64,000 bases of DNA from Haloarcula sp. CBA1129 (lineage in GTDB: Archaea > Halobacteriota > Halobacteria > Halobacteriales > Haloarculaceae): the NCBI RefSeq assembly GCF_008729015.1, contig NZ_RKSM01000001.1, positions 124,001 through 188,000 of the forward strand, read 5' to 3'. Below are positions 1 through 64,000 of this stretch, in pieces (positions within the stretch are counted from its first letter, which is position 1; each line of letters opens with the position of its first letter). The position numbers and the translations under genes were made by a program. The notes beneath the pieces were generated by a model. The model was not told the DNA's origin. It saw only the letters and a list, made by a program, of their open reading frames with translations, and did no database searches.

Positions 1-1035
1 GATGACGTACGCCCGGACAGCATCGCCGGCCCGTGCCGGAAACACGAGGTTTCCAGTCTGGCTGATGAATATCGCTCCCGTCAGGAACCCCCAGCGCTCT
101 CGATACCCCATCGAAACGAGGATGTCTCGGTAGCGGATACCGCGAAGCGGCCACGAGACGGCGTAGACGACGGCGCTCAGCGCGACGATCTCCGGTGCTG
201 CGCCGGCCATCTCCGCGAGGACGCGGTCGGGGTCGAGATACTGCGTCATCAACAGGAGAGCAATAACGACGAGCATCGTCCCCGCGCCGAGCGATACCTC
301 GCGGGTGATTCGGGGACTGACCGACAGTTCCCAGAAGGTCCGGAGTATCTGGCTGCCCATCCCGAACACGTCCCGGACGATATCGACCTTCGAATCACCC
401 TTCGGTGTCCAGTCGACAGGGAACTCCTTCACCCGGTAGCCGTCGCGCTGGGCCTTCACCAGCAGTTCAGTGTCCCAGAACCAGTGTTCGTCCTGCACGC
501 GGGGCAGTAGCGTCTCCAGTGCCTGCCGGTCGAACGCTTTGAACCCGCACTGATGATCCTGAATCTCGGACCGGAGGACCGCCCGGACAAGCGTGTTGTA
601 GCCGAAGCTCGGAATACCTCTCTTTGCGGGTCTATCGGCACGGTTCTCAGGCATCCAGCGCGATCCCGTCGCCACGTCGTACCCATCGATACGGACAGCG
701 TTGACCAACTCTTCGAGATGCGACATGTCCGTCGCCAGATCAGTATCGAAATACACCAGCGTCTCGCCGTCGGCCCGCTCGAAGGCATACTCTAACGCGC
801 CACCGCGGCCGAGGCGGTCGTCGCTGTGGACGTGTCGGACCCGGCTGTCCTCGTGTGCGAGTCGCGTCGCGATTTCTGGCGTGCGGTCCGAGCAGCCGTC
901 CTCTGCGACGATAACTTCATACGCGTCTTCGGGGAGAAACGAGGCGAGCGTTTCGAGCGTTGTGGAGACCGTCTGCTCGATGGTGTCTGCTTCGTTGTAG
1001 GCAGGGAGAACGACGCTCACCTCGACTGCAGTCAT
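1..1035 (-). CDS. Family 2 glycosyltransferase fused to a flippase-like membrane domain (3' end outside window)
   Basis: The frame opens at the ATG at 1035 and is still open at base 1, so about 345 codons are visible and the C-terminus is missing. The N-terminal 220 or so residues are a GT-A glycosyltransferase of the dolichol-phosphate sugar type. They show SVVLPAYNEADTIEQT at the start, EDGCSDRT, the metal-binding YFDTDLATD and the acceptor-side QCGFKAF. From about residue 250 hydrophobic segments begin, with a GNLVFPARAGDAVRAYVI stretch typical of the lysylphosphatidylglycerol synthase/AglD-like flippase domain. By family it transfers a sugar onto a polyprenyl phosphate at the membrane, probably for glycoprotein or glycolipid synthesis. 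It lies 68 bases downstream of the radical SAM gene on the same strand. Confidence 0.85.
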   Translation of the reverse strand, partial: MTAVEVSVVLPAYNEADTIEQTVSTTLETLASFLPEDAYEVIVAEDGCSDRTPEIATRLAHEDSRVRHVHSDDRLGRGGALEYAFERADGETLVYFDTDLATDMSHLEELVNAVRIDGYDVATGSRWMPENRADRPAKRGIPSFGYNTLVRAVLRSEIQDHQCGFKAFDRQALETLLPRVQDEHWFWDTELLVKAQRDGYRVKEFPVDWTPKGDSKVDIVRDVFGMGSQILRTFWELSVSPRITREVSLGAGTMLVVIALLLMTQYLDPDRVLAEMAGAAPEIVALSAVVYAVSWPLRGIRYRDILVSMGYRERWGFLTGAIFISQTGNLVFPARAGDAVRAYVI

Positions 1036-1103
1036 ACGCTCTTGGTCATCCCCGGAGTGAAAAGTACTTTCCGTTCGTTACGCTGCCGGGACCGAAACGG
1101 CCG

Positions 1104-2822
1104 TTAGTCAGCGCCTTCCGGTGACTGGGCGGTCGCGAAGCGCTCGATGGATGCAACGTCGATGTCGCCGACCGACTCGTAGGGTCTGTTTACCACCACG
1201 TCGCCGGCGGTACTTCGGCCGATACCGGGAATCGCGGTGAGTTCGTCCATCGACGCATCGTTGAGGTCCAGCGGATAGGGGACGCCGGTGACCGACCGGT
1301 AGCCGTGGTCGGTAACCGCGATGTCGACGACGCTGCCGAGTTCGCGTTCGCCCGGAATACCCACGAGCAGCGGATAAGTCCCCAACTGCCGGCCGAAGGT
1401 CTTGCCGTCTTGGTGGTACTCCAGATGCACGTCGGGCAGTATCGTCCCCGGCGGCGCGACCCGCTGGAGCATCGGGTTGTCGATGGTCTCCCGGACCTCC
1501 TGTTTGTACTGCTTGAACAGTTGCTTATGATCCTTGGCGATGTCTGCGCCAGTGTCGGCCATGTCGGTCCCCTCGAACGCCATCACCTGCCGGATGTTTA
1601 CCCGGCGGAGCATCAGTCCCTCGTCATACACTCGCTGAAGGAACCGTTTGTTGTGCTCAAAGGTCTCTCGCGTCTCGCCTTTCAGCCCGTGGACGAGATT
1701 GATGCCGGGCAGGAGCTTCGGAAGCCGACGGGCGGCGTCGTCGCCGAAGTTGGGAGCAGAGTCTTTCGCTCCCCCGGGCCGCCAGCCAGCCACCTCGTTG
1801 ACGATTTTCACCGCCTCGAAACACTGGTCGGCGGTGACGTTGAGGTTGTTGTCGCTCATCACGTTCGGGTCGGCCGATTCTAGGCCAAAGGCGGCGGTGT
1901 CCCCGGGCGTGTTGTGCTCGGCGATAATTCGAATCCCCTCGCGGGCCTTCTCGGGCCATTTCACGACCGTTATGGGATTCATATTGTCCAGATGGAGCGT
2001 CTCCAGATCCGGTGCGACCTCACGGATACCGCCATAGAGCCGTCGGAGGGCGTCGGGGTTTGGCGCTTCGCCGTCGCCGCCGTAGGCCAGAATGTCGGCC
2101 TGTCGGCCCAGCCGGAAGTGCTTCACGCCGCGGTCGGAAAGGGCGTCGACCTCGTCGACGACGCTCTCGGGCGGCCGGAAGTCCGGGTTGCCGTACATCG
2201 GCTCCGTGCAGAAGGAGCATCGGTACGGACAGCCCCGGGACGTCTCCATTTCGCAGATGAGGTAGTCCGGGTGGTTCGGGTGCTGTTCGACGACGAACGC
2301 GCCGGCGCGTGCCCAGCGGGTCTCCTCTTCGATGTCCCGGTAGCGGTCGTTGAATCCCTCAAGACCGGACTCCACGAGGTCGTAAACGGCGGCCTCAACA
2401 TCTGCCATCGCCAAGAAGTCGAAATCGAGGTCGTCGCGGGCTGTCTCGCTCGCACCCTCGTTGGCCTCGCCGACGCCGAAGCGGACCGGACCGCCCATGA
2501 TGGAAGTCCCGTTGGCTGTCCATGCGAGTTCGCGCACTTCGTCGGGTTCGGCCGGCGTCCCGCCGACGTACTTGCCGGGGACGGTCATGCCGCCGACGTA
2601 CACCATGAGGTCGGCGGCCTCAATATCTCGCCAGACGGCGTTGTCCTCCCTGAGTTCGTCGATAGTGTGATACGTTATCTGTTCGCGGGGGATGCCGGCG
2701 TCGACGAGCGCACCGGCAGCGTACCGCGGGTACGTCGAGATGTACGGCGGTACCCCGAAGTGTGCGGGCTCGTCGACGTAGCCGTCGACGATGGTCACGT
2801 CGAGCGTCTCGGGGTCAGTCAT
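1104..2822 (-). CDS. Radical SAM protein with C-terminal helix-hairpin-helix
   Basis: 572 residues from the ATG at 2822. An in-frame start 48 codons upstream exists, but the added residues look like read-through of non-coding DNA and the family starts near MTDPETLDVTIVDGY. The N-terminal 190 residues resemble a cobalamin-binding-like domain. The radical SAM [4Fe-4S] motif CPYRCSFC lies near residues 195-202, preceded by CEMETSRG. The C-terminal 45 residues (MDELTAIPGIGRSTAGDVV) form a helix-hairpin-helix of the type that contacts DNA or RNA backbones. This domain order is known in archaeal radical SAM proteins of unknown substrate, so a nucleic-acid modification role is only an inference. Confidence 0.88.
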   Translation of the reverse strand: MTDPETLDVTIVDGYVDEPAHFGVPPYISTYPRYAAGALVDAGIPREQITYHTIDELREDNAVWRDIEAADLMVYVGGMTVPGKYVGGTPAEPDEVRELAWTANGTSIMGGPVRFGVGEANEGASETARDDLDFDFLAMADVEAAVYDLVESGLEGFNDRYRDIEEETRWARAGAFVVEQHPNHPDYLICEMETSRGCPYRCSFCTEPMYGNPDFRPPESVVDEVDALSDRGVKHFRLGRQADILAYGGDGEAPNPDALRRLYGGIREVAPDLETLHLDNMNPITVVKWPEKAREGIRIIAEHNTPGDTAAFGLESADPNVMSDNNLNVTADQCFEAVKIVNEVAGWRPGGAKDSAPNFGDDAARRLPKLLPGINLVHGLKGETRETFEHNKRFLQRVYDEGLMLRRVNIRQVMAFEGTDMADTGADIAKDHKQLFKQYKQEVRETIDNPMLQRVAPPGTILPDVHLEYHQDGKTFGRQLGTYPLLVGIPGERELGSVVDIAVTDHGYRSVTGVPYPLDLNDASMDELTAIPGIGRSTAGDVVVNRPYESVGDIDVASIERFATAQSPEGAD

Positions 2823-2898
2823 ACCCGTCGCTTGACGTTCGATACCTAAAACCGTGTCTGGTCGTCCGTGGCGACAGAACACGCAGAAGCTGACGAAC

Positions 2899-4353
2899 TC
2901 AGTCGTCGGCGACAGCGGACGACGTGGCCGAATCAGCGTGCTCGGTCCCGTCGTATCGTCCACCAAACACTGTCGTTGCGAACAGAATCAACGGTGAGAG
3001 GAACGCGAAAAAGTAGTACGGGGCGTACGCAAGCGTTCCGACCCCGAAGACTGCAGACATGTAGACAGCCCCGGCGTGCCACGGAAAGAGCGCGCCGGTC
3101 GGGGTTCCGGCGGATTCGATAGCCTGTGAGAGATCGTCGCTGGCCAGACCGTACTCGTCATAGAGATTTCGGAGGGTGAGCCCGGGGACGACGATGCTCA
3201 TGTACTGCTGGGCGGAGAAGGCGTTGACGAAGATTGCCGAAACGCCGGTCCCGACAACCAAGCTACGCGGGCCACGGACCGCGGTCGCGAGGTGGTGTGC
3301 GAGTACGGCGAGGACCCCAGTTCGTTCGAGGAGGCCGCCGAGACTGAGGGCCGCGACGACGACGGCAATCGTCCAAGCCGATCCCGAGATACCACCGCTT
3401 GCCAGCAGGTCGTTCACGAGGTCCATCCCCGTTTCAGGGGCCGTCCCGTCGAGAAAGACCGTCCAAGCGGCAGTGAACGACCGGCCCTGAACGAAGATGG
3501 TCGTGAAAGTCCCGGCAAAGACACCAGCGACTAGCGTCGGGAGTGCGGGGAGTCCGTACAGCGCCAGCCCGAAGGTGACAACGAGTGGGAGGAGTACCAG
3601 TACCGAGAGGTCGTAGCTGCCAGCGAGTGCGCCCTGTATCTCGGCGACGCGTCCGGCTGGAATGTCACCGACAGTACGCAGTCCCAGCGCAGCGTAGAGC
3701 AGGACCGAGAGGCCAAACGCCAGAACGGTCCCGTTGCGCATCGCCCGGATGTGGTCGTAGAGGTCGGTGTTCGTCACGGCGGCCGCGAGGTTCGTCGTAT
3801 CTGAGAGCGGAGACTGCTTGTCGCCTGCGTAGGCCCCCGAGAGGATGGCACCAGCGGTCATCGGTGTGGGCACGCCGAGACCGGAGCCGATACCGATAAA
3901 GGCCACACCGAGCGTGCCAGCCGTCGTCCAAGAGGACCCGATGGAGAACGCGACGACCATCGCAAGCAGCGCTGTCGCCGGGAGGAACACGTCCGGCGTC
4001 AGTATTGAGAGCCCGTAGTACATCAGCCCGGGGATGGTGCCCGCGCTAACCCACGTCGCGATGAGGCCGTAGATGATGAACAGAATGAGGATGGCCTGCA
4101 GGCCCATTAGCAGACTGTCCGCGAGACCCTCGTAGAGGTCGTCCCACGAGTAACCGAGCCAGTATTTTCCGACTGCGCCAGTCAGCACGATGCTCCAGAG
4201 CAGCGGCCCGTGTGGGGCCAACTTCAGAAATCCGGATCCGATGCCGAGGAACAGGACGACACCGAGTACGGGGACCAACGCCTGCAGTACGCCGGGTCGG
4301 CGCTCCGACGGGATGTCCTCGTACGTTAGCGGTTCGAGAGTTAGTGATGTCAC
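2899..4353 (-). CDS. nhaC: NhaC-family Na+/H+ antiporter
   Basis: 484 residues, almost entirely hydrophobic with about 11-12 membrane segments. The central stretch FSIGSSWTTAGTLGVAFIGIG is characteristic of NhaC, as is the following AGDKQSPLSDTTNLAAAV, which carries the acidic and polar residues of the transport path. By family it exchanges Na+ for H+ across the cytoplasmic membrane, which fits a halophile. Translation starts at GTG 4353. A minus-strand TATA-like TATTTAATA at 4381-4389 sits about 30 bases upstream, indicating a nearly leaderless mRNA. The C-terminal tail is short and acidic. The exact ion preference cannot be read from sequence. Confidence 0.9.
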   Translation of the reverse strand: MTSLTLEPLTYEDIPSERRPGVLQALVPVLGVVLFLGIGSGFLKLAPHGPLLWSIVLTGAVGKYWLGYSWDDLYEGLADSLLMGLQAILILFIIYGLIATWVSAGTIPGLMYYGLSILTPDVFLPATALLAMVVAFSIGSSWTTAGTLGVAFIGIGSGLGVPTPMTAGAILSGAYAGDKQSPLSDTTNLAAAVTNTDLYDHIRAMRNGTVLAFGLSVLLYAALGLRTVGDIPAGRVAEIQGALAGSYDLSVLVLLPLVVTFGLALYGLPALPTLVAGVFAGTFTTIFVQGRSFTAAWTVFLDGTAPETGMDLVNDLLASGGISGSAWTIAVVVAALSLGGLLERTGVLAVLAHHLATAVRGPRSLVVGTGVSAIFVNAFSAQQYMSIVVPGLTLRNLYDEYGLASDDLSQAIESAGTPTGALFPWHAGAVYMSAVFGVGTLAYAPYYFFAFLSPLILFATTVFGGRYDGTEHADSATSSAVADD

Positions 4354-4380
4354 GTCTGTTCCGGCCTAATAACTCATATG

Positions 4381-4389
4381 TATTAAATA
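4381..4389 (-). promoter_or_regulatory. TATA-like box for the NhaC gene
   Basis: On the minus strand the sequence reads TATTTAATA, about 30 bases before the GTG start at 4353, the usual haloarchaeal spacing for a near-leaderless transcript. The rest of the 4354-4626 gap shows nothing else that I recognise. Confidence 0.45.
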
Positions 4390-4626
4390 GAGCGATAATA
4401 TCTCTATAGCGCATACGGACATTGCTCCATTTCTAGGATATTGTTGACAAGTGGCAACCGGAGGGGGCAGATGCAAACTAGAGAGTGGGAGTGAAACCGA
4501 CCAGCGTCTCTTCAGCGGCGCTCGCTGATGTAGCTGGACTCGAACGGGCGAATCACGAGTTCCCGGCGGCGCAGTAGGTCATACTACTGGTTCTGACCCG
4601 CCTTCAGAGAGATTCGGTCTGCAGTC

Positions 4627-6549
4627 TCAGTCGTCGGCGCTGACCGTTTGGTCGTCGGCTTGGGCGTGCCAGAGGTCGGCGTAGTTGCCGTCGGCCGCGA
4701 GCAGGTCAGCGTGGCTGCCCCGTTCGACGATTTCCCCGTCGTCCATCACGACGATGCGGTCCGCGTCTTGAATGGTCGAGAGGCGGTGGGCGATGACGAA
4801 CGCGGTTCGGTCCGCGACCAGTTGCTCGATGCTTTCTTGGATACGGTCCTCCGTCTCCGTGTCCACGTCGCTGGTCGCCTCATCGAAGATGATGATTTCG
4901 GGATCGTTTAGCAGGGCGCGGGCGATGGCGACCCGCTGGCGCTGGCCGCCAGAGAGCTTGATACCGCGCTCGCCGATCTGCGTGTCGTACCCCTCCGGCA
5001 GGTCCCGGATGAATTCGTGGGCCTGTGCGGCCTCCGCCGCTTCGCGGACACGGTCGCGTGCGGTTTCCCAGTCACTCCCTCGCACCTCGTCGTCCACCTG
5101 CTCGGCGTCGAGCACCTCGCGGTCGCCATAGGCGATGTTCTCGGCGACCGTCCCCGAGAACAGGTACGGCTGTTGTTCGACGATAGCGATTTCGCTCCTG
5201 AGGCTCTGAAGGCCGTACTCGCGCACGTCAACATCGTCCACTCGGACCGCGCCTGCATCCACGTCGTGGAACCGCGGCACCAGTTTCAGCAGGGTGGATT
5301 TGCCAGCCCCGGTCGCGCCGGCCAGACCGATGGTCGCGCCGTCGGGTACGTCCAGCGAAACCTCACGGACGACCGGGGGCTCGTCGCCGTAGCCGAACGT
5401 CACGTCGTCGAACTCGACCGACCCATCGATGCTATCGGGTTCGTAGGGGTCTCCGGGGTCGGTGACCGCGGGCGCTTGACCCAGCAGCCCGAACACGCGC
5501 TCGGCGCTGGACTTGGCGAGCTGGTACTTGTTCGCTGACCGCCCGATTCGGCGCATCGGCGAGTACAGCCGGCGGATATACAGGAAAAACAGGGCAAACG
5601 CCCCAGTCGACAGCGCCGCTTCGCTCTCTGGGTTCGTGATGAAGTCCATCCCGGCGACGTACAGAATCAGGACGAACGCAATACCAGTAAGCAGTCGCAG
5701 GCCGGCGAAGAAGGCCCGCCGGATGCGCAGGGCGGCCACCTTCTGGTCGTGATACTCCTGGCTCTGGTCGGTCACCCGCTTGCGCTCGAAGTCGTAGCGG
5801 TCGAACGCCTTGATAACTGGCGCGCCGCTGAGGTTGTTCTCTAACCGGGTGTTGAGCCGCGACACTGTCTGGCGGATGGAGCGGTATCTCGGCTCGATCC
5901 AGGTGAGGAAGAAGCCGCTGGCGATGCCGATGAGTGGCACCGGGCCGAGCGCGATGAGCGCCAGTTTCGGAGAGTACCGGTAGAGGATGATCGCGATTCC
6001 GCCGACGGTCGCCACCACCCGAATCATCTGGCGGAACTCCGTGTTGAGGAACGATTCCAGCCGGTTGATGTCGCTGTTGAGTATCGACATCATCCCGCCG
6101 GTCTGGTGGTTCGCAAAGAAGGACAGCGAGAGGTGTTGGAGGTGGTCGTACGTGTCGTTCCGGAGGTCCCGCTGGATTTTCTGGGCGCTTGATTGGAGGA
6201 GATACCTCGATGCGAAGCGCGTCGCCGACCGGAGCAGGTAGGCGATGGCTGCGATGACGACGAGTCGCTGGAGGAAGGCAATACGGGCGGCCTCTCCGAC
6301 GATTTCGCCGGGCGGGAGCAGGCCGGCATCGGTCAGCAGCCCCGGTTCGCCGCTGCTGAGGACGACTCGGTCGATGGCCGCGGCGACGATTATCGGTGGA
6401 ACGAGGCGGGCAAACCGGGTACAGAACGCCGCCACGATTCCGATAAACAGGCGGAGCCAGTAGGGGGTAGCATAGCCGATAAGATTGACCATCGGGTGGC
6501 CGTCGACGTTCTCCCGGACGCCCTCGAAGCCGCCCTGATCGTCAGGCAT
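4627..6549 (-). CDS. ABC transporter, fused permease and ATPase (exporter type)
   Basis: 640 residues. Residues 1-330 are a six-helix ABC exporter membrane domain, with the coupling-helix region around RNDTYDHLQHLSLSFFANHQ. Residues 370-620 are the nucleotide-binding domain, with Walker A GATGAGKSTLL, Q-loop EQQPYLFSGTVAENIAYGD, signature LSGGQRQRVAIARALL, Walker B IIIFDEATSDVD and switch histidine AHRLSTIQ. The half-transporter should form a homodimer that exports a lipid, peptide or drug, but the substrate is not predictable. An acidic insertion after the Q-loop (EVLDAEQVDDEVRGSDWE) fits halophilic homologues. It is transcribed alone, with gaps on both sides. Confidence 0.92.
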   Translation of the reverse strand: MPDDQGGFEGVRENVDGHPMVNLIGYATPYWLRLFIGIVAAFCTRFARLVPPIIVAAAIDRVVLSSGEPGLLTDAGLLPPGEIVGEAARIAFLQRLVVIAAIAYLLRSATRFASRYLLQSSAQKIQRDLRNDTYDHLQHLSLSFFANHQTGGMMSILNSDINRLESFLNTEFRQMIRVVATVGGIAIILYRYSPKLALIALGPVPLIGIASGFFLTWIEPRYRSIRQTVSRLNTRLENNLSGAPVIKAFDRYDFERKRVTDQSQEYHDQKVAALRIRRAFFAGLRLLTGIAFVLILYVAGMDFITNPESEAALSTGAFALFFLYIRRLYSPMRRIGRSANKYQLAKSSAERVFGLLGQAPAVTDPGDPYEPDSIDGSVEFDDVTFGYGDEPPVVREVSLDVPDGATIGLAGATGAGKSTLLKLVPRFHDVDAGAVRVDDVDVREYGLQSLRSEIAIVEQQPYLFSGTVAENIAYGDREVLDAEQVDDEVRGSDWETARDRVREAAEAAQAHEFIRDLPEGYDTQIGERGIKLSGGQRQRVAIARALLNDPEIIIFDEATSDVDTETEDRIQESIEQLVADRTAFVIAHRLSTIQDADRIVVMDDGEIVERGSHADLLAADGNYADLWHAQADDQTVSADD

Positions 6550-6647
6550 AGACGGTAGTTGGCCCGGAAACTGATATATGCCGGGCTTCGGCCACAGAGT
6601 ACTGTGTGTGAACGATGGCCCGGACGAGATGGACCGCGGCTGATGCC

Positions 6648-7445
6648 TCAGACGTAGATACAGCCCTCACTCTCGGGACCCGAAGCGGACGGTCTGGCAC
6701 CGTCGGCCAACCGGCCTGCCGAAACCACGGCGGCTAGCGAGTCCAGCGCGTCGTGGTTCCCGAGGTAGGTGTCGCGGTGCTCGCCGACTGTGACGCTACA
6801 CGCTTCGACCGCCGCGATGTTCGCCTCTCGTCGCTGTCGCGGATCGTCGACGTTCTTGTACCCCTCGCGGTAACAGCCCAGCCAGCCGAACGTCGCGGCG
6901 GGGTACACTTCCGTGACCAGCGTATCGGCGTCCCATCCCTGCACCGGCACGACGGCTGTCGCATCGTCGCCTCGCAGTGGCCCGAGTACGTCCCGGACGC
7001 CGTAGAAGGTCATGCTGCGCGTTCGATTTGTGTAGGGACACAGCGCGCCGCGACGGAAATCCGTCTCCCGGCGAAGGTCCCGGTTTCCGGTCGCCATCTC
7101 CGCAGTATGCCGGCATACCTCCGACAGCGACGCCGGGTCGGTCGGGCCGCTCCCACTCGTAAGCCAGTCGACGAAGCCGGCCCAAGTACCGCCACACTGC
7201 GCATCGAGTATCGTCTGGGGGAGGCTAAACGGGAAATCTAGTCCGACTGTCCCGACGTCAGTGTCGGTAATGCGGTCGAGGAGGCCGGCGTGAGCAGCTT
7301 CACGGTCCCGCCCCCACTCGTCCGTTCCGCGGTAGCACCGCTGTACCGCCAGCCCGTCTCCCGTCGGTATCGCCTCAGTGACCCAGAGCGCGTCGCCAGC
7401 GGTCGCTGCGCCGCTGAAATCCGCCCCGAGGACGCGTTCACTCAT
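6648..7445 (-). CDS. DUF429-family protein (RNase H-like fold)
   Basis: 265 residues from ATG 7445. The reading frame stays open further upstream, but that stretch is not protein-like and the family begins at MSERVLGADFSGA. Features of the DUF429 family are the N-terminal ADFSGA, the central GLDFPFSLP, the EVYPAATFGWLG segment and the C-terminal HDALDSLAAVVSA. The conserved acidic residues at these places resemble an RNase H-type active site. The biochemical role is unknown. The divergent gene at 7550 leaves about 100 bases for promoters of both. Confidence 0.82.
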   Translation of the reverse strand: MSERVLGADFSGAATAGDALWVTEAIPTGDGLAVQRCYRGTDEWGRDREAAHAGLLDRITDTDVGTVGLDFPFSLPQTILDAQCGGTWAGFVDWLTSGSGPTDPASLSEVCRHTAEMATGNRDLRRETDFRRGALCPYTNRTRSMTFYGVRDVLGPLRGDDATAVVPVQGWDADTLVTEVYPAATFGWLGCYREGYKNVDDPRQRREANIAAVEACSVTVGEHRDTYLGNHDALDSLAAVVSAGRLADGARPSASGPESEGCIYV

Positions 7446-7549
7446 ACACCCGAGTACGCCGGTGACGGCATCAATGTTGGGACTGTGAGGACTGGGTAAC
7501 CCCAGCCCCGTCCGTAAGGGGTTTGTCCCCGACGGACCAACGGAATAGT

Positions 7550-7708
7550 ATGCCAGCCACAATGGAAGTCGTCTGCACGGACGACAGCTGCGAACTCGAC
7601 ATGTTCGAGATGCACTACACGTATGATATGCCGGACGATGTCGAACTCGCGGCCTTCTCCTGTCCGTACTGTGGCGGGACGGACTGCCTCGACGAAGTGG
7701 AACTATGA
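7550..7708 (+). CDS. Small zinc-binding protein of haloarchaea (DUF7559-like)
   Basis: 52 residues from ATG 7550; an alternative ATG lies four codons in, at 7562. Four cysteines form a likely zinc knuckle: CTDDSC near the N-terminus and CPYCGGTDC near the C-terminus. I recognise it as a common haloarchaeal small protein and believe the family is DUF7559. Its stop overlaps the start of the Hsp20 gene, so the two are co-transcribed and probably translationally coupled. Function is unknown. Confidence 0.75.
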   Translation: MPATMEVVCTDDSCELDMFEMHYTYDMPDDVELAAFSCPYCGGTDCLDEVEL

Positions 7709-8223
7709 TGCGAGACATCGGCTCCTCTATCAGCGACGCGATCTTCGAGAATATCGGTCGGGCTGCCGGGCGGGTTCAGGAGAACAAGCCACTGCCGTCT
7801 GACCTGCTGGAATCCGAGGACGCCTACCTCATCGTCTTCGACGCGCCCGGCACGACGGCGTCGGACATCCAAGTCCGATACGTCGACGACCGCGTGGAGG
7901 TCCGAATCGACCGCTTCCGGGACTTCTACGACGGCTTCGAGATGCGCTACCCCGGGCGCGGGCTTGCGCTCGACGGGAGTGTCACGCTTCCGAGCGATGC
8001 CGCTGTCGACCCGGAAACGGCACAGGCCACGCTCAAGAGCAACGGCACGCTCCACGTCCGCGTCCCGAAGGTTGAGACGGACCACGTCGAGGACGAAGCA
8101 ACGGATGTCGGAGTCGAAACCGACGCCAGCGAGGCAAACGGAGGGAGCGATGCGGACAACGGGACGGCCGACGTCGAGGACGTGACCGAATCAGCTGTCG
8201 AGGGCGACAGCGACGACCGCTGA
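7705..8223 (+). CDS. Hsp20/alpha-crystallin-like small heat-shock protein
   Basis: 172 residues. The start is ATGATG at 7705/7708, overlapping the stop of the preceding zinc protein gene. The alpha-crystallin-like core spans about residues 35-125 (DAYLIVFDAPGTTASDIQVRYVD, then SNGTLHVRVPK). The usual C-terminal IxI motif is not evident. Instead the tail from residue 130 is a low-complexity acidic run, as is common in halophilic homologues. By family it is an ATP-independent holdase chaperone. The weakly conserved core makes this a divergent member. Confidence 0.78.
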   Translation: MMRDIGSSISDAIFENIGRAAGRVQENKPLPSDLLESEDAYLIVFDAPGTTASDIQVRYVDDRVEVRIDRFRDFYDGFEMRYPGRGLALDGSVTLPSDAAVDPETAQATLKSNGTLHVRVPKVETDHVEDEATDVGVETDASEANGGSDADNGTADVEDVTESAVEGDSDDR

Positions 8224-8253
8224 CCAGTCTGGACACTGCTTTTGACACCGTAT

Positions 8254-9357
8254 TCACTGTTCCCAGTCACGCGTCGGGTCCTCTAGCGCGGCGAACGTCT
8301 CGGAGCCGTCGAACCGGGTCGGGTCGACGCGGTCAGGGAGATGCTCGGAGAGCGGGTTCGGGCGGTCGAGGACGTCCGCTGCGAGATAGTCGCCCAACGC
8401 TGGCGCGCGCATGAGTCCGTGGCCCTGCCAGCCGGTCGCCACCCAGAGGCCGTCGGCGACCCGCCCGGAAAGCGGCGCGCCGTCCGGCGTCGCCGTACAC
8501 AGGCCGGCCCACGCTCGCTCACAGGCTGGCGTGAGCGCCGCCGTCTGCTCGACGCGGTCGAGGCTCCGGGCGACGAACTCGGCGTCCGCCGCCGGGTCCC
8601 AGTCTGTCGGGTCGACTTCGTGTGCCCCATCGCCGACCAGCAGCGAACCGTCCTTCGGTCGCCAGTAGAACTCCCGTGTGGCGTCGTAGAACGACGGCAG
8701 CGCGGCGTCGACCGGGTCGGTCACGAGCGCCTGCGCCCGGTAGGCTTTCAGCGCCAGCGAGACGCCGACATCGCCGACGAGTGGCTTCGTCTGCGGGCCG
8801 GCCGCGACGACCACCGCGTCGAATGTCCGCCGGCCGTCGGCCGTCTCGACAGTCGTCGGCGACGCGAGGGAGACCGGCGTGTCCGTTTCGATGGTTGCAC
8901 CCGTTTCGCGGGCTTGCTCGGCGAGCCTCGCCACCACCATGTCCGGGTCGAGCACGCCGGCGTCGCGGGCAAGGCCGGCCACTTCGATACCGCTGGTGTC
9001 CAGCGCGGGGTAGCGGTCGTCGAGTTCCGTCGGCGTGAGCGCCTCGACCGCCACGTCGTTTCGCTGCATCCCCGAAATCTGTTCGCGGACGGCCGTGGCG
9101 TCGCTCTCGTCGCGCGCGACCCAGACGTATGGCTGTGGCTCGAACAGGTCCAGATTGCGATAGCGAGTCAGCGCGTCCGCGGCCACGGCAGCGTCCACGT
9201 CGTCGGCGAACGCGTCGTAACAGAGACCGGCCGCCCGGCCGCTCGCGCCGCTGCCGAGAGTATCACGCTCAAATACTGTGACCGATGCGCCGCGGCGGGC
9301 CAGCGCCAGCGCGGTCGACAGACCGACGGCCCCGCCGCCGACGACAGCGACGTTCAT
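8254..9357 (-). CDS. FAD-dependent oxidoreductase of the DAO family
   Basis: 367 residues. The N-terminal Rossmann motif VAVVGGGAVGLSTALALARRGASV (residues 3-26) binds FAD. The middle holds a substrate domain with FYWRPKDGSLLVGDGAHEVDP. The C-terminal WVATGWQGHGLMRAPALGDYLA is the second FAD-contact motif of the D-amino-acid oxidase/GlyA superfamily. The expected reaction is oxidation of an amine or amino acid with reduction of FAD; the substrate is unknown. The gene begins directly at the end of the preceding gene at 9358 with no spacer, so they form an operon. Confidence 0.85.
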   Translation of the reverse strand: MNVAVVGGGAVGLSTALALARRGASVTVFERDTLGSGASGRAAGLCYDAFADDVDAAVAADALTRYRNLDLFEPQPYVWVARDESDATAVREQISGMQRNDVAVEALTPTELDDRYPALDTSGIEVAGLARDAGVLDPDMVVARLAEQARETGATIETDTPVSLASPTTVETADGRRTFDAVVVAAGPQTKPLVGDVGVSLALKAYRAQALVTDPVDAALPSFYDATREFYWRPKDGSLLVGDGAHEVDPTDWDPAADAEFVARSLDRVEQTAALTPACERAWAGLCTATPDGAPLSGRVADGLWVATGWQGHGLMRAPALGDYLAADVLDRPNPLSEHLPDRVDPTRFDGSETFAALEDPTRDWEQ

Positions 9358-10143
9358 TTACGACAGGAAGGGGTCGAGGCCACGCGCCGGATAGCCGACA
9401 ATCGTGTCGACGCCGATGTCGCGGAGCCGTTCGGTTCGCTCGGCGACCGTCTCGACGGAGCCGACGAGCGCGTAGTCGCGGATAGCCTGTGTGAGCACGT
9501 CTCTGGCTCGGCCCGTCGCTTGGCTGTCAGTCGGCGCGCCCTCCGGCAGTGCGTTCCGGACCGGGCCGCGCCGAGCCGCGTAGTCGGCGACGGCATCGAG
9601 CATCGCGTCCTCGCTGTTCGAAAGCACAATCGGCGCGTAAACGGCAATCTCTCCCTCGAAATCGGCCGTTCGGAGCGCCCGAACGTCGCGGGCCGTCGTC
9701 CGGGAAAGGAGTTCGTACTGCGTGCCACCGACCGCCAGCGCGAGGCGCTCGATGCCCTCGGTGCCGACCCACGGGTCGGTGGCGTCGTCGACGGCCGCCC
9801 GTAACCGCGGTGCGACGGCCCGCGCTGCCTCGTCCTCCGAGAGATACGCGCTGTGGCCGGCAACCAGTACGTGTCCCGCACCTGCCGGCAGCGCGCCGAA
9901 CCCGCTGTCGTCGCCCAGCGGGTCGAAGCCGTCGGCCCGGACCGGCGTGGTGACTCGGACGTCGGCGGTCGATGCCAGCCGTTCGATAGTGTCCGTCTCC
10001 GGGACGTGGGCCGCCCCCTCGTAATCGATTGCAAGCGTCTCCACATCGAGGTCCGTCGCCCGCGACACGTCCACTTCTGTCGGCTTGAGCGCCACCGCGT
10101 CGATGCCGGCGGCCGCCAGTGTCGCACCGGTAAGCGTGGTCAT
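9358..10143 (-). CDS. Uncharacterised haloarchaeal protein with luciferase-like C-terminus (DUF7388-like)
   Basis: 261 residues from ATG 10143. The frame continues upstream, but those residues are the shadow of the Nudix gene. The N-terminus MTTLTGATLAAAGIDAVALKPTEVDV and the repeated alpha/beta pattern suggest a TIM-barrel-like fold. The C-terminal SVETVAERTERLRDIGVDTIVGYPARG resembles the last helix and strand of F420-dependent luciferase-like enzymes. I am not certain of the family. The stop codon abuts the start of the downstream FAD oxidoreductase, which hints at a shared pathway. Confidence 0.7.
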   Translation of the reverse strand: MTTLTGATLAAAGIDAVALKPTEVDVSRATDLDVETLAIDYEGAAHVPETDTIERLASTADVRVTTPVRADGFDPLGDDSGFGALPAGAGHVLVAGHSAYLSEDEAARAVAPRLRAAVDDATDPWVGTEGIERLALAVGGTQYELLSRTTARDVRALRTADFEGEIAVYAPIVLSNSEDAMLDAVADYAARRGPVRNALPEGAPTDSQATGRARDVLTQAIRDYALVGSVETVAERTERLRDIGVDTIVGYPARGLDPFLS

Positions 10144-10213
10144 CCAGTACACCACCAATGACGCCGGGTCGCAAAATCCTGTCGCTCTCGGCCCAACCGC
10201 AGCCGGCGCTGTG

Positions 10214-10834
10214 TCACTCGGCTTCGTCGCGCACGCTCGGCGGCAGGTCGTCGTCCGGTCCCATGTATCGGTCCGGCTCGGGTGGGATCCGCCAGTCGGT
10301 CGCGAGTTCGAGCAACTGGGTGAGCATCCGTGCTGTCGCGCCCCAGACGGTGTAGCCGTCGACGTAGAAGAAGTGGAGTCGAATCTCACCGTAGTGTGGG
10401 TGGTCGCGGTGCTCGGACTCGTAGTTGTTCAGGTCCGTCAGTTCCGACACCGGCAAGGTGACGATCTCCGCGACCTCCTCGTCCGAGGGCAGATAGTCGC
10501 GGTCCGGGATCCGCCCGACGAACGGGCGCACGGAGTAGCGGGTGATGGTCCGGATATCGTCAAGTCGGCCGACGACGTTGACCGCCAGTGGGTCGAGTCC
10601 GATCTCCTCGTTGGCCTCCCGGAGCGCCGTCCGAAGCAGGTCCTCGTCTTCGGGTTCGCGACCGCCGCCGGGGAACGACATCTGTCCGGGGTGGTCCGAC
10701 AGGTGGTCGGCGCGTTTCGTGAACAGTATCGCCTCGCCCTCGGGTCGCGTGACGACCGGAGCGATGACGGCCGCCTCCTGTGGCTCATCGTCTACGACGA
10801 CTGGCTCGTGAGCCGCGACCCGGTCAAACTGCAT
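10214..10834 (-). CDS. Nudix hydrolase (CoA pyrophosphatase-like)
   Basis: 206 residues. The Nudix box is complete: GGGREPEDEDLLRTALREAN followed by EEIGLD, matching Gx5Ex7REUxEExGU. It is preceded by FTKRADHLSDHPGQMSFPGG, which is typical of CoA-diphosphatase-type Nudix proteins. By family it hydrolyses a nucleoside diphosphate linked to another moiety, using Mg2+. The C-terminal HFFYVDGYTVWGATARML fits the same subfamily. It lies 70 bases upstream of the gene at 9358-10143 on the same strand. Confidence 0.9.
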   Translation of the reverse strand: MQFDRVAAHEPVVVDDEPQEAAVIAPVVTRPEGEAILFTKRADHLSDHPGQMSFPGGGREPEDEDLLRTALREANEEIGLDPLAVNVVGRLDDIRTITRYSVRPFVGRIPDRDYLPSDEEVAEIVTLPVSELTDLNNYESEHRDHPHYGEIRLHFFYVDGYTVWGATARMLTQLLELATDWRIPPEPDRYMGPDDDLPPSVRDEAE

Positions 10835-10992
10835 AGCAGATGGTAGGTGACCGAGCGTCTTAATTCGGGTGGCTCACTCCTGCGAACTACCCGTTTTAAT
10901 GGTGCAGAATACGGAACGCTGGACCGCTTCCCTCTGGGAGTTTGGAGCATGACTCCGATGAAACCGGACTGATTGTCGCCGTCACCAGTCGA

Positions 10993-11463
10993 TTACACGT
11001 CGTCGAGTCGGTCCCGAAGACCGTCCATCTCCACGTTCTCCCACGCTTCGATGTCGTAGCTCACGTCAAGCAGTGTCTCGACGCGGTCCTCGTCGCCGTT
11101 CTTGACGGCCATCACTGCATCCTCCCTGAAGCGGGACTTGACTGCCTCGATGACGGCGTCACGCGACATATCGCGGGTTGGCACGTCCATGATGTGCGGG
11201 AGGTCGGCCGCGCCGTCGGGCAGAGCCGGGAACGCGACCGGCCCGACGACCAGCAGCGTCTCGTCGGTGTCGGCGGCGTGGTCGTCGACGGCGACGAGGT
11301 GGTACGAATCGACAGCGGCGTCGATGGCCGCCGTGGTCGCGTCCGGGTCGGCGTCGACGGCCTGCTTGAAAGCGAGTTCGCCACAGGCGTCGATGAGTTC
11401 CGCTCTGGTGAGCGACCCGAAAAGGTCGACGACGCCAGCCAGCTCGTCCGGTGGCAGGTCCAT
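10993..11463 (-). CDS. Uncharacterised haloarchaeal protein (DUF7109-like)
   Basis: 156 residues from ATG 11463. The open frame extends much further upstream but only as a shadow of the MFS gene. The protein is small, acidic and soluble: MDLPPDELAGVVDLFGSLTRAEL at the N-terminus looks like a helical start, and a central sheet region (YHLVAVDD, LLVVGPVAFPALP) follows. No catalytic motif is visible. I believe it is a haloarchaea-specific family, DUF7109. It lies 32 bases downstream of the MFS transporter stop on the same strand. Confidence 0.72.
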   Translation of the reverse strand: MDLPPDELAGVVDLFGSLTRAELIDACGELAFKQAVDADPDATTAAIDAAVDSYHLVAVDDHAADTDETLLVVGPVAFPALPDGAADLPHIMDVPTRDMSRDAVIEAVKSRFREDAVMAVKNGDEDRVETLLDVSYDIEAWENVEMDGLRDRLDDV

Positions 11464-11495
11464 ACAGGTGACGCGGCACCGAGCGGCTTCAGCCT

Positions 11496-12692
11496 TTAGG
11501 CTCGGGCTGCGCTCGGCAGCCGGCCGTTGCGGTGCAACGACACCATCGTAACAAGGACGACGAGCAACGCGAGTCCCATGCCGCGAAGCAGCGTCGGAAA
11601 CGTGACGCCGGCGTCGAGCAGGCTCCCGACGAGTACACTTCCGGGAGCCTGCAGCAACATCATTCCCGCGCCGGAGGTGGCGTAGGCGCTCGCGCGGTGG
11701 CGGTCCGGGAGCGAACCGAGCAGGTATGCGTCCACCGCCGGGAAGATGCTGTGGATGACATAGCCGACGACGACGCTGAATACGGCTAGCGACCAGAATC
11801 CAGTCAGCGACGGGAGCACCAGTACGCAGCCGGTAAAGACCGCCAGAATCGTCAGGAGGTAGGGAATCGACGGGAGCCGGTCCGCTAGACGACCGCTGAC
11901 GTAGAAGGCCGGCACGCCGGCCCCGAACGCGAGCGACAGCAGCGTCCGGCCTGACCCCGCGGACAGCCCGACACTCGTGGCGTAGGTGACGTAGAAGTTG
12001 AACAGCCCGTTCCAGACCAATCCCGCGATGCCGATGGTGGCAATGCTGGTGACGATGATGTGCCACTGGGCACGCGCCGCGCCGAGGAGGTCGCGGTCTT
12101 CGCTCCCGGCGTCGGGGAGTTGAGAGCGTCTCGCGATGAGCGTGAAAACGACGGTTACCAGTCCCGCAGCGACGGCCAGCACTTGCAGCGCGGTGCGCCA
12201 CGTCCCGACGATGAGCACGAACGAAATGAGGGCTGGCGCGCCGACAGCGGCGAGCTGGGCGGCGACGCCGTGTTTCCCGAGCGCGCGGCCGGGTCGGTCC
12301 GGATACAGTTCGCTGACCAGCGTGTTCGCCGCGGTCAGGTAGATGCCGCTTGCAAGCCCCATTGTGAACGCGCCGACGAGTAACAGTGTCGGGTCGAACG
12401 CGAGCGCGGTGAACGTCGTCCCGAGCGTCAGCACGACGCCGGAGCCGAAGATGACCTTCGCCCGCGATATCCGGGTCAACAGGACGCCGGTCGGTAACCG
12501 AGGGAGGGCGCTCCCGGCCCACGCCATCGTTGCGAGCAGGCCCAGCGCTGCATCCGAGGCACCCGTTGTCGCCCGAATCGGCTCGATAAGTGGCGCAAAG
12601 ACGACTCTCGCGAGGTTGATGCAAAACACCATCCCCAACAGCGAGCCGAAGACGCGGCGACGAGACACGACCGGCGATACGTCGGAAAACAT
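11496..12692 (-). CDS. MFS transporter
   Basis: 399 residues from ATG 12692. About 12 membrane helices are visible. The loop after helix 2 carries LPRLPTGVLLTRISRAKVI, a variant of the MFS motif A. A likely central loop is LIARRSQLPDAGSEDRDLLG. Haloarchaeal homologues are simply called MFS transporters; substrate unknown. Transcription is divergent from the small zinc-finger gene at 12752, with 59 bases between starts. Confidence 0.86.
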   Translation of the reverse strand: MFSDVSPVVSRRRVFGSLLGMVFCINLARVVFAPLIEPIRATTGASDAALGLLATMAWAGSALPRLPTGVLLTRISRAKVIFGSGVVLTLGTTFTALAFDPTLLLVGAFTMGLASGIYLTAANTLVSELYPDRPGRALGKHGVAAQLAAVGAPALISFVLIVGTWRTALQVLAVAAGLVTVVFTLIARRSQLPDAGSEDRDLLGAARAQWHIIVTSIATIGIAGLVWNGLFNFYVTYATSVGLSAGSGRTLLSLAFGAGVPAFYVSGRLADRLPSIPYLLTILAVFTGCVLVLPSLTGFWSLAVFSVVVGYVIHSIFPAVDAYLLGSLPDRHRASAYATSGAGMMLLQAPGSVLVGSLLDAGVTFPTLLRGMGLALLVVLVTMVSLHRNGRLPSAARA

Positions 12693-12751
12693 GAACAACG
12701 TTCCGGAACGCCGCCACGGGGTTTTTACACGCGGGTAGCACACTGGCAGGT

Positions 12752-12922
12752 ATGGACTCAGTGAGGAAGGCCCTCCGGGCCGGCGACGTCGAGAAGGACA
12801 ACTACGGACGGCTCTCCTGTACCAGCTGTGACGAGCCGCTCGCGACGGAGAACGACCCGGACGAAGTCGGGAAAGTGCGCGTCTGCCCCGAGTGCGACGG
12901 TAAGTGGAAAGAGCTCAGCTAG
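12752..12922 (+). CDS. Small zinc-finger protein, HVO_0758 family
   Basis: 56 residues read directly from ATG 12752 to TAG 12922. Two CxxC knuckles (CTSC and CPEC) are set in an acidic, basic-flanked sequence, with MDSVRKALRAGDVEKDNYGR at the start and WKELS at the end. This matches the haloarchaeal family named after Haloferax volcanii HVO_0758. The role is unknown, although small two-CPXC proteins in Haloferax are often regulatory. The stop abuts the stop of the convergent aldo/keto reductase with no intervening base. Confidence 0.85.
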   Translation: MDSVRKALRAGDVEKDNYGRLSCTSCDEPLATENDPDEVGKVRVCPECDGKWKELS

Positions 12923-14008
12923 CTACTCGAAGACGGCGTCGAACGCGTCCGCACCGAGCGGTTCGTATCGGCCTGCATCGACGTTCTCCCGGGCGTGCTC
13001 GACCGAGCCCGTACCGACCAGCGAGCAGGTCACGCCCGGCGCGCTGCGGGCGAAGTTGATGGCGCGCTGTGCGCTCGTCTCGCCCGAGAGCTTCGCCGCT
13101 ACGTTGTCCGGGACCGCTGTGGCTAGCTGTCCCTGCATAATTGATGCACTGGTGAACACGTCAAGTCCGGCCTCGTGCGCGAACCACAGTGCCGACTGCG
13201 GCCCCTCCGCACCGTCGTGAGCCGCGACCGTGAACGCGTCGGCCATCGAGATGTTGAACGGCAACTGAATCGCACGGAGATGTGTCGCGGCGTTACCGAC
13301 CGTCTCTGCCGCCGCGCGAGCGCGCTCGACGACCTCGGGGAGCGAGAGGTAGCTGTCGTGGTCGGCGGGCACGCGGAACGCCTCCCACGTCGCGACGCCG
13401 TAATGCTTGATGTCGCCGGCTGCCGCGCGCTCCTCCAGTTGCTCGAAGGTCGCCTCTAACTGGTCGTACACTTCTTCGCGGGATTTCGATTGCAGTTGCG
13501 TCTCCGGATTGTGGACGTAGTAGAGGTCGATGCTGTCCAGATCGAGGTTCGTGAGCGAGCGGTCGAGCTGGTCGTCGATGTAGTCGGGCGCGATGCAGTG
13601 CTGGCCGGCAACGAGGTCGTCGCGGTCGACGATACCGGTGTCGAGATACTCCGACCGGACGAACGCGCCGGGGTCTGACGGTCGTGCCCCGTCAAATGGG
13701 ATGAAGCCACCCTTCGTCGCGACGGCGACCGCTTCGCGATCAACGTCGGCGTCCGCGACGGCGTCACCGACGACGCGCTCGGAGCGCTGGTGGCGATAGT
13801 TTATCGCCGTGTCCACGACGTTGACACCGGATTCGAGCGCCGTGACGATGGCATCGTGGTAGCTCGCGTCCCGCTCGTCGGTCGGGTCACCGAGATACGT
13901 GCCGATGCCGATGCTGGAGACGACGCCGTCCCCGAACCGCCGGTAAAAGGTGCGCGCGAACTCGTCGTGGTCGTCCCGGTACGCCCATGTCGCCTCCCGT
14001 GTGGCCAT
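12923..14008 (-). CDS. Aldo/keto reductase
   Basis: 361 residues from ATG 14008, where the family's N-terminus (MATREATWAYRDDH) begins. The TIM-barrel signatures are SSIGIGTYLGDP, NVVDTAINYRHQRSE (active-site Asp and Tyr), VAVATKGGFIP (Lys) and SIDLYYVHNPE (His). It should reduce an aldehyde or ketone with NADPH. The C-terminal ARSAPGVTCSLVGTGSVEHARENV is the cofactor-binding end of the barrel. Substrate unknown. Confidence 0.9.
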   Translation of the reverse strand: MATREATWAYRDDHDEFARTFYRRFGDGVVSSIGIGTYLGDPTDERDASYHDAIVTALESGVNVVDTAINYRHQRSERVVGDAVADADVDREAVAVATKGGFIPFDGARPSDPGAFVRSEYLDTGIVDRDDLVAGQHCIAPDYIDDQLDRSLTNLDLDSIDLYYVHNPETQLQSKSREEVYDQLEATFEQLEERAAAGDIKHYGVATWEAFRVPADHDSYLSLPEVVERARAAAETVGNAATHLRAIQLPFNISMADAFTVAAHDGAEGPQSALWFAHEAGLDVFTSASIMQGQLATAVPDNVAAKLSGETSAQRAINFARSAPGVTCSLVGTGSVEHARENVDAGRYEPLGADAFDAVFE

Positions 14009-14080
14009 ACCGGCTGTTGGTCGGGCAGCGACAAAAGAACAGAGATTCACCCTGTTCGCCGACCGCACACAAGTCGCCCG

Positions 14081-15265
14081 TTACAGTTCGCCGCTCATCG
14101 CGTCGAACACTCGCTCGCGGAAGTCTTCGCGGGAGACGCCGTCGCTGGGTCCGAGGCCGGCCATGTGCTCGACCGGTACCTTGCCGCCGCCCATCCGAGC
14201 GTGGCCACCGCCCTCGGCCATCGGGATCTCATCGACGACGGCTTCTATCGCCCGGCCGATATGGACGCGGTCGTCCCGCGAGCGCCCGGCGATGCGCATG
14301 GTCCCCTGCTTTTCGCCGACGACAACGACCGCCGAGACGCCCTCTAACGTCTCCAGTTCGTCCGCTGCTTGCGGAATCGCATCCGTGTTGGAGAGCTCGC
14401 CCACGTCGCTGAACGCGTAGGGCGCTCGTACCTCTCGGTTCCCGATGGCCCGGGACTTCACGTCGAGTACTTCCGCGTCGACCTGCGGGTTCGCGATGCG
14501 GTTGAGCAGGTCGCTGTCCATTCCATCGTAGAGGAACGCAGCAGCCGCGAAGTCCTCGGACTGACAGCCGTTTGTCAGCGACCGAGTATCTGATTGGATC
14601 CCGTACATCAGCCCCGTGGCCAGCGCACAGGGAATTGTCTCTGCCGGTGCCGCGTCGATATCAATACTCCCGTTCCCCTGTGTGTCGCTGAACTCGAATT
14701 CTAACTGATTGAAGTAGCTCGCGAAGATGGTCGCACAGGCCCCGTAGTCGGACCGGATGTCGGTGAACTCGTTGCCACTACCGTTGCCGGGATGATGGTC
14801 GATGACGGCAACCGGCTCGACCTCCTCGGCACCGGGGAAGCCGCGTGCCGTGTTGTGGTCGACGAGGACGACCGCCTCTTCGTCGATGTCCTCGACAGTT
14901 TCGATGTGGTCGAAATCAAGATCAAGCACCGTCTGAAAGGCCCGGTTCTCCGGGCGACGTATCTCTCCGGGGTACAGCAGGGACGCTGACGTATCGGTGC
15001 CGGCGACGAGCTGGTTGACGGCCAGCGCGGACGCCATCGCATCTGGGTCCGGGTTCGGGTGCATCAACACTGCAATTCGGTCGTAGCCGGTCAGCGTCCG
15101 ACGTAATCGCTCGCCCGGCGTTCGGCTGAGATACCGACGCAACCAGATGCCGGTACCGAGGAGAGCAAACAGGACCACAGCGACACCAGCGACCAGCAGG
15201 GGGTTCTCGCTAGCGAACGCCGCGGCGGCGTCGATCTGCAGTCCGCCGGCGGCAACGCGTGTCAT
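14081..15265 (-). CDS. DHH-family phosphoesterase with N-terminal membrane segment
   Basis: 394 residues. Residues 18-42 form one hydrophobic helix (LLVAGVAVVLFALLGTGIWL), so the enzyme is membrane-anchored. The catalytic domain shows the DHH family metal sites: HPNPDPDAMASALA, VVLVDHNTARGFPG and AVIDHHPG. A DHHA1 domain follows, ending in GGGHARMGGGKV. Related enzymes cleave pAp or short oligonucleotides (NrnA-like) or cyclic dinucleotides (GdpP-like). The membrane anchor recalls GdpP, but no PAS or GGDEF domain is present, so the substrate is open. Confidence 0.86.
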   Translation of the reverse strand: MTRVAAGGLQIDAAAAFASENPLLVAGVAVVLFALLGTGIWLRRYLSRTPGERLRRTLTGYDRIAVLMHPNPDPDAMASALAVNQLVAGTDTSASLLYPGEIRRPENRAFQTVLDLDFDHIETVEDIDEEAVVLVDHNTARGFPGAEEVEPVAVIDHHPGNGSGNEFTDIRSDYGACATIFASYFNQLEFEFSDTQGNGSIDIDAAPAETIPCALATGLMYGIQSDTRSLTNGCQSEDFAAAAFLYDGMDSDLLNRIANPQVDAEVLDVKSRAIGNREVRAPYAFSDVGELSNTDAIPQAADELETLEGVSAVVVVGEKQGTMRIAGRSRDDRVHIGRAIEAVVDEIPMAEGGGHARMGGGKVPVEHMAGLGPSDGVSREDFRERVFDAMSGEL

Positions 15266-15314
15266 ACCACGCTGTTCGCCAGCCTATCAGTAATAAAGTT
15301 CGCCCCCGTTACAG

Positions 15315-16205
15315 CTAATTTTGCCGGTTTTCACGGATGGCGTCGCGATATCCTTCCCGGAAGGTCGGGTACTCGAATTCGTAGCCCAGTTCCCGGAGTC
15401 GGTCGTTTGAGCATCGCTTGCTCGTCTGGATACGACGCTTCGCCGTCTCCGAGAGGCTGTCGTCGGCGAGCCGTTCCTCGGTCGTCTGTTTCGGTGGGAA
15501 CGGGACGTCGCACTGCTCGGCCAGCCAGTCGGCGAACGCCCATTTCTCGACGGGCTCGTCATCGACGACTAGCACCACCTCGTCGCGGTGGGCCTCCGTC
15601 AAGACGTGTTGCACAGCACCGGCCGCGTCATCACGGTGAACCATGTTCAGGTAGCCGGCCGTTACCGGCCCCTCCAGATACCGCTCCAGTCGGTAGCGAC
15701 CCGGACCGTACAAGCCGGCGAAGCGGGCGACTGTGCCGTGGCCGCCGTGTTCCACCGGGCGCTCGCGAGCGATCCGCTCCGCTTCGGCTAACACTTCGGT
15801 CTTTTCGGTCTGTGGGTCAAGCGGCGTCTCCTCGTCGACCCACGCGCCGTCGTGGTCGCCGTACACGCCGGTACTAGAGGTGTACACCAGCCGCTCGGGC
15901 GGGTCGGCCCGCGACCAGAAGTGGTCGATAGCCGTTCGAAGCCCTTCGACGTACACTTCTCGGGCGGCCTCAGCACCCCTGCCGCCGGAGCTCGCGGCGA
16001 AGACGAGCCAGTCGGCGTCCGGCACCGCAGACAGCGACTCGGGGTCGGTCACGTCGGCCCGGACTGCCTCGAATCCGGCGTCCTCGATAGCCGCGATACC
16101 GTCGTCGGACCGGCGGACACCCACGACCGCGTGGTTGTCCTGCAACTGTCGCCCGAGTTCGAGGCCGACGTACCCACATCCCAAGATTACGACGCGTTTC
16201 GTCAC
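15315..16205 (-). CDS. NAD-dependent epimerase/dehydratase-like SDR protein
   Basis: 296 residues with a GTG start at 16205, overlapping the stop of the upstream gene by four bases (GTGA). The Rossmann motif VVILGCGYVGLELG is close to the atypical extended SDR group that includes YeeZ-like proteins. YTSSTGVYGDHDG carries the active-site serine and tyrosine region. The terminus DRLRELGYEFEYPTFREGYRDAI fits the same group. The likely role is nucleotide-sugar or related oxidoreduction, substrate unknown. Confidence 0.85.
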   Translation of the reverse strand: MTKRVVILGCGYVGLELGRQLQDNHAVVGVRRSDDGIAAIEDAGFEAVRADVTDPESLSAVPDADWLVFAASSGGRGAEAAREVYVEGLRTAIDHFWSRADPPERLVYTSSTGVYGDHDGAWVDEETPLDPQTEKTEVLAEAERIARERPVEHGGHGTVARFAGLYGPGRYRLERYLEGPVTAGYLNMVHRDDAAGAVQHVLTEAHRDEVVLVVDDEPVEKWAFADWLAEQCDVPFPPKQTTEERLADDSLSETAKRRIQTSKRCSNDRLRELGYEFEYPTFREGYRDAIRENRQN

Positions 16206-16630
16206 CGCTTTTCACCCTCGATGTAGCTGTGCAGGAGGGCGTACTCCGCCAGTGTCACCGGGAACCGGCCTTCGATCTTCTGCTGGATCTCCTTCGGTTC
16301 CAGTTCGTCGTCGATGCCGGAGGCCAGCGATTCCACGTCCATCACGGCCGTCGTCATCCCCATCAGAAGGATGTCTTGGGCTTCGGCCTGCAGTGCGTCG
16401 GCGTCCGGTCGGTCCGGTCCGGTCGCCAATACAGCGACCGCTTCGTCGAGTGTCCGGTCGGCGACATCGCCGTCGGCGAACGCTGTCACCGTCGTTTGAT
16501 CGAGACCGGTCTCGGCGACGACCGCTTCGACGCCGACTGTCTCGACTGTCTCGGCTAACACGGTGCTGTAGGCCGCCAGTAACTCATCGGAGGACTGCTC
16601 GCCCGCATCCGGAAACTCGCCTCGAAGCAT
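16202..16630 (-). CDS. Uncharacterised haloarchaeal protein (DUF5791-like)
   Basis: 142 residues from ATG 16630. The N-terminal segment MLRGEFPDAGEQSSDELLAA matches my memory of a haloarchaeal family called DUF5791. A helical centre (GLDQTTVTAFADGDVADRTLDEAVAVL) could be a small HTH-like unit, and the C-terminus EGRFPVTLAEYALLHSYIEG is conserved-looking. No enzyme motif is seen. Four-base overlap with the epimerase-like gene shows coupling. Confidence 0.68.
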   Translation of the reverse strand: MLRGEFPDAGEQSSDELLAAYSTVLAETVETVGVEAVVAETGLDQTTVTAFADGDVADRTLDEAVAVLATGPDRPDADALQAEAQDILLMGMTTAVMDVESLASGIDDELEPKEIQQKIEGRFPVTLAEYALLHSYIEGEKR

Positions 16631-16680
16631 GGGAAACGGTATGGCCCCGGGGTATTTTACTTCGGTTATGCGGCCCGGGC

Positions 16681-19674
16681 TCAGGTGCCTGCGTCCGGCC
16701 ACCCGCTCGATTCCTCTACGGCGTTACCGCCCTTGTCACCGACTCCGCGTGGTTTGGGGGGCACCACGACGACAACACCCGTATCGGCTCGGAACGAGAC
16801 ACGGTCGGCGGTCCCCAGCTGTTCGGCCGCTCCGTCGTCGTCCACGTCGAGTGTGACGTTGTGCCCGTCACGCGCATAGATGGTCCGCGCACCGGGTTCT
16901 CCCGGCGGGCCATGACTCGCGGAGACGGCGAATCTGGCGTACTCGCCCTCGACGGTCACCCACCAGATGTTCGCCGTCGCGTACCAAGGAGTAACTGGCG
17001 GTGCCAGCGGGAGGCCCGCCGGCAGTTTATCGGTCCCGAGCCGCTTTGTCGCGAGCTGCTGGGCTTTCTGTTTGCCGGCGTTTGCCAGCGCTCTGCTCAG
17101 TTCGTCCTTCGCAACGGACCGCACTGCGGCGGCCGTCCCGTTCGTCGACCCCAGTGTCGGTCTAGTCGCCGGTGTATCGACCGAACGGAGCCTCAGGCGG
17201 AGGCGGTCGCGTTCGACCCGCGTGAGATTTAGTCGGGCACCGGCGACGCGGGCGACCCGTTCCTGCGCTGAGCCGTTGGTCAGTGCCAGCGCTCGGGCCG
17301 CCGATGTGTTCCACGGCGACAGCGCTTCAGTGACAATGGCCTTGCTCTCGTCCTGTTCAGCCCCGGTGTGCTGGGAGACTGCTAACCAGAGCGTCGTAGT
17401 CATCTCCTTGTTGGCCGCCTCGACCTCCCGCTGGAGTGCGTCGCGTTCCGAAGCGAGCGTGGCGTTTGGCTCGCCTTCGAGGGTTTCGTTCGCGGCCGCG
17501 AGTGTGCTCGCCGCCGTTGCAAGGCGTACCCTGTCTCCACCCTCGAACGCACCGCCAACGACGGCATCGGCGGCGTCGCCGTAGGGGACTGTGAACACGT
17601 TCGTGTTCCGCGCCACTAGCGGATGCTCGCTCCCGTCCAGCGCGCGATACCGACCCTCGTCTAATTCGGCCAGCGTCAGATACGGCGTCTGCGTATCGAC
17701 TCGTGTTCTGACGGGACCGGCCGGACCGACTGGCACCGGGCGTGACCGGGGGACGCGCGTCTCACGGGCGGTTAGCCCTTTCCGGAGGGCACGCAGCGAC
17801 CCTTCAGTGCGCTCCGTTAGTTGGGCGTCAGCTTTCTCCCGGTGGCCGTCCCGCGCCGTGGCCTGCTCATCCAACTCCGCCGACACTGCATTCAGATAGG
17901 TCAGCCGGGCCGCGGCGCGCGCCTTCTGGGCCGTACTGTCGTACGTGTCTGGTACGGCCGCGAGGTCGGTACGGCGTTTCGCGACCTGCTTTCTGAGTTC
18001 CCGCGGTGGATTCGTCTCGAAGGTCCCGACGCGGCCGCGCTCGACGCGAACGGTCGTGTTCCGGACAGACTCCCGCAGCCCCATCAGGTCCAGATACACC
18101 CAGTTGCGCAGTGCTGGCGGTCGGTCAGCCGTCACCGTCGCCTCCGTGCGACTCAGGCTGTCGTCCACGACTCGCTCGGCTGTCTCGTCCCGGCCCCCGG
18201 CGTGGCCGACGAGTGTCTCCATTGCTTTTGACTCGACATCGGCGAGGTTCGACCCGTTGAGCGGACTTGCGCTGGCGTTGTGTGCGGTCCGAATCGAGCG
18301 GTTCGGTGCCGATGAGCGGCCGTGATGGCGGCCGACGACGGCGACGGTCACGCGATAGCGCGCGGTGCTTGCCGTAGTTGTGCGCTGACGTACCGACCCG
18401 TTCTGCCAGACAGCGGTCCGCGTGTACTGGCGCTCGACAGTCCGGCCGAACGTTTCGAGGGTGTGCCAGCCGTCCGGTGTCGCAACACTGCCGCTGGCGG
18501 TCCCGACGGCCTCCGTATCCATGGTTGTTCGCTCGTCGACCAGTGTCCAACCAGCGCTTGGTGCTGGCGGCTTCCCCGGCGGCCCCCCGCCCAGTCGGTG
18601 CTTGTCGACTTCCAGCGCTACCTCGACGGTATATGCGTCTTCAAGCGTCTCATTGAGCGCCGACGGCGCGGTGACGGACCGGAACGCGGTGTCGGCCGTC
18701 TTGTTGACGCCGACGGTCATCGAATCGGATGGGCTCGGACTGGCCACGGACTTCGGACGCGGCGGCGTCTCGCTCACCGGCTTGTACCGGGCTTGGTCGA
18801 GCACCGTGCTTGCGTGGGCCGCTCCCCTGCTTCCTCGAACGATGTCCTCGATGCCAGTCACTGCTGTCGCCTCTGTTAGGGCACGACGGCCCGCGGGGTC
18901 ACTCCGCCCGAAGGTCGACCGCTGGACGCCCAGCAGTGCGCCATTCGCCGCCAGTGAGACGTGCCGATTCGCGATGACGTTCTCGACGCCCGCGCCGCCG
19001 TACTGCGCGTACCCTCTCGCCCACGCCATCGGATACAGCCGGGCGGTCATCCGACGGCTCAGTCCTTGCTCGGCCAGTCCGGCGTTCAGCCGCGTTTGAT
19101 AGGTCGAAACCTGCTCGTGGAGCATGAGTGCCTGCGTCGGAACAACGACGGTCGGCGAAACGCGCCGCGTCGAGATCACCGCGCCACTGCGCCGAACTGT
19201 AAGGACGACATTCTCGACCGTCGCCCGCATCGCAGTTTCGTTCGCTCCTGCGCGTTCGACTGAGACGCGGTGTTTCGCTGCTTGGAGGTCGCTCGCGTTA
19301 GAAACCGCCGGCAGGCTAGCGGTCACGGTCACCTCACCGCTTCGGCCGGAGACGCGCTTCAGTCGGTCCGCGACCCGGAGATAGGCGCGGACTCTGAGCG
19401 AATCGCGGAACGCCGTCGAGTCGTTCAGCACTCGGCCAGCGGGTGTGTCAGCCGCCGTGACGACCGGATTCGCCGCTGCCTGCCGGCCCGCCGTCGAGAC
19501 GCCGTCCCGAACAGCCACTTGTGTCTCCGCTGTGGCCTGCTCCAGTGCCCGTTCGACAGTTGTTTCGCTCGGAGCCGGTTCGCTGACAAACGTCGGGGCC
19601 AGCGTGAGACTGCTCACCAGCAGGAGGACGCCGAGCAACGCGAACGGGACCCGGCCGCGGGTGTCGTCTCTCAC
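16681..19674 (-). CDS. Large surface-associated protein of the pilus-like locus (DUF7286-like)
   Basis: 997 residues. I chose the GTG at 19674 because it overlaps the upstream stop by four bases, as elsewhere in this run; GTG 19683 is also in frame. One N-terminal hydrophobic helix (VPFALLGVLLLVSSLTLAP) anchors or exports a long, polar domain. The rest is rich in Thr, Ala, Arg and Asp with helical stretches (RERDALQREVEAANKEMT-like), and the C-terminal region near WYATANIWWVTVEGEYARFAV looks beta-rich. It is the last gene of the leftward secretion-type run, so it probably sits outside the membrane. I believe the family is DUF7286; function is unknown. Confidence 0.7.
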   Translation of the reverse strand: MRDDTRGRVPFALLGVLLLVSSLTLAPTFVSEPAPSETTVERALEQATAETQVAVRDGVSTAGRQAAANPVVTAADTPAGRVLNDSTAFRDSLRVRAYLRVADRLKRVSGRSGEVTVTASLPAVSNASDLQAAKHRVSVERAGANETAMRATVENVVLTVRRSGAVISTRRVSPTVVVPTQALMLHEQVSTYQTRLNAGLAEQGLSRRMTARLYPMAWARGYAQYGGAGVENVIANRHVSLAANGALLGVQRSTFGRSDPAGRRALTEATAVTGIEDIVRGSRGAAHASTVLDQARYKPVSETPPRPKSVASPSPSDSMTVGVNKTADTAFRSVTAPSALNETLEDAYTVEVALEVDKHRLGGGPPGKPPAPSAGWTLVDERTTMDTEAVGTASGSVATPDGWHTLETFGRTVERQYTRTAVWQNGSVRQRTTTASTARYRVTVAVVGRHHGRSSAPNRSIRTAHNASASPLNGSNLADVESKAMETLVGHAGGRDETAERVVDDSLSRTEATVTADRPPALRNWVYLDLMGLRESVRNTTVRVERGRVGTFETNPPRELRKQVAKRRTDLAAVPDTYDSTAQKARAAARLTYLNAVSAELDEQATARDGHREKADAQLTERTEGSLRALRKGLTARETRVPRSRPVPVGPAGPVRTRVDTQTPYLTLAELDEGRYRALDGSEHPLVARNTNVFTVPYGDAADAVVGGAFEGGDRVRLATAASTLAAANETLEGEPNATLASERDALQREVEAANKEMTTTLWLAVSQHTGAEQDESKAIVTEALSPWNTSAARALALTNGSAQERVARVAGARLNLTRVERDRLRLRLRSVDTPATRPTLGSTNGTAAAVRSVAKDELSRALANAGKQKAQQLATKRLGTDKLPAGLPLAPPVTPWYATANIWWVTVEGEYARFAVSASHGPPGEPGARTIYARDGHNVTLDVDDDGAAEQLGTADRVSFRADTGVVVVVPPKPRGVGDKGGNAVEESSGWPDAGT

Positions 19675-20540
19675 GGTGACCACGTCCTGACAGTCACGCG
19701 AACACGGCTTACTCGAAGTGAACGGGCGGCGTCTGCTGGTGTGTCGTACCGCGACCGCATGTCCGTCTGAAGCTGAGCAGCGAGTGCCGCGGTCAGGTCG
19801 CGGTTCATCTCGACCGTCGATTGTCGCGCAACGGCAACGGTCGTCCCCGTCAGGCTCGCCATGCGCTCGTACCGGGCGGCCATCAGCACGTCCGATGGGT
19901 AGTCGCCGCGAAGCGCATACCGTGACTGCGCCGGCGGGAACAGCCCGTCGACGACGCTCCGGGCCACGACCGTCGCCACACCGTCGTACCCGTTTGTCTT
20001 CGCCGCCTCGCGGGCCTGTTGTGAGACGTTCCCCATCCCGCTTGGAACTGTTATCGTTGCTGCCCGAACATCTACGGTGTCGGGAGGCCGGTCACCGACG
20101 CGGTACTCGCCGCTGACTGGCGCACCGGGATACGGTTCCCAAGTGACGCGGACAGACGTTCGATGCCCACGGCTGTGGAGTCTGTCACGCGTCGCCGCAG
20201 CGATGTGTGACTCGAAGTCCGTGCCGGCGCGTGATACCCGCTTCCCGTCCACAGTGACGCCACTCATCGCTGCCTCACCGAGTAGTTCCGCGACGGTCCC
20301 GTGGCTCGTTCGTTGTCGCCGCGTAGTATGGTCCGGTGGCTTGCGGCGGTCTGACGCTGGGACGACCAGATTGTACTCGACGCTCGCGGTGCTTGTCGCC
20401 AGCGTCGACGCTTGCTCAGCCGCAGGGTTTGTCGTCGCCGGCTTCTCGACTCCGACGCCGCTTACGAGCGTCCCCGCGGCCACACCGACGAGCAGGAGGA
20501 ACACCGTCACGTCGGCGACAGCGCTCATTGCTCGGGTCAT
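19671..20540 (-). CDS. Pseudopilin-like exported protein (DUF7284-like)
   Basis: 289 residues from ATG 20540, which overlaps the preceding stop by four bases. The N-terminus MTRAMSAVADVTVFLLLVGVAAGTLV resembles a TadE/pseudopilin leader, with a short charged head and one hydrophobic helix. The remainder is a soluble extracellular-type domain with Ser, Thr and Arg-rich segments. It belongs to the same overlapping gene run as the secretion ATPase. I believe the family is DUF7284. A structural role as a minor pilin is an inference from context and topology. Confidence 0.68.
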   Translation of the reverse strand: MTRAMSAVADVTVFLLLVGVAAGTLVSGVGVEKPATTNPAAEQASTLATSTASVEYNLVVPASDRRKPPDHTTRRQRTSHGTVAELLGEAAMSGVTVDGKRVSRAGTDFESHIAAATRDRLHSRGHRTSVRVTWEPYPGAPVSGEYRVGDRPPDTVDVRAATITVPSGMGNVSQQAREAAKTNGYDGVATVVARSVVDGLFPPAQSRYALRGDYPSDVLMAARYERMASLTGTTVAVARQSTVEMNRDLTAALAAQLQTDMRSRYDTPADAARSLRVSRVRVTVRTWSP

Positions 20541-20932
20541 CGCCACACTCGCACGGTGAGCGTCCCGCGACGGACTGCCCCCGGCCCGACCCGCACGCTC
20601 ACCGTTCTGGTTTCGGTGTCGGCATTGCTCGGTGGTTCCCGGCCACCGCTCCATCGTTCGCCGGTCGTCGCCGTGATGGTCGCGTTCCCGTGGTAGTTCG
20701 CCGGCACAGCAGAGAGCGCGCCGTCGATGCCGCCGGGCCACACGACGCCGGTCGACGAGAGCCGCTGTTCAACAGCATCAGCAGTCGGTGTGGCGACGTT
20801 ACGGTCGTCATCAAGCGTTCCGAACGCTTCGTCGACCACGCTGGCGTACAACGCCACGCCGAGTGTGATGGCGAAGACGGCGACGAGCGCGGCCAGCGGC
20901 TCCGTCGTCGCCCTATCCGACGATGGTAACAT
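20537..20932 (-). CDS. Small pseudopilin-like protein (DUF7285-like)
   Basis: 131 residues. The charged head MLPSSDRATTEP is followed by one hydrophobic helix LAALVAVFAITLGVALYASVV, then about 90 polar residues ending in TETRTVSVRVGPGAVRRGTLTVRVWR. Topology and position match pilin-like components encoded with TadA/TadC-type genes. It overlaps the upstream gene by 20 bases and the downstream one by four. I believe the family is DUF7285. Confidence 0.68.
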   Translation of the reverse strand: MLPSSDRATTEPLAALVAVFAITLGVALYASVVDEAFGTLDDDRNVATPTADAVEQRLSSTGVVWPGGIDGALSAVPANYHGNATITATTGERWSGGREPPSNADTETRTVSVRVGPGAVRRGTLTVRVWR

Positions 20933-21374
20933 CGGTCCCTCCCCAAGCGACGTGTCTGACCGTCAGTCGGTCGGGGGCCGGTCGCCACCCGTCGTCCCCG
21001 GTTCGGGCCTGACGAGTGGCCAGACGGAAGTCATCGGCCGAATCGTACACTGTCTCTGGCTGTTTCCCATTCGCCACGGCCTGTAGACGGTCAGTCCGTG
21101 CCGGGACAGCCGCTCGAATCAGTCGTGCGGTGGCTGTCCCACCGTCGTTGCGAAGGCGGATTTCGCGACCATCGAACGCCAACTCTTCAGCGACGAGTCG
21201 TCGATGTGCGACGGACCCTGCAGGGCTGGTAGTGACCGCATCGATAGTCGCGGCCGCCTCTGTCGCGTCCGGCGGTGCGGTCGTCGGGAGACCGACAATG
21301 ACTCCGAGGACGGCCACGCTCACTGTTCCCAGACCGACCCAGAGAGACAGCGTATCGACGTGCGTCTCGAACAT
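20913..21374 (-). CDS. Small pilin-like membrane-anchored protein (DUF7283-like)
   Basis: 153 residues. The N-terminus MFETHVDTLSLWVGLGTVSVAVLGVIVGLP has one transmembrane helix. The rest is soluble and beta-prone (ELAFDGREIRLRNDGGTATARLI). It follows the TadC-like gene after a 34-base gap and overlaps the next gene. I believe the family is DUF7283. The function is not known beyond its membership of the pilus-like locus. Confidence 0.68.
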   Translation of the reverse strand: MFETHVDTLSLWVGLGTVSVAVLGVIVGLPTTAPPDATEAAATIDAVTTSPAGSVAHRRLVAEELAFDGREIRLRNDGGTATARLIRAAVPARTDRLQAVANGKQPETVYDSADDFRLATRQARTGDDGWRPAPDRLTVRHVAWGGTDVTIVG

Positions 21375-21408
21375 GGAACGGTCTGGCCGCGTTCTCCGAC
21401 TTAAACAC

Positions 21409-23154
21409 TCAGACCAGCAGCCCGGTGGCGATGACGGCGACGAGGAAGGTGACCGTGGCCGACAGAAGCGCCAGACCAGTTCTGTAGCCGACGAATGCGC
21501 GGTCGAGGCCCCGATGCAGGCCCGTCGATAGCGTCGTCAGCGACACAGCCAGAACGAGAACGTACCAGCCAACGACCGGCCCCAGTAGGGCACTCGGAAC
21601 GGTGGCGAACTGCTCGCCGCCGCCCATCGAGCCGGCCAGCGCAACGGTCGCGCCGCCGATCAGCGGACCGAACAGCGCGGCAGTGTTCGACAGCGTCTCG
21701 GTTATCTGCGAGAGGTCGCGACGCGTCTCGCGCTCGATGGCCCGGAGCGCGTCCAGATGCTCACCCATCGTCGTCACGGACTCCCCTGCCGGCGGTCCGA
21801 TTGTCGCGGCCGTGTCCAGTAGCATTGCAGCCCGTCGGGTACGGTGACTCGGAACGTCAGCGAGCGCGCCGCCGGGACCCAGAAACGCCCCTTTGACGCT
21901 GGTCCCGAGGCGTTCCTGACGCGCGACAGCGGCTTCGATGACGCCGCTGGTGGGTTCGGGAGTCTCATCGATAGCCTCGACAAGCGCCGCTTCGACCGAC
22001 TGGCCGCGGTCCAGCCGCCGACCGACGGCCGACAGCGCGTCCGGGAGGCCCGACTCGATAGCGGTGACGTGGTCGCGGACCTCGGTGATGGGTCGGTAGT
22101 AACTGACGAGCGCGCTCCCGAGGCCCGCTCCGAGCGCACCGACAAGAGAGGCCCATTCAGCGACGAGCGCGCCGGCAATGAGCCACCCCCCGATTCCGGC
22201 GACGATGCCGGCCACAACCGACGGGACTGCAGACGCTGGCACGTCCGGGTGGCTCCGGGAGACCGTCGCCGACGGGAACGCGACCGGCCGCCGGCCCAGC
22301 AGCCAGCAACAGGCGACCAACAACACAGCGGGCAAGACGACGCCGTAGGTTCCGATCAATACGGATGCAGTCACTGGCACGCCTGCGGCTGAGGCGGCGG
22401 GCAACAATGACACCATCGCAAGCGGCAGGAGGACACCAAACGCGTACAGGCCGGTTGCCGGGCCACGGAGCGAAGCCGCGAAGGCTGCCATCTCGTCGTG
22501 CGTCCCGTCGAGGATGCATTGCCGTGCGCGGTCGAGGACTTCGGGCCGCTCCTCGGCCGGAGCTGCCGTCGCGTTCTCGACCAGCCCGACTGCGCGTTCG
22601 AGTGCCGGGAACCGGTCACCCCATGACGCTGCGAACGTTCCCAGACCGGTCCGTGGTGTGCCCGTGGCTCGCTGTCGATGGTGTTCCAGCCGTGTCGCGA
22701 GCAGGCCGTCGCCGGCCCGTCCGGCGAACGCCGCCGCCCGCTCAGCGCTGGGCCAGAGCGCCGCGCCAAGCACGAGCGTCGTGACGAGCGACGGCGCGGT
22801 CCCAAGCGTTCGAATCCGCTTCGCTTCAGCAACGAACGGCACGCCATACCGTCCCAGCGCCGCGACGCTCAGGGACAAGGTGAGGAGTCCGAGGCTGACA
22901 GTCGTTGCCAGTGGTCCGGTCACCGTCACAATGACGAGTAGTGTGAGCAGGGAGCCACACGCTGCAACGGCGTAGCTTGCCGTCAGCAGTGTCTCCGGCG
23001 GAGCCGAAACTGAGAGCAGTCGACACGCCTGACGATAATCGTCTGGTACCTCAGCAGTGCCCGGACAGGCCTCTATGAGCGCGGTTGTGAGCGGTGTGTC
23101 TGGTACCGTGCTCGCGTCGTCGCGGGAGTCATCTGAACCGCTGGCGTGGCTCAC
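21409..23154 (-). CDS. Type II secretion system F-like (TadC-type) membrane protein
   Basis: 581 residues. Two clusters of hydrophobic helices flank cytoplasmic GspF-type helical bundles. One begins near AAVARQERLGTSVKGAFLGPGG and the other near WGDRFPALERAVGLVENATAA. This is the double-GspF arrangement of archaeal pilus and archaellum platform proteins. It would form the inner-membrane platform driven by the ATPase encoded just upstream, with which it overlaps by four bases (23151-23154). The length is greater than in most bacterial GspF but usual for archaeal TadC-like proteins. Confidence 0.82.
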   Translation of the reverse strand: MSHASGSDDSRDDASTVPDTPLTTALIEACPGTAEVPDDYRQACRLLSVSAPPETLLTASYAVAACGSLLTLLVIVTVTGPLATTVSLGLLTLSLSVAALGRYGVPFVAEAKRIRTLGTAPSLVTTLVLGAALWPSAERAAAFAGRAGDGLLATRLEHHRQRATGTPRTGLGTFAASWGDRFPALERAVGLVENATAAPAEERPEVLDRARQCILDGTHDEMAAFAASLRGPATGLYAFGVLLPLAMVSLLPAASAAGVPVTASVLIGTYGVVLPAVLLVACCWLLGRRPVAFPSATVSRSHPDVPASAVPSVVAGIVAGIGGWLIAGALVAEWASLVGALGAGLGSALVSYYRPITEVRDHVTAIESGLPDALSAVGRRLDRGQSVEAALVEAIDETPEPTSGVIEAAVARQERLGTSVKGAFLGPGGALADVPSHRTRRAAMLLDTAATIGPPAGESVTTMGEHLDALRAIERETRRDLSQITETLSNTAALFGPLIGGATVALAGSMGGGEQFATVPSALLGPVVGWYVLVLAVSLTTLSTGLHRGLDRAFVGYRTGLALLSATVTFLVAVIATGLLV

Positions 23155-25019
23155 GGCTCCCCCTCATTTGTGGGTGACTCGCCTCGACACGCCTCGACAG
23201 CCGGCGCTTCACTGAACCGTTCGGTTCGTGCCTCAATAGTTTCGAGCCCCTCGGCGTAGGACTCGCCCGGTGCGGCGAGCGATTCCACTAGATGGCTGCT
23301 ACCCCGGTCCAGACGACCGGTAGCTGTCGCTGTCGGCCCGTCGCGCTCGTAGAGCATTTCGAAAGAAACGCCGTCGCCATGAGAGACGATTTCCGCGACA
23401 GATGCGATACCGCGGCCGTGCTCCGACGCGGGCGAAGCCAGCGTTACCACGAGGTCCGTCGCGGCGAACGACTGGACCGGGACACCGAGGTCCGACACCA
23501 GCCGTTCCCGAATCGCTTCGGGGCCGTTGCCATGAATCGTCCCGAGGACGGCCCCGTCGCCGCCACCGACACGCATCGCCTCGTAGAGGACACTGGCCTC
23601 CTCGCCGCGGACCTCTCCGACGACGAGTGCGCCCTCCCCGAGCCGGAGTGCGGTCCGCAGGGCCTCCGTGGCGTCGACTGACGGCCCGTCCCCGCTGGCA
23701 GTCCGAAGCGCCTGCACGTCCCGTCCGTCGGACTGCAGGGACGACGCTGGAAGCTCGGGCGTGTCCTCAATCAGGATCGTCCGGACCTCGCGGGGGAGCT
23801 CCCAGAGCAACGCCCCAAGTGCCGTGGTCTTGCCCGCGCCACGAGGACCGGCAATGAGACAAGCTCCACCGCGTTCCGCGACGACGGAGAGCAGCCCAGC
23901 AACGGGTGCCGGCATCGTCCCGTTGTCGACGAAGTCGGCCAGCCGCCAAACGTCGTTGTCGTGGGCGCGAAAGGCGAAGGCGAGGCCGTCGCTGACCGGT
24001 TCGCTTACGCCGGCAACGCGGACCTGCCGGTCAGCCACTGTGGCCGTCGCATCGAGCGTCGGGTTCGCTCGCGAGAAGGCGCGACCACTTGACCGTCTGA
24101 ATGTCGACGCCAGCGCGTTCGCGCCCGACGGCGTCATGCGGACGTTGGTCCGCATGGTCTCGCCGTCACAGCGAACTCGGAGCCGCGTGTCACTGACGGG
24201 GGCCGTCGCAAACACGTCGGATACCCGTTGATCAGCGAAGATATCTTCCAAAATCCCCAGTCCGCCCGTATGTTTTTCCAGCACGGCACCGACAGCGGTT
24301 GCCGTCGTCCCGTCGCCTGCCACTGCGGTAGCCGCGTCGTACGGGTGACAGCTGCCGTCGACGGCAGCGGTCGCGACTCGCTCGTACGCACACACGAGCG
24401 TCTCCATCGTGTCCGCGTCGAACCGCTGTTCGCGAGGCTCAATGTGATACATCGGTAGTTGGTCGCCGTGCGCGTCGTATCTCCGAACGACGGCATCTGT
24501 CGGGAGCGTTTGCTGGTCCCGAAGGGCCGCGTCGGCTGGGGGCGCTGTCCCGACACGGGCGTCGCTAATCGTTGGCCCGGTGTAGGCGGTCAACGCTTGC
24601 GCACTGGTGTCGAAGTCCTCGGTTGCGACGGCCAGCCCGGTTTCCGCCGCCAGATCGGCGACCGGTCCCGCTCGACCGATCGCCGTCGTCGCAGCGGCGA
24701 CGGGGTCCCGACGAGCGCGCTCTGCGAGGCGGTCGTCCAGCGGGGCGACTCTGGTCGCGAACCGGCCAGCAGCGGTGAGTACCGCTGCCGCCCGGTCGAC
24801 GTACACCCGCTCCTGTCCCGCCTGTTCCGTAACGACTGTCTCGACACCGGTCGCGGAGAGCGAACCGACGACTGTCGCCCGGCAGTCGACCGACGTGGCG
24901 AGGTCCCCACTGCCCGGACACTCGTCCGCTGTCACCACCAGCCGCCCATCCTTGATGGCCGTTTTACAGCGACAGTCAGACGCTGTCGATGACCCAAAGA
25001 GCCACTCACGCATGGCCAT
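23151..25019 (-). CDS. Type II/IV secretion system ATPase (TadA/GspE-like)
   Basis: 622 residues. The C-terminal half is the VirB11/GspE motor with Walker A GPRGAGKTTALGALL, an Asp box TILIEDTPELP, Walker B-like EGALVVGEVRGEEASVLYEAM and the His-box GAVLGTIHG. The N-terminal 200 residues are haloarchaea-specific and contain four cysteines in CRCKTAIKDGRLVVTADEC, CPGSGDL and DCRATV, which could bind a metal. By family it hydrolyses ATP to power assembly of a pilus-like filament. It overlaps both neighbours. An alternative ATG lies two codons in, at 25013. Confidence 0.88.
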   Translation of the reverse strand: MAMREWLFGSSTASDCRCKTAIKDGRLVVTADECPGSGDLATSVDCRATVVGSLSATGVETVVTEQAGQERVYVDRAAAVLTAAGRFATRVAPLDDRLAERARRDPVAAATTAIGRAGPVADLAAETGLAVATEDFDTSAQALTAYTGPTISDARVGTAPPADAALRDQQTLPTDAVVRRYDAHGDQLPMYHIEPREQRFDADTMETLVCAYERVATAAVDGSCHPYDAATAVAGDGTTATAVGAVLEKHTGGLGILEDIFADQRVSDVFATAPVSDTRLRVRCDGETMRTNVRMTPSGANALASTFRRSSGRAFSRANPTLDATATVADRQVRVAGVSEPVSDGLAFAFRAHDNDVWRLADFVDNGTMPAPVAGLLSVVAERGGACLIAGPRGAGKTTALGALLWELPREVRTILIEDTPELPASSLQSDGRDVQALRTASGDGPSVDATEALRTALRLGEGALVVGEVRGEEASVLYEAMRVGGGDGAVLGTIHGNGPEAIRERLVSDLGVPVQSFAATDLVVTLASPASEHGRGIASVAEIVSHGDGVSFEMLYERDGPTATATGRLDRGSSHLVESLAAPGESYAEGLETIEARTERFSEAPAVEACRGESPTNEGEP

Positions 25020-25479
25020 CCCTCGGCGCGGCTTCGGAGTTAAACCGATGGACCGTCAGCACCCGCTGGCCATCCGACCGCGTCAGCACGAACACGAGTC
25101 GATGTGTGCCGGGTTCTTCGAGCCGGTCGGTCGCCGGTGTCGTTCGGATCGGGACACTGACCAGCCGCTCGGTCTGTTTCCGGGACTCAACTCTCCAAGT
25201 CACGACGCCGACACCGACCCGCTCCGCGAACTGTAGCTGACTGACGCCGGCGTTCGTGTAGCGCCGCGCTGGGAGTCGTATCTCTACCGCGCGCCGCGCG
25301 TCGCCGTTCGTCGTCGCGTCATCAGTCTCGACTAGCGTCGTCAATTCGGCCCTCAGCTCGTCCAGTTGGCGCTCCATCGCACTGTTGGCCGCGTCTGCTC
25401 GGGCCGTCGACAGCGCCGGAGCAGTTGCACCGGCCAGTGCGGTCATGACCGCGACGGCGAGAACCAACCGGTATATCAC
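25006..25479 (-). CDS. Exported small protein of the pilus-like locus (DUF7311-like)
   Basis: 157 residues. The N-terminus MIYRLVLAVAVMTALAGATAPALSTARADA is a signal peptide or anchor. It is followed by a short helix (MERQLDELRAELTTLVET) and a beta-rich domain (AVEIRLPARRYTNAGVSQLQF, VVTWRVESRKQTERLVSVPI). It overlaps the ATPase gene by 14 bases. I believe the family is DUF7311. Function unknown. Confidence 0.7.
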   Translation of the reverse strand: MIYRLVLAVAVMTALAGATAPALSTARADAANSAMERQLDELRAELTTLVETDDATTNGDARRAVEIRLPARRYTNAGVSQLQFAERVGVGVVTWRVESRKQTERLVSVPIRTTPATDRLEEPGTHRLVFVLTRSDGQRVLTVHRFNSEAAPRDGHA

Positions 25480-25997
25480 AGCAGCGCGCGGATGCGCCCA
25501 ATCACGCCTGCATCAGCAGTCTCGTCGTTGTCAGGGTCGCCGCTGTCGGTGATGGCAGAGAAATCGGTCTGTTCCTCGGCCGCAAGGCCAGTCGTGGCGC
25601 TCGTATCGGCGTGGCCGCTGACCGGCGAGCGTGGAAGGGTCTGTGCGCTCCCCGTCCGATGCTGGTCGGTCTCCGCCGCTGATGGCTCCGGTGTTGACGA
25701 CGACAGTTCTTCGTCGAGTCGGACTTCCAGCCGGTCGGTCGCCGCCAGCGCCGCGTCGGCGCGCTGTTCGACATCTTCGTTGACCGCACGAACGTTCCCC
25801 ACGTACCCGCGGAGCGCCTGTGTGGCCGCTTCGAGCTCCGCCGTCCGCTCGTCGATGCCGTCGATACGCTGCTCAACGGTGTCCATGCGGCTCTCCAACT
25901 CTGCGAGTTCCGTCACTTCCGGGAACTCCGTCGTGCCGTCCGTGACTGCGCGTTCGACCGTGCGGAGCCGCTCGGCCAGCGTCTCGATTTCTGTCAT
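25476..25997 (-). CDS. Coiled-coil protein of the pilus-like locus (DUF7310-like)
   Basis: 173 residues. The first 95 residues are a heptad-patterned coiled coil: MTEIETLAERLRTVERAV, LAELESRMDTVEQRIDGIDE, then LEAATQALRGYVGNVRAVNE. The C-terminus is low-complexity and ends in DAGVIGRIRALL, a short amphipathic helix. No signal peptide is seen, so it is probably cytoplasmic. The four-base overlap with the next gene makes it part of the same run. I believe the family is DUF7310. Confidence 0.72.
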   Translation of the reverse strand: MTEIETLAERLRTVERAVTDGTTEFPEVTELAELESRMDTVEQRIDGIDERTAELEAATQALRGYVGNVRAVNEDVEQRADAALAATDRLEVRLDEELSSSTPEPSAAETDQHRTGSAQTLPRSPVSGHADTSATTGLAAEEQTDFSAITDSGDPDNDETADAGVIGRIRALL

Positions 25998-26087
25998 GCC
26001 CGGCCTTGGTCCCGTGCTGGTATTTGAACGCTCGGACAGGACGCTACGGGAACGCCTCGATCACCGCCAGAAACTGCTCGTCCCGCC

Positions 26088-26216
26088 TCACCCGCCCATA
26101 CCGAGAATGAACAACGCAAGGATAACCGAGATGAGCAGGGTGGCCACAATCAGCAGCGCGACAATTGTGACTGCGGAGAGCGCTTCGTCGTCGGAGCGGA
26201 ATTCGGACAGGGGCAT
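26088..26216 (-). CDS. 42-residue pilin-like single-helix membrane peptide
   Basis: Read from ATG 26216 to the stop at 26088. After a charged head (MPLSEFRSDDEA) comes one hydrophobic helix, LSAVTIVALLIVATLLISVI, which ends in LALFILGMGG. Haloarchaeal type IV pilins carry a very similar hydrophobic domain, of the form AISPVIGVILMVAITVILAAV with a final FVLG. Here the pilin-like helix is almost the whole protein. It lies about 90 bases upstream of the coiled-coil gene and is the first gene on this strand of the secretion-type run. A small membrane peptide or stripped-down pilin is inferred, not shown. Confidence 0.6.
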   Translation of the reverse strand: MPLSEFRSDDEALSAVTIVALLIVATLLISVILALFILGMGG

Positions 26217-26372
26217 AGTGGTGCGCATCCGAGAGAGGAGGGTTGTCAGGCAGCACCGGCGGTGGGCTGTCAGCTCTACCAAACCAGTCATATCATTAAA
26301 CTGTATGCTTTTTCAATTGGTCCGGCTAAGACGGGCCGTCTCGGATGGCCGACTACTGCATCGGGGCCACGA

Positions 26373-26382
26373 ATATTTATAT
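26373..26382 (+). promoter_or_regulatory. TATA box of the gene at 26407
   Basis: The sequence reads ATATTTATAT and ends 25 bases before ATG 26407, the classic archaeal TATA element and spacing for a leaderless transcript. It is one of the clearest promoters in the window. Confidence 0.65.
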
Positions 26383-26406
26383 TGGACGCCGAGGCCACGC
26401 CGTGCT

Positions 26407-26775
26407 ATGGCTGATACCGACCAAGTGAAAACAGCACTGACGGCACTCGCTGACGGCGAGGGTGACAACGGAGACGATGGGGGCAGAGCGACCCGAGTAG
26501 CCGACCGCGAGGACGACAGTAGTGCAGGCCGGATGGAAAGCCACGAGACGGGCGGCGACGCCGACTACCGGACGGTCATCGAGCGGGCGACCGAAGCGAT
26601 TGACGATGTAGACGCAGCAGTCGCCTTCGTCGAGACGGTCGGCGTTGGGCGACTCGAGGCGGCCGTCGAGCAGGCCGAACACGAGGTGAGCGGGCTGGCT
26701 GACGAAGGGCGGGCGGCTTTGCGAGCGTTCCGGCGCTATCGGGACGCTGCGGCGGGGCCCGGCGATGGGTCGTAG
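26407..26775 (+). CDS. Uncharacterised haloarchaeal protein upstream of mre11
   Basis: 122 residues. The first 60 are low-complexity and acidic (DGEGDNGDDGGRATRVADREDD). The last 60 form a helical unit: DYRTVIERATEAIDDVDAAVAFVET, then LEAAVEQAEHEVSGLADEGRAALRAFRRYRD. I do not recognise a named function. It sits 84 bases upstream of mre11 on the same strand, and an analogous small gene is often found here in Halobacteria. A link to Mre11-Rad50 is only positional. Confidence 0.7.
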   Translation: MADTDQVKTALTALADGEGDNGDDGGRATRVADREDDSSAGRMESHETGGDADYRTVIERATEAIDDVDAAVAFVETVGVGRLEAAVEQAEHEVSGLADEGRAALRAFRRYRDAAAGPGDGS

Positions 26776-26859
26776 CTACCGGACCGACCACAGTTCTGTC
26801 GCCCACTTTCACTGCGGTCACGATACCTCTTTAGGTAGCGCTGGCTTACCGGTGGGCAA

Positions 26860-28116
26860 ATGACACGGGTGATACACACCGGCGATACCCACGTCGGGTA
26901 TCAGCAGTACAACGTCCCCGACCGACGGGACGACTTCCTCGATGCGTTCCGGCGAGTGGTCCGGGACGCAATCGCGGACGACGCCGACGCCGTCGTCCAC
27001 GCTGGTGATCTGTTTCACGACCGCCGCCCAGCGCTCACCGACATTATGGGCACGCTGCACGTTCTCGAAGAACTCTCCGAAGCCAATATTCCGTTTCTTG
27101 CTGTTGTGGGAAATCACGAGGCAAAGCGGGACGCGCAGTGGCTTGACCTCTACGAATCGCTCGGCCTTGCGACGCGGCTCGGCGACGAGCCGACCGTCAT
27201 CGGCGACACCGCATTTTACGGCCTCGATTTTGTCCCGCGCTCGCAGCGCGATGACCTCGACTACGACTTCGCTCCCCACGACGCCGACAGCGCTGCCTTG
27301 GTCACTCACGGCCTGTTCCAGCCCTTCGATTACGGCGATTGGGACGCCGCGGAGATACTGAGTGAATCATCGGTCGCGTTCGATGCGATGTTGCTCGGCG
27401 ATAACCACGACCCCGGCAAGCAGCAGGTCGAAGGCGCTTGGGTCACCTACTGCGGGTCGACCGAGCGCGCGAGCGCCAGCGAGCGAGCGGACCGCGGCTA
27501 CAACATCGTCACCTTCGACGACGAGGTCCGTATCACCCGCCGCGGTCTCGACACCCGCGAGTTCGTCTTCGTCGACGTAGACCTCGGGCCCGAGGAGGGC
27601 GTCGAGCGCGTCCGGAGCCGCGTCGGCCAGCACGACCTGAAAGACGCCGTGGTCATTGTCTCCATCAGCGGGGACGGCGACCCGGTGACCCCGGCCAGCG
27701 TCGAGTCGTTCGCGCTCGACCGAGGCGCGCTCGTCGCTCGGGTCACCGACCACCGGGAAATCACGGTCGAGGAGCAAGAAACCGAGATCAGCTTTGCCGA
27801 CCCCGACGACGCCGTCACCGAGCGCGTTCGCGACCTCGGACTGAGCGAGGCCGCTCACGACATCGACGAGACGATCCGCGCCTCGAAGGTCGCCGACGCA
27901 AACGTCAAAGACGAGGTCGAACGCCACGTGCGTGAACTCCTGTCGGCGGATTCGGATGCCCTCGCAGCCGACGCTGAGACGGCCGCGAGCGATGGAGGGT
28001 CCGACACAGAAGGGAACGCCGGCACAGCCGAGGACGACACCGACGACGGCGCAGCGGTGAACGACGCTGACGGCACAGACGGCGACGGACAGGCGAGCGT
28101 TGAGGAGTTCCTCTGA
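26860..28116 (+). CDS. mre11: DNA double-strand break repair nuclease Mre11
   Basis: 418 residues. The metallophosphoesterase motifs are all present: GDTHVGYQQY (residues 7-16), HAGDLFHDRRP, VVGNHEAKRD, VTHGLFQP and LLGDNHDPGKQ. The dimanganese site made by these Asp and His residues supports 3'-5' exonuclease and endonuclease activity on broken DNA ends, working with Rad50. The last 70 residues are a low-complexity acidic tail that ends in ASVEEFL. A TATA-like CTCTTTAGGT lies about 30 bases upstream of the ATG. rad50 begins 13 bases after the stop. Confidence 0.95.
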   Translation: MTRVIHTGDTHVGYQQYNVPDRRDDFLDAFRRVVRDAIADDADAVVHAGDLFHDRRPALTDIMGTLHVLEELSEANIPFLAVVGNHEAKRDAQWLDLYESLGLATRLGDEPTVIGDTAFYGLDFVPRSQRDDLDYDFAPHDADSAALVTHGLFQPFDYGDWDAAEILSESSVAFDAMLLGDNHDPGKQQVEGAWVTYCGSTERASASERADRGYNIVTFDDEVRITRRGLDTREFVFVDVDLGPEEGVERVRSRVGQHDLKDAVVIVSISGDGDPVTPASVESFALDRGALVARVTDHREITVEEQETEISFADPDDAVTERVRDLGLSEAAHDIDETIRASKVADANVKDEVERHVRELLSADSDALAADAETAASDGGSDTEGNAGTAEDDTDDGAAVNDADGTDGDGQASVEEFL

Positions 28117-28129
28117 TGGAGGCCACACA

Positions 28130-30805
28130 ATGAAATTCCAACGTATCAAACTCTCCAATTTCAAGTGTTACGACGATGCTGACCTGCGACTCGACGACGG
28201 TGTGACCGTCATCCACGGGCTCAACGGGAGCGGGAAATCCTCCCTGTTAGAGGCCTGCTTCTTCGCGCTGTATGGCTCGAAAGCGCTGGACGAAAACCTC
28301 GGTGACGTGGTCACTATCGGGGCCGACGACTGCACCGTCGACCTGTGGTTCTCCCACGCCGGCGGTGACTACCACCTCACGCGCCGGGTCCGCGCGACCG
28401 GGGCGCAACCGACGACAGCGAAATGCGTTCTGGAGACGCCCGACGGAAACTACGAGGGGGCACGCGACGTGCGCCGGCGAATCACCGAACTCCTGCGGAT
28501 GGACAGCGAGGCGTTCGTCAACTGCGCCTACGTCCGCCAAGGCGAAGTGAACAAGCTCATCAACGCCTCCCCCAGCGACCGCCAAGATATGCTCGACGAC
28601 CTCCTGCAACTGGGGAAACTGGAGGAGTACCGTGAGCGGGCCAGCGACGCCCGCGTCGGCGTCGGTCGCGTGCGCGATGACAAGCAAGGCGCGCTCTCAC
28701 AACTCGACGAACAGATTCAGGAGAAAGAGGAGAAAGAGCTCCACGGGCGGCTGAACAGCCTCGAAACGCAGGAGTCCGAACTGCAAGACGAGATCGAACA
28801 CATCGAGGACCAGAAGGCCACCGCCGAGGAGACGCTCACGCAGGCCGAGTCCGTCCTCGAGGAGTACGAGGAGAAACGCGGGGAACTGTCGACCCTCGAA
28901 GACGACATCGAGGAGCTGGAGACGACGATTACCGAGTCGGAGACGAAACGAACCGAGCTTAAAGAACAGATCAGCGACCTGCAAGACCGCCGAGAATCAC
29001 TCCGCGAGGACCTCTCGGAGACGGTGGCCGAAACCGACCTCGATAGCGCGGACCCGGACCCCGAAACCGTCGACGCGCGGCTGGACGAACTGCAGTCCCG
29101 CGATGATGAACTGCAGAGCCGAATCGAGGACCAGCGCGTCGATGCGAAAGAATACAGCAGTACGGCCGACGCACTGACCGAGAGCGCCGCCGACCTCGAA
29201 TCCCGGGTCGAGGAGAAGCGCGAGCAGGCCGACGAACTGGCGGCCGACATCGAATCTGCGCGGGAGACAATCGCCGAGCGACGAGAGCAGGTCAGCGACA
29301 TCGACGACCAGATCGCTGACCTCGAAGCCCGGTTCGAGGACGCGCCGACGGACCGCGACGGGGCAACATCGTACAAAGAATCCGTCGCCAGCGACCTCGA
29401 CGACGCTCGACAGCGAGTGACTGAACTGGAGACGACACTGGAAAGCGAGCGCGAGTCGCTTGCGGAAGCCGAGGCGCTTTTGGAGGCCGGCAAGTGTCCC
29501 GAGTGCGGGCAGGACGTGGCCGAGTCACCCCACGTCGACTCCATCGAAGATGACCGCGAGCAGATTGCGGAGCTAGAGGAAACACTCGCGGACGCTCGCG
29601 AGGATGTTTCGGAACTCGAATCGGAACACGAAACGGCGACGGAACTGGTCGAGACAGCGGACGAGCTATCGACACTCGAAAACAACCGTTCGAACATCCG
29701 CCAACTGGTCGAAGAGAAGGAAGCGGGGCTGGACGCGGATCAGGAACGCATCGAGACGCTCCGCGAGGAAGCAGCAGAACACGAGTCCGAAGCAGAGACG
29801 AAACGCGAGAAAGCCGCCGAAGCCCGCGAGCAGGCCGAAGACTGCCGTTCGGTCGTCGCTGAGTGCAATCAGGAGCGCCAGCAGGTCAAGCAGGCAATCA
29901 AGCATTTAGAGCGGGTCGAGGACCTGCTTGGTGACATCGACGACTGCGACGACGACATCGAGCGCCTGCGGGAGAAACGCTCTCAGCAGGCCGAGCTGAA
30001 CGACCAGCGCCGCGACCAGCTCGCGGAGAAACGCGAGCGCAAGCAGGAGCTTGCAGAGTCGTTCGACGAGGAGCGCATCGAAGAGGCCCGCAACGAGAAG
30101 CAGCGGGCGACAAAGTACATCGAGCAGGCCGAGGAGACGCTGGCGGAGAAACGCGAGAAACGCGACGAACTGCAAAACGCTATCGGCGGCGTCACGAACG
30201 AGATTGAGGAACTGGAGTCGCTGCGGGAGCGCCGCGAGGACCTAGAAGCGACCCTCGAAAAGCTCGACACGCTGTACGAGGAGACCGAGGAGCTACAGGA
30301 GATGTACGGCACGCTCCGGGCAGAACTGCGCCAGCGCAACGTCGAGACGCTCGAACGGATGCTCAACCAGACGTTCGATCTGGTGTATCAGAACGACTCC
30401 TACTCACACATCGAACTCGACGGGCAGTACCAGCTGACGGTGTACCAGAAGGACGGCGAGCCGCTGGAACCCGAACAGCTCTCCGGCGGCGAGCGGGCGC
30501 TGTTCAACCTCAGTCTCCGGTGTGCTATCTACCGTCTGCTCGCGGAGGGTATCGAGGGTGCTGCCCCGATGCCGCCACTCATTCTCGATGAGCCGACGGT
30601 GTTTCTGGATTCGGGCCACGTCACGCAGCTGCTCGACCTCGTCGAGTACATGCGCGACGAGGTCGGCGTCGAGCAGATTCTCGTGGTCAGCCACGACGAG
30701 GAACTGGTCGGCGCGGCCGATGCCCTCGTTCGCGTCGAGAAGGACGCCACGACCAACCGCTCGCGGGTCGAGCAGGTCGAGGCGACGGCCGCAGAACTGG
30801 CCTGA
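28130..30805 (+). CDS. rad50: Rad50 SMC-like ATPase
   Basis: 891 residues from ATG 28130, preceded by a GGAGG ribosome-binding site in the 13-base gap after mre11. Residues 1-150 carry the N-terminal ATPase lobe with Walker A HGLNGSGKSSLLEA and the Q-loop region. Two long coiled coils (about 180-440 and 470-750) flank the zinc hook CPECGQDV near residue 455, which joins two Rad50 dimers. The C-terminal lobe has the signature QLSGGERALFNLSLR, Walker B PPLILDEPTVFLD and D-loop histidine region VVSHDEEL. Together with Mre11 it tethers and processes DNA ends. Confidence 0.96.
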   Translation: MKFQRIKLSNFKCYDDADLRLDDGVTVIHGLNGSGKSSLLEACFFALYGSKALDENLGDVVTIGADDCTVDLWFSHAGGDYHLTRRVRATGAQPTTAKCVLETPDGNYEGARDVRRRITELLRMDSEAFVNCAYVRQGEVNKLINASPSDRQDMLDDLLQLGKLEEYRERASDARVGVGRVRDDKQGALSQLDEQIQEKEEKELHGRLNSLETQESELQDEIEHIEDQKATAEETLTQAESVLEEYEEKRGELSTLEDDIEELETTITESETKRTELKEQISDLQDRRESLREDLSETVAETDLDSADPDPETVDARLDELQSRDDELQSRIEDQRVDAKEYSSTADALTESAADLESRVEEKREQADELAADIESARETIAERREQVSDIDDQIADLEARFEDAPTDRDGATSYKESVASDLDDARQRVTELETTLESERESLAEAEALLEAGKCPECGQDVAESPHVDSIEDDREQIAELEETLADAREDVSELESEHETATELVETADELSTLENNRSNIRQLVEEKEAGLDADQERIETLREEAAEHESEAETKREKAAEAREQAEDCRSVVAECNQERQQVKQAIKHLERVEDLLGDIDDCDDDIERLREKRSQQAELNDQRRDQLAEKRERKQELAESFDEERIEEARNEKQRATKYIEQAEETLAEKREKRDELQNAIGGVTNEIEELESLRERREDLEATLEKLDTLYEETEELQEMYGTLRAELRQRNVETLERMLNQTFDLVYQNDSYSHIELDGQYQLTVYQKDGEPLEPEQLSGGERALFNLSLRCAIYRLLAEGIEGAAPMPPLILDEPTVFLDSGHVTQLLDLVEYMRDEVGVEQILVVSHDEELVGAADALVRVEKDATTNRSRVEQVEATAAELA

Positions 30806-30830
30806 CTGCAGTCGGGAAACCGACGCGACC

Positions 30831-31253
30831 TCAGGTACGGAGGTGAGCCAGCCCGTCGCTGGCCGTCTCGGTGGTGTCGTACCCTCGCTGGCCGTGGACC
30901 GTCGCTTCAGCGAGCAGGCCGGCGGCCCGGAACTCTCCCAGCAGGCCGTGGAGGTCGCTCTCACAGAGGTCGTAGGCGGAGAGCAGTTCTGCCACTGAGA
31001 GCGGCCCGCGATCGTCGAGTTCGACAAGCAGGCCCAGCGCGCGGTCGTTGTGGGTCGCCGTGAGGACGCGCCGGGCGGCGTCGGGCACGGCCTCGGCGGC
31101 AGTGGTCAGCGGTGATTCACCCTCAATCGGTTCAAGGTCAGCGTTCGGGACGTGTCGCTGCTCGCCGGTTTCGGGGTTCCGGACCAGACTCGACTCGGTG
31201 GACTCCTTCAACAACAAGTACCGTGTGCCGTCGTCGTCCCGCACAGTACGCAT
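30831..31253 (-). CDS. Haloarchaeal DUF7346-like protein with winged-helix part
   Basis: 140 residues from ATG 31253. The N-terminal MRTVRDDDGTRYLLLKESTESSLVRNPETGEQRHV is a small beta-rich unit. Residues 75-130 resemble a winged helix (GLLVELDDRGPLSVAELLSAYDLCESDLHGLLGEFRAAGLL). I believe the family is DUF7346, usually found beside rad50. It is convergent with rad50, with 25 bases between stops. A DNA-binding role is inferred from the helix pattern. Confidence 0.75.
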   Translation of the reverse strand: MRTVRDDDGTRYLLLKESTESSLVRNPETGEQRHVPNADLEPIEGESPLTTAAEAVPDAARRVLTATHNDRALGLLVELDDRGPLSVAELLSAYDLCESDLHGLLGEFRAAGLLAEATVHGQRGYDTTETASDGLAHLRT

Positions 31254-31278
31254 AGCTGTTCGTAGCCGACCGGTCCGG

Positions 31279-31683
31279 TTAGCCGTTGTGGTCGTTCGAT
31301 TCCGTGGCGTCGGGACGGGCCTCAGTCGTCTCAGATTCTTCGGTTCCGTCGTCGTCGGATTTCCGCTCTCGCTCGAACTGGATGTACCGAACCGTTCCGT
31401 AGCCGAAGGCGATGAGACCGACGAGGAAAATGCGAACCCCGAGGTCGACCTGCCCCTCGAAGTAGGCCAGCATCGGCCCGAGCGAGAGGGCCAGCAGCGC
31501 GACGTTGAAGACGATGACGAGTTTGACGAACAGCCCTGTGGCATCGCCGCTGTAATCACTGTCTGACGGCGACGGAACGTCTGGGCCGAGGCTCTCCGGG
31601 TCGAACTCGTCGGGTTCGTACTCGCTCTTTTCCGAGAGAACCCCCGGGCTCTGGGTGTGGTCGTCATCGCCGGGGATATCCAT
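31279..31683 (-). CDS. Small two-helix membrane protein (DUF7322-like)
   Basis: 134 residues from ATG 31683; a GTG one codon upstream is possible. A polar N-terminal 45 residues is followed by two hydrophobic helices (FVKLVIVFNVALLALSLGPML and VRIFLVGLIAFGYGTVRYI) and an acidic tail. No functional motif is seen. It precedes the DUF7346-like gene on the same strand. Before the element inserted, the small gene now at 38491-38682 ended directly upstream of it. Confidence 0.72.
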   Translation of the reverse strand: MDIPGDDDHTQSPGVLSEKSEYEPDEFDPESLGPDVPSPSDSDYSGDATGLFVKLVIVFNVALLALSLGPMLAYFEGQVDLGVRIFLVGLIAFGYGTVRYIQFERERKSDDDGTEESETTEARPDATESNDHNG

Positions 31684-31723
31684 CACACTAGCTACGACGG
31701 GTGGAGGCTAAAAGTACTTCCTG

Positions 31724-31794
31724 TCAGGCGATCTCCTGTAAGGTGAGCGCCGTATCGGTCTGTAGCCACGCGAGCGGGTTCTCGGCGTCGTAGA
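31724..31794 (-). pseudogene. Displaced original 3' end of the host gene now at 38491-38682
   Basis: On the minus strand this fragment still encodes YDAENPLAWLQTDTALTL followed by Gln-Glu-Ile-Ala and a TGA stop, identical in protein sequence to the C-terminus of the gene at 38491-38682. It was cut off from its 5' part by insertion of the element. The last codons differ from the element-supplied copy only at synonymous positions (ATC GCC TGA here, ATT GCA TAA there). Confidence 0.85.
31731..31794. repeat. attL: left 64-bp direct repeat of the integrated element
   Basis: These 64 bases are identical to 38498-38561, offset by exactly 6767 bases. The repeat lies within the coding 3' end of a host gene and 32 bases from the integrase start, as expected for a tyrosine-recombinase attachment site. 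Confidence 0.92.
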
Positions 31795-31825
31795 TGCGAC
31801 CGCTTGCTGGTGGTTCGGACCAACG

Positions 31826-32848
31826 ATGAAAGCAAACACCAATCCGACCGACCTGCAAGCTATCACCCCCGTAGAGGCATTACGACTGTATCTCGAAAGC
31901 AAGGTAGACGAATGGGCTACAGCGACTAAAGAACTACAACAGTTCCATTTGAATGAATTTGTTGAGTGGTTGGCTGAAGAAGATATAGACGATATGCGGA
32001 ATATCTCTGCCCGCACCGTTCACAGATTCCGTTTGAACATTAAAGGTGATATAGCACAATCTACACTCTCACAGAGGGTTAGTTCGGTGCGACGGTTCTT
32101 ACAGTTCTGTACGACGATAGACGCTGTAAGCCCATCCGTGCCTGAGCGAGTAGAGATTCCGAACCGAGATACGGAGGCACGAACTGAAACACTTGAAGCC
32201 GACCATGCAGAAGCTGCATTGGATTACTTGGAGCGGTTCGCATATGCCAGCCGTGAGCATGCTTTGCTGGCACTGTGCTGGCACACAGGCATTCGGACGG
32301 GAACCTTAGTCGCCTTGGATGTAGACGATGTAGAACCCGCTCAGAACCGCCTACGAATTCGACATCGGCCCGAGAGTGATACACCGCTGAAAAATGGGAC
32401 AACTGCCGAACGGTATGTAGCACTATCCGAAGATGTAGCGGAGGTGTTAGAAGACTACATCAATCACAAGCGCAAAGACATTGAAGACGACTACGGGAGA
32501 ATGCCATTATTCGCTACTGAAAACGGTCGGGCACCAGTGAAGACACTACGGCGGTGGTTTCAGGCTACTACCCGACCGTGTATCTACGGTACTGAGTGCC
32601 CGCATGGTCGTGATAAAAACGAGTGTGCGGCAGCACAATCAATGTCTAATGCGAGTGACTGCCCATCAAGTGTGAGCGGGCATCCTATCCGACGTGGTGC
32701 TATCACGCACTTCCTACGCAAAGACGTGCCTGAGAAAGTCGTCTCAGATAGGATGAACGTCTCGACTGATGTGCTGGAACAACATTACGACCGTCGTACT
32801 GAAGACGAGAAGGCGGAACAAAGGCGCGAATACTTAGACGGCCTTTAG
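31826..32848 (+). CDS. int: Tyrosine recombinase/integrase of the element
   Basis: 340 residues. The N-terminal 110 residues form a SAM-like core-binding domain (ALRLYLESKVDEWATATKEL). The catalytic domain has Arg157 in WHTGIRTGTLVAL, His286 and Arg289 in GHPIRRGAITHFL and the nucleophile Tyr321 in VLEQHYDRR. A cysteine and histidine cluster (CIYGTECPHGRDKNECAAA) before the HxxR box resembles zinc-binding inserts of haloarchaeal phage integrases. It should catalyse exchange at the 64-bp att repeats. The start is 32 bases from attL. The stop codon lies in the first base-paired segment of repeat module B1, so the mRNA end and the structure are contiguous. Confidence 0.92.
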   Translation: MKANTNPTDLQAITPVEALRLYLESKVDEWATATKELQQFHLNEFVEWLAEEDIDDMRNISARTVHRFRLNIKGDIAQSTLSQRVSSVRRFLQFCTTIDAVSPSVPERVEIPNRDTEARTETLEADHAEAALDYLERFAYASREHALLALCWHTGIRTGTLVALDVDDVEPAQNRLRIRHRPESDTPLKNGTTAERYVALSEDVAEVLEDYINHKRKDIEDDYGRMPLFATENGRAPVKTLRRWFQATTRPCIYGTECPHGRDKNECAAAQSMSNASDCPSSVSGHPIRRGAITHFLRKDVPEKVVSDRMNVSTDVLEQHYDRRTEDEKAEQRREYLDGL

Positions 32849-32950
32849 GGCGGAACCCTATTCGGTTCCGTCTCGTGCGAATCGATGGATTCGCACTCTA
32901 TGGTGCGGCTTACGCAAGCCGCACAACCTATCGGCGAGTGCGATAGCACG
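32843..32950 (+). repeat. Structured repeat module B, copy 1 (plus orientation)
   Basis: Four stem-loops in a row: CGGAACC 32851-32857 with GGTTCCG 32864-32870; GTGCGAATC 32875-32883 with GATTCGCAC 32888-32896; GTGCGGCTT 32903-32911 with AAGCCGCAC 32916-32924; CTATCG 32928-32933 with CGATAG 32941-32946. The same series occurs inverted at 33639-33748, and partial copies lie at 38091-38137 and 38197-38243. Stems differ between copies by paired substitutions. It begins at the integrase stop codon. Confidence 0.85.
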
Positions 32951-32970
32951 AAGCGTGTAGACGCACCACA

Positions 32971-33019
32971 CAGCACCGCTGGGGAGAGCCAAAGACCGCC
33001 CACTCCCCCAACTACCGCC
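32971..33019 (+). repeat. Repeat module C, copy 1
   Basis: The block contains ACCGCTG, then GAGAGCCAAAGACCG, then CCCAACTACCGCC. Related blocks occur at 33331-33381, and inverted at 35051-35098 and 38053-38090. It directly follows module B1, and copy 4 follows B4 in the same relative order, so B and C form one composite unit. Confidence 0.7.
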
Positions 33020-33053
33020 CCCGCACGCCACCCCACTTTCGTGCGCACACACA

Positions 33054-33076
33054 ACGCGTCTAATCTGAATTGTAGC
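33054..33076 (+). repeat. Direct repeat, left copy
   Basis: ACGCGTCTAATC followed by GAATTGT recurs at 38342-38364 with two mismatches in 23 bases. One copy lies near each end of the element. Confidence 0.6.
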
Positions 33077-33086
33077 GAGTGGCTGA

Positions 33087-33293
33087 ATAGGGTGTTTCTA
33101 TACCCCTATATTTGCTGTAGAACGTTCCTATCGCAGATGTAACGTACAGAGACGGAATATTGTACGTAGCAACCTGCTACCACGAACATACCACCAGTAG
33201 CGACGTTCGGGTATTGCTGTAGAGCCGTGCAACCCGTTTGCACCACTCCAACCCCCACAGTCTATGGGGTGCAAACAGTACTCCACGGGGTTG
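33087..33293. repeat. Chain of unique hairpins between C1 and C2
   Basis: At least four inverted repeats are visible: ATAGGG 33087-33092 with CCCTAT 33104-33109; ACGTACA 33142-33148 with TGTACGT 33161-33167; GTAGCA 33166-33171 with TGCTAC 33175-33180; and a long nested one, CAACCC 33230-33235 with GGGTTG 33288-33293 around GTTTGCACC 33236-33244 with GGTGCAAAC 33268-33276. No convincing gene lies in 32849-33970. Confidence 0.65.
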
Positions 33294-33330
33294 TTCGGAT
33301 AGCACGAAACCTGCAGTACGAATGTATAAG

Positions 33331-33381
33331 CCGCACAACTGCTACCGCTGTGGAGAGTAGAGAACCGCCCCAACTACCGCC
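33331..33381 (+). repeat. Repeat module C, copy 2
   Basis: It reads GCTACCGCTG, then GGAGAG and AACCGCCCCAACTACCGCC, matching copy 1 with some changes. Module A1 follows about 40 bases later. The inverted pair C3-A3 has the same order, so C2-A1 and A3-C3 are the two arms of a large inverted repeat. Confidence 0.65.
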
Positions 33382-33422
33382 ACCACAATTCTCTGTGATT
33401 CAGCGGTGGTGGTGGGTGGTGG

Positions 33423-33620
33423 GGTGGTAGTGCTTCTATATTACTTAAGTAGGTAATCACAGATACATACATAGAGGGAGTGCGGTGGCGGTGACTACTG
33501 TTGCTAAGTGGCTGTGCGGTGACTCAGTGCGGTTCTGAAGGGAGTTTTTGTGGGTTTCATCAGCGTGCCAACAATTCTATGCTCGTACTGTAGATGAGCA
33601 TGATAACAAACCACACGCTG
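33423..33620 (+). repeat. Repeat module A, copy 1: left arm of a ~200-bp inverted repeat
   Basis: It shares TATATTACTTAAGT, GGTAATCACAGATACATAC, GGAGTGCGGTGGCGGTGAC and GTGCGGTTCTGAAGGGA with the inverted copy 34831-35028. It ends in a hairpin closed by CAGCGT 33561-33566 and ACGCTG 33615-33620, with inner stem ATGCTC 33579-33584 and GAGCAT 33596-33601. Confidence 0.85.
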
Positions 33621-33638
33621 ATTGAATACGCTACGATT

Positions 33639-33748
33639 CGTGCTATCGCACTCAGCGATAGGTTGTGCGGCTTGCGTAAGCCGCACCATAGAGTGCGAAT
33701 ACTACGTCTTCGCACGAGACGAAGCCGAATATGGCTTCGCCCTAAAGG
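33639..33748 (-). repeat. Structured repeat module B, copy 2 (minus orientation)
   Basis: It is the inverted counterpart of 32843-32950. Stems on the plus strand are CGAAGCC 33720-33726 with GGCTTCG 33733-33739; GTGCGAA 33693-33699 with TTCGCAC 33709-33715; GTGCGGCTT 33665-33673 with AAGCCGCAC 33678-33686; CTATCG 33643-33648 with CGATAG 33656-33661. The first stem differs from copy 1 by compensating pairs. It follows A1 after about 20 bases. Confidence 0.85.
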
Positions 33749-33872
33749 TTTTAGATTAGTGTTGGTGCTACGGTCGTTGCATTCAAGTAGCTGTAGAATG
33801 TATACCTACACACACCATATCCCACCGCGGTGGGGCGGATTACTTACGTTTCTTGTTGCTGGGTGGTAACTA

Positions 33873-33969
33873 AGACCGTGTTCTAAAGGACGGTTTTGTG
33901 GATTCCATCAGCGTGTGGTTTGTTACTCACACTCATACCAACTAATGAGTATGGGTAATATCTACGCTG
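33873..33969 (+). repeat. Module A, copy 2 (partial, hairpin part only)
   Basis: CAGCGT 33909-33914 and ACGCTG 33964-33969 close a hairpin whose inner arms 33924-33936 and 33945-33957 pair at 12 of 13 positions, counting one G-T pair. TTCTAAAGGACGG and TTGTGGATTCCAT upstream match copies 1 and 3. It abuts the stop codon of the LAGLIDADG-like gene at 33971. Confidence 0.75.
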
Positions 33970-33970
33970 G

Positions 33971-34699
33971 TTATATCGGTTCAGCTACAGTTTTGAGAGG
34001 TAGGTCTATTTCATCCAGCAGATTCATCGCATCGTAGTGTGGAATACAGAGAACTTCATCTGAGTAGTGATAGCGGTGTGTGTGGCCATCAGATGCATAG
34101 CCGTCGCCATCGTAGGAAACTGTATCGTAACCTCGCTCAGCCAACATATCATCAAACCTATCACTATCGACGTCCCAGCCACGTAGGTCGATATGTAGAC
34201 TCCCAAATAGTTTTCCTACAAAGGTGCCAGCAGTGATGACTGTGGCCTTCAAACAGTCGTTGCTGAGAGATTCCACGGACGTGCTACCTTCGGTATAATT
34301 CTCGAATTCGGGATGTGGAATCGTAGAAAGGGCATATACGTCGTTGCAATCTTCAGCAGTAACATCGCCACCGAGACGGTCGTTTAATCTCTCCGAAATA
34401 GTTTCAGAACACTGATATAATCGCACGGGATTGCTCACCCAGCCGAGTAAGTCGGAATATGCCTGTAAAAGCTCTTTATCAGTGGTAGTAACGTCGATAG
34501 AGGGATATGCTGCCCTATCAGATATTGTGACTCCACGTAGTATCAAATACTCTATAACTCCCAACTGTAGCTCGCTCAATTCGGGCCGATGTGTTGGGGA
34601 GTGGGAAAAGTGGGTTGCAAGACGTTTGTATTTGTTACCGCATTCTGGACACTTCGACCTATCTTCGGCTGTTATAAATGTACTTGAACTAATCACCAT
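33971..34699 (-). CDS. LAGLIDADG-endonuclease-like protein with N-terminal zinc finger
   Basis: 242 residues from ATG 34699; another ATG five codons upstream is possible. A TATA-like GATAAAATTAG lies about 30 bases upstream of 34699. The start holds a CxxC-H-H zinc finger (CPECGNKYKRLATHFSHSPTH). Residues 45-110 match the haloarchaeal homing-endonuclease-like family in pattern: ILRGVTISDRAAYPSIDVTT, then DKELLQAYSDLLGW, then NDVYALSTIPHPEFENY. In active members the glycine is followed by Asp (GDA or GDG); here it is GVT, so this half-site may be catalytically dead. The gene is enclosed by inverted copies of module A. The family call rests on motif memory only. Confidence 0.6.
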   Translation of the reverse strand: MVISSSTFITAEDRSKCPECGNKYKRLATHFSHSPTHRPELSELQLGVIEYLILRGVTISDRAAYPSIDVTTTDKELLQAYSDLLGWVSNPVRLYQCSETISERLNDRLGGDVTAEDCNDVYALSTIPHPEFENYTEGSTSVESLSNDCLKATVITAGTFVGKLFGSLHIDLRGWDVDSDRFDDMLAERGYDTVSYDGDGYASDGHTHRYHYSDEVLCIPHYDAMNLLDEIDLPLKTVAEPI

Positions 34700-34830
34700 T
34701 AGATTCCACCACAATTGGGGGCTAATTTTATCTTTTCAGTTGTATTTCCACCCATCTGACCGATTCCATCCATGTCCCACGCTATTGGTGGGAATCTTAT
34801 TTTGAGTCTGAACATTATTGAATAACCCAC

Positions 34831-35028
34831 CAGCGTAGATATCATCCACACTCATCCACAGCACGAGTATGAGTAACAGCCACACGCTGATGGAACCACA
34901 GCAAAATCCCTTCAGAACCGCACTGAGTAACCGCCTCAGCAATTCCACAGCCTTAGTCACCGCCACCGCACTCCCACTATGTATGTATCTGTGATTACCC
35001 ACTTAAGTAATATACAAACCTACCACGC
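34831..35028 (-). repeat. Repeat module A, copy 3: right arm of the inverted repeat
   Basis: It is the inverted counterpart of 33423-33620, with long identical blocks. The terminal hairpin has closing stem CAGCGT 34831-34836 and ACGCTG 34884-34889. The inner stem pairs CATACTCGT with ATGAGTGTG (minus strand), including G-T pairs. The two arms enclose module B2, hairpin A2 and the LAGLIDADG-like gene. Confidence 0.85.
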
Positions 35029-35050
35029 CTCACTATTGTTCCGTACAGCA

Positions 35051-35098
35051 GCAGTTGGGGGGTGGTTCTTTGGCTTCCCGCAGCGGTAGCAGTAGCTG
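35051..35098 (-). repeat. Repeat module C, copy 3 (minus orientation)
   Basis: On the minus strand it reads CTGCTACCGCTGCGGGAAG, then CCAAAGAACCACC, matching copies 1, 2 and 4. It lies next to A3 in mirror image to C2-A1, which extends the inverted repeat to nearly 300 bases per arm. Confidence 0.65.
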
Positions 35099-35141
35099 TA
35101 ACCGTCTACACGGCTTCTCAAGCGGTCGGTATTCTATTCCA

Positions 35142-35327
35142 ATGGACACCACTCGAAATTGGATAAGATTGCACACAGCGTATTCTGTGGCTTCTGAGAG
35201 TGATTGTAGGACGGTGGTAGGACATCAGCCATATAGAAATCCAGCAATAGATTGGCTCCATAACCTGTCAGTACGATATAAACGAGAGGCGTGGCACAGA
35301 AGTGCTACGTTTTTGGAGTTGATTTAA
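35142..35327 (+). CDS. Possible small protein at the start of the element's gene train
   Basis: 61 residues from ATG 35142 (MDTTRNWIRLHTAYSVASES) to TAA 35327, with the next ATG one base later at 35329. The frame is plausible and the tight spacing fits the train. However, composition is unremarkable, no motif is seen and a TATA-like GATATAAAC lies inside it at 35275-35283, so it may not be a gene. Confidence 0.35.
   Translation: MDTTRNWIRLHTAYSVASESDCRTVVGHQPYRNPAIDWLHNLSVRYKREAWHRSATFLELI
35275..35283 (+). promoter_or_regulatory. TATA-like box before the small-gene train
   Basis: GATATAAAC lies about 50 bases before ATG 35329. A start site about 25 bases downstream would give a short leader containing GGAG a few bases upstream of the ATG. 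Confidence 0.4.
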
Positions 35328-35328
35328 A

Positions 35329-35481
35329 ATGGCACGAAACAAGAAAATTCGAGTATCACAGAGCGAACTAAGTACGCTGAAGGCCGCACGAGATAGCGAA
35401 GACGAATCGCTACCACTCGGCTATGTAGCTGCTGAGGGGGCTAAGCAACTGCTGGCCGATGATTCGGAGGTCGGATTCTGA
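35329..35481 (+). CDS. Small element protein, 50 residues
   Basis: It reads MARNKKIRVSQSELSTLKAA, then an acidic linker and a helix ending GAKQLLADDSEVGF. The basic beta-strand start followed by a helix resembles ribbon-helix-helix-type small proteins common on haloarchaeal viruses and plasmids. It is headed by GGAG and its stop overlaps the next start (TGATG). A DNA-binding regulator is possible but unproven. Confidence 0.68.
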   Translation: MARNKKIRVSQSELSTLKAARDSEDESLPLGYVAAEGAKQLLADDSEVGF

Positions 35482-35660
35482 TGTCCGACGAAACATGCGC
35501 CGAAGATGAATGTACCATCATTCTCCCTGAATTTCCTGATGAGAGCGGCTATTATTATTGCGAAGAGCATTACCCCGAACCGAACGATGGTACATTCAGC
35601 CACATTCCCGACGAGTTTGCCGATTACCGTGAGGAACGGAGGGAAATGTACGATGAGTGA
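35481..35660 (+). CDS. Small acidic element protein, 59 residues
   Basis: It starts at ATG 35481, overlapping the preceding stop. The sequence MSDETCAEDECTIILPEFPD, with a later CEEHYPE, has three cysteines and a histidine that could bind zinc. It is strongly acidic. The stop overlaps the following ATG at 35653 by eight bases. Function unknown. Confidence 0.62.
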   Translation: MSDETCAEDECTIILPEFPDESGYYYCEEHYPEPNDGTFSHIPDEFADYREERREMYDE

Positions 35661-35940
35661 GATATTCAGTACCGTGTTTTCTCCCTCTGTGGGTTCTACA
35701 GTAGAGTTACCGAGCGAGTTTGGTCGGAAAGATTGTGGTCACTTTGGTGGAGGTCAGCAAGGCGATGGCACCTTTAAAATCAGTGTTGTTGGCCGTGGAG
35801 AGAAGTCTGAATACGTCGTTCTGAGCACTGATGTAGGCCGCACAGAGGTAGCGGACAGGGCGGAAATTCTGGGCACTGATGTGGCCGATGAGAAACTCTA
35901 CTACGCTGTGCCGCGGTCGGCCTACGGAGGTGGCGAGTAA
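35653..35940 (+). CDS. Small element protein, 95 residues
   Basis: From ATG 35653 to TAA 35940, overlapping genes on both sides (TAATG at the 3' end). The protein is beta-rich, with FSPSVGSTVELPSEFGRKDC, FKISVVGRGEKSEYVVLSTD and EKLYYAVPRSAYGGGE. The tight chain of overlaps argues that it is translated. I recognise no family. Confidence 0.65.
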   Translation: MSEIFSTVFSPSVGSTVELPSEFGRKDCGHFGGGQQGDGTFKISVVGRGEKSEYVVLSTDVGRTEVADRAEILGTDVADEKLYYAVPRSAYGGGE

Positions 35941-36626
35941 TGTTGAATAAAGAACAACTCGAAGCGGCACGAGAAAGAAATGGGGAACATGCTGATGAAT
36001 GTGCTGATGAAGCCGATGCAGCATTTGAACGAGATTATCCCGCTGTTGGATTCTCGAATGGTGACCCACTCTTAAATCGGGATTACAACAAATATCCGAG
36101 CGGTGATGATATTCTCTCACCAGATGCCAGCGGGGTTCTGGAAACTCTCGCAGAACACTCGCTTATCGGGAGCGTCCGTGATATCTCTGATGAATTGAGA
36201 GCCGATGTAACGGTTGTGAGCAAGGCGCTTGAACTGCATGATGTAGACCGCTTAGAATCAGTTGAAGACGATGCACAGCCATCTGAGAGCGAATTAGAGC
36301 TACCTGATGGCACGGTCGTGGATACGGAACAGTTCCGTACCCCCATCTACACAGATTCTCGACTACTCGAATATCTCTATGTAGATTGTGGCTACTCTAT
36401 TGCCGAGATTCAGAAGTTTTTGGAATCTGAACGGAACTACGGGCGTGATAGTTCTAAGCCGCGCTGGACGGTCAAAACATCAGATATTCGAGAGGAGCTA
36501 AAGCGTGTTGGACTTCTCGAAGGGAATGTAGACGACGGTGAGAGAGATGATATCCGTCTTGGTGGGCCTACACTCAACGAATCTGAAACTCGGGGCCTTA
36601 CCGTGAATAGTTCGGATTTTGAATAG
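35940..36626 (+). CDS. Element protein with two winged-helix-like segments
   Basis: 228 residues. The acidic helical N-terminus (EQLEAARERNGEHADECADE) is followed by an HTH-like unit near residues 77-105 (SLIGSVRDISDELRADVTVV). A second lies near 135-185 (YLYVDCGYSIAEIQKFLESE, then SDIREELKRVGLLEG). Each looks like the recognition part of a winged helix. It could bind element DNA as a regulator or replication factor. No known initiator motif (Orc/Cdc6, RepH, HUH) is seen. It overlaps the preceding stop by one base (TAATG). Confidence 0.68.
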   Translation: MLNKEQLEAARERNGEHADECADEADAAFERDYPAVGFSNGDPLLNRDYNKYPSGDDILSPDASGVLETLAEHSLIGSVRDISDELRADVTVVSKALELHDVDRLESVEDDAQPSESELELPDGTVVDTEQFRTPIYTDSRLLEYLYVDCGYSIAEIQKFLESERNYGRDSSKPRWTVKTSDIREELKRVGLLEGNVDDGERDDIRLGGPTLNESETRGLTVNSSDFE

Positions 36627-36661
36627 TTAGCAAACTGAAACAGACAGCAGTAATTATCAAT

Positions 36662-37387
36662 ATGACTACAACAGAAGCGATAGGCAGCAGCAGCAATATT
36701 CAGTGGAATAGTAGCAGCGATAACCTTAGCAGAGAGATAGGCGATACGGCACATGACCCTAAAACCGTAGTGCGAGAGCGTGACGCTTTTGAGCTATCTG
36801 AGTTTGGTGGTGAGCGAGAGTACGACGGGGATAGCAGTAACGGTAGCAGATTTGATAGGTCCGATATTCCAAAAGGCCAGCAAGACCGCTGGAGACGCCT
36901 CTGGCTGATAAATGAGGGAGCCAGCCCATCGTATGAGGACGGTGATGGGCTTGAGTCTCAGATTTCTAATCCATCTGATACTACTGGACGTAGAGCGCAC
37001 CAAGATAAGCTGGAAACTGTAGAGCGTATCGGTGCTAAATTCGAGGTACCTTCAGCTACAATAAATGAGGCACGAACCTTAGCCAGCGGAGTTGATGGGA
37101 CTGGACATAGCTTAGAAAAGATAGCAATCGGAGCTATCTTAATCGCCAATGATAGGCACATCGCTGAGAAAGTGCGACGTTCTGATGTAGATAGCGCCGT
37201 CGCAGATGTGTTTGAGGGCAGTTTAAGCGATGCAGAAACAAATACCGCATTAAACTTACTCGAAGAAACTGAGACGCTACCTAAACTGTTTCAGCGACGG
37301 CTGAAGCGTAGAGATGATGTAGTCGAATACCTCAAAGATTGTGACTTTAGTATTGTTGATGCAATGGGAGTGTTCTATGATGACTGA
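36662..37387 (+). CDS. Element protein with a possible cyclin-like helical domain
   Basis: 241 residues. The first 110 are low-complexity and Ser/Asp-rich. Residues 115-205 are helical (KLETVERIGAKFEVPSATIN, EKIAIGAILIANDRHIAEKV, FEGSLSDAETNTALNLLEE). This alternation resembles the cyclin-box repeat of TFIIB and of the haloarchaeal RpoEps-like proteins found on mobile elements. The C-terminal YLKDCDFSIVDAMGVFYDD is unassigned. A role as a transcription-factor mimic is a guess from pattern alone. The 3' end overlaps the next gene by 11 bases. Confidence 0.62.
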   Translation: MTTTEAIGSSSNIQWNSSSDNLSREIGDTAHDPKTVVRERDAFELSEFGGEREYDGDSSNGSRFDRSDIPKGQQDRWRRLWLINEGASPSYEDGDGLESQISNPSDTTGRRAHQDKLETVERIGAKFEVPSATINEARTLASGVDGTGHSLEKIAIGAILIANDRHIAEKVRRSDVDSAVADVFEGSLSDAETNTALNLLEETETLPKLFQRRLKRRDDVVEYLKDCDFSIVDAMGVFYDD

Positions 37388-37676
37388 ATATCCCTACGAT
37401 ATTTCCGTCGATAATGAAGAAGTTTCCAGACTCCTATCTGAGAAACAAAGGCCGTGGTGGGATGCAAGAGTATTAGATTGCCTACATAACGAATTACATC
37501 TTAGCTTAGCTGAAATAGGTCAGTTGTTTAATATAAGCCGCCAATCTGTTCGGCATGCTGCGAAGGAACTTGATGTATCTATAGAGAGGAAAAAGAGTGG
37601 TTACTCGAAGATTATTGATAAGGAACAGAAACGTCTCAGCGAGTATGAACCCACAGGCATGGCAAAATTCATGTAG
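37377..37676 (+). CDS. Element HTH protein, 99 residues
   Basis: The start is ATGATG at 37377/37380, inside the end of the upstream gene. Residues 35-75 form a clear helix-turn-helix: LHNELHLSLAEIGQLFNISR, then QSVRHAAKELDVSIERK, in the style of sigma-70 region 4 or homeodomain-like HTHs. The C-terminus is basic. It is probably a DNA-binding regulator of the element and is the last gene of the train. Confidence 0.72.
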   Translation: MMTEYPYDISVDNEEVSRLLSEKQRPWWDARVLDCLHNELHLSLAEIGQLFNISRQSVRHAAKELDVSIERKKSGYSKIIDKEQKRLSEYEPTGMAKFM

Positions 37677-37697
37677 ACGAATCTATCAGCGATAAAA

Positions 37698-37834
37698 CGT
37701 CGTGGCCGAAAATAGTAGCCACAACGAGAAACAGACAACAGTGGCGGGTGACTAACCCCGCCACATGGACAACACTTCAAGCTTCCACAGGTAGCAGCAA
37801 GCTAATTGAAGTTGAAGCGGAATCCCACCGCTTC
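37698..37834. repeat. Four consecutive hairpins after the small-gene train
   Basis: CGT-GTGGC 37698-37706 pairs with GCCAC-ACG 37718-37726 (one mismatch). GTGGCGGG 37741-37748 pairs with CCCGCCAC 37757-37764. ACTTCAAGCTT 37774-37784 pairs with AAGC 37799-37802 and TTGAAGT 37806-37812. GAAGCGG 37814-37820 pairs with CCGCTTC 37828-37834. They start 22 bases after the last stop codon, so they may end the transcript. No T-run follows the strongest stem. Confidence 0.7.
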
Positions 37835-37855
37835 ACTACTGTTTTTGAGCTTATG

Positions 37856-37865
37856 GTATAAAAGG
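37856..37865. promoter_or_regulatory. TATA-like box beside the hairpin array
   Basis: GTATAAAAGG on the plus strand, or CCTTTTATAC on the minus strand. Read leftward it could drive transcription of the hairpin array 37698-37834. Read rightward it faces the palindrome at 37894 and the module B4 region. Direction cannot be settled from sequence. Confidence 0.4.
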
Positions 37866-37893
37866 GGCTTAAAAAGGCCAGTCTATTGGATTA

Positions 37894-37912
37894 TTTTCTA
37901 TCTGATAGAAAA
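37894..37912. promoter_or_regulatory. Perfect 19-bp palindrome, probable operator
   Basis: TTTTCTATC and GATAGAAAA flank a single central T in an AT-rich stretch. Several HTH proteins are encoded by the adjacent train, so an operator or part of a replication origin is plausible. The whole 37677-38490 gap holds only hairpins, this palindrome and module copies; I see no gene in it. Confidence 0.6.
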
Positions 37913-38052
37913 AATTAAGTTTAAATTCTGTTATTGATTTTGCTATATATGCGTGGTAATAATACTACGTTTCTCTTGCCCCAATGCACCCCGCACCCCG
38001 ATAAAAAAGATGTTACCTACTTGCCCAATTTCGACGGGCGGGTTGAAGGGGT

Positions 38053-38090
38053 ATGGGGCAGTCTTTGGCTCTCTCTCAGCGGTCGCTGTT
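38053..38090 (-). repeat. Repeat module C, copy 4 (minus orientation)
   Basis: On the minus strand it reads GCGACCGCTGAGAGAGAG followed by CCAAAGACTGCCCC, matching copy 1. It directly follows module B4, mirroring the B1-C1 order at the other end of the element. Confidence 0.65.
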
Positions 38091-38137
38091 GTGCGGATAA
38101 CTCCGCACCATTGAGTGCGAATACTACGTCTTCGCAC
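38091..38137 (-). repeat. Structured repeat module B, copy 4 (two-hairpin form, minus)
   Basis: GTGCGGA 38091-38097 pairs with TCCGCAC 38102-38108, and GTGCGAA 38115-38121 pairs with TTCGCAC 38131-38137. The second hairpin is identical, loop included, to that of copy 2. The first keeps the outer GTGCGG/CCGCAC but has a different inner stem that still pairs. Confidence 0.8.
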
Positions 38138-38196
38138 GAAGTAGTGGTTCTGATACCGACTTGGATCCTACATCCCCATAAGATGAGAACGACTTT

Positions 38197-38243
38197 GTGC
38201 GAATTATCGAATTCGCACTCTTTAGGGCGACTGCTTCAGTCGC
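38197..38243 (+). repeat. Structured repeat module B, copy 3 (two-hairpin form, plus)
   Basis: GTGCGAATT 38197-38205 pairs with AATTCGCAC 38210-38218. GCGACTG 38227-38233 pairs with CAGTCGC 38237-38243. The linker CTCTTTAGGGCG contains the CTTTAGGGCG that also precedes the first stem in copies 1 and 2. The last pair of the first stem is T-A where copy 1 has C-G. Confidence 0.8.
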
Positions 38244-38341
38244 ACGACTGTAGAAAGGCGGCAAGTATTGCTGTTCCGTATCTTTCTCCATAGGGTAGAG
38301 CGATACACTCATTGAGGAATTGGCGTCTTATCCCGCGTGCG

Positions 38342-38364
38342 ACGCGTCTAATCGGAATTGTGGC
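38342..38364 (+). repeat. Direct repeat, right copy
   Basis: ACGCGTCTAATC followed by GAATTGT matches 33054-33076 with two mismatches in 23 bases. Confidence 0.6.
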
Positions 38365-38490
38365 CTTGAACGGTCGAAAGAAATAGGTGTATTGGCACCT
38401 ACTATACACTCGAACCGCCAGCGGGCAAGAGCATACCCTACTGCGTGGGGCTATACAAAGCGGCAAGTTGCGTAACCCCTGAAAACGGGC

Positions 38491-38682
38491 TTATGCAATC
38501 TCCTGTAAGGTGAGCGCCGTATCGGTCTGTAGCCACGCGAGCGGGTTCTCGGCGTCGTAGAACACTGTCCCCTCCTCGGTTTCGTAGGTCTCGGTCGTCT
38601 GGATGGCGTCCGGGAGCGCCGGCTCCGACCGCAGTTCTTCGGACCTATCCGCCTCGCCGTGGGGGGATGCGTGGTGCGACAT
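38491..38682 (-). CDS. Small haloarchaeal protein (DUF7331-like), 3' end supplied by the element
   Basis: 63 residues. The N-terminus is polar (MSHHASPHGEADRSEE). The C-terminal half, ETEEGTVFYDAENPLAWLQT, is the conserved part of a haloarchaeal family I believe is DUF7331. The gene runs from host DNA through attR and ends on TAA inside the element, so the insertion did not truncate the protein. The displaced original 3' end is at 31724-31794. It is divergent from the polymerase gene, with about 107 bases between starts. Function unknown. Confidence 0.8.
   Translation of the reverse strand: MSHHASPHGEADRSEELRSEPALPDAIQTTETYETEEGTVFYDAENPLAWLQTDTALTLQEIA
38498..38561. repeat. attR: right 64-bp direct repeat of the integrated element
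   Basis: Identical to 31731-31794. The repeat encodes most of the C-terminal 23 residues of the host protein on the minus strand. The last codons before the stop lie just outside it, in element DNA, and keep the same amino acids. Confidence 0.92.
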
Positions 38683-38789
38683 TGGCCGTCAAACTTGGGT
38701 ATGGTACTCGATGACATATACTTTCTGCCTGTGGCAACATCCCGCCGACCGTCGGTGTTTTTATGCGGCATCTCGAAGCATGGCCAAGA

Positions 38790-41597
38790 ATGAGTGACGG
38801 GAATCAGGAAACACTGGGGGCCTTCGAGCAAGACGCGGAGGAGGACCGCCCGGTCGCCGACGAAGCGGCAGCTATTGCGGGCAACGGTGGGAGCGAAACC
38901 GGTGGGGCGAGCGTCGTCGATCTCGACGAGCGCGAGTTCCCGCCGGTCGAGGAGACTGTCGAGTTCGTTGTCACACAGGTCGACTACACCATCGAGGAGC
39001 AGGGCGGCGACGAGTTCCCGGTCGTTCACGTCTTCGGGCGCACCGACGACAACGAGCCGATGCATGCGCGGGTCTTCGATTTCCAACCCTACTTCTACGC
39101 GCCGACCGACAGCGTCACCGAGGACGAGCTCCGGCAGTACGGCAGTATCTCCGGATGGGAAGCAGTCGATGAGGACGGCGAGCCCTACGAATCGATCCGG
39201 GGCGAGCGCCTGACGAAGATATTCGGCCAGACACCACGCGATGTGGGCCAGATACGTGACGACTTCGACCACTACGAGGCGGACATCCTCTTCCCCAATC
39301 GCCTGCTCATCGACAAGGACATCACGAGCGGCGTTCGCGTCCCGGCCCGCGAACTCGACGACGACAGCCTGAAAGTCCACCACGAAGAGATAACGCCGGT
39401 CGAGGCCCATGCCGACCCGCGGGTCAACACCTTCGACATCGAGGTCGACGACCGCCACGGCTTCCCCGAGGACGGCGAGGAGCCGATTATCTGTCTCACC
39501 TCCCACGACTCCTACCGCGACGAGTACGTCGTCTGGCTGTACGAGTCACCCGACGGCATCGACGGCCCCGAGGCGCTGGCCGGCTACGACCCGATTCGTG
39601 AGGACTTCGAGGCCGACGTGCGCGTCTTCGACGAGGAGGAGGCCATGCTGGAGGCGTTCGTCGACTACATCGTCGACACCGACCCGGACGTGCTGACTGG
39701 CTGGAACTTCGACGACTTCGACGCGCCGTACTTCCTCGACCGGCTGGAGGAACTCCAGAGCTACACCCACGACTACGACCTGCAGATTGACCGCCTGTCG
39801 CGGGTCGACGAGGTCTGGCGCTCCGGCTGGGGCGGCCCGGACATCAAGGGTCGGGTCGTCTTCGACCTCCTCTATGCCTACAAACGCACCCAGTTCACCG
39901 AACTCGAATCCTACCGGCTCGACGCCGTCGGCGAGCAGGAACTCGGCGTCGGCAAGGAGCGCTACACCGGCGACATCGGCGATCTCTGGGAACAGGACCC
40001 CGAGCAGTTGCTGGAGTACAACCTCCGGGACGTGGAGCTGTGTGTCGAACTCGACCGCGAGCAGGACATCATCGACTTCTGGGACGAGGTCCGCACCTTC
40101 GTCGGCTGCAAACTGGAAGACGCGACGACGCCCGGCGACGCCGTCGACATGTACGTTCTCCACAAGCTCCACGGCGAGTTCGCACTGCCCTCGAAGGGCC
40201 AGCAAGAGAGTGAGGACTACGAGGGCGGGGCCGTCTTCGACCCGATCACCGGCGTCCGCGAGAACGTCACAGTGCTGGACCTGAAATCGCTGTATCCGAT
40301 GTGCATGGTCACCACGAACGCCAGCCCTGAGACAAAAGTCGACCCCGATGCCTACGACGGCGATACCTACCGCGCCCCCAACGGCACCCACTTCCGGAAG
40401 GAACCGGACGGCGTCATCCGGGAGATGGTCGACGAACTCCTATCAGAACGCGAAGAAAAGAAGGCCAAGCGAAATGAATTCGATCCCGAAAACCCGGAGT
40501 ATGGGCGCTTAGACCGCCAGCAAGCGGCAGTTAAGGTGATAATGAACAGTTTATACGGCGTGCTGGGATGGGACCGCTTCCGCCTCTACGACAAGGAGAT
40601 GGGAGCTGCCGTTACCGCCACCGGCCGCGAGGTTATCGACTACACCGACAACGTCGTCGCAAACGAGGGGTACGAAGTCGTATACGGGGATACTGACTCA
40701 GTCATGCTCCAACTCGGCGATGTCGGCCCCGACGACGTAGAGGGCGACGTGGAAGTCACCGACGAGATGCGTGAGAAGCACCCCGAGATGGGCGACGACG
40801 AACTCGAACTCATCGCCACGACCATCCAGAAGGGGTTCGAACTGGAGGAGACCATCAACGACTCCTACGACGAGTTCGCGATGGAGCAGCTCAATGCGAG
40901 CGACCACCGATTCCAGATCGAGTTCGAGAAGCTCTACCGCCGGTTCTTCCAGGCGGGCAAGAAGAAGCGCTACGCGGGCAACATCGTCTGGAAGGAGGGC
41001 AAGCACGTCGACGACATCGACATCACCGGCTTCGAGTACCAGCGGTCGGACATCGCACCCATCACGAAGCGGGTCCAGAAGGAGGTCATCGACCGCATCG
41101 TTCGCGGGGAAGACGCCGAGTCGATCAAGCAGTACGTCAGCGACGTTATCGAGGACTACCAAGACGGGAACGTCAACTACGACGACGTGGGTATCCCCGG
41201 CGGTATCGGGAAGAAACTCGACAACTACGACACCGACACTGCACAGGTGCGGGGCGCGAAATACGCCAACCTCCTGCTGGGGACGAACTTCCAGAGCGGC
41301 TCGAAACCGAAGCGGCTGTATCTCGACCGAGTCCATTCCGATTTCTTCCAGCGTATCGAGGACGAGGAGGGATTGGACCCCCAGCGGGACCCGCTGTACG
41401 GCGAGTTCCGTCGGGACCCCGATGTAATCTGTTTCGAGTACGCAGACCAGATTCCAGCGGAGTTCGAGATCGACTGGGACAAGATGCTCGATAAGACGCT
41501 GAAAGGCCCGATTGCACGTATTCTGGAGGCGATGGACATCTCTTGGGAGGAGGTCAAATCCGGTCAGGAACAGACGGGACTCAGTAGTTTCATGTAA
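38790..41597 (+). CDS. polB: DNA polymerase family B (PolB), intein-free
   Basis: 935 residues from ATG 38790, a start that removes nine unlikely upstream codons. The exonuclease motifs are FDIEV (near residue 214), GWNFDDFDAPYFLDRL and YNLRDVELC. The polymerase motifs are DLKSLYPMCM (A, near 497), KVIMNSLYGVLGW (B, near 585) and YGDTDSVML (C, near 630), and TSGV-type uracil-pocket residues lie in the N-terminal domain. It is the replicative or repair B polymerase with 3'-5' proofreading. Haloarchaeal polB often holds inteins at motifs A, B and C; none is present here. Codon choice is atypical around motifs B and C. Confidence 0.95.
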   Translation: MSDGNQETLGAFEQDAEEDRPVADEAAAIAGNGGSETGGASVVDLDEREFPPVEETVEFVVTQVDYTIEEQGGDEFPVVHVFGRTDDNEPMHARVFDFQPYFYAPTDSVTEDELRQYGSISGWEAVDEDGEPYESIRGERLTKIFGQTPRDVGQIRDDFDHYEADILFPNRLLIDKDITSGVRVPARELDDDSLKVHHEEITPVEAHADPRVNTFDIEVDDRHGFPEDGEEPIICLTSHDSYRDEYVVWLYESPDGIDGPEALAGYDPIREDFEADVRVFDEEEAMLEAFVDYIVDTDPDVLTGWNFDDFDAPYFLDRLEELQSYTHDYDLQIDRLSRVDEVWRSGWGGPDIKGRVVFDLLYAYKRTQFTELESYRLDAVGEQELGVGKERYTGDIGDLWEQDPEQLLEYNLRDVELCVELDREQDIIDFWDEVRTFVGCKLEDATTPGDAVDMYVLHKLHGEFALPSKGQQESEDYEGGAVFDPITGVRENVTVLDLKSLYPMCMVTTNASPETKVDPDAYDGDTYRAPNGTHFRKEPDGVIREMVDELLSEREEKKAKRNEFDPENPEYGRLDRQQAAVKVIMNSLYGVLGWDRFRLYDKEMGAAVTATGREVIDYTDNVVANEGYEVVYGDTDSVMLQLGDVGPDDVEGDVEVTDEMREKHPEMGDDELELIATTIQKGFELEETINDSYDEFAMEQLNASDHRFQIEFEKLYRRFFQAGKKKRYAGNIVWKEGKHVDDIDITGFEYQRSDIAPITKRVQKEVIDRIVRGEDAESIKQYVSDVIEDYQDGNVNYDDVGIPGGIGKKLDNYDTDTAQVRGAKYANLLLGTNFQSGSKPKRLYLDRVHSDFFQRIEDEEGLDPQRDPLYGEFRRDPDVICFEYADQIPAEFEIDWDKMLDKTLKGPIARILEAMDISWEEVKSGQEQTGLSSFM

Positions 41598-41627
41598 CCC
41601 ACAGAGGGCGAGCGCTTATCTCTGAAA

Positions 41628-41642
41628 GAAATATTATTTCTA
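41628..41642. promoter_or_regulatory. Inverted repeat before sufC, possible operator
   Basis: AGAAAT and ATTTCT flank ATT, directly followed by TATATACTAAAG, a TATA-like stretch about 75 bases before the sufC start. An inverted repeat at the promoter edge is a plausible binding site for an iron or redox regulator. Confidence 0.4.
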
Positions 41643-41722
41643 TATACTAAAGTTGAGTTCACGGCAATGCGAAAGCTTCATGGGTGAAACGTACCTTCTT
41701 TCGGTTGACCTAAGAGATACCT

Positions 41723-42652
41723 ATGGCTAAACTCGAAATCAACAATCTCCACGCAGAAGTCGCAGAAGAGGACGGTGAGACGATTCTTCGCGGTGTCGAC
41801 CTCGAAGTCGAGTCCGGTGAGATCCACGCGCTGATGGGTCCCAACGGCTCAGGAAAGTCCACGACGGCGAAGATCATCGCCGGCCACCCCGCCTACAATG
41901 TAACCGACGGGGAAGTGCTTATCCACCTCGACGAGAACGAGTTCGGTGACGAAGAGATCCCGGAGGACCTCCGGACATGGAACCTGCTCGACCTCGAACC
42001 GAACGAGCGCGCCGCGCTCGGCATCTTCCTCGGCTTCCAGTACCCGGCCGAGATCGAGGGCGTCACGATGGTGAACTTCCTCCGCACCGCGCTCAACGCC
42101 AAGCTCGAAGAGCGCGAAGAGCTGTTCGAGGACGACGAAGAAGAGGAGGCCGAAGCCGAGGGCGGCGACACCAACGAGGACGCCGCCGGCTACGACACCT
42201 CCCCGATGGAGGGCAACGTCGAAGAGGGCGAAATCGGCGTCGCCGAGTTCCAAGAGATCCTTCAGGAGAAGATGGAACAGCTTGACATGGACGAGAAGTT
42301 CGCGTCCCGGTATCTCAACGCTGGCTTCTCGGGCGGCGAGAAGAAGCAAAACGAAGTCCTTCAGGCCGCGATCCTCGAGCCCTCGGTCGCCGTGCTCGAC
42401 GAGATCGACTCCGGGCTGGACATCGACCGACTACAGGATGTCTCCAACGGCATCAACGCGCTCCGTGACGAGCAGGGCGCGGGCATCCTCCAGATCACCC
42501 ACTACCAGCGCATCCTCGACTACGTCGAACCCGACCACGTCCACGTGATGCTCGACGGCCAGATCGCCACCTCCGGTGGCGCTGAACTCGCCGAAAAGCT
42601 CGAAGACGAGGGGTACGACTGGGTCCGAGAGGAAGCCTACGAGGCCGCGTAA
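41723..42652 (+). CDS. sufC: SufC, Fe-S cluster assembly ATPase
   Basis: 309 residues. ABC ATPase motifs are Walker A MGPNGSGKSTTAKIIAGHP, signature LNAGFSGGEKKQNEVLQAA and Walker B VAVLDEIDSGLDIDRL. An acidic insert at about residues 130-175 (FEDDEEEEAEAEGGDTNED) is longer than in bacterial SufC and typical of halophiles. SufC hydrolyses ATP to drive conformational change in the SufBD scaffold during [4Fe-4S] cluster building. It is the first gene of the sufCBD operon, with 36 bases to sufB. Confidence 0.95.
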   Translation: MAKLEINNLHAEVAEEDGETILRGVDLEVESGEIHALMGPNGSGKSTTAKIIAGHPAYNVTDGEVLIHLDENEFGDEEIPEDLRTWNLLDLEPNERAALGIFLGFQYPAEIEGVTMVNFLRTALNAKLEEREELFEDDEEEEAEAEGGDTNEDAAGYDTSPMEGNVEEGEIGVAEFQEILQEKMEQLDMDEKFASRYLNAGFSGGEKKQNEVLQAAILEPSVAVLDEIDSGLDIDRLQDVSNGINALRDEQGAGILQITHYQRILDYVEPDHVHVMLDGQIATSGGAELAEKLEDEGYDWVREEAYEAA

Positions 42653-42688
42653 CGCCCTTCCGTACACAGCGATAACACTACACACACT

Positions 42689-44119
42689 ATGAGTTCAGAT
42701 CAAGACCACCTCAAAGAGACCGACACCGAGAAGCGCTTCGAGTTCAAGAAGGAGGAGAAGTCCGCCTTCCAAGCGGAGAAGGGCCTCACGGAGGAGACCA
42801 TCCGGGTCATCTCCGAAGACAAGAACGAGCCGGAATGGATGCTCGAACGCCGCCTGCGTGCACTCGAGCAGTTCCACGAAATGCCGATGCCGGATGGCTG
42901 GCCGGGCGCACCTGACCTTTCCGAGGTCGACGTCGACGAGATCGTCCCGTACATCCGCCCCGACATCGAGACCCGTGGCGGTGTCGATGACTGGAACGAC
43001 CTCCCCGAAGAGATTCAGGACACCTTCGACAAGCTCGGCATCCCGGAAGCCGAGAAGAACGCCCTCTCGGGCGTCGGCGCGCAGTACGAGTCCGAGATTG
43101 TCTACCAGAACATGCAGGAGCGCTGGGAAGACAAGGGTGTCATCTTCTGTGACATGGACAAGGCCGTCCAAGAACACGAAGACATCCTCAAAGAGTACTT
43201 CATGACCAAGGCCGTGCCGCCGAGCGACAACAAGTTCGCGGCGCTGCACGGCGCTATCTGGTCCGGCGGGTCGTTCGTCTACGTTCCCGAGGACACCACG
43301 GTCGACATGCCGGTGCAGGCGTACTTCCGCATGAACTCCGACGGGATGGGCCAGTTCGAGCACACGCTCATCATCGCCGAGGAGAACTCCGAGGTCCACT
43401 ACATCGAGGGCTGTTCCGCCCCGAAGTACTCCGAGTTCAACCTCCACTCCGGCGGCGTCGAAGTGTTCGTCAAGGAGAACGCCCACGTCCAGTACTCGAC
43501 CGTGCAGAACTGGTCGAAGAACACGTACAACCTCAACACCAAGCGCGCCATCTGCGAGGCCGACGGTACGATGGAGTGGGTTTCCGGCAGCATGGGCTCG
43601 AAGGCCACGATGCTGTACCCCTCCACCGTCCTCAAAGGTCCCGGCGCGACAGACAACCACATCACCATCGCCTTCGCCGGCGAGGGGCAGGACATCGACA
43701 CGGGCGCGAAGGTCTACCACAACGCCCCCGAAACGAAGTCCACCATCGAGTCCAAGTCCATCAGCAAGGACGGCGGCCGCACGAACTACCGCGGCCTCGT
43801 CCACATCGCCGACGGCGCCGAGAACTCCTCGACCTCCGTCGAGTGTGACGCGCTGATGTTCGACAACGAGTCCACCTCGGACACGATGCCGTACATGGAG
43901 ATTCAGGAGTCCAAAGTCGACGTTGCCCACGAGGCGACCGTCGGTAAGATCGGCGACGAGGACGTCTTCTACCTCCAGTCCCGCGGACTGGACGACGACG
44001 ACGCCAAGCAGATGATCGTCGCCGGCTTCATCGAGCCAATCACGGAAGAACTACCGATTGAGTACGCTGTCGAGCTGAACCGCCTCATTGAGCTGGAGAT
44101 GGAGGGGTCGCTCGGATAA
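42689..44119 (+). CDS. sufB: SufB, Fe-S cluster scaffold
   Basis: 476 residues, the normal length. Signature stretches include GAIWSGGSFVYVPEDTTVDM, EVHYIEGCSAPKYSEFNLHS and the C-terminal YLQSRGLDDDDAKQMIVAGF. The cysteine in EGCSAP and the Glu-rich helical end are expected for the scaffold. It forms the beta-helix SufBC2D complex that assembles Fe-S clusters. sufD starts two bases after its stop, so the pair is translationally linked. Confidence 0.96.
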   Translation: MSSDQDHLKETDTEKRFEFKKEEKSAFQAEKGLTEETIRVISEDKNEPEWMLERRLRALEQFHEMPMPDGWPGAPDLSEVDVDEIVPYIRPDIETRGGVDDWNDLPEEIQDTFDKLGIPEAEKNALSGVGAQYESEIVYQNMQERWEDKGVIFCDMDKAVQEHEDILKEYFMTKAVPPSDNKFAALHGAIWSGGSFVYVPEDTTVDMPVQAYFRMNSDGMGQFEHTLIIAEENSEVHYIEGCSAPKYSEFNLHSGGVEVFVKENAHVQYSTVQNWSKNTYNLNTKRAICEADGTMEWVSGSMGSKATMLYPSTVLKGPGATDNHITIAFAGEGQDIDTGAKVYHNAPETKSTIESKSISKDGGRTNYRGLVHIADGAENSSTSVECDALMFDNESTSDTMPYMEIQESKVDVAHEATVGKIGDEDVFYLQSRGLDDDDAKQMIVAGFIEPITEELPIEYAVELNRLIELEMEGSLG

Positions 44120-44121
44120 CC

Positions 44122-45333
44122 ATGAGTACGCAGGTACACGCCAATCTCACAGAGAGTCAGGTGGAACAGATTTCAGAGGATCTCGGCGAGCCCGAGTGGC
44201 TGCTGGAGACGCGAAAGGACGCGCTCGCAGCGCTCGAGGATCTGGAGATGCCGGATGTCATCCGGACGCCGGGTCGCACATGGACGAACCTCGACGCGCT
44301 CGAATACGAGTCGCTGGTCGACCCGCTCGACTACGCACAGGACAAAGATCGCGTCGACGCAGAGGGCGTCGAGGTGCTGTCTTGGAGCGAGGCGCTCGAA
44401 GAGCACGCGGACCTCGTCAAGGAGCACTTCGGCAGCACTGTCGACCCACAGCGGGACTACCTCACTGCGCTGTCGACGGCCCTGTTCTCGGCCGGCACGG
44501 TCGTTTACGTCCCCGAGGGCGTCGACGCCGAGGACGTGAAAATCCGGACGACGATGAACAGCCAGTCGCTGTTCAATTACACGCTCGTCCTCGCCGAGGA
44601 GTCCTCGTCCGTGACGATTCTGGAGCGCCAGCAGACCGGCGAAACGACCGACGCTGACCAGTACTACTCCGGCATCGTCGAAGTCGTCGCCGAGGAGAAC
44701 GCCTACGTCCAGTACGGTGCGCTCCAGAACCTCTCGGAGGAGACCTACAACTTCCAAGTCAAGCGCGGCCACGCCGACACCTACGCCACGGTCAACTGGA
44801 TCGACGGCAACATCGGCTCCCGCCTGACCAAGTCCAACGTCGAGACCCGACTGCTGGGCGACTCCTCCGAATCCCAGATTCTGGGCGCGTTCTTCGGCCA
44901 CGAAGACCAACACTTCGACATCGCGTCGCGTGTCTGGCACGAGGCCGAACACACCATCGCCGACCTCGTCACCCGCGGCGTTCTCGACGATGACGCCCGC
45001 TCGGTGTACGAAGGCGTCCAAGATGTCGGTCGCGAGGCATGGGACACGTCATCCTACCAGCGTGAGAACACGCTCATGCTCTCCGATGACTCCGAGGCCG
45101 ACGCGTCGCCGAAGCTCATCATCAACAACCACGACACCGAGGCCTCCCACTCCGCGACGGTCGGGCAGGTCGACGCAGAGGACATGTTCTACATGACCTC
45201 CCGCGGTGTCGACCCGGAGCGAGCGAAGAATATGCTCGTCGAAGGGTTCTACGTCCCTGTACTCGAAGAGGTGCAGGTCGACGAACTCCGCGAAGACCTC
45301 GACCAGCTGATCTACGAGCGTCTGCGCGAGTAA
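44122..45333 (+). CDS. sufD: SufD, Fe-S cluster assembly protein
   Basis: 403 residues. The beta-helix core carries AEENAYVQYGALQNLSEETY, and the C-terminal domain carries YMTSRGVDPERAKNMLVEGF, parallel to SufB. It partners SufB and SufC. A 20-base perfect palindrome (45328-45347) covers the last codons and stop and is probably the operon's 3' hairpin. No desulfurase gene (sufS) or sufU follows here. Confidence 0.95.
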   Translation: MSTQVHANLTESQVEQISEDLGEPEWLLETRKDALAALEDLEMPDVIRTPGRTWTNLDALEYESLVDPLDYAQDKDRVDAEGVEVLSWSEALEEHADLVKEHFGSTVDPQRDYLTALSTALFSAGTVVYVPEGVDAEDVKIRTTMNSQSLFNYTLVLAEESSSVTILERQQTGETTDADQYYSGIVEVVAEENAYVQYGALQNLSEETYNFQVKRGHADTYATVNWIDGNIGSRLTKSNVETRLLGDSSESQILGAFFGHEDQHFDIASRVWHEAEHTIADLVTRGVLDDDARSVYEGVQDVGREAWDTSSYQRENTLMLSDDSEADASPKLIINNHDTEASHSATVGQVDAEDMFYMTSRGVDPERAKNMLVEGFYVPVLEEVQVDELREDLDQLIYERLRE

Positions 45334-45347
45334 TCGGCCGATTACTC
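45328..45347 (+). terminator. Perfect 20-bp palindrome at the end of sufD
   Basis: GAGTAATCGG is followed at once by its complement CCGATTACTC and contains the TAA stop codon of sufD. A second short hairpin, AAAGAAC 45359-45365 with GTTCTTT 45368-45374, follows and is succeeded by a T. Together they look like a transcription end for sufCBD, but a DNA-level operator is possible. Confidence 0.5.
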
Positions 45348-45556
45348 TCGTAGGCTCGAAAGAACTCGTTCTTTTGACGGCTGTGTACGTGGTCGTTTGC
45401 GTGGCTTTGTAACCCCGGAAGCAGTCGACCTGCTGGCCGCTTTGAGAGTCACGAGCGGGTTTGTACCGATAGCGTCTGAAGAGTGAGCAACGGCCAGTTG
45501 CGCGACCAAGCGGCGACAGGGAACCGCTTAAGTCCGGCCCTCTCTGAACTACGTGT

Positions 45557-45595
45557 ATGACTGCAGCACAGCGCCGAGCGGGGGTGTTGCCGTGA
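45557..45595 (+). CDS. Possible 12-residue leader peptide overlapping the ferritin-like gene
   Basis: ATG 45557 begins a 12-codon frame (MTAAQRRAGVLP) whose TGA overlaps the GTG start of the next gene (GTGA). GCTTAAG about 28 bases upstream could act as promoter for a leaderless transcript starting at this ATG. It may couple translation of the downstream gene. It could also be chance. Confidence 0.35.
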   Translation: MTAAQRRAGVLP

Positions 45596-46074
45596 GTCTC
45601 ACACAGCCGGTCGCGTCCGACCATCAGCTCGCCCGGCTGCTACAGATCGGTATCGTCCTCGAAGAGGTCGTCGAGGCACGGTCGGCCAAGCACGCAGAGG
45701 AAACGAGCGGTGAGCACGAACAGGCAGTACTCGACCTCCTCGAACACGCCGAGACGGAGTCGGCCGACCACCGCCGGCAACTGGAGGCGCTCATCGACGA
45801 CCTCGAAGCGGATACCGTCCCGTTCGAGGAAATCGAGATGCTAGTCGAGGCCCAGTACGAAGCCGACAAAGACTTCGATGGCGTGCTGTACGACCAGCTC
45901 TGTAACGAGGAGACGGCGTACAAGTTCTACGACGACCTCATCGACGCGATTGAGGCGTCCGACGTGACGTTCACTATCGACCGCGAGCGGCTGCTTGCCG
46001 TGCTGTCGGACATCCGCGAGGACGAGGCAGAGGGCGTCGAAGACGTGACTGACCTGATGGAGGATTATCAATGA
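45592..46074 (+). CDS. Ferritin-like domain protein
   Basis: 160 residues from GTG 45592 (SLTQPVASDHQLARLLQIGI). A second in-frame GTG 13 codons upstream is less likely. The sequence is a four-helix bundle with metal-ligand-like residues: VLEEVVEARSAKHAEET, HAETESADHRRQLEAL, EIEMLVEAQYEADKDF and CNEETAYKFYDDLIDAIE. It is probably a rubrerythrin or ferritin-like iron protein. Its stop overlaps the start of a DtxR-type regulator by four bases, which supports a role in iron or manganese handling. Confidence 0.8.
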   Translation: MSLTQPVASDHQLARLLQIGIVLEEVVEARSAKHAEETSGEHEQAVLDLLEHAETESADHRRQLEALIDDLEADTVPFEEIEMLVEAQYEADKDFDGVLYDQLCNEETAYKFYDDLIDAIEASDVTFTIDRERLLAVLSDIREDEAEGVEDVTDLMEDYQ

Positions 46075-46505
46075 ACACGCAGGCCCAGTATCTGAAAGCG
46101 ATCTATCTCACGCAACAGCAAGAAGACGGCCCGGCATCCACCGGCGACGTGGCGGACATGCTCGATGTCAGCCCGGCGAGCGCCAATGAGATGATCGGTA
46201 AACTCGAAAACCGAGGGCTGCTGAACCACGAGAAGTACAAAGGCGTCGACCTCACTGACGACGGCATCGCACAGGCCCGTGAGGCGCTCCAGAACTACTG
46301 CATCATCGAGCGGTTCCTCATCGAAGTGCTAGAGGTCGAGGAGTTCAGGGCCGAGGCAAAGCAACTAGAGGGCGTTATCGACGAAACGGTTGCCGAGCGC
46401 CTCGACACGATTATCGACCGCAAACCACAGTGTCCGGACTGTTTCGACCCCGAGGGCGACGTCTGTGGTCTGCTCGAAGTCGAGGCGGAAGTCACCAGCG
46501 ACTGA
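46071..46505 (+). CDS. DtxR/MntR-family metal-dependent regulator
   Basis: 144 residues. The N-terminal winged helix is TQAQYLKAIYLTQQQEDGPA, then TGDVADMLDVSPASANEMIG, ENRGLLNHEKYKGVDLTDDG. The dimerisation and metal region follows (NYCIIERFLIEVLEVEEFRA and VIDETVAERLDTIID) and ends in CPDCFDPEGDVCGL, a cysteine-rich tail typical of haloarchaeal SirR-type proteins. It should repress iron or manganese genes when metal-bound. It lies in an operon with the ferritin-like gene, 26 bases before which a GCTTAAG box may be its promoter. Confidence 0.88.
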   Translation: MNTQAQYLKAIYLTQQQEDGPASTGDVADMLDVSPASANEMIGKLENRGLLNHEKYKGVDLTDDGIAQAREALQNYCIIERFLIEVLEVEEFRAEAKQLEGVIDETVAERLDTIIDRKPQCPDCFDPEGDVCGLLEVEAEVTSD

Positions 46506-46576
46506 CCGACCGCTCTCGAAGCGTTCAAGTGCGTTCCGTCGATTATCCTGAATACGGATAACTCAGAGTGAGTGCA

Positions 46577-46625
46577 GTCCCGTGGTGGTGAGCAGAACCG
46601 GACGGTTCTGCGAGGTACACGGGAC
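46577..46625 (+). repeat. Nested hairpin carrying a copy of the tRNA-Gln 5' end
   Basis: GTCCCGTG 46577-46584 pairs with CACGGGAC 46618-46625. Inside it GCAGAACC 46592-46599 pairs with GGTTCTGC 46604-46611. AGTCCCGTGGTG at 46576-46587 is identical to the first 12 bases of the tRNA gene that begins 11 bases further on. Confidence 0.7.
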
Positions 46626-46636
46626 GAGCGAAGCGA

Positions 46637-46709
46637 AGTCCCGTGGTGTAGTGGCCAATCATAAGGGCCTTTGGAGCCCTTGACGGCGGTTCGAATCCGC
46701 CCGGGACTA
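46637..46709 (+). tRNA. tRNA-Gln (anticodon UUG)
   Basis: 73 bases with acceptor stem AGTCCCG (46637-46643) pairing with CGGGACT (46702-46708) and discriminator A 46709. The anticodon arm is AGGGC-CTTTGGA-GCCCT, giving UUG. The T arm GGCGG-TTCGAAT-CCGCC is canonical. No CCA is encoded and no intron is present. Its two ends are partly duplicated nearby (46576-46587 and 46789-46812). Confidence 0.93.
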
Positions 46710-46788
46710 CTTTTGTCGCGAGTAATACCGTGAGCGACAAATATGGTCAGCGGATTCGAAGCAGGGAGTGAAGCAACGCGGAGCGACT

Positions 46789-46812
46789 GCGGTTCGAATC
46801 CGCCCGGGACTA
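46789..46812 (+). repeat. 24-bp copy of the tRNA-Gln 3' end, likely old attachment-site scar
   Basis: These bases match 46686-46709 of the tRNA gene exactly, covering the T arm and 3' acceptor strand. Direct repeats of tRNA 3' ends are the usual mark of integrase-mediated insertion. Only 79 bases remain between the copies, so any element is gone. The rest of 46813-47042 holds no gene that I can support. Confidence 0.7.
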
Positions 46813-47025
46813 TTCTATCCGAACAAAGTGAGGACGAATAGCGGCTGGCGGACTATGCTGTGAGGAAAAAGCAAACAGCGGCCGGTTTCTGTATGCCCCG
46901 ATACGAGAGCGAGTGGACAGTGGACAGACACGGGGCGGTCGTGGCCACAAATTGCAGTCCCCCCGCATGAATAGCCGAACGAGTGTCCCAAATACTGACA
47001 TCGAACTGTAGATTTATGATGTTCC

Positions 47026-47042
47026 ATGCCAACTAGTGGCAT
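47026..47042. promoter_or_regulatory. Palindromic operator-like site before the GNAT gene
   Basis: ATGCCA and TGGCAT flank ACTAG and end at the base before ATG 47043. A TATA-like GATTTATGAT lies at 47011-47020. The palindrome would overlie the transcription start, a typical repressor position. Confidence 0.5.
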
Positions 47043-47771
47043 ATGCAAATCAGGGAGGCAGTGCCGTCGGACCGGCCAGCTATCCGTGACGTGGCGCGTC
47101 GTTCATTAGCGGCGTCGTACTCGCTGGGGCCGAAGGCGATCACGAGCGCCATCGAGGAGTGGTACGACGAGGAGCGCATCGGGGACATACTTGACGATGA
47201 GAGTAATCGGTTGCTTCTCGTTGGCGAGCAGAAGGGGCAGGTGGTCGGCCTCTCAGAGAGCGTTCTGTCGGGCGATAGTATCGGGACGATTCTCTGGTTG
47301 CACGTCGACCCGGCGTACCGAGGCGAGGGAATCGGGTCAGCATTGTTCGATGAGACCCACGGGGAACTCCATGACCGCGGCGCCGAGACGCTTCAGGGAC
47401 GCGTGCTCGCCGACAACGTCGAGGGCAACAGCTTCTACGAGGACCGCGGCTTCGAACGCGCCGGCACGGGTGAAGTCGACATCGCCGGACGGACTTACGT
47501 CGAGAACCTCTATACCGACGCCGACGAGCTGGGACGCGAGCCCATAACTGACGACAGCCGGACGGTCTATGTTGACCACAACAACCACGAGTCCGGGTCG
47601 ATGGCGCCGTTCCACGTGGTCCACGTCACAGAGGAAGGGAGCGACCGCTATGGCTACTACTGCAGTAACTGCGAAACGCTGGCGAACGCGATGGACTCGA
47701 TGGGCCGGATCGAATGTGACAACTGCGGAAACGTTCGCAAGCCGATGCGCTGGGACGCCGCCTACCTGTAA
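47043..47771 (+). CDS. GNAT acetyltransferase with C-terminal zinc ribbon (DUF5816-like)
   Basis: 242 residues. Residues 1-160 are a GNAT N-acetyltransferase with the acetyl-CoA motif LHVDPAYRGEGIGSALFDE and NSFYEDRGFERAGTG. The C-terminal 70 residues carry two CxxC pairs (YYCSNCETLANAM and IECDNCGNVRKPMRW), a zinc ribbon that I believe is DUF5816. The fusion probably modifies a protein or small amine; substrate unknown. The stop abuts the stop of the convergent small membrane gene. Confidence 0.88.
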   Translation: MQIREAVPSDRPAIRDVARRSLAASYSLGPKAITSAIEEWYDEERIGDILDDESNRLLLVGEQKGQVVGLSESVLSGDSIGTILWLHVDPAYRGEGIGSALFDETHGELHDRGAETLQGRVLADNVEGNSFYEDRGFERAGTGEVDIAGRTYVENLYTDADELGREPITDDSRTVYVDHNNHESGSMAPFHVVHVTEEGSDRYGYYCSNCETLANAMDSMGRIECDNCGNVRKPMRWDAAYL

Positions 47772-47969
47772 TTACGGCGGCGACTGGTCCCCCGTTCGCT
47801 GTGACGATTCCTGCTTGTTCGCCGGGAGCAGTATCAGCTTGTAGTACAGTCCGAACAGACACAGGGCGATACCGACGCCGACGAGTACGTCAGTCACCGC
47901 GTGTTCGTTTATCGCGTGGGTAACAATCGATGCATCGCCGACGGGCGTGTGAAGTGGCTGGAGAGGCAT
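47772..47969 (-). CDS. Small single-helix membrane protein, 65 residues
   Basis: A polar N-terminus (MPLQPLHTPVGDASIVTHAI) precedes one hydrophobic helix, TDVLVGVGIALCLFGLYYKL, and a polar tail. Composition and third-base preference fit a real haloarchaeal gene. No family is recognised. The 47970-48256 gap upstream shows no further gene. Confidence 0.6.
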   Translation of the reverse strand: MPLQPLHTPVGDASIVTHAINEHAVTDVLVGVGIALCLFGLYYKLILLPANKQESSQRTGDQSPP

Positions 47970-48256
47970 ATGTGCTGATTTATCTATTAGCTGTAAAAAG
48001 CCGGACTAATGTTCCCAGCCGCTGAGAACCAGTCGTCGGCTGTCATCCGAGAGAGGCTCCACCTGACACGGAGTCGGGGACGGTGATGGCGGCTGTCCGC
48101 TGTCTGGGGCGCTGCTCCACAGGCCGGTTTCGCGACGCTGTTTGCATCCAGAAATGCCGGGTGTGGCAGCCGTTCTCCCTGTCGTAACGCTAAAGAGTCG
48201 AACGTACGTCTATATGTGTAAGATGACTATCGAAATCCGTCTCCGGAGGTGGTGCT

Positions 48257-48973
48257 GTGGGCGTCGAGATTAGGGAGTCACCTGTCTCAGCCGACGCGTT
48301 CGAGGATATGAAGGAGTTCGTCCACGACTACCTCGCGGCGAGCGTCGAAAACGAAGAAGAAGGCGGCCGCATGCGCTGGTACCCGTGGCACTCTGCGGAG
48401 TATCGCTTCAACCACATCCTCAACGTCGTCGATATCGCGACAAAAATCGCCCGTAAAGAAGGGGCGAACGTGGACGTGACTCGCGTGGCAGCATTGTTTC
48501 ACGATATCGCGAAACTGGAGGCCGAGCAGGATCTCCACGCCGAAGCCGGCGCTCGGATCGCACGCGAGTATCTGAGGGCACACGGTGACTACCCCGAATC
48601 GTTCATCGAACAGGTCTGTTCCGCCGTTGAGGCCCACTCGTTCCAAGGGCCGCTGAACGAGTTGCCCTTGGAGGTCCAGTGCCTCATCGAGGCAGATATT
48701 CTGGATAAGGTCGGTGCAAACGGGACTGCGCTGATGCTGTTGCGCATGGGGTATGAGTCCCGGACGCACATGGACGCGGCCGAAATGGTCGACCGTGTCA
48801 TCGAGCGCGGCGAGGACGCCCGCGAGCGCGTCGAGAGCGACACGGCCGAGTCCATCGTCCACCAGCGGCTCAAGCGGACGCGTTGGTTCCAAGAGTGGCT
48901 GACGATGGAGGTCGCCGAAATGGCCGTCGAAGACGACCTCGACGATGTGGCGACCGGAATGGGCGACTCATAG
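48257..48973 (+). CDS. HD-domain phosphohydrolase
   Basis: 238 residues with a GTG start. The HD motif set is WHSAEYRFNHILNVV (metal His), VAALFHDIAKLE (HD) and VEAHSFQGPL with EADILDKVGANG (later His and Asp). By family it hydrolyses a nucleotide or cyclic nucleotide phosphoester. Homologues in archaea are not assigned. Its 3' end overlaps the convergent LysE-type gene by six bases. Confidence 0.85.
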   Translation: MGVEIRESPVSADAFEDMKEFVHDYLAASVENEEEGGRMRWYPWHSAEYRFNHILNVVDIATKIARKEGANVDVTRVAALFHDIAKLEAEQDLHAEAGARIAREYLRAHGDYPESFIEQVCSAVEAHSFQGPLNELPLEVQCLIEADILDKVGANGTALMLLRMGYESRTHMDAAEMVDRVIERGEDARERVESDTAESIVHQRLKRTRWFQEWLTMEVAEMAVEDDLDDVATGMGDS

Positions 48974-49666
48974 CGCCCGCAGTAAGAACAGAACGCCGGT
49001 CCCGGCGAGAACAGCGGCGCTGACCCACGCGATTAGCGGTGCGAGCCGTTCGATGCGCGTTCTCGCGGCGACAATCGCTGCCGGAAACCCCGTAATCCAG
49101 AGGCCGATACCGCCGAAAAACCCGGCTAACAGCACTGGATGCCCTGTCTGGACCGTCAGTGCATCGGCTCCGACCGCGGGCACGTACGACGCCACGTCGA
49201 CCACGCCCGGTTCGAGGAGGCTGACGCCGACGGTGAGCCAGAAGGCGACCTGATAAGGGTTTGTCAGCGCCAAGACGAGCGCCTTACGAAAGCCGCGACT
49301 GTCTCCAGACGTGACCGACGAGGACTCGTCGGTCACTACTGTATTTGCTTCTTGCACTGCTCCGTAGGCGAACCAGAGCATCAGGAGCCCACCGGCACCG
49401 ACCATCACGCGTCGAACCCCCGGTGTCTCGGTGATGACCGTGGCAGCGCCGAGCACGGCGAGGACGAGGAAACAGGCGTCGGCGGTCATCGCGCCGAGGC
49501 CGGCGAAGAAGCCGGCCCGCCAGCCTCGTAAGGCGCTCTCCTCGGCGATAACGGCGTTCATTGGGCCCGGCGGTGCGGCCAGTGCGAGGCCGAACAGGAC
49601 GCCACCGAGGGCTGTCGGGACGAGCGAGAGCGCACCGAGCTGGAGCAGGCCGAGTGAGTGATGCAT
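48968..49666 (-). CDS. LysE/RhtB-family exporter
   Basis: 232 residues with six hydrophobic segments. The family hallmark LAAPPGPMNAVIAEESALRGWRAGF sits at residues 29-53, and NPYQVAFWLTVGVSLL carries the second conserved proline-containing region. It should export amino acids or related small molecules through the cytoplasmic membrane. It starts 37 bases downstream of the coiled-coil gene end, on the same strand. Confidence 0.87.
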   Translation of the reverse strand: MHHSLGLLQLGALSLVPTALGGVLFGLALAAPPGPMNAVIAEESALRGWRAGFFAGLGAMTADACFLVLAVLGAATVITETPGVRRVMVGAGGLLMLWFAYGAVQEANTVVTDESSSVTSGDSRGFRKALVLALTNPYQVAFWLTVGVSLLEPGVVDVASYVPAVGADALTVQTGHPVLLAGFFGGIGLWITGFPAAIVAARTRIERLAPLIAWVSAAVLAGTGVLFLLRAL

Positions 49667-49703
49667 CTACAGTCAGTGAAAACAGAGAGAAAATCCCGCA
49701 GAC

Positions 49704-50594
49704 TTACAGCTTGCCGGCCTTCTGGAGCTTCATCAGGTCCTCGGTGTCGAGGGTCTCGCCTTCCTTGAACTTCTGATAAATCTCCTCGGCTTCCTCGCGC
49801 GCGGCTTCCTGCTTCTCCTCGCGCTGGGAGCGTTCCTGCTCCTCTTCCTTCTTGTCGAGTTCGCGGAGGCGCTTCTGGACGCGGACGAAGTCCTCGTGGT
49901 GCTGGTCGGCCGCTTCCTGCGCTTCGACGAACTCCTCGTGTTTCTCGTCGGCCTCGTCACGGATCTCGTCGGCCTCGCGGTAGGCCTCGATCATCTCGTT
50001 GTGGTGCTTCTGGGCCTCGTCGGCCAGTTCGGTCACCTTCTGGTGGTGCTTCGAGGCTTCCGAGCGGACCTCTTCTGCTTCCTCTTTGAGTTCTTCGAGG
50101 TCGCCGCCCTGATCGAGTTTCTCCTGTTTCTCTTGGAGCTTCTCGCGCTTGGTCTCGATCTTCTCGATGAGCTCTTTCTCGTCTTCCGAGGAGAGTACCT
50201 CAGTCTGTTGCTTGAATTCGAGGTCTTCGATCTCCTCTTTGAGCTGGTCGACCGACGTGCCCTCGTCGAGTTCGAGGTCGTTTTTCAGGTTGTCGACCTT
50301 GTCGAACAACTCGTTTGCTTCCGCATTGAGCTCGTTGCGCTGGTCCTTGTGTTCCTGAACCTGCTCGTTGAGCTCGTCGCGCTTCTCGCGGTGTTCCTGC
50401 GCTTCGTCGACCTTCTCGCGAGTCTTCGCGTTCAGGTCATCGCGGGCGGAGGCCCGCTCGGACGCCATCTGGTTCAGCTCGTTCCGTCGGTCACGGAGCT
50501 GGCCGGCGAGTTTGATAAGCTCGCCTTTCGATTTGTTTTCGAGATCCTCTTCGGTTACTGTAACGTTCTTTGATTCGTCTATCGAGTCTGCCAT
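49704..50594 (-). CDS. Long coiled-coil protein (DUF7121-like)
   Basis: 296 residues, nearly all heptad-patterned and charged: ENKSKGELIKLAGQLRDRRN at the start, EEIEDLEFKQQTEVLSSEDE in the middle and EEIYQKFKEGETLDTEDLMK at the end. It has no membrane segment. Archaea encode a related coiled-coil family, sometimes labelled phosphoserine phosphatase by mistake. I believe the haloarchaeal name is DUF7121. It is probably cytosolic and structural or RNA-associated. The 266-base gap upstream holds a GAACGC/GCGTTC hairpin at 50708-50723. Confidence 0.82.
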   Translation of the reverse strand: MADSIDESKNVTVTEEDLENKSKGELIKLAGQLRDRRNELNQMASERASARDDLNAKTREKVDEAQEHREKRDELNEQVQEHKDQRNELNAEANELFDKVDNLKNDLELDEGTSVDQLKEEIEDLEFKQQTEVLSSEDEKELIEKIETKREKLQEKQEKLDQGGDLEELKEEAEEVRSEASKHHQKVTELADEAQKHHNEMIEAYREADEIRDEADEKHEEFVEAQEAADQHHEDFVRVQKRLRELDKKEEEQERSQREEKQEAAREEAEEIYQKFKEGETLDTEDLMKLQKAGKL

Positions 50595-50860
50595 TGTTGA
50601 ATCCTCTATGCCATCACCGCTTCAGCACAGACAGTCGGCCCACTACTGAGGGGCTGACACCAATAACAAGGGTTCCCTCTCATGTTGGGCTGAAAGCGAT
50701 ACTGCCTGAACGCGGAAGCGTTCTGGTGTCTATGAATAGAGGTGGATATTGTTTAAACATTCCGGTGCACTGAATACCGCGCCAACGTCTCACACGCCCT
50801 ATTTCGGCGGTGAGACGGCCAATATCACACCGAGGCTCCCTGCTATATCACGCCTGTATA

Positions 50861-52705
50861 TTACTCGCTAATACGGTACTCGTTCTTGACAACAGTCTGG
50901 CCGTCGGTGGCGGCAAGCGTCACGTCGTCACCGGCCGAGAGGGTGAGCGTATCGACGGTGACGCGGGCGAACGGCCCGACGGTGTGTTCGGCCTGTTCGC
51001 GGTCGCCGTTGCGGTCCCATTCGACGGTGAGTTCCGCTTTCTCCGGACGGTCGTGGAGGACAACGATATCCTGCTCACCGGGGGTCGGCTCCGAGAGGAC
51101 GACCTGCGTGGGCTCATAGCTGTCGGCGAGAACGCTAAAGGCCGTCTTCTCGGTCCCGTCAGCGGCAAGCAACCCTGTGCCTGCGCCACCGACGTCACGG
51201 AGGCTGTCGACGACGACAATGGACGCGTTGCGTCGACGGAGCATCTCGGCGACCTCGCGAACGACGCCGGTCTGATACGCCTGTGATTTGTCGAGGCCGC
51301 CATCGACGTGGCGGTCGTGGCAGGCGCTATCGAATCCGGGACTGTCGCCCGGGTCCGGCGTTCCCAGCGCACCGGCCCCGAAGCCCGCCACGACATCGCC
51401 GACGCCGAACTGTGAACAGAGCCACGAGAGGTCGGCTGTGTTGCCGTACTTCCATCCCGGGTACAGCGTGGCCGCGTCGGGGTCGATTCCGGGCGGCCCG
51501 ACGACCGGGAACGTCGGGACCGAGTCGACAGCCGATGCTACCGATTCGTCGTCCGCGCTGTCGTAACCGACTCGCCAGGCACGCCACCGAAAGCGCAGTC
51601 GGTCGAGCACGCCAGACCCCAGTCCGTCGGCGTACGACGACACCGGCTCGTCGTGCACGCCGACCGCCGCGAAACTGGGATACTGTGCGTAGACCCCGTC
51701 GAGGCGCGTTGCGAGGTCGGCCCCTCGTTCGCTGTCGAACGACCCGGGGCCGGACAGCGGGAGGTCCTGCCAGAGTAGGACGCCGTGGTCGTCACAGGCG
51801 CGAGCTACCTCGGGCGGCGTCCCTTGCGCCCGAACCCGGACCAGATTTGCATTGGCGTCGACGGCCCGTGCGACATCTTCCGCGGTCGGGTCCAGCAGCG
51901 TCACGCCACGAACCGGCACGTTCTCGCCGTTGATTCGCAGGCCGTCGTCGTAGGAAACGGTTCGAAGTCCCGTCATCACCGAGTGCTCGTCGTCGCCAAG
52001 TTTTGCCCTGAGGACGTACCGGGACTGCTCGCCGCGGTCGTGGGGCCACCACAGCGACGGATCTCGCACGTCCATCGTGTAGGTCACCGTCGCCGTCTCC
52101 TCATCAGTCGAGACGCGGGCCCGGTCCATCATCCCCCCGCTGCGTACGTTGCCTTCCGGCCGGAGCGAGAGAGTCATCCGGTCGTCGAGTGGCTCCGCCG
52201 TCAGGACAGTTGCCGACACCTCGACAGTCGCGTCAATCACGCCCTCGTCCGACACTTGCGGTCGGACCGAGAGCTCGCTCACGCAGGGGTCCGGCCGCGT
52301 TTCGAGCGTCGCGTCCCACCAGATGCCCGGGACACAGCGCTCCGGCGGAAGCTGGTCAGTCGCGTGCAGGCCGCCGAAGCGGCCCTCCGGCGCGCGACAC
52401 TCCACGACGACTCGGTACTCCTCGCGCTCGGGGAGGCGAACCCGGAGCGGCTCGAAGTAGGCGTCGTGGTTGGCGAGCAAATCGCCGTTGCACCACACGC
52501 GTGTGTGTGCGTAGGTCCCGTTCAGTACAAGCAAGGCGTGTGCGTCGCTCTCGTCCCGCGGGTCCGAGAACGTTGTTTCGTAGGCTACGGCCCCGGCCCC
52601 AGCGAACTGTTCGGGCCGGCCGGGCACTGACACCGGTTCCCACGCCCCCGGGGACGGCATCTCGTCGTCCGGCGCAACCGCCGCGCCGCGCCACTCCAGC
52701 GACAT
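50861..52705 (-). CDS. Glycoside hydrolase family 2-like protein, possible loss of the nucleophile
   Basis: 614 residues from ATG 52705; an ATG nine codons upstream is possible. The N-terminal sugar-binding jelly roll (VWCNGDLLANHDAYFEPLRV) and the immunoglobulin-like middle domain (RDPSLWWPHDRGEQSRYVLR) are GH2-like. The barrel follows with INGENVPVRGVTLLDP, where family members have G-x-N-x-H, and ends with GVHDEPVS near the acid/base Glu site. The usual nucleophile context SEFG appears as AGFGAGALG, with Gly in place of Glu. The protein may be an inactive relative or use other residues. No signal peptide is evident. Confidence 0.78.
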   Translation of the reverse strand: MSLEWRGAAVAPDDEMPSPGAWEPVSVPGRPEQFAGAGAVAYETTFSDPRDESDAHALLVLNGTYAHTRVWCNGDLLANHDAYFEPLRVRLPEREEYRVVVECRAPEGRFGGLHATDQLPPERCVPGIWWDATLETRPDPCVSELSVRPQVSDEGVIDATVEVSATVLTAEPLDDRMTLSLRPEGNVRSGGMMDRARVSTDEETATVTYTMDVRDPSLWWPHDRGEQSRYVLRAKLGDDEHSVMTGLRTVSYDDGLRINGENVPVRGVTLLDPTAEDVARAVDANANLVRVRAQGTPPEVARACDDHGVLLWQDLPLSGPGSFDSERGADLATRLDGVYAQYPSFAAVGVHDEPVSSYADGLGSGVLDRLRFRWRAWRVGYDSADDESVASAVDSVPTFPVVGPPGIDPDAATLYPGWKYGNTADLSWLCSQFGVGDVVAGFGAGALGTPDPGDSPGFDSACHDRHVDGGLDKSQAYQTGVVREVAEMLRRRNASIVVVDSLRDVGGAGTGLLAADGTEKTAFSVLADSYEPTQVVLSEPTPGEQDIVVLHDRPEKAELTVEWDRNGDREQAEHTVGPFARVTVDTLTLSAGDDVTLAATDGQTVVKNEYRISE

Positions 52706-52813
52706 ACCTTGTGGCCCGTTCCGCGGGGGCATATCCTTTGCCCCACGGCTTCACTTTCACTTTCACTCCGGGGATGGCTCGCTTTGACATAGGTAGCCAC
52801 CTACTATCCAGAT

Positions 52814-52987
52814 ATGCTCACCGAACTGCACGAAGCGGCGACACTCACCTGTGAGGCCCAGCACTGCGAGCGCCCGCTCGGCGAGCCGGCGCTGGTGTTC
52901 GAGACCGACGCTGGCCGCCGTGAGGCCCACGAGTGCCAGTGCGGTGCGGTGACGGTTACCGTCGTCCGGCCGGAGTCGTCCCGCTGA
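52814..52987 (+). CDS. Small cysteine-containing protein, 57 residues
   Basis: From ATG 52814 to TGA 52987: MLTELHEAATLTCEAQHCER, then GEPALVFETDAGRREAHECQ. Four cysteines in the pattern C-x4-C ... C-x-C could bind zinc. It begins 27 bases before the DUF371-type gene at 53014 on the same strand. The frame is haloarchaeal in codon use. Function unknown. Confidence 0.6.
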   Translation: MLTELHEAATLTCEAQHCERPLGEPALVFETDAGRREAHECQCGAVTVTVVRPESSR

Positions 52988-53013
52988 AGTACGCCCGGCG
53001 GTGACCGGGAGGT

Positions 53014-53445
53014 ATGACACTCGAGGAAGTGGTCCATGCACAGGGCCACGAGAACGTCTCCGGCGAACACGCCAGCACGCTGGAAGTAACGAGCGACGAC
53101 TTTCTGACCCCTGCAGGCGACTGCATCCTCGCTATCGAAGCCGACCGCGTCCCCGCCGACTTCGACGACGAGTTCGTGGCGGCCTGCCGGGACGCCGGCG
53201 CGACGATCACGGCGACTATTGAGGCCGGCGACCAGACTGTTACCGTGACTGGGACCGGCCACCCCGACCTGTCCTTCGAGAACGACCGGAGCCACGTCCT
53301 ACGGACGAGCGACTACGTCGACGACCGGACCGTGATGGTAAACGCCGACGCGGCGGCCGGTGATGTCGACCGCGACCTCGTCGACGCGCTCGCTGACGGG
53401 CACGATGCGACGCTGACGCTGTCTGTCGAACCCAGTAGCGAGTAG
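53014..53445 (+). CDS. DUF371-family archaeal protein
   Basis: 143 residues. The family hallmarks are the N-terminal VVHAQGHENVSGEHASTLEV, then DFLTPAGDCILAIEADRVP and GTGHPDLSFENDRSHVLRTS. DUF371 is widespread in archaea and has no assigned function. Conserved His, Asp and Cys residues suggest a small enzyme or binding protein. It is convergent with the thermosome gene, with 65 bases between ends. Confidence 0.87.
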   Translation: MTLEEVVHAQGHENVSGEHASTLEVTSDDFLTPAGDCILAIEADRVPADFDDEFVAACRDAGATITATIEAGDQTVTVTGTGHPDLSFENDRSHVLRTSDYVDDRTVMVNADAAAGDVDRDLVDALADGHDATLTLSVEPSSE

Positions 53446-53510
53446 GCGGTCTTCTGGTATCGGTCGCGCCGCTCTCCGGCGCAGTCAAAAGAAAACAGGT
53501 TGTGAACGGC

Positions 53511-55091
53511 TTACGACGACGAGATGACGTCGTCGATGCGGACGATCATCGTTGCCGCCTCGGTGGCGGAGTCGACCGCTTCGCGCTTGACAGCGGCGGG
53601 GTCGAGAATGCCGTAGTCGACGGGGTCATCTACGACGCCGGTCTGGCCTTCGCTGATGATGCCGGCGATGCCCTCGCTCTCGTGTTCGGCGCGGAGATCG
53701 ACGAGTGCGTCGATGGCGTCGAGGCCCGTGTTCTCCGCGAGCGTGCGGGGCAGCACGTCGACGGCGTCGGCGAACGCTTCGACGGCGAGCTGCTTGCGGC
53801 CCTCGATGGACGCCGCTTCCGAGCGGATGTGGTCGGCGATGGCGATTTCGGTCGCGCCTGCGCCGGGGACCACACCGCCGGCGTCGAGCGCGGCGATGAC
53901 GGTGTCGAGTGCGTCGTTGAGCGCGCGTTCGAGTTCGTCGACGACGTGTTCGGTGGAGCCGCGAGCGATGACCGTGACGGACTCGGCGGTCGCGCCGCCG
54001 GTGATGAACGTCACGTCGTCGTCGCCCTGCTTCTCGACGTTGACGCTGTCGGCGTGGCCGAGTGCGTCTTCGTCAAGGGCTTCGAGGGAGCCGACGCGCT
54101 TTGCGCCGGTGGCCTCGACGATGTCCTTGGCGGTCGAGGAACCGATGCTGTCGGCGACGAAGACGCCTTCCTTGGCGAGCTGGGAGGCGACGCGGTCGGC
54201 GACATCCTCGGTAACGAAGGCAACGTCAGCGCCACTCTCGACGACTTCCTCGGCGTAGCCGCTGAGTTCCTGCTCCTCGGCGTCGAGGGCGGCGTTGAGC
54301 TGGTCGACGCTGGAGACGTTGTACTCGGCGTCGATGTTGCTCTCGCGGACGTCGAGCTCGGTGTCGATGACTGCGATGGATGCGTCCTCAACCGAGGTCG
54401 GCATGTTGTCGTGGACGGCCGTCTCGTCGACGATGACGCCCTCGACGAGCTTGGTCGCGGAGGAAGCCGCACCCGTCTGGGTGTGGACTTCGATGTTGTC
54501 CCGGCGAACGCCGTTGTCGCTCTTGGCGTGACGGACAGCGTCGACGACGACTTCAGCGAGTTTCTCGGCCTCGACGTCACCGGTGCCCTTGCCGGTCATC
54601 GAGGATTCGGCGACTTCGACGAGCGTCTCGTCGTCGAGGTCAGCGTCGAGGACGATCTCGTTGATCGCGTCCTGTGCGAGCTCGGCGGCGGCGGAGTACC
54701 CTTCGACGATTGTTGTCGGGTGGACGTCGTCGTCGAGCAGGTCCTCGCCCTTGGTCAGCAGTTCCCCGGCCAGCACGGACGCCGTCGTCGTGCCGTCGCC
54801 CACTTCGTCCTCTTGGGTCTGGGCGACTTCGACGATCATCTGGGCCGCGGGGTGTTCGATGTCCATCTCGGAGAGGATGGTCGCCCCGTCGTTGGTGATA
54901 ACCACATCACCGTCGTCGGAGACGAGCATCTTGTCCATGCCGCGGGGACCGAGCGTGGTCCGTACGGACTCGCTTACGGCCTTTCCGGCGGAGATGTTCG
55001 ATGACTGTGCGTCCTTCCCGTGTGTGCGCTGGGCGTCCTCATCAAGGATGAAAAGAGGCTGGCCGCCCATGCGTCGCTGGCCAGATGACAT
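53511..55091 (-). CDS. Thermosome subunit lacking the GGM tail (CCT3-like)
   Basis: 526 residues. Group II chaperonin motifs are [40 protein letters not shown] and near the end [12 protein letters not shown] and [20 protein letters not shown]. The equatorial ATP site, intermediate and apical domains are complete. The C-terminus stops at [11 protein letters not shown] without the Gly/Met-rich tail found on CCT1- and CCT2-type subunits, matching the shorter CCT3 type known in Haloferax. It forms a double-ring chaperonin that folds proteins using ATP. A TATA box and GAGG lie upstream. Confidence 0.93.
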
Positions 55092-55125
55092 ATGTGTTGA
55101 ACCTCACTTAAGACAAGGCAAGCGG

Positions 55126-55137
55126 TTCTATATAAAA
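55126..55137 (-). promoter_or_regulatory. TATA box of the thermosome gene
   Basis: The minus strand reads GTTTTATATAGA, about 40 bases before the ATG at 55091. A GAGG lies about 12 bases before the start, so a short leader with a ribosome-binding site is likely. Divergent promoters share the 55092-55245 gap. Confidence 0.55.
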
Positions 55138-55223
55138 CTTTCTAACACCGAAGGCCGCTCGTCGGGTGACAGCGCCGTGCTGTCCCCGTAATCACGGCCG
55201 GACCTACACATCTTTTAATATGG

Positions 55224-55233
55224 GTGTATACAC
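55224..55233. promoter_or_regulatory. Palindrome between TATA and start of the amidohydrolase gene
   Basis: GTGTATACAC is a perfect 10-base palindrome within the near-repeat GGGTGTATACACACC. TTTTAATA at 55213-55220 is a TATA-like box upstream and ATG 55246 lies 13 bases downstream, the position of a repressor site. Confidence 0.4.
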
Positions 55234-55245
55234 ACCGTACAGTAG

Positions 55246-56055
55246 ATGCTGGAGCTGGAGCACGGGTTCCGCGTTGTCGACGTACACGCACGGCTGGAGC
55301 CTGACGAGCACCGCCGACCCAGAGACGGAATGGGTGACCCGGAGCAACTGGAACGGGAGATGCATCAGGCCGGCGTCGTCCGCTCCGTCGTCTTTCCTGA
55401 CGAGCGAGATGGCTCGTATCTGAAAGCGAACAACGCCGTCGCCCGGATGACTGTCGAGCGGCCGATGATCGCCTTCGCCAGAGTCAACGGCGCTCGGGAC
55501 CCGGGAAGCGGTCCCGGGTCGACCCTTCGAAACCTTGCGAGCAGCCGCACGGATGACCACACTTCGCCTGCGGACATCGAACAGTACGCCTACGACGACC
55601 GGTTCTACGGCTTCAAGCTCCATCCACCGGCCGACGGCTTGCCGGACGAGGACGTGCTCGCAGAACTGGAGGCGGTGTCGCTGCCCGTCATCGTCCATGG
55701 CGGTGAAGGGTTCCCACCTGAAGCCGTCGCTGAGTCGCTGTTAGCGTACGACTTCCCGGTCATCCTCTCGCACTTCGGCGCGCACCCACTCCAGCAGGAG
55801 TTGATGGAGCAGGCCATCGACCTGCTGGGAACCCACGACAATCTGTATCTCGACACCAGCGCAGTCCGCTACCGGCGGCCGATGGAGCGGGCGATTCTAG
55901 AACATCCCGACCGTGTTCTCTTCGGGAGCGGCGTCCCCAGTGTCCACCCGAACGTGGCCGTGATGGAGATTCTGACGCTGGACGTCCCAGAAGACGCGAT
56001 GCGAAAGGTGTTTTCGAACAATCCAAACCGTGTCATCGAGGCGCTGGCCCCCTGA
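55246..56055 (+). CDS. Amidohydrolase-family protein (PF04909-like)
   Basis: 269 residues. A TIM-barrel metal hydrolase of the amidohydrolase-2 type with FRVVDVHARLEPDE (HxR in place of the usual HxH), YGFKLHPPADGLPDE, VIVHGGEG, VILSHFGAHP and LFGSGVPS. The first metal motif is VHA rather than HIH, so a reduced metal site is possible. The reaction is hydrolysis or decarboxylation; substrate unknown. The divergent thermosome gene shares the upstream gap. Confidence 0.82.
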   Translation: MLELEHGFRVVDVHARLEPDEHRRPRDGMGDPEQLEREMHQAGVVRSVVFPDERDGSYLKANNAVARMTVERPMIAFARVNGARDPGSGPGSTLRNLASSRTDDHTSPADIEQYAYDDRFYGFKLHPPADGLPDEDVLAELEAVSLPVIVHGGEGFPPEAVAESLLAYDFPVILSHFGAHPLQQELMEQAIDLLGTHDNLYLDTSAVRYRRPMERAILEHPDRVLFGSGVPSVHPNVAVMEILTLDVPEDAMRKVFSNNPNRVIEALAP

Positions 56056-56097
56056 CCGCCGGCAGCTACCGTTCCGGCCGGACGGATGCGGCTAGGG

Positions 56098-57003
56098 TCA
56101 CCGCCAGTCGTACACGGTCACCGCGCGGTCAGCGCGCGCGGACCGACCGTTCGGATTCCGGCGGGTCGTCCGGTCGATCATGCGTGCCCGAAACCCGTCG
56201 ACGATTCCGGACCCGACGCCGCCGAACACGTCCTGCCCGTTGCCGAGCCACTGGGACGGCGTCGTCTCCCCGCGTACGACATCGACCAGCGCGTCCTTCG
56301 CGTCACCGACCGCATGACTGAGAAGTCGCCGCAACACAGTCGGCCGAACGTTGTAGTTCTTCACCAGCCGATAGGCGAGCGAGCGGTACTTCCAGTTCCA
56401 GTCAGTCTCCGCGATGCCGCCGTCGGCCTCGAACTCGCGGCTGACGCACATTTTTGTACTCCAGTCGACGCCGTACTCGCTGGCGGCCATCCGGTGTGCG
56501 AAGTCCCGGGCGCTGCCGACGTTCAGGTACTCGTCGAACCCGTCGAGTGCTTCCAGCACCTCGGCATCGAACGCGACGTTGCCGGGGTTGAAATACGTCA
56601 CGTCGCGGCCGGCTATCGTCCGTGTTTCCTCTGTTTCGGTCGTCATCCCGGCCCACAGTTGCTGGTGTGTCGGCCCAGTGATAGCTTTGGTTGCCCCCGC
56701 AAGTTCGCTTTTCACGGCGTCAGCCCAGCCGGACTCGACTGAGAGCGATTGATGGATGAGCGCGATAACGTCTCCCGTTGCCCTGTCGATTCCTGCGTTG
56801 CGGGCGACCGTGACCGAGCGGTCAGCGATTTCAACGAGAATAGACACGTCATCCCGGTCGCGGACCATGCCCGTCGTCCCGTCGGCTGACGGGCCGTTGA
56901 CGACGATTACTTCGGCCTCGGGAACCTGCTCGGTGAGTGCGTCCAGACAGCCGGTCAACTCCTCCCGGCCGTTCAACGTCGGGACCACTACCGAGATATC
57001 CAT
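56098..57003 (-). CDS. Family 2 glycosyltransferase
   Basis: 301 residues. The GT-A domain shows ISVVVPTLNGREELTGCLDA at the N-terminus, VNGPSADGTTGMV and VARNAGIDRATGDVIALIHQ (metal-site region variant, with IHQ instead of DDD). A C-terminal helical part near YRLVKNYNVRPTVLRRLLSH fits haloarchaeal homologues. Without the clear DxD at the metal position its activity is uncertain. It ends 43 bases after the convergent amidohydrolase stop. Confidence 0.83.
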   Translation of the reverse strand: MDISVVVPTLNGREELTGCLDALTEQVPEAEVIVVNGPSADGTTGMVRDRDDVSILVEIADRSVTVARNAGIDRATGDVIALIHQSLSVESGWADAVKSELAGATKAITGPTHQQLWAGMTTETEETRTIAGRDVTYFNPGNVAFDAEVLEALDGFDEYLNVGSARDFAHRMAASEYGVDWSTKMCVSREFEADGGIAETDWNWKYRSLAYRLVKNYNVRPTVLRRLLSHAVGDAKDALVDVVRGETTPSQWLGNGQDVFGGVGSGIVDGFRARMIDRTTRRNPNGRSARADRAVTVYDWR

Positions 57004-57097
57004 ACCTCTGGGTACGGCGGCGAAGGCGCTTAAAAGTCGCGGGAGACGGCGACAACTTGTTTACGCAGAGAAAACGGGTCGTTCAAGCGGCAACACG

Positions 57098-57802
57098 CTA
57101 TACGTGGGTGTTCCAGTACGACACTGAGGCCAGCTTTTCGCCGAGCGGCGTGCCTCCGAGTGCCGTATCGAGCGAGCGGAACGAGGCGGCCAGCTCGTTC
57201 GGAATCTTCCGGTAGAACCCGTACGGAAGCAACCAATCGTGATTCGCGTCGGTCAGTTCCAGCCCGGCCCCGTCTAGCAGCCGGTCAATTTCCCAGCGGG
57301 AGTAGAGCCGCGATCCCATCGGGAGCGCCCAGTTGTAAATCGACCGGGTCGAAAACCGGTTGAACGTGTCGAAGAAGACCTGTTCCTTCGAGACGCGGCG
57401 CATCTCCGCGAGAAATGCCGCTGGCGTGTCCGCCAGATGGAAAAAGCGCATCGCAAACACGGTGTCGAAATGGTCGTCCGGGAACGGCAGCCGGGCGGCG
57501 TCGCCCCGCATGAATTCGACGTGATCGTCGACACCAGTCGCCTGTGCTTTCTCACGGCCCTGCTGGAGCATCGGTCCCGAGATGTCCAGCCCAGTGATGT
57601 CTGCGCCGCGTTCGGCCAGCATCACAGTGAACCGTCCAGTCCCGCAAGCTACCTCTAACACGTCCTTGTCAGCCACAGGGCCGATTGCGTCGAGGACGGC
57701 CTGTTTCTCGCGTCGATCGATCAGCCGACCGCCGCGGGAGAACCGCTTGGCCTCGTACTCTTCGGCCACGGTGTCGGCCTGATACCACTCCTGCCCTTTC
57801 AC
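57098..57802 (-). CDS. SAM-dependent methyltransferase (class I)
   Basis: 234 residues. The SAM-binding motif KDVLEVACGTGRFTVMLAER (near residues 49-68), DITGLDISGPML and the motif HFDTVFAMRFFHL place it with Methyltransf_11/UbiE-like enzymes. The C-terminus WEIDRLLDGAGLELTDANHD is usual for the group. Substrate unknown. The 249 bases before the next gene hold no other gene that I can support. Confidence 0.9.
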   Translation of the reverse strand: MKGQEWYQADTVAEEYEAKRFSRGGRLIDRREKQAVLDAIGPVADKDVLEVACGTGRFTVMLAERGADITGLDISGPMLQQGREKAQATGVDDHVEFMRGDAARLPFPDDHFDTVFAMRFFHLADTPAAFLAEMRRVSKEQVFFDTFNRFSTRSIYNWALPMGSRLYSRWEIDRLLDGAGLELTDANHDWLLPYGFYRKIPNELAASFRSLDTALGGTPLGEKLASVSYWNTHV

Positions 57803-58051
57803 GGTGTATTGCTCACCCCGCGGGGGATAAAACGATACTGGAATCCCCTTTCATCCGTCGGGCTGTTTTCCGGTCAGGCCAGATGCGGCCGTACTCTCTA
57901 CCCTGACAGTTCTGGGCGTGTTTTCTGGATAGAGCCGAGAACCGCACGATGGCAGTCCTGTATAAGGGTACATTAAACACTTCATAGAATCTGTATTGTT
58001 TGGTCATGCATATAGCCAAGTTTTACCAGTAAGTCTTGAATATCAGCCACT

Positions 58052-58321
58052 ATGAGCGCATTAACTGAAAACGCTGCACCAGCACCTTTCACCGACGAGG
58101 AGTTCCGCGACACGCTGCGTGAACTCCCGCCGAGCGCGAAGCTCGTCGCGAAGGTGCTGGAAGACGACGCCCCGTTGTCACAGGGCGAATTGGCCGAGAA
58201 CTCGCTGCTCCCGGACCGGACTGTCAGGTATGCACTGAACAGACTAGAGGACTCCGAACTGGTCGACTCCCGGTACAGTTTCACCGACGCACGCAAACAG
58301 GTTTATTTCCTCACGGTCTGA
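58052..58321 (+). CDS. MarR-like winged-helix regulator, 89 residues
   Basis: The single winged helix is TLRELPPSAKLVAKVLEDDA, then SQGELAENSLLPDRTVRYAL, NRLEDSELVDSRYSFTDARK. It lacks a ligand domain, which is typical of small haloarchaeal MarR/TrmB-like proteins. It precedes the MBL-fold gene by nine bases, so they share an operon and it may regulate that gene. Confidence 0.83.
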   Translation: MSALTENAAPAPFTDEEFRDTLRELPPSAKLVAKVLEDDAPLSQGELAENSLLPDRTVRYALNRLEDSELVDSRYSFTDARKQVYFLTV

Positions 58322-58330
58322 CCCGCCGGC

Positions 58331-59116
58331 ATGGACTGGCAGCGGGCCGACGTGTCCGTCCCGACACGGGCACCGACCGGCAGCACGGCTGCATACGTTT
58401 GCGGCGACGAGGCGGCTCTTCTCGTGGACCCTGCAGATACCGACGATGCGCTCGATTCGCTTCTCAACGACCGCACCCTCGCCCACATCGCGGTCACGCA
58501 CCACCACCCGGACCACGCCGGTGCCGTCGCACACTACGCCAGAGAGACGAATGCGACGGTCTGGGCACGTCGTGGCCGAGCGAGCGCGTTCGAGGCCGCG
58601 ACCGGCGTTTCTCCTGACAGACTGTTCAGCGACGGGACGACGATTCCGACCGATGTCGGCCGGGTCACCGTCCTCGATACGCCGGGACACGCGCCGGAGC
58701 ACGTCGCCTTCACAACCGACGGCACCGTCGTCTCCGGTGACCTCGCTGTCGCCGAGGGTAGCGTCGTCGTCGGCGCGCCCGAGGGCGACGTTCGCGCCTA
58801 CCTCACGTCACTGCGTCGCCTTCACGCCAGAAATCCCGACATGCTGCTGCCGAGCCACGGGCCGCGTATCGAGAACCCCCGAGAGACCTGTGCTCGGCTC
58901 ATCGACCACCGACTGGAACGCGAGCGGCGTGTTCGGGCGGCTGTCAACGACGGGGCCGACACGCTTGAGGAAGTCCTTGACGGCGCTTACGAGAAGGACC
59001 TTACCGGCGTGCGCGACTTGGCCCGCGCAACAGTGCTTGCCCACCTCGAAAAACTGGCTGTCGAGGGCGCTATCTCGTGGGACGGCGAACGCGCCTTGCC
59101 GAACCCGGTGCGGTGA
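58331..59116 (+). CDS. MBL-fold metallohydrolase
   Basis: 261 residues. The metal ligands are in the motif HHHPDHAGAVAHY, followed by DTPGHAPEHVAF and SGDLAVAEGS, with the late histidine in PSHGPRIENP. A C-terminal winged-helix-like segment (VRDLARATVLAHLEKLAVEG) is present as in LACTB2-type RNA endonuclease/glyoxalase II-like proteins. The zinc-dependent hydrolase acts on an unknown thioester or nucleic acid. Confidence 0.88.
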   Translation: MDWQRADVSVPTRAPTGSTAAYVCGDEAALLVDPADTDDALDSLLNDRTLAHIAVTHHHPDHAGAVAHYARETNATVWARRGRASAFEAATGVSPDRLFSDGTTIPTDVGRVTVLDTPGHAPEHVAFTTDGTVVSGDLAVAEGSVVVGAPEGDVRAYLTSLRRLHARNPDMLLPSHGPRIENPRETCARLIDHRLERERRVRAAVNDGADTLEEVLDGAYEKDLTGVRDLARATVLAHLEKLAVEGAISWDGERALPNPVR

Positions 59117-59152
59117 CGCGCCCTTTTTCACCGTTGGCCCGCTACCACGGCC

Positions 59153-59857
59153 GTGGAGTCCCTCGAAACCGAACTCGAACGGGCCCGTGCGCTTGACGAG
59201 TCGGAGTTAGCCGACGCTATCGAGACCATCGGGTTCGAATGTACTCGCTGTGGGGCCTGCTGTAAGGCCGAATCGGCGTGCGGCGAGGGCGGAGCGAGCG
59301 AGGAGGCTAGCGACCAGTCCGATCCCGAACCCCACACAGCGACAGTGTTCCCTGACGAGATCCGGCAGCTACAGGCGGCCGAGGAGTACGACTTCCGCGA
59401 CGTGGCTCGACCGATGCCGTACGGACTGGCCGACGGCTCGGACGGTCCCGAGGGCGAGACGTTCGAGTGGGCGCTCCAGACCGACGACTGCGGCGACTGC
59501 ACCTTCTACGCCGAAGCCGACGACGGAATGGGTGCCTGTACGGTCCACGGCGACCGCCCGCTCATCTGTCAGACCTACCCGTTCAGCGTCGCCCTCGGCG
59601 GGACCAGCCAGCCGATGGGCGAAGCCGTCGACGAGGAAGGCATGGTCCGGGCCCACGAGTGCGAGGGACTCGGTCAGGACATCTCCAGAGCCGAGGCCGA
59701 GGAGTTGGCCGCAGCGCTCAAGGAACGTGCTATTCGAGAACTGACGGAAGCCATCGGCGTCCGCGACAACTATCGGCCCGTCGACCCGTCAGCCGGACAG
59801 ATCGTCGTCCACGACTCCGAAGGAGCGAAGCGCCCCGATGGCAGTCCCTACGAGTAG
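59153..59857 (+). CDS. YkgJ-type cysteine-cluster protein
   Basis: 234 residues with a GTG start at 59153. The N-terminal cluster FECTRCGACCKAESACGEGG (CxxCxxCC) and later DDCGDCTFYAEADDGMGACT, DRPLICQTYPFSVALGG are the family signature. The cysteines should bind zinc or an Fe-S cluster. It is sometimes described as a flagellin-methylase-like or zinc/iron chelatase relative; the function is unknown. An acidic insert follows the first cluster. Confidence 0.86.
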   Translation: MESLETELERARALDESELADAIETIGFECTRCGACCKAESACGEGGASEEASDQSDPEPHTATVFPDEIRQLQAAEEYDFRDVARPMPYGLADGSDGPEGETFEWALQTDDCGDCTFYAEADDGMGACTVHGDRPLICQTYPFSVALGGTSQPMGEAVDEEGMVRAHECEGLGQDISRAEAEELAAALKERAIRELTEAIGVRDNYRPVDPSAGQIVVHDSEGAKRPDGSPYE

Positions 59858-59859
59858 CT

Positions 59860-60294
59860 TCAGATGTCGTTGATGATTTCGCCGACTGCGAAGTTCGACT
59901 TGACTTCGGTGACCTCTATCTTGACTCGCTCGTCGATCTCGGCCCCCGGAACGATGATGACGTAGCCGCGCTCGACACGGGCGATGCCGTCGCCCTGCTT
60001 GCCGATGTCTTCGATCTCGACGTAGCGCGTCTCACCCGGTTCGACCGGTGGCTGTGGCTGGTCCGGTGGCGTGTCTGACACCGTCTCTTCGTCCCTCTCT
60101 GTCTCCTCGTCTGTGGAGATGAGCGCAACACGGTAGGTACTGCCCGAGGCGACTGCGCCCGTCTCGACCTCTCGACGCGGGACCTCGACGACGTACCGGT
60201 CCCCCTCGTCGCGGATATCGGCACTGAACAGACACAGCAGTTGATCCGAGATTTCCAATGTGATAGACCTCCGTTCGGCCACAAAACGGGCCAT
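59860..60294 (-). CDS. TRAM-domain protein
   Basis: 144 residues from ATG 60294. The C-terminal 55 residues are a TRAM domain (RYVEIEDIGKQGDGIARVER, then GYVIIVPGAEIDERVKIEVT), a beta-barrel that binds RNA. The N-terminal part is beta-rich and unassigned, followed by an acidic Glu-Pro linker (DTPPDQPQPPVEPGE). Small TRAM proteins act as cold-shock-like RNA chaperones in archaea. It ends two bases from the convergent YkgJ-type gene stop. The longer 5' half is an oddity. Confidence 0.85.
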   Translation of the reverse strand: MARFVAERRSITLEISDQLLCLFSADIRDEGDRYVVEVPRREVETGAVASGSTYRVALISTDEETERDEETVSDTPPDQPQPPVEPGETRYVEIEDIGKQGDGIARVERGYVIIVPGAEIDERVKIEVTEVKSNFAVGEIINDI

Positions 60295-60482
60295 TACTAA
60301 AGAACTGCCGGAGCGAACGACCAGTCACAACTGCGGGGCGAGGAGAGCACCCACGGTGTTTCCCGCCTGTACCAACTCCCTGTTACGTGGCCCAACTCGC
60401 GGCAGTATCCCCGCCTTGATCGAGGAAAACCGCGGGACGGCAGGCCGTTAACCGTCTGTACCAAATCCCATAAGGGTGTCTC

Positions 60483-60497
60483 GGTACTGCTAGTACC
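60483..60497. promoter_or_regulatory. Inverted repeat before the DUF7123-like gene
   Basis: GGTACT and AGTACC flank GCT and lie seven bases before ATG 60505. A TATA-like CATAAGG occurs about 30 bases before the start. A related TTGGTACCAA palindrome occurs at 60901-60910. The position suggests autoregulation or repression. Confidence 0.45.
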
Positions 60498-60504
60498 TGT
60501 ACTA

Positions 60505-60747
60505 ATGAGCGCCACCGCACAAACCCCCGACAGTCCGCTCTCGGACAAGCAGCGGCAGATTCTGGAGTATCTCCGTTCCAATGCCGACGACCAGACGTAT
60601 TTCAAGTCCCGACTCATCGGCGACGAACTCGGGCTTTCGGCAAAGGAAGTCGGGACGAACATGACGGCCATCGCCGACGGCGACCATGACGTGGCCGTCG
60701 AGAAGTGGGGGTACTCTTCCTCGACGACGTGGATGGTCGAAGCCTGA
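60505..60747 (+). CDS. Small winged-helix-like protein (DUF7123-like)
   Basis: 80 residues. A helix-rich DNA-binding-like unit runs DKQRQILEYLRSNADDQTYF, then SRLIGDELGLSAKEVGTNMT, ending in VEKWGYSSSTTWMVEA. I believe this is the haloarchaeal family DUF7123. It is a likely transcription regulator. An inverted repeat lies at its promoter. Confidence 0.78.
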   Translation: MSATAQTPDSPLSDKQRQILEYLRSNADDQTYFKSRLIGDELGLSAKEVGTNMTAIADGDHDVAVEKWGYSSSTTWMVEA

Positions 60748-60900
60748 CCCCACACCCATGGGCGAGGACCAGACCCGGCCTACCGAACGAGCGGTACTGT
60801 AGCCTCGCATAGAGACAATTTCGGTGTCATCGCTCACGCTTCGCTTCAGACACGCTACCCCTTATATTCACGGCCGTATTGTCGATAGAGAATGTATATA

Positions 60901-60910
60901 TTGGTACCAA
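60901..60910. promoter_or_regulatory. TTGGTACCAA palindrome
   Basis: A perfect 10-base palindrome sharing the GGTACC core with the site at 60483-60497. It follows ATGTATATA and lies upstream of the decayed gene at 60923-61222. No gene in 60748-60922 is supported. Confidence 0.4.
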
Positions 60911-60922
60911 TTTGGCACATAG

Positions 60923-61222
60923 CTCGACGCAACACTGGGCGAGGCCGGTTCCCCGATTCGGGCCCTCAACGTTGATGACGACTTGCAGTACGCGGAGACG
61001 ACGGCGGCCTTTCTCGAACGAGAGCGGGACGCGTTCGACATCGAGCCCGCGACGAGTGCATCGGAGGGGGTGGCCCAACTCGAATCAGCGCCTGACGGGA
61101 TGGGGTTCGGCCTCGCAATCGTCGCGGATATCGCCGCCGTCCACGGGCGGGAAGTCAGCGCGACCGACAGCGAGTTGGGCGGGGCCAGATTCGAGATCAC
61201 CGGTGTTGGCCGGGAGACGTGA
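60923..61222 (+). pseudogene. Remnant of a receiver/histidine-kinase protein with an internal deletion
   Basis: The open frame contains PIRALNVDDDLQYAETTAAF, the N-terminus of a response-regulator receiver domain (DDD acidic pocket). It is joined directly to GMGFGLAIVADIAAVHGREV followed by TDSELGGARFEITGV, the C-terminal part of a HATPase domain. The middle, several hundred residues, is missing. There is no good start codon; only a TTG at 60983 would open the distal part. It is almost certainly inactive. Confidence 0.8.
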
Positions 61223-61240
61223 TCGACAGAAGAACGCGGC

Positions 61241-61846
61241 TCAGGGGTCGTATCGCAGCAGCGAATCGGCCTCACCCGCCAATTCAGCGACATCGTCACC
61301 GAAGGAGTCGGCGTATCGGATCAGGAGTGTCAGTACGGTTTCTGGCTCAGTGACCGCGTACCCGTCTTCTCGGGACAGCAGTCCGGCTGCCTCCAGATCA
61401 GCGGCGTAGTTGCTCACTGTCGGCCGTGAAACGTCCAGTTCGCTGGCCAGTTCCGACGCCGTCACGTCCGGGCGGCGAAGCAGCGTTACCAGCATCCCGC
61501 GGGCAGTCGACCGGCGGAGGTAGCCAAGCGCCACCCGCTCGAACTCGGAGAACTGGCCGGCCGGGAAGTAGCGCCGGTAGTCGCCGTCCTTCTGTGAGGC
61601 GACGACACCCTCGTTCTCCAACCGGTGGAGGTGGTGCTGGGCCTCGCCAGTCCCGAGTTTGAGGTCGTCGCGAAGCTTCGAGAAGTGCGTTCCGGGATGT
61701 GCCGAGACGTACCCGGCGATGGCATCGGGCGCGTCGCTCTCGCTCCCACTGTCGCCAAAGCGGGCAAACGGGCTCGCTGCACCGAGGGCGGCAAAGCGGC
61801 GGAGCGTCGCTCGCTTGTCTTCGTCCACGTCGCCCTCACGCGTCAT
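61241..61846 (-). CDS. Tandem winged-helix transcriptional regulator
   Basis: 201 residues. The first winged helix is at residues 40-95 (IAGYVSAHPGTHFSKLRDDL, then GEAQHHLHRLENEGVVASQK). The second, at 110-165, reads RGMLVTLLRRPDVTASELAS, then DVSRPTVSNYAADLEAAGLL. This double-HTH arrangement is common in haloarchaeal ArsR-like regulators. Ligand and targets are unknown. It is convergent with the decayed kinase remnant. Confidence 0.83.
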   Translation of the reverse strand: MTREGDVDEDKRATLRRFAALGAASPFARFGDSGSESDAPDAIAGYVSAHPGTHFSKLRDDLKLGTGEAQHHLHRLENEGVVASQKDGDYRRYFPAGQFSEFERVALGYLRRSTARGMLVTLLRRPDVTASELASELDVSRPTVSNYAADLEAAGLLSREDGYAVTEPETVLTLLIRYADSFGDDVAELAGEADSLLRYDP

Positions 61847-61896
61847 TGCTACCGAAAAGGTGGGTCGGTAATAAAACGTCTTCGCCTGGGTATCAG

Positions 61897-63084
61897 TCAG
61901 TTGTCCTTATCGACTTCCGACGTTCGCGTCGTGTCGTCGGGGCCGCCGGCCACGTCCGTCGTGCCCGAGCCGTCGTCGATTTCGGCGTCCATCTCCTGAA
62001 TCATCTCGTCGGCGCTGTCGAGACCGGAGTCCTGCCCCTGCTTGATCTTCTGTGCCTCTTCTTCCATCGCCTCGACATCGACTTCGGCTTCCTCGTCGAT
62101 CTGACCGAGGATTTCCTCGATGTCGTCGAGGCCGAGCATCTCGCGGGTCTCGTCATCGAAGTCGAGCGCTTCCAACGAGTGGCCGTTCTCCTTCACGTCG
62201 GAGCCTTGGAGGTGCTTGCCGTAGCGGCCCACCAGCGAGGTGAGTTCCTGCGGGAGGATGAACTTCGTCGACTCGCCCTGCCCGATCTCGGCGAGCGTCT
62301 CCATTCCCTTGTCGATGACGGCGCGTTCGCCCATCGACTCGGCGGATTTCGCACGCAGGACGGTCGAGATGGCGTCACCCTGCGCTTCCAGAATCTGGCT
62401 CTGTTTCTCACCCTGAGCGCGGATGATGTTGGACTGCTTGTCACCTTCCGCCGTCTCGATGGCGGAGCGCCGTTCACCTTGGGCTTCCAGAATCATGGCA
62501 CGGCGTTTCCGCTCGGCGGAGGTCTGTTGTTCCATGGCCTGCTGGACGTCCTTGGAGGGGTTGACCTCGCGGACCTCCACGCTCTCGACGCGGACACCCC
62601 ACTCGTCGGTGGGTTCGTCGAGTTCCTTTCGGATGCGGGCGTTAATCTCGCCGCGTTTGTTCAGCGTGTCGTCCAGTTCCATGTCACCCAGCACGGCACG
62701 GAGGGTCGTCTGGGCGAGGTTGGAGACGGCACGCTCGTAGTTGTCGACTTCGAGGAAGGCTTTCTTCGGGTCCATCACCTTGATGTAGACGACGGCGTCG
62801 GCGGTCACCGGCGAGTTGTCGCGAGTGATCGCTTCCTGCCGTGGCACGTCGAGCGTCTGGGTACGCATATCGAACCGCGTCACGTCGGAGACGAAGGGAT
62901 AGATGAAATGAATCCCCTGGTCGAGGACGCCGCGATAGGTACCGAGGACCGTGTAGGCACCTTTCTGGTACGGGCGGATGATCACGACGCTGGAATACAC
63001 CAGCGCGATAGCGATCAGGAGGAAGATTACGGTAACGAAGCCGATGAGTCCTCCAGGTTGTAGCGGTGCTGTCGCGGGGAACAT
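61897..63084 (-). CDS. SPFH-domain (stomatin/prohibitin-like) protein
   Basis: 395 residues from ATG 63084. One N-terminal membrane helix (GLIGFVTVIFLLIAIALVYS) is followed by the SPFH domain (IIRPYQKGAYTVLGTYRGVL, then NSPVTADAVVYIKVMDPKKA). After it comes a long Ala/Glu coiled coil (ERKRRAMILEAQGERRSAIE). The acidic C-terminus is halophilic in style. It scaffolds membrane domains and lies just downstream of the NfeD-type gene, the usual pairing. Confidence 0.92.
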   Translation of the reverse strand: MFPATAPLQPGGLIGFVTVIFLLIAIALVYSSVVIIRPYQKGAYTVLGTYRGVLDQGIHFIYPFVSDVTRFDMRTQTLDVPRQEAITRDNSPVTADAVVYIKVMDPKKAFLEVDNYERAVSNLAQTTLRAVLGDMELDDTLNKRGEINARIRKELDEPTDEWGVRVESVEVREVNPSKDVQQAMEQQTSAERKRRAMILEAQGERRSAIETAEGDKQSNIIRAQGEKQSQILEAQGDAISTVLRAKSAESMGERAVIDKGMETLAEIGQGESTKFILPQELTSLVGRYGKHLQGSDVKENGHSLEALDFDDETREMLGLDDIEEILGQIDEEAEVDVEAMEEEAQKIKQGQDSGLDSADEMIQEMDAEIDDGSGTTDVAGGPDDTTRTSEVDKDN

Positions 63085-63155
63085 GACAGTCAAACCTCCG
63101 GAGCGCTCAAGGAAAAGGCTTCGGTGTCCCTGTCACAAACTACCGAATTGCACAC

Positions 63156-63761
63156 CTACGCCCGCTCGGACTCTCGCTCCGGTTCGGCGTCCGCGTCGCT
63201 CTCGTTGCTCCGGTTCCGGTCCTGTTCGAGCGCGCGGTCGATTTCGTCGGCTCCTGACTCCACCGCTTCGACTTCCAGAACGTTCCCGCCGCCGGGGTCG
63301 ATGACGATGACTTCCGTCCCCTCCGCGATGGGGTCGCCGGAACTGCGAGCCTGATAGTACGGATTGAAACCGCCGTCTTCCAGTTTGACCTCGCCGTCGC
63401 TCCGGGTCACACGCTCGGTCACGGTCCCGAACTGTCCCGTAAGCGAGTCAGAACTGAGCGTCTGGCCGCGGCCGGGTGCGGCGAAATCGAGCTTCCGATA
63501 CCCCCAGAGCGTGACCGCTGTCGTTGCGAGGACGACGACGGTAAGGATAAACGGTGCGAGGATACCCAGACTCGCTGGGATGAACAGCCCGACCAGCCCT
63601 GCCGTCAGCAGGGCCACGCCGAGAACGAAAAAGTGAGTTCCGGGGGCCAGCGCTTCGCCCACGATGAGGCCTGCACCGGCCAGAAACAGCAGGATGGAGA
63701 GCGACATACCTAACAGTGGTTCGGCCTGCAGTAGGGCAACCGCCGCCAGCGGGTTCACCAT
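63156..63761 (-). CDS. NfeD-family membrane protein
   Basis: 201 residues from ATG 63761; the frame extends further upstream but those residues are not family-like. About four membrane helices occupy residues 8-95, with GAGLIVGEALAPGTHFFVLG as the NfeD hallmark. A C-terminal OB-fold-like domain follows (TLSSDSLTGQFGTVTERVTR, then GTEVIVIDPGGGNVLEVEAV). NfeD proteins assist the neighbouring SPFH protein in membrane organisation. It lies 71 bases upstream of that gene on the same strand. Confidence 0.88.
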   Translation of the reverse strand: MVNPLAAVALLQAEPLLGMSLSILLFLAGAGLIVGEALAPGTHFFVLGVALLTAGLVGLFIPASLGILAPFILTVVVLATTAVTLWGYRKLDFAAPGRGQTLSSDSLTGQFGTVTERVTRSDGEVKLEDGGFNPYYQARSSGDPIAEGTEVIVIDPGGGNVLEVEAVESGADEIDRALEQDRNRSNESDADAEPERESERA

Positions 63762-63833
63762 GCCCTGACTTAGTGTCGGAGCAGGATTAAGTGTCGGGGT
63801 CGGAAGCGACACGACATAGACACCGGTACAGCC

Positions 63834-64000
63834 TCAGGTGTCGCTCGTCCGGACGAAGAACCCATACAGCACTGCGGTTCCGAGTGCAACGGACAGGACC
63901 ACGCCGCCAAGTATGGACGGCGCGTACATATTCGCCCCGAGGAACATCCGTCCAAGCGCGAGAATCGCGATGCAGACCCCCAGTGCGACGAAGACCACGT
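63834..64000 (-). CDS. Membrane protein, C-terminal end only
   Basis: The last 54 codons are visible before the stop at 63834, and the start lies beyond the window. They contain two hydrophobic helices (VVFVALGVCIAILALGRMFL and PSILGGVVLSVALGTAVLYG) and end in FFVRTSDT. No family can be assigned from this part. It is on the same strand as the NfeD/SPFH pair and precedes them. Confidence 0.6.
   Translation of the reverse strand, partial: VVFVALGVCIAILALGRMFLGANMYAPSILGGVVLSVALGTAVLYGFFVRTSDT

Follow-up and report, generated by a model that had tools for sequence, protein, structure and literature searches.

We lean towards reading the four hairpin copies in the 64,000-nt stretch of DNA analysed here (the window) as miniature mobile double-hairpin elements that occur only in one family of small, plasmid-like integrative elements of haloarchaea. 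This reading is favoured because the units are present or absent at non-homologous sites even in close relatives, lie in both orientations, in one instance interrupt a coding sequence, and are lacking in most elements of the family. It was observed directly that the units fold, keep their pairing through changes of the arms, differ in site, orientation and number, can split a gene without disturbing its frame and, among the genomes searched, are confined to the family. The basic unit would be about 45-55 nt long and would consist of a hairpin (about 7 bp with a 4-nt loop), a short linker (CATTGA, CATAGA or TTGAGA) and a second hairpin, copies 1 and 2 being interpretable as four-hairpin composites. 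Such units would make clean insertions at new sites in both orientations, including in-frame insertions within genes, and would stay palindromic as their arms drift or get swapped.

The host element and the pairing of its hairpin copies

The copies sit in a 6.8-kb integrative element with a tyrosine integrase and 67-nt att repeats, the repeats duplicating the 3' terminus of a short open reading frame on the minus strand (Table 1). The same element, flanked by the same 67-nt repeat pair at the same attachment site, is found as sister element L010 in genome G198, which belongs to the same genus as the window. The gene set comprises orf50-59-95-228-241-99 and a LAGLIDADG-fold protein, orf247m, with structural matches (Foldseek) to I-WcaI (1.3e-4) and I-SceI (5.6e-4); the integrase stop codon falls within the start of the copy-1 unit, and a genome search for orf228 gave matches in 21 of 392 genomes of the order. 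The L015 homologue of orf241 keeps a TFIIB zinc ribbon (PF08271, 1e-6, just under the gathering score), which the TFB-like protein encoded by the window element (36662-37387) does not have. Several further repeats were seen in the element. A 149-nt inverted repeat (85%; 33421-33567 and 34883-35029) flanks the LAGLIDADG-fold gene, larger imperfect hairpins CATCAGCGTG/CACGCTGATG lie at about 33547-33626, 33895-33975 and 34829-34900, and the motif ACCGCTGNGGAGAGCCAAAGACCGCCC, with variants, occurs at 32975-33021, 33338-33375, 35053-35087 (-) and 38048-38083 (-), its copies lying near both element ends in mirror orientation and resembling subterminal inverted repeats.

Table 1. Features of the integrative element and its hairpin copies (positions in the window)
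Feature	Position	Strand	Remarks
attL-side 67-nt direct repeat	31728..31794	.	99% identical to 38495-38561
Tyrosine integrase gene	31826..32848	+	Pfam Phage_integrase 2e-12; L010 protein 96% identical
Copy 1	32843..32954	+	112-nt insertion, four hairpins plus short fifth
Copy 2	33640..33752	-	113-nt insertion, inverted relative of copy 1, four hairpins
orf247m, zinc-finger + LAGLIDADG-fold protein	33974..34714	-	AlphaFold model pLDDT 81
orf50, conserved small protein of element family	35329..35481	+	tblastn: L010, L015, L036, others
orf59, conserved small protein	35481..35660	+	tblastn in family elements
orf95, conserved small protein	35653..35940	+	tblastn in family elements
orf228, helical HTH-like protein, element-family marker	35940..36626	+	model pLDDT 74
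orf241, TFB-like family	36662..37387	+	basis: L015 homologue
orf99, HTH protein	37377..37676	+	weak Pfam HTH matches
Copy 4	38091..38137	-	two hairpins; + strand GTGCGGA/TCCGCAC, CATTGA, GTGCGAA/TTCGCAC
Copy 3	38197..38243	+	two-hairpin unit; orthologue in L010
attR-side 67-nt direct repeat	38495..38561	.	pair of attL-side repeat

An earlier note on this DNA had reported four copies of a hairpin series, and their places and strands are borne out here. The pattern GTGCGAAT-N(2-12)-TTCGCAC occurs at four places only in the 64-kb window (six matches over both strands) and in 0 of 100 shuffled sequences, and as single-stranded DNA the copies fold more stably than shuffles (z = -6.5 for copy 1, and -5.3, -4.8 and -4.6). 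Copies 3 and 4 have two hairpins, as in the core that the note describes for all four, whereas copies 1 and 2 have four hairpins and match each other at 89% over 116 nt in inverted orientation. The order of modules also differs, the lead CTTTAGGGCG standing before hairpin 1 in copies 1 and 2 and before the second hairpin in copy 3. Both hairpins contain GTGCG half-sites; hairpins are 17-23 nt long, and loop lengths also vary between copies. The individual stems were read correctly, namely the first-stem difference GGAACC/GGTTCC versus GAAGCC/GGCTTC, the second-hairpin stems (GCGGCTT/AAGCCGC, GCGGA/TCCGC and GCGACTG/CAGTCGC), and the end of stem one in C-G in copy 1 and T-A in copy 3, with the stem two pairs longer in both.

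Across the window and G198 copies, 96.7% of the cells of 16 core pairs are paired and five pairs have changed on both sides, a covariation equalled in none of 500 shuffles. The chance of the observed compensation, per comparison, is 2e-5 for copy 4 and the L010 unit described below, 5e-4 for the units of the more distant elements L041 and L068, and 2.5e-3 for copy 1 and copy 2. The suggestion that a folded strand is under constraint is thus well supported by compensating changes. Homologues with substitutions that do not preserve pairing, which the earlier note had said would speak against it, were seen in one case: copy 3 and its G198 orthologue differ by two substitutions, both pair-breaking. 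No G-U pair was present among the 90 cells, and compensation by Watson-Crick pairs without G-U steps fits DNA-level processes better than RNA selection.

Occupied and empty sites across the element family

Five insertion cases are available, three of them from a single element pair (window and L010). Copy 1 accounts for 112 nt in the window versus 0 in L010, and copy 2 for 113 nt versus 0, with contiguous flanks in L010 at both sites; L010 has in turn a two-hairpin unit of 53 nt, placed 17 nt beyond, where the window has 0. The ends of copy 1 do not correspond to those of copy 2, and neither copy shows an evident target duplication. The L010 unit and copy 4 have in common the lead, the linker TCAATG and the entire second hairpin; their first hairpins differ at nine positions, of which eight form four compensated pairs and one is unpaired, so that arms have been replaced next to about 30 identical flanking nucleotides, and the loop core CGTAG is common to both despite the changed arms. 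Copies 3 and 4 are present in both elements. Copy 4 lies within a 68-nt block (38077-38144) that is identical in L010 amid diverged flanks, an identity between two species that could reflect function. A further hairpin pair of L010 (7003-7047) falls in a poorly aligned stretch.

About two dozen genomes of the Halobacteriales were found to contain relatives of the element. A circular 4,491-bp plasmid of Halomicrobium urmianum (NZ_CP084094.1; L036/L042) is among these relatives and is a free form of the element family; it encodes homologues of orf50, orf95 and orf228, with no integrase and no recognised Rep gene. Its hairpins matched the window-type model weakly, and it was left uncounted as a unit carrier. 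A related element in G316 has a gene for an Mrr-type restriction endonuclease after its integrase (L039:9974-10711). A noncoding motif, CTAATCNGRATTNTGGC, with variants, is conserved in several family elements, at 33060 and 38348 in the window and at L014:10199 and 10229 (in tandem), L036:1551, L037:5297, L039:5435 and L041:9406, and is possibly a protein-binding site or part of an origin.

When the family elements were scanned for two 7-bp hairpins separated by a short linker, one unit design was obtained besides the window type, in L041 (genome G411) and L068 (G079). It has two 7-bp hairpins with 4-nt loops and the 6-nt linker TTGAGA, and the two examples, set in unrelated contexts, share 87% identity across 55 nt and are distinguished by three loop changes and two compensated pair swaps (C-G/G-C). 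The L041 unit follows the LAGLIDADG gene and has no counterpart in L072, a close relative, whereas the 48-nt L068 unit lies in frame within the orf99 homologue, to which it adds 16 codons with the reading frame intact, and is missing from L066. Both empty sites (L066 and L072) read GGTCCTC, and both filled sites have CCTC at each unit edge. Window-type and L041-type units have their geometry in common, not their stem sequence, and a common descent of the two types would be conjectural.

The distribution was examined with two covariance models, R1 for the window-type unit and R2 for the L041/L068-type unit. R1 was run against the genus (32 genomes) and the order (293 genomes), and its strong matches were confined to the window genome (G000) and G198. 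R2 gave one strong match in the 293 order genomes, in G079, and when six selected genomes were searched at the DNA level, G411 and G079 each yielded one copy of the L041/L068-type unit. In 46 further genomes R2 matched weakly (23-31 bits); these matches were put down to chance, the eight alignments viewed having gaps, mismatched pairs or a lost hairpin, as were short BLAST matches in G338, G294 and G386, which fell within or next to ordinary genes and were accompanied by neither element genes nor a second hairpin. The genomes searched (a limited sample, with filters that can lose weak matches) yielded no unit beyond the element family, and in this the units behave unlike dispersed repeats of the host genome. 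An Rfam covariance-model search gave no match except a spurious miRNA, and scans of viral contigs and a phage collection gave none, in agreement with the earlier statement that no named motif of this kind was known.

Possible modes of movement and other readings

The units may move as folded single strands, through an HUH-like nuclease or through template switching during replication of the element, the latter being the main alternative agent to enzyme-driven movement; palindromy may be maintained because the fold is recognised or copied back (fold-back correction). We assign no mobilising agent, since two unit-bearing genomes, G411 and G079, have no match to Y1_Tnp (PF01797), of which G000 has a fragment only and G198 three. 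This, the differing ends of copies 1 and 2, the identical block around copy 4 and the unlike stems of the two unit types weigh against the mobile-unit reading. LAGLIDADG homing was considered as the mover and rejected: orf247m has the fold, but homologues are also encoded in the unit-less elements L066 and L072.

The earlier note had offered two functions for the hairpins, a structured RNA and hairpins used in replication or transfer, and neither is supported. It is unlikely, on our estimate, that the units serve the excised element in cis as sites for replication or transfer, recognised by their structure, for example a rolling-circle origin at which a palindrome is bound and a hairpin nicked. 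In the haloarchaeal virus SNJ2 (Rep-Arvir), the rolling-circle origin is proposed to consist of an inverted repeat and a hairpin after it; a double mutation that preserves the stem keeps activity, and breaks of stem or loop abolish it (PMC13107129). A cis function has some chance here, given that SNJ2 is a haloarchaeal element reliant on a hairpin, the stem of which is changeable as long as it is paired (PMC13107129). The likeness includes an inverted repeat with a hairpin in a haloarchaeal element and structure outweighing stem sequence in SNJ2 (PMC13107129), and the identical block around copy 4 and the CGTAG loop core retained in the L010 unit also speak for such a site. However, the eight element proteins gave no Pfam match to a known Rep domain, including the SNJ2-type DUF7845, close relatives (L066 and L072) are without units, four copies in alternating orientation would be odd for a single origin, and one unit lies within a gene; presence and absence argue against an essential role.

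A structured RNA family with several copies per element, acting as a regulatory or antisense RNA or as a 3'-UTR structure, is improbable. The covarying stems and conserved linkers would suit it, as would the placement of copies 1 and 2, which follow the integrase and orf247m genes in sense orientation, but the units are present or absent at non-homologous sites in inconstant position and on either strand, their insertion polymorphism is clean, Rfam holds no match, and the lack of G-U pairs would be unusual under RNA-pairing selection alone. Slightly less probable again is that template switching or fold-back repair maintains the palindromes, the fold itself being under no selection, and that replication slippage spreads them: Watson-Crick-only changes, arms replaced beside identical flanks and inexact unit ends are all in its favour, whereas the two mismatches in orthologous copy 3 went uncorrected and the TTGAGA linker and GGTCCTC target are conserved between L041 and L068. 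Recurrent GTGCG half-sites and an element-encoded HTH protein could also suggest double-stranded dyad operators for a dimeric DNA-binding protein, a reading we regard as very improbable because hairpin length and loop lengths vary, breaking helical phase, and the half-sites are replaced outright in the L010 unit.

To our knowledge, no double-hairpin mobile units have been described in archaea. Going beyond the mobile-unit reading itself, we propose only tentatively, and as less likely than not, an archaeal class of mobile double-hairpin units set by geometry and not by sequence, which would inhabit one plasmid family only, move as folded strands through an element-linked activity and diversify their arms under a pairing constraint. 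Whole arms change together, linkers and target are fixed, and the few elements concerned are small, clonable and provided with empty-site controls; they lend themselves to tests of how palindromic elements defined by structure alone move and why palindromy persists.

Comparison with known systems

MITEs of the IS200/IS605 type have a hairpin at each end and no terminal inverted repeats, and insert after a fixed tetranucleotide. CCTC at the L041 and L068 sites is reminiscent of them, and CCTC edges with hairpin pairs resemble IS200/IS605 or REP chemistry; on the other hand, CCTC is unseen at copies 1 and 2, ends are constant only for the L041/L068 pair, and no parent IS or Y1 transposase is linked. 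For a MITE of a DDE transposon, the CCTC flanks of two units might represent a 4-nt duplication, but no terminal inverted repeats were seen. Rickettsia palindromic elements are palindromic units inserted in frame within coding sequence; the in-frame insertion is alike, whereas the present units are much shorter, have two hairpins and live in an unrelated host.

The best likeness is with mitochondrial double-hairpin elements, followed by REP/BIME units. In REP, BIME and REPIN systems with TnpA-REP (RAYT), paired short hairpins act as folded single strands, and a stem swap had a moderate effect in one system (PMC8266576). The present units differ in being few, with none found in the host chromosome (only element copies in G000), in having no GTAG at the foot of any hairpin, and in the lack of a Y1 transposase match in two unit-bearing genomes. 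The DHE/RHE of fungal and sponge mitochondrial DNA are, in the account of Paquin et al. 2000 given in PMC2800124, two tandem hairpins lying between or within genes, which differ in number between close relatives, carry complementary substitutions and show no clear flanking duplication. The haloarchaeal units likewise consist of two tandem hairpins with a short linker and are present or absent at homologous sites in five cases; being archaeal and not mitochondrial, GC-rich, tied to one element family and associated with a possible GGTCCTC target, they would be of the same kind as these elements, not of the same family.
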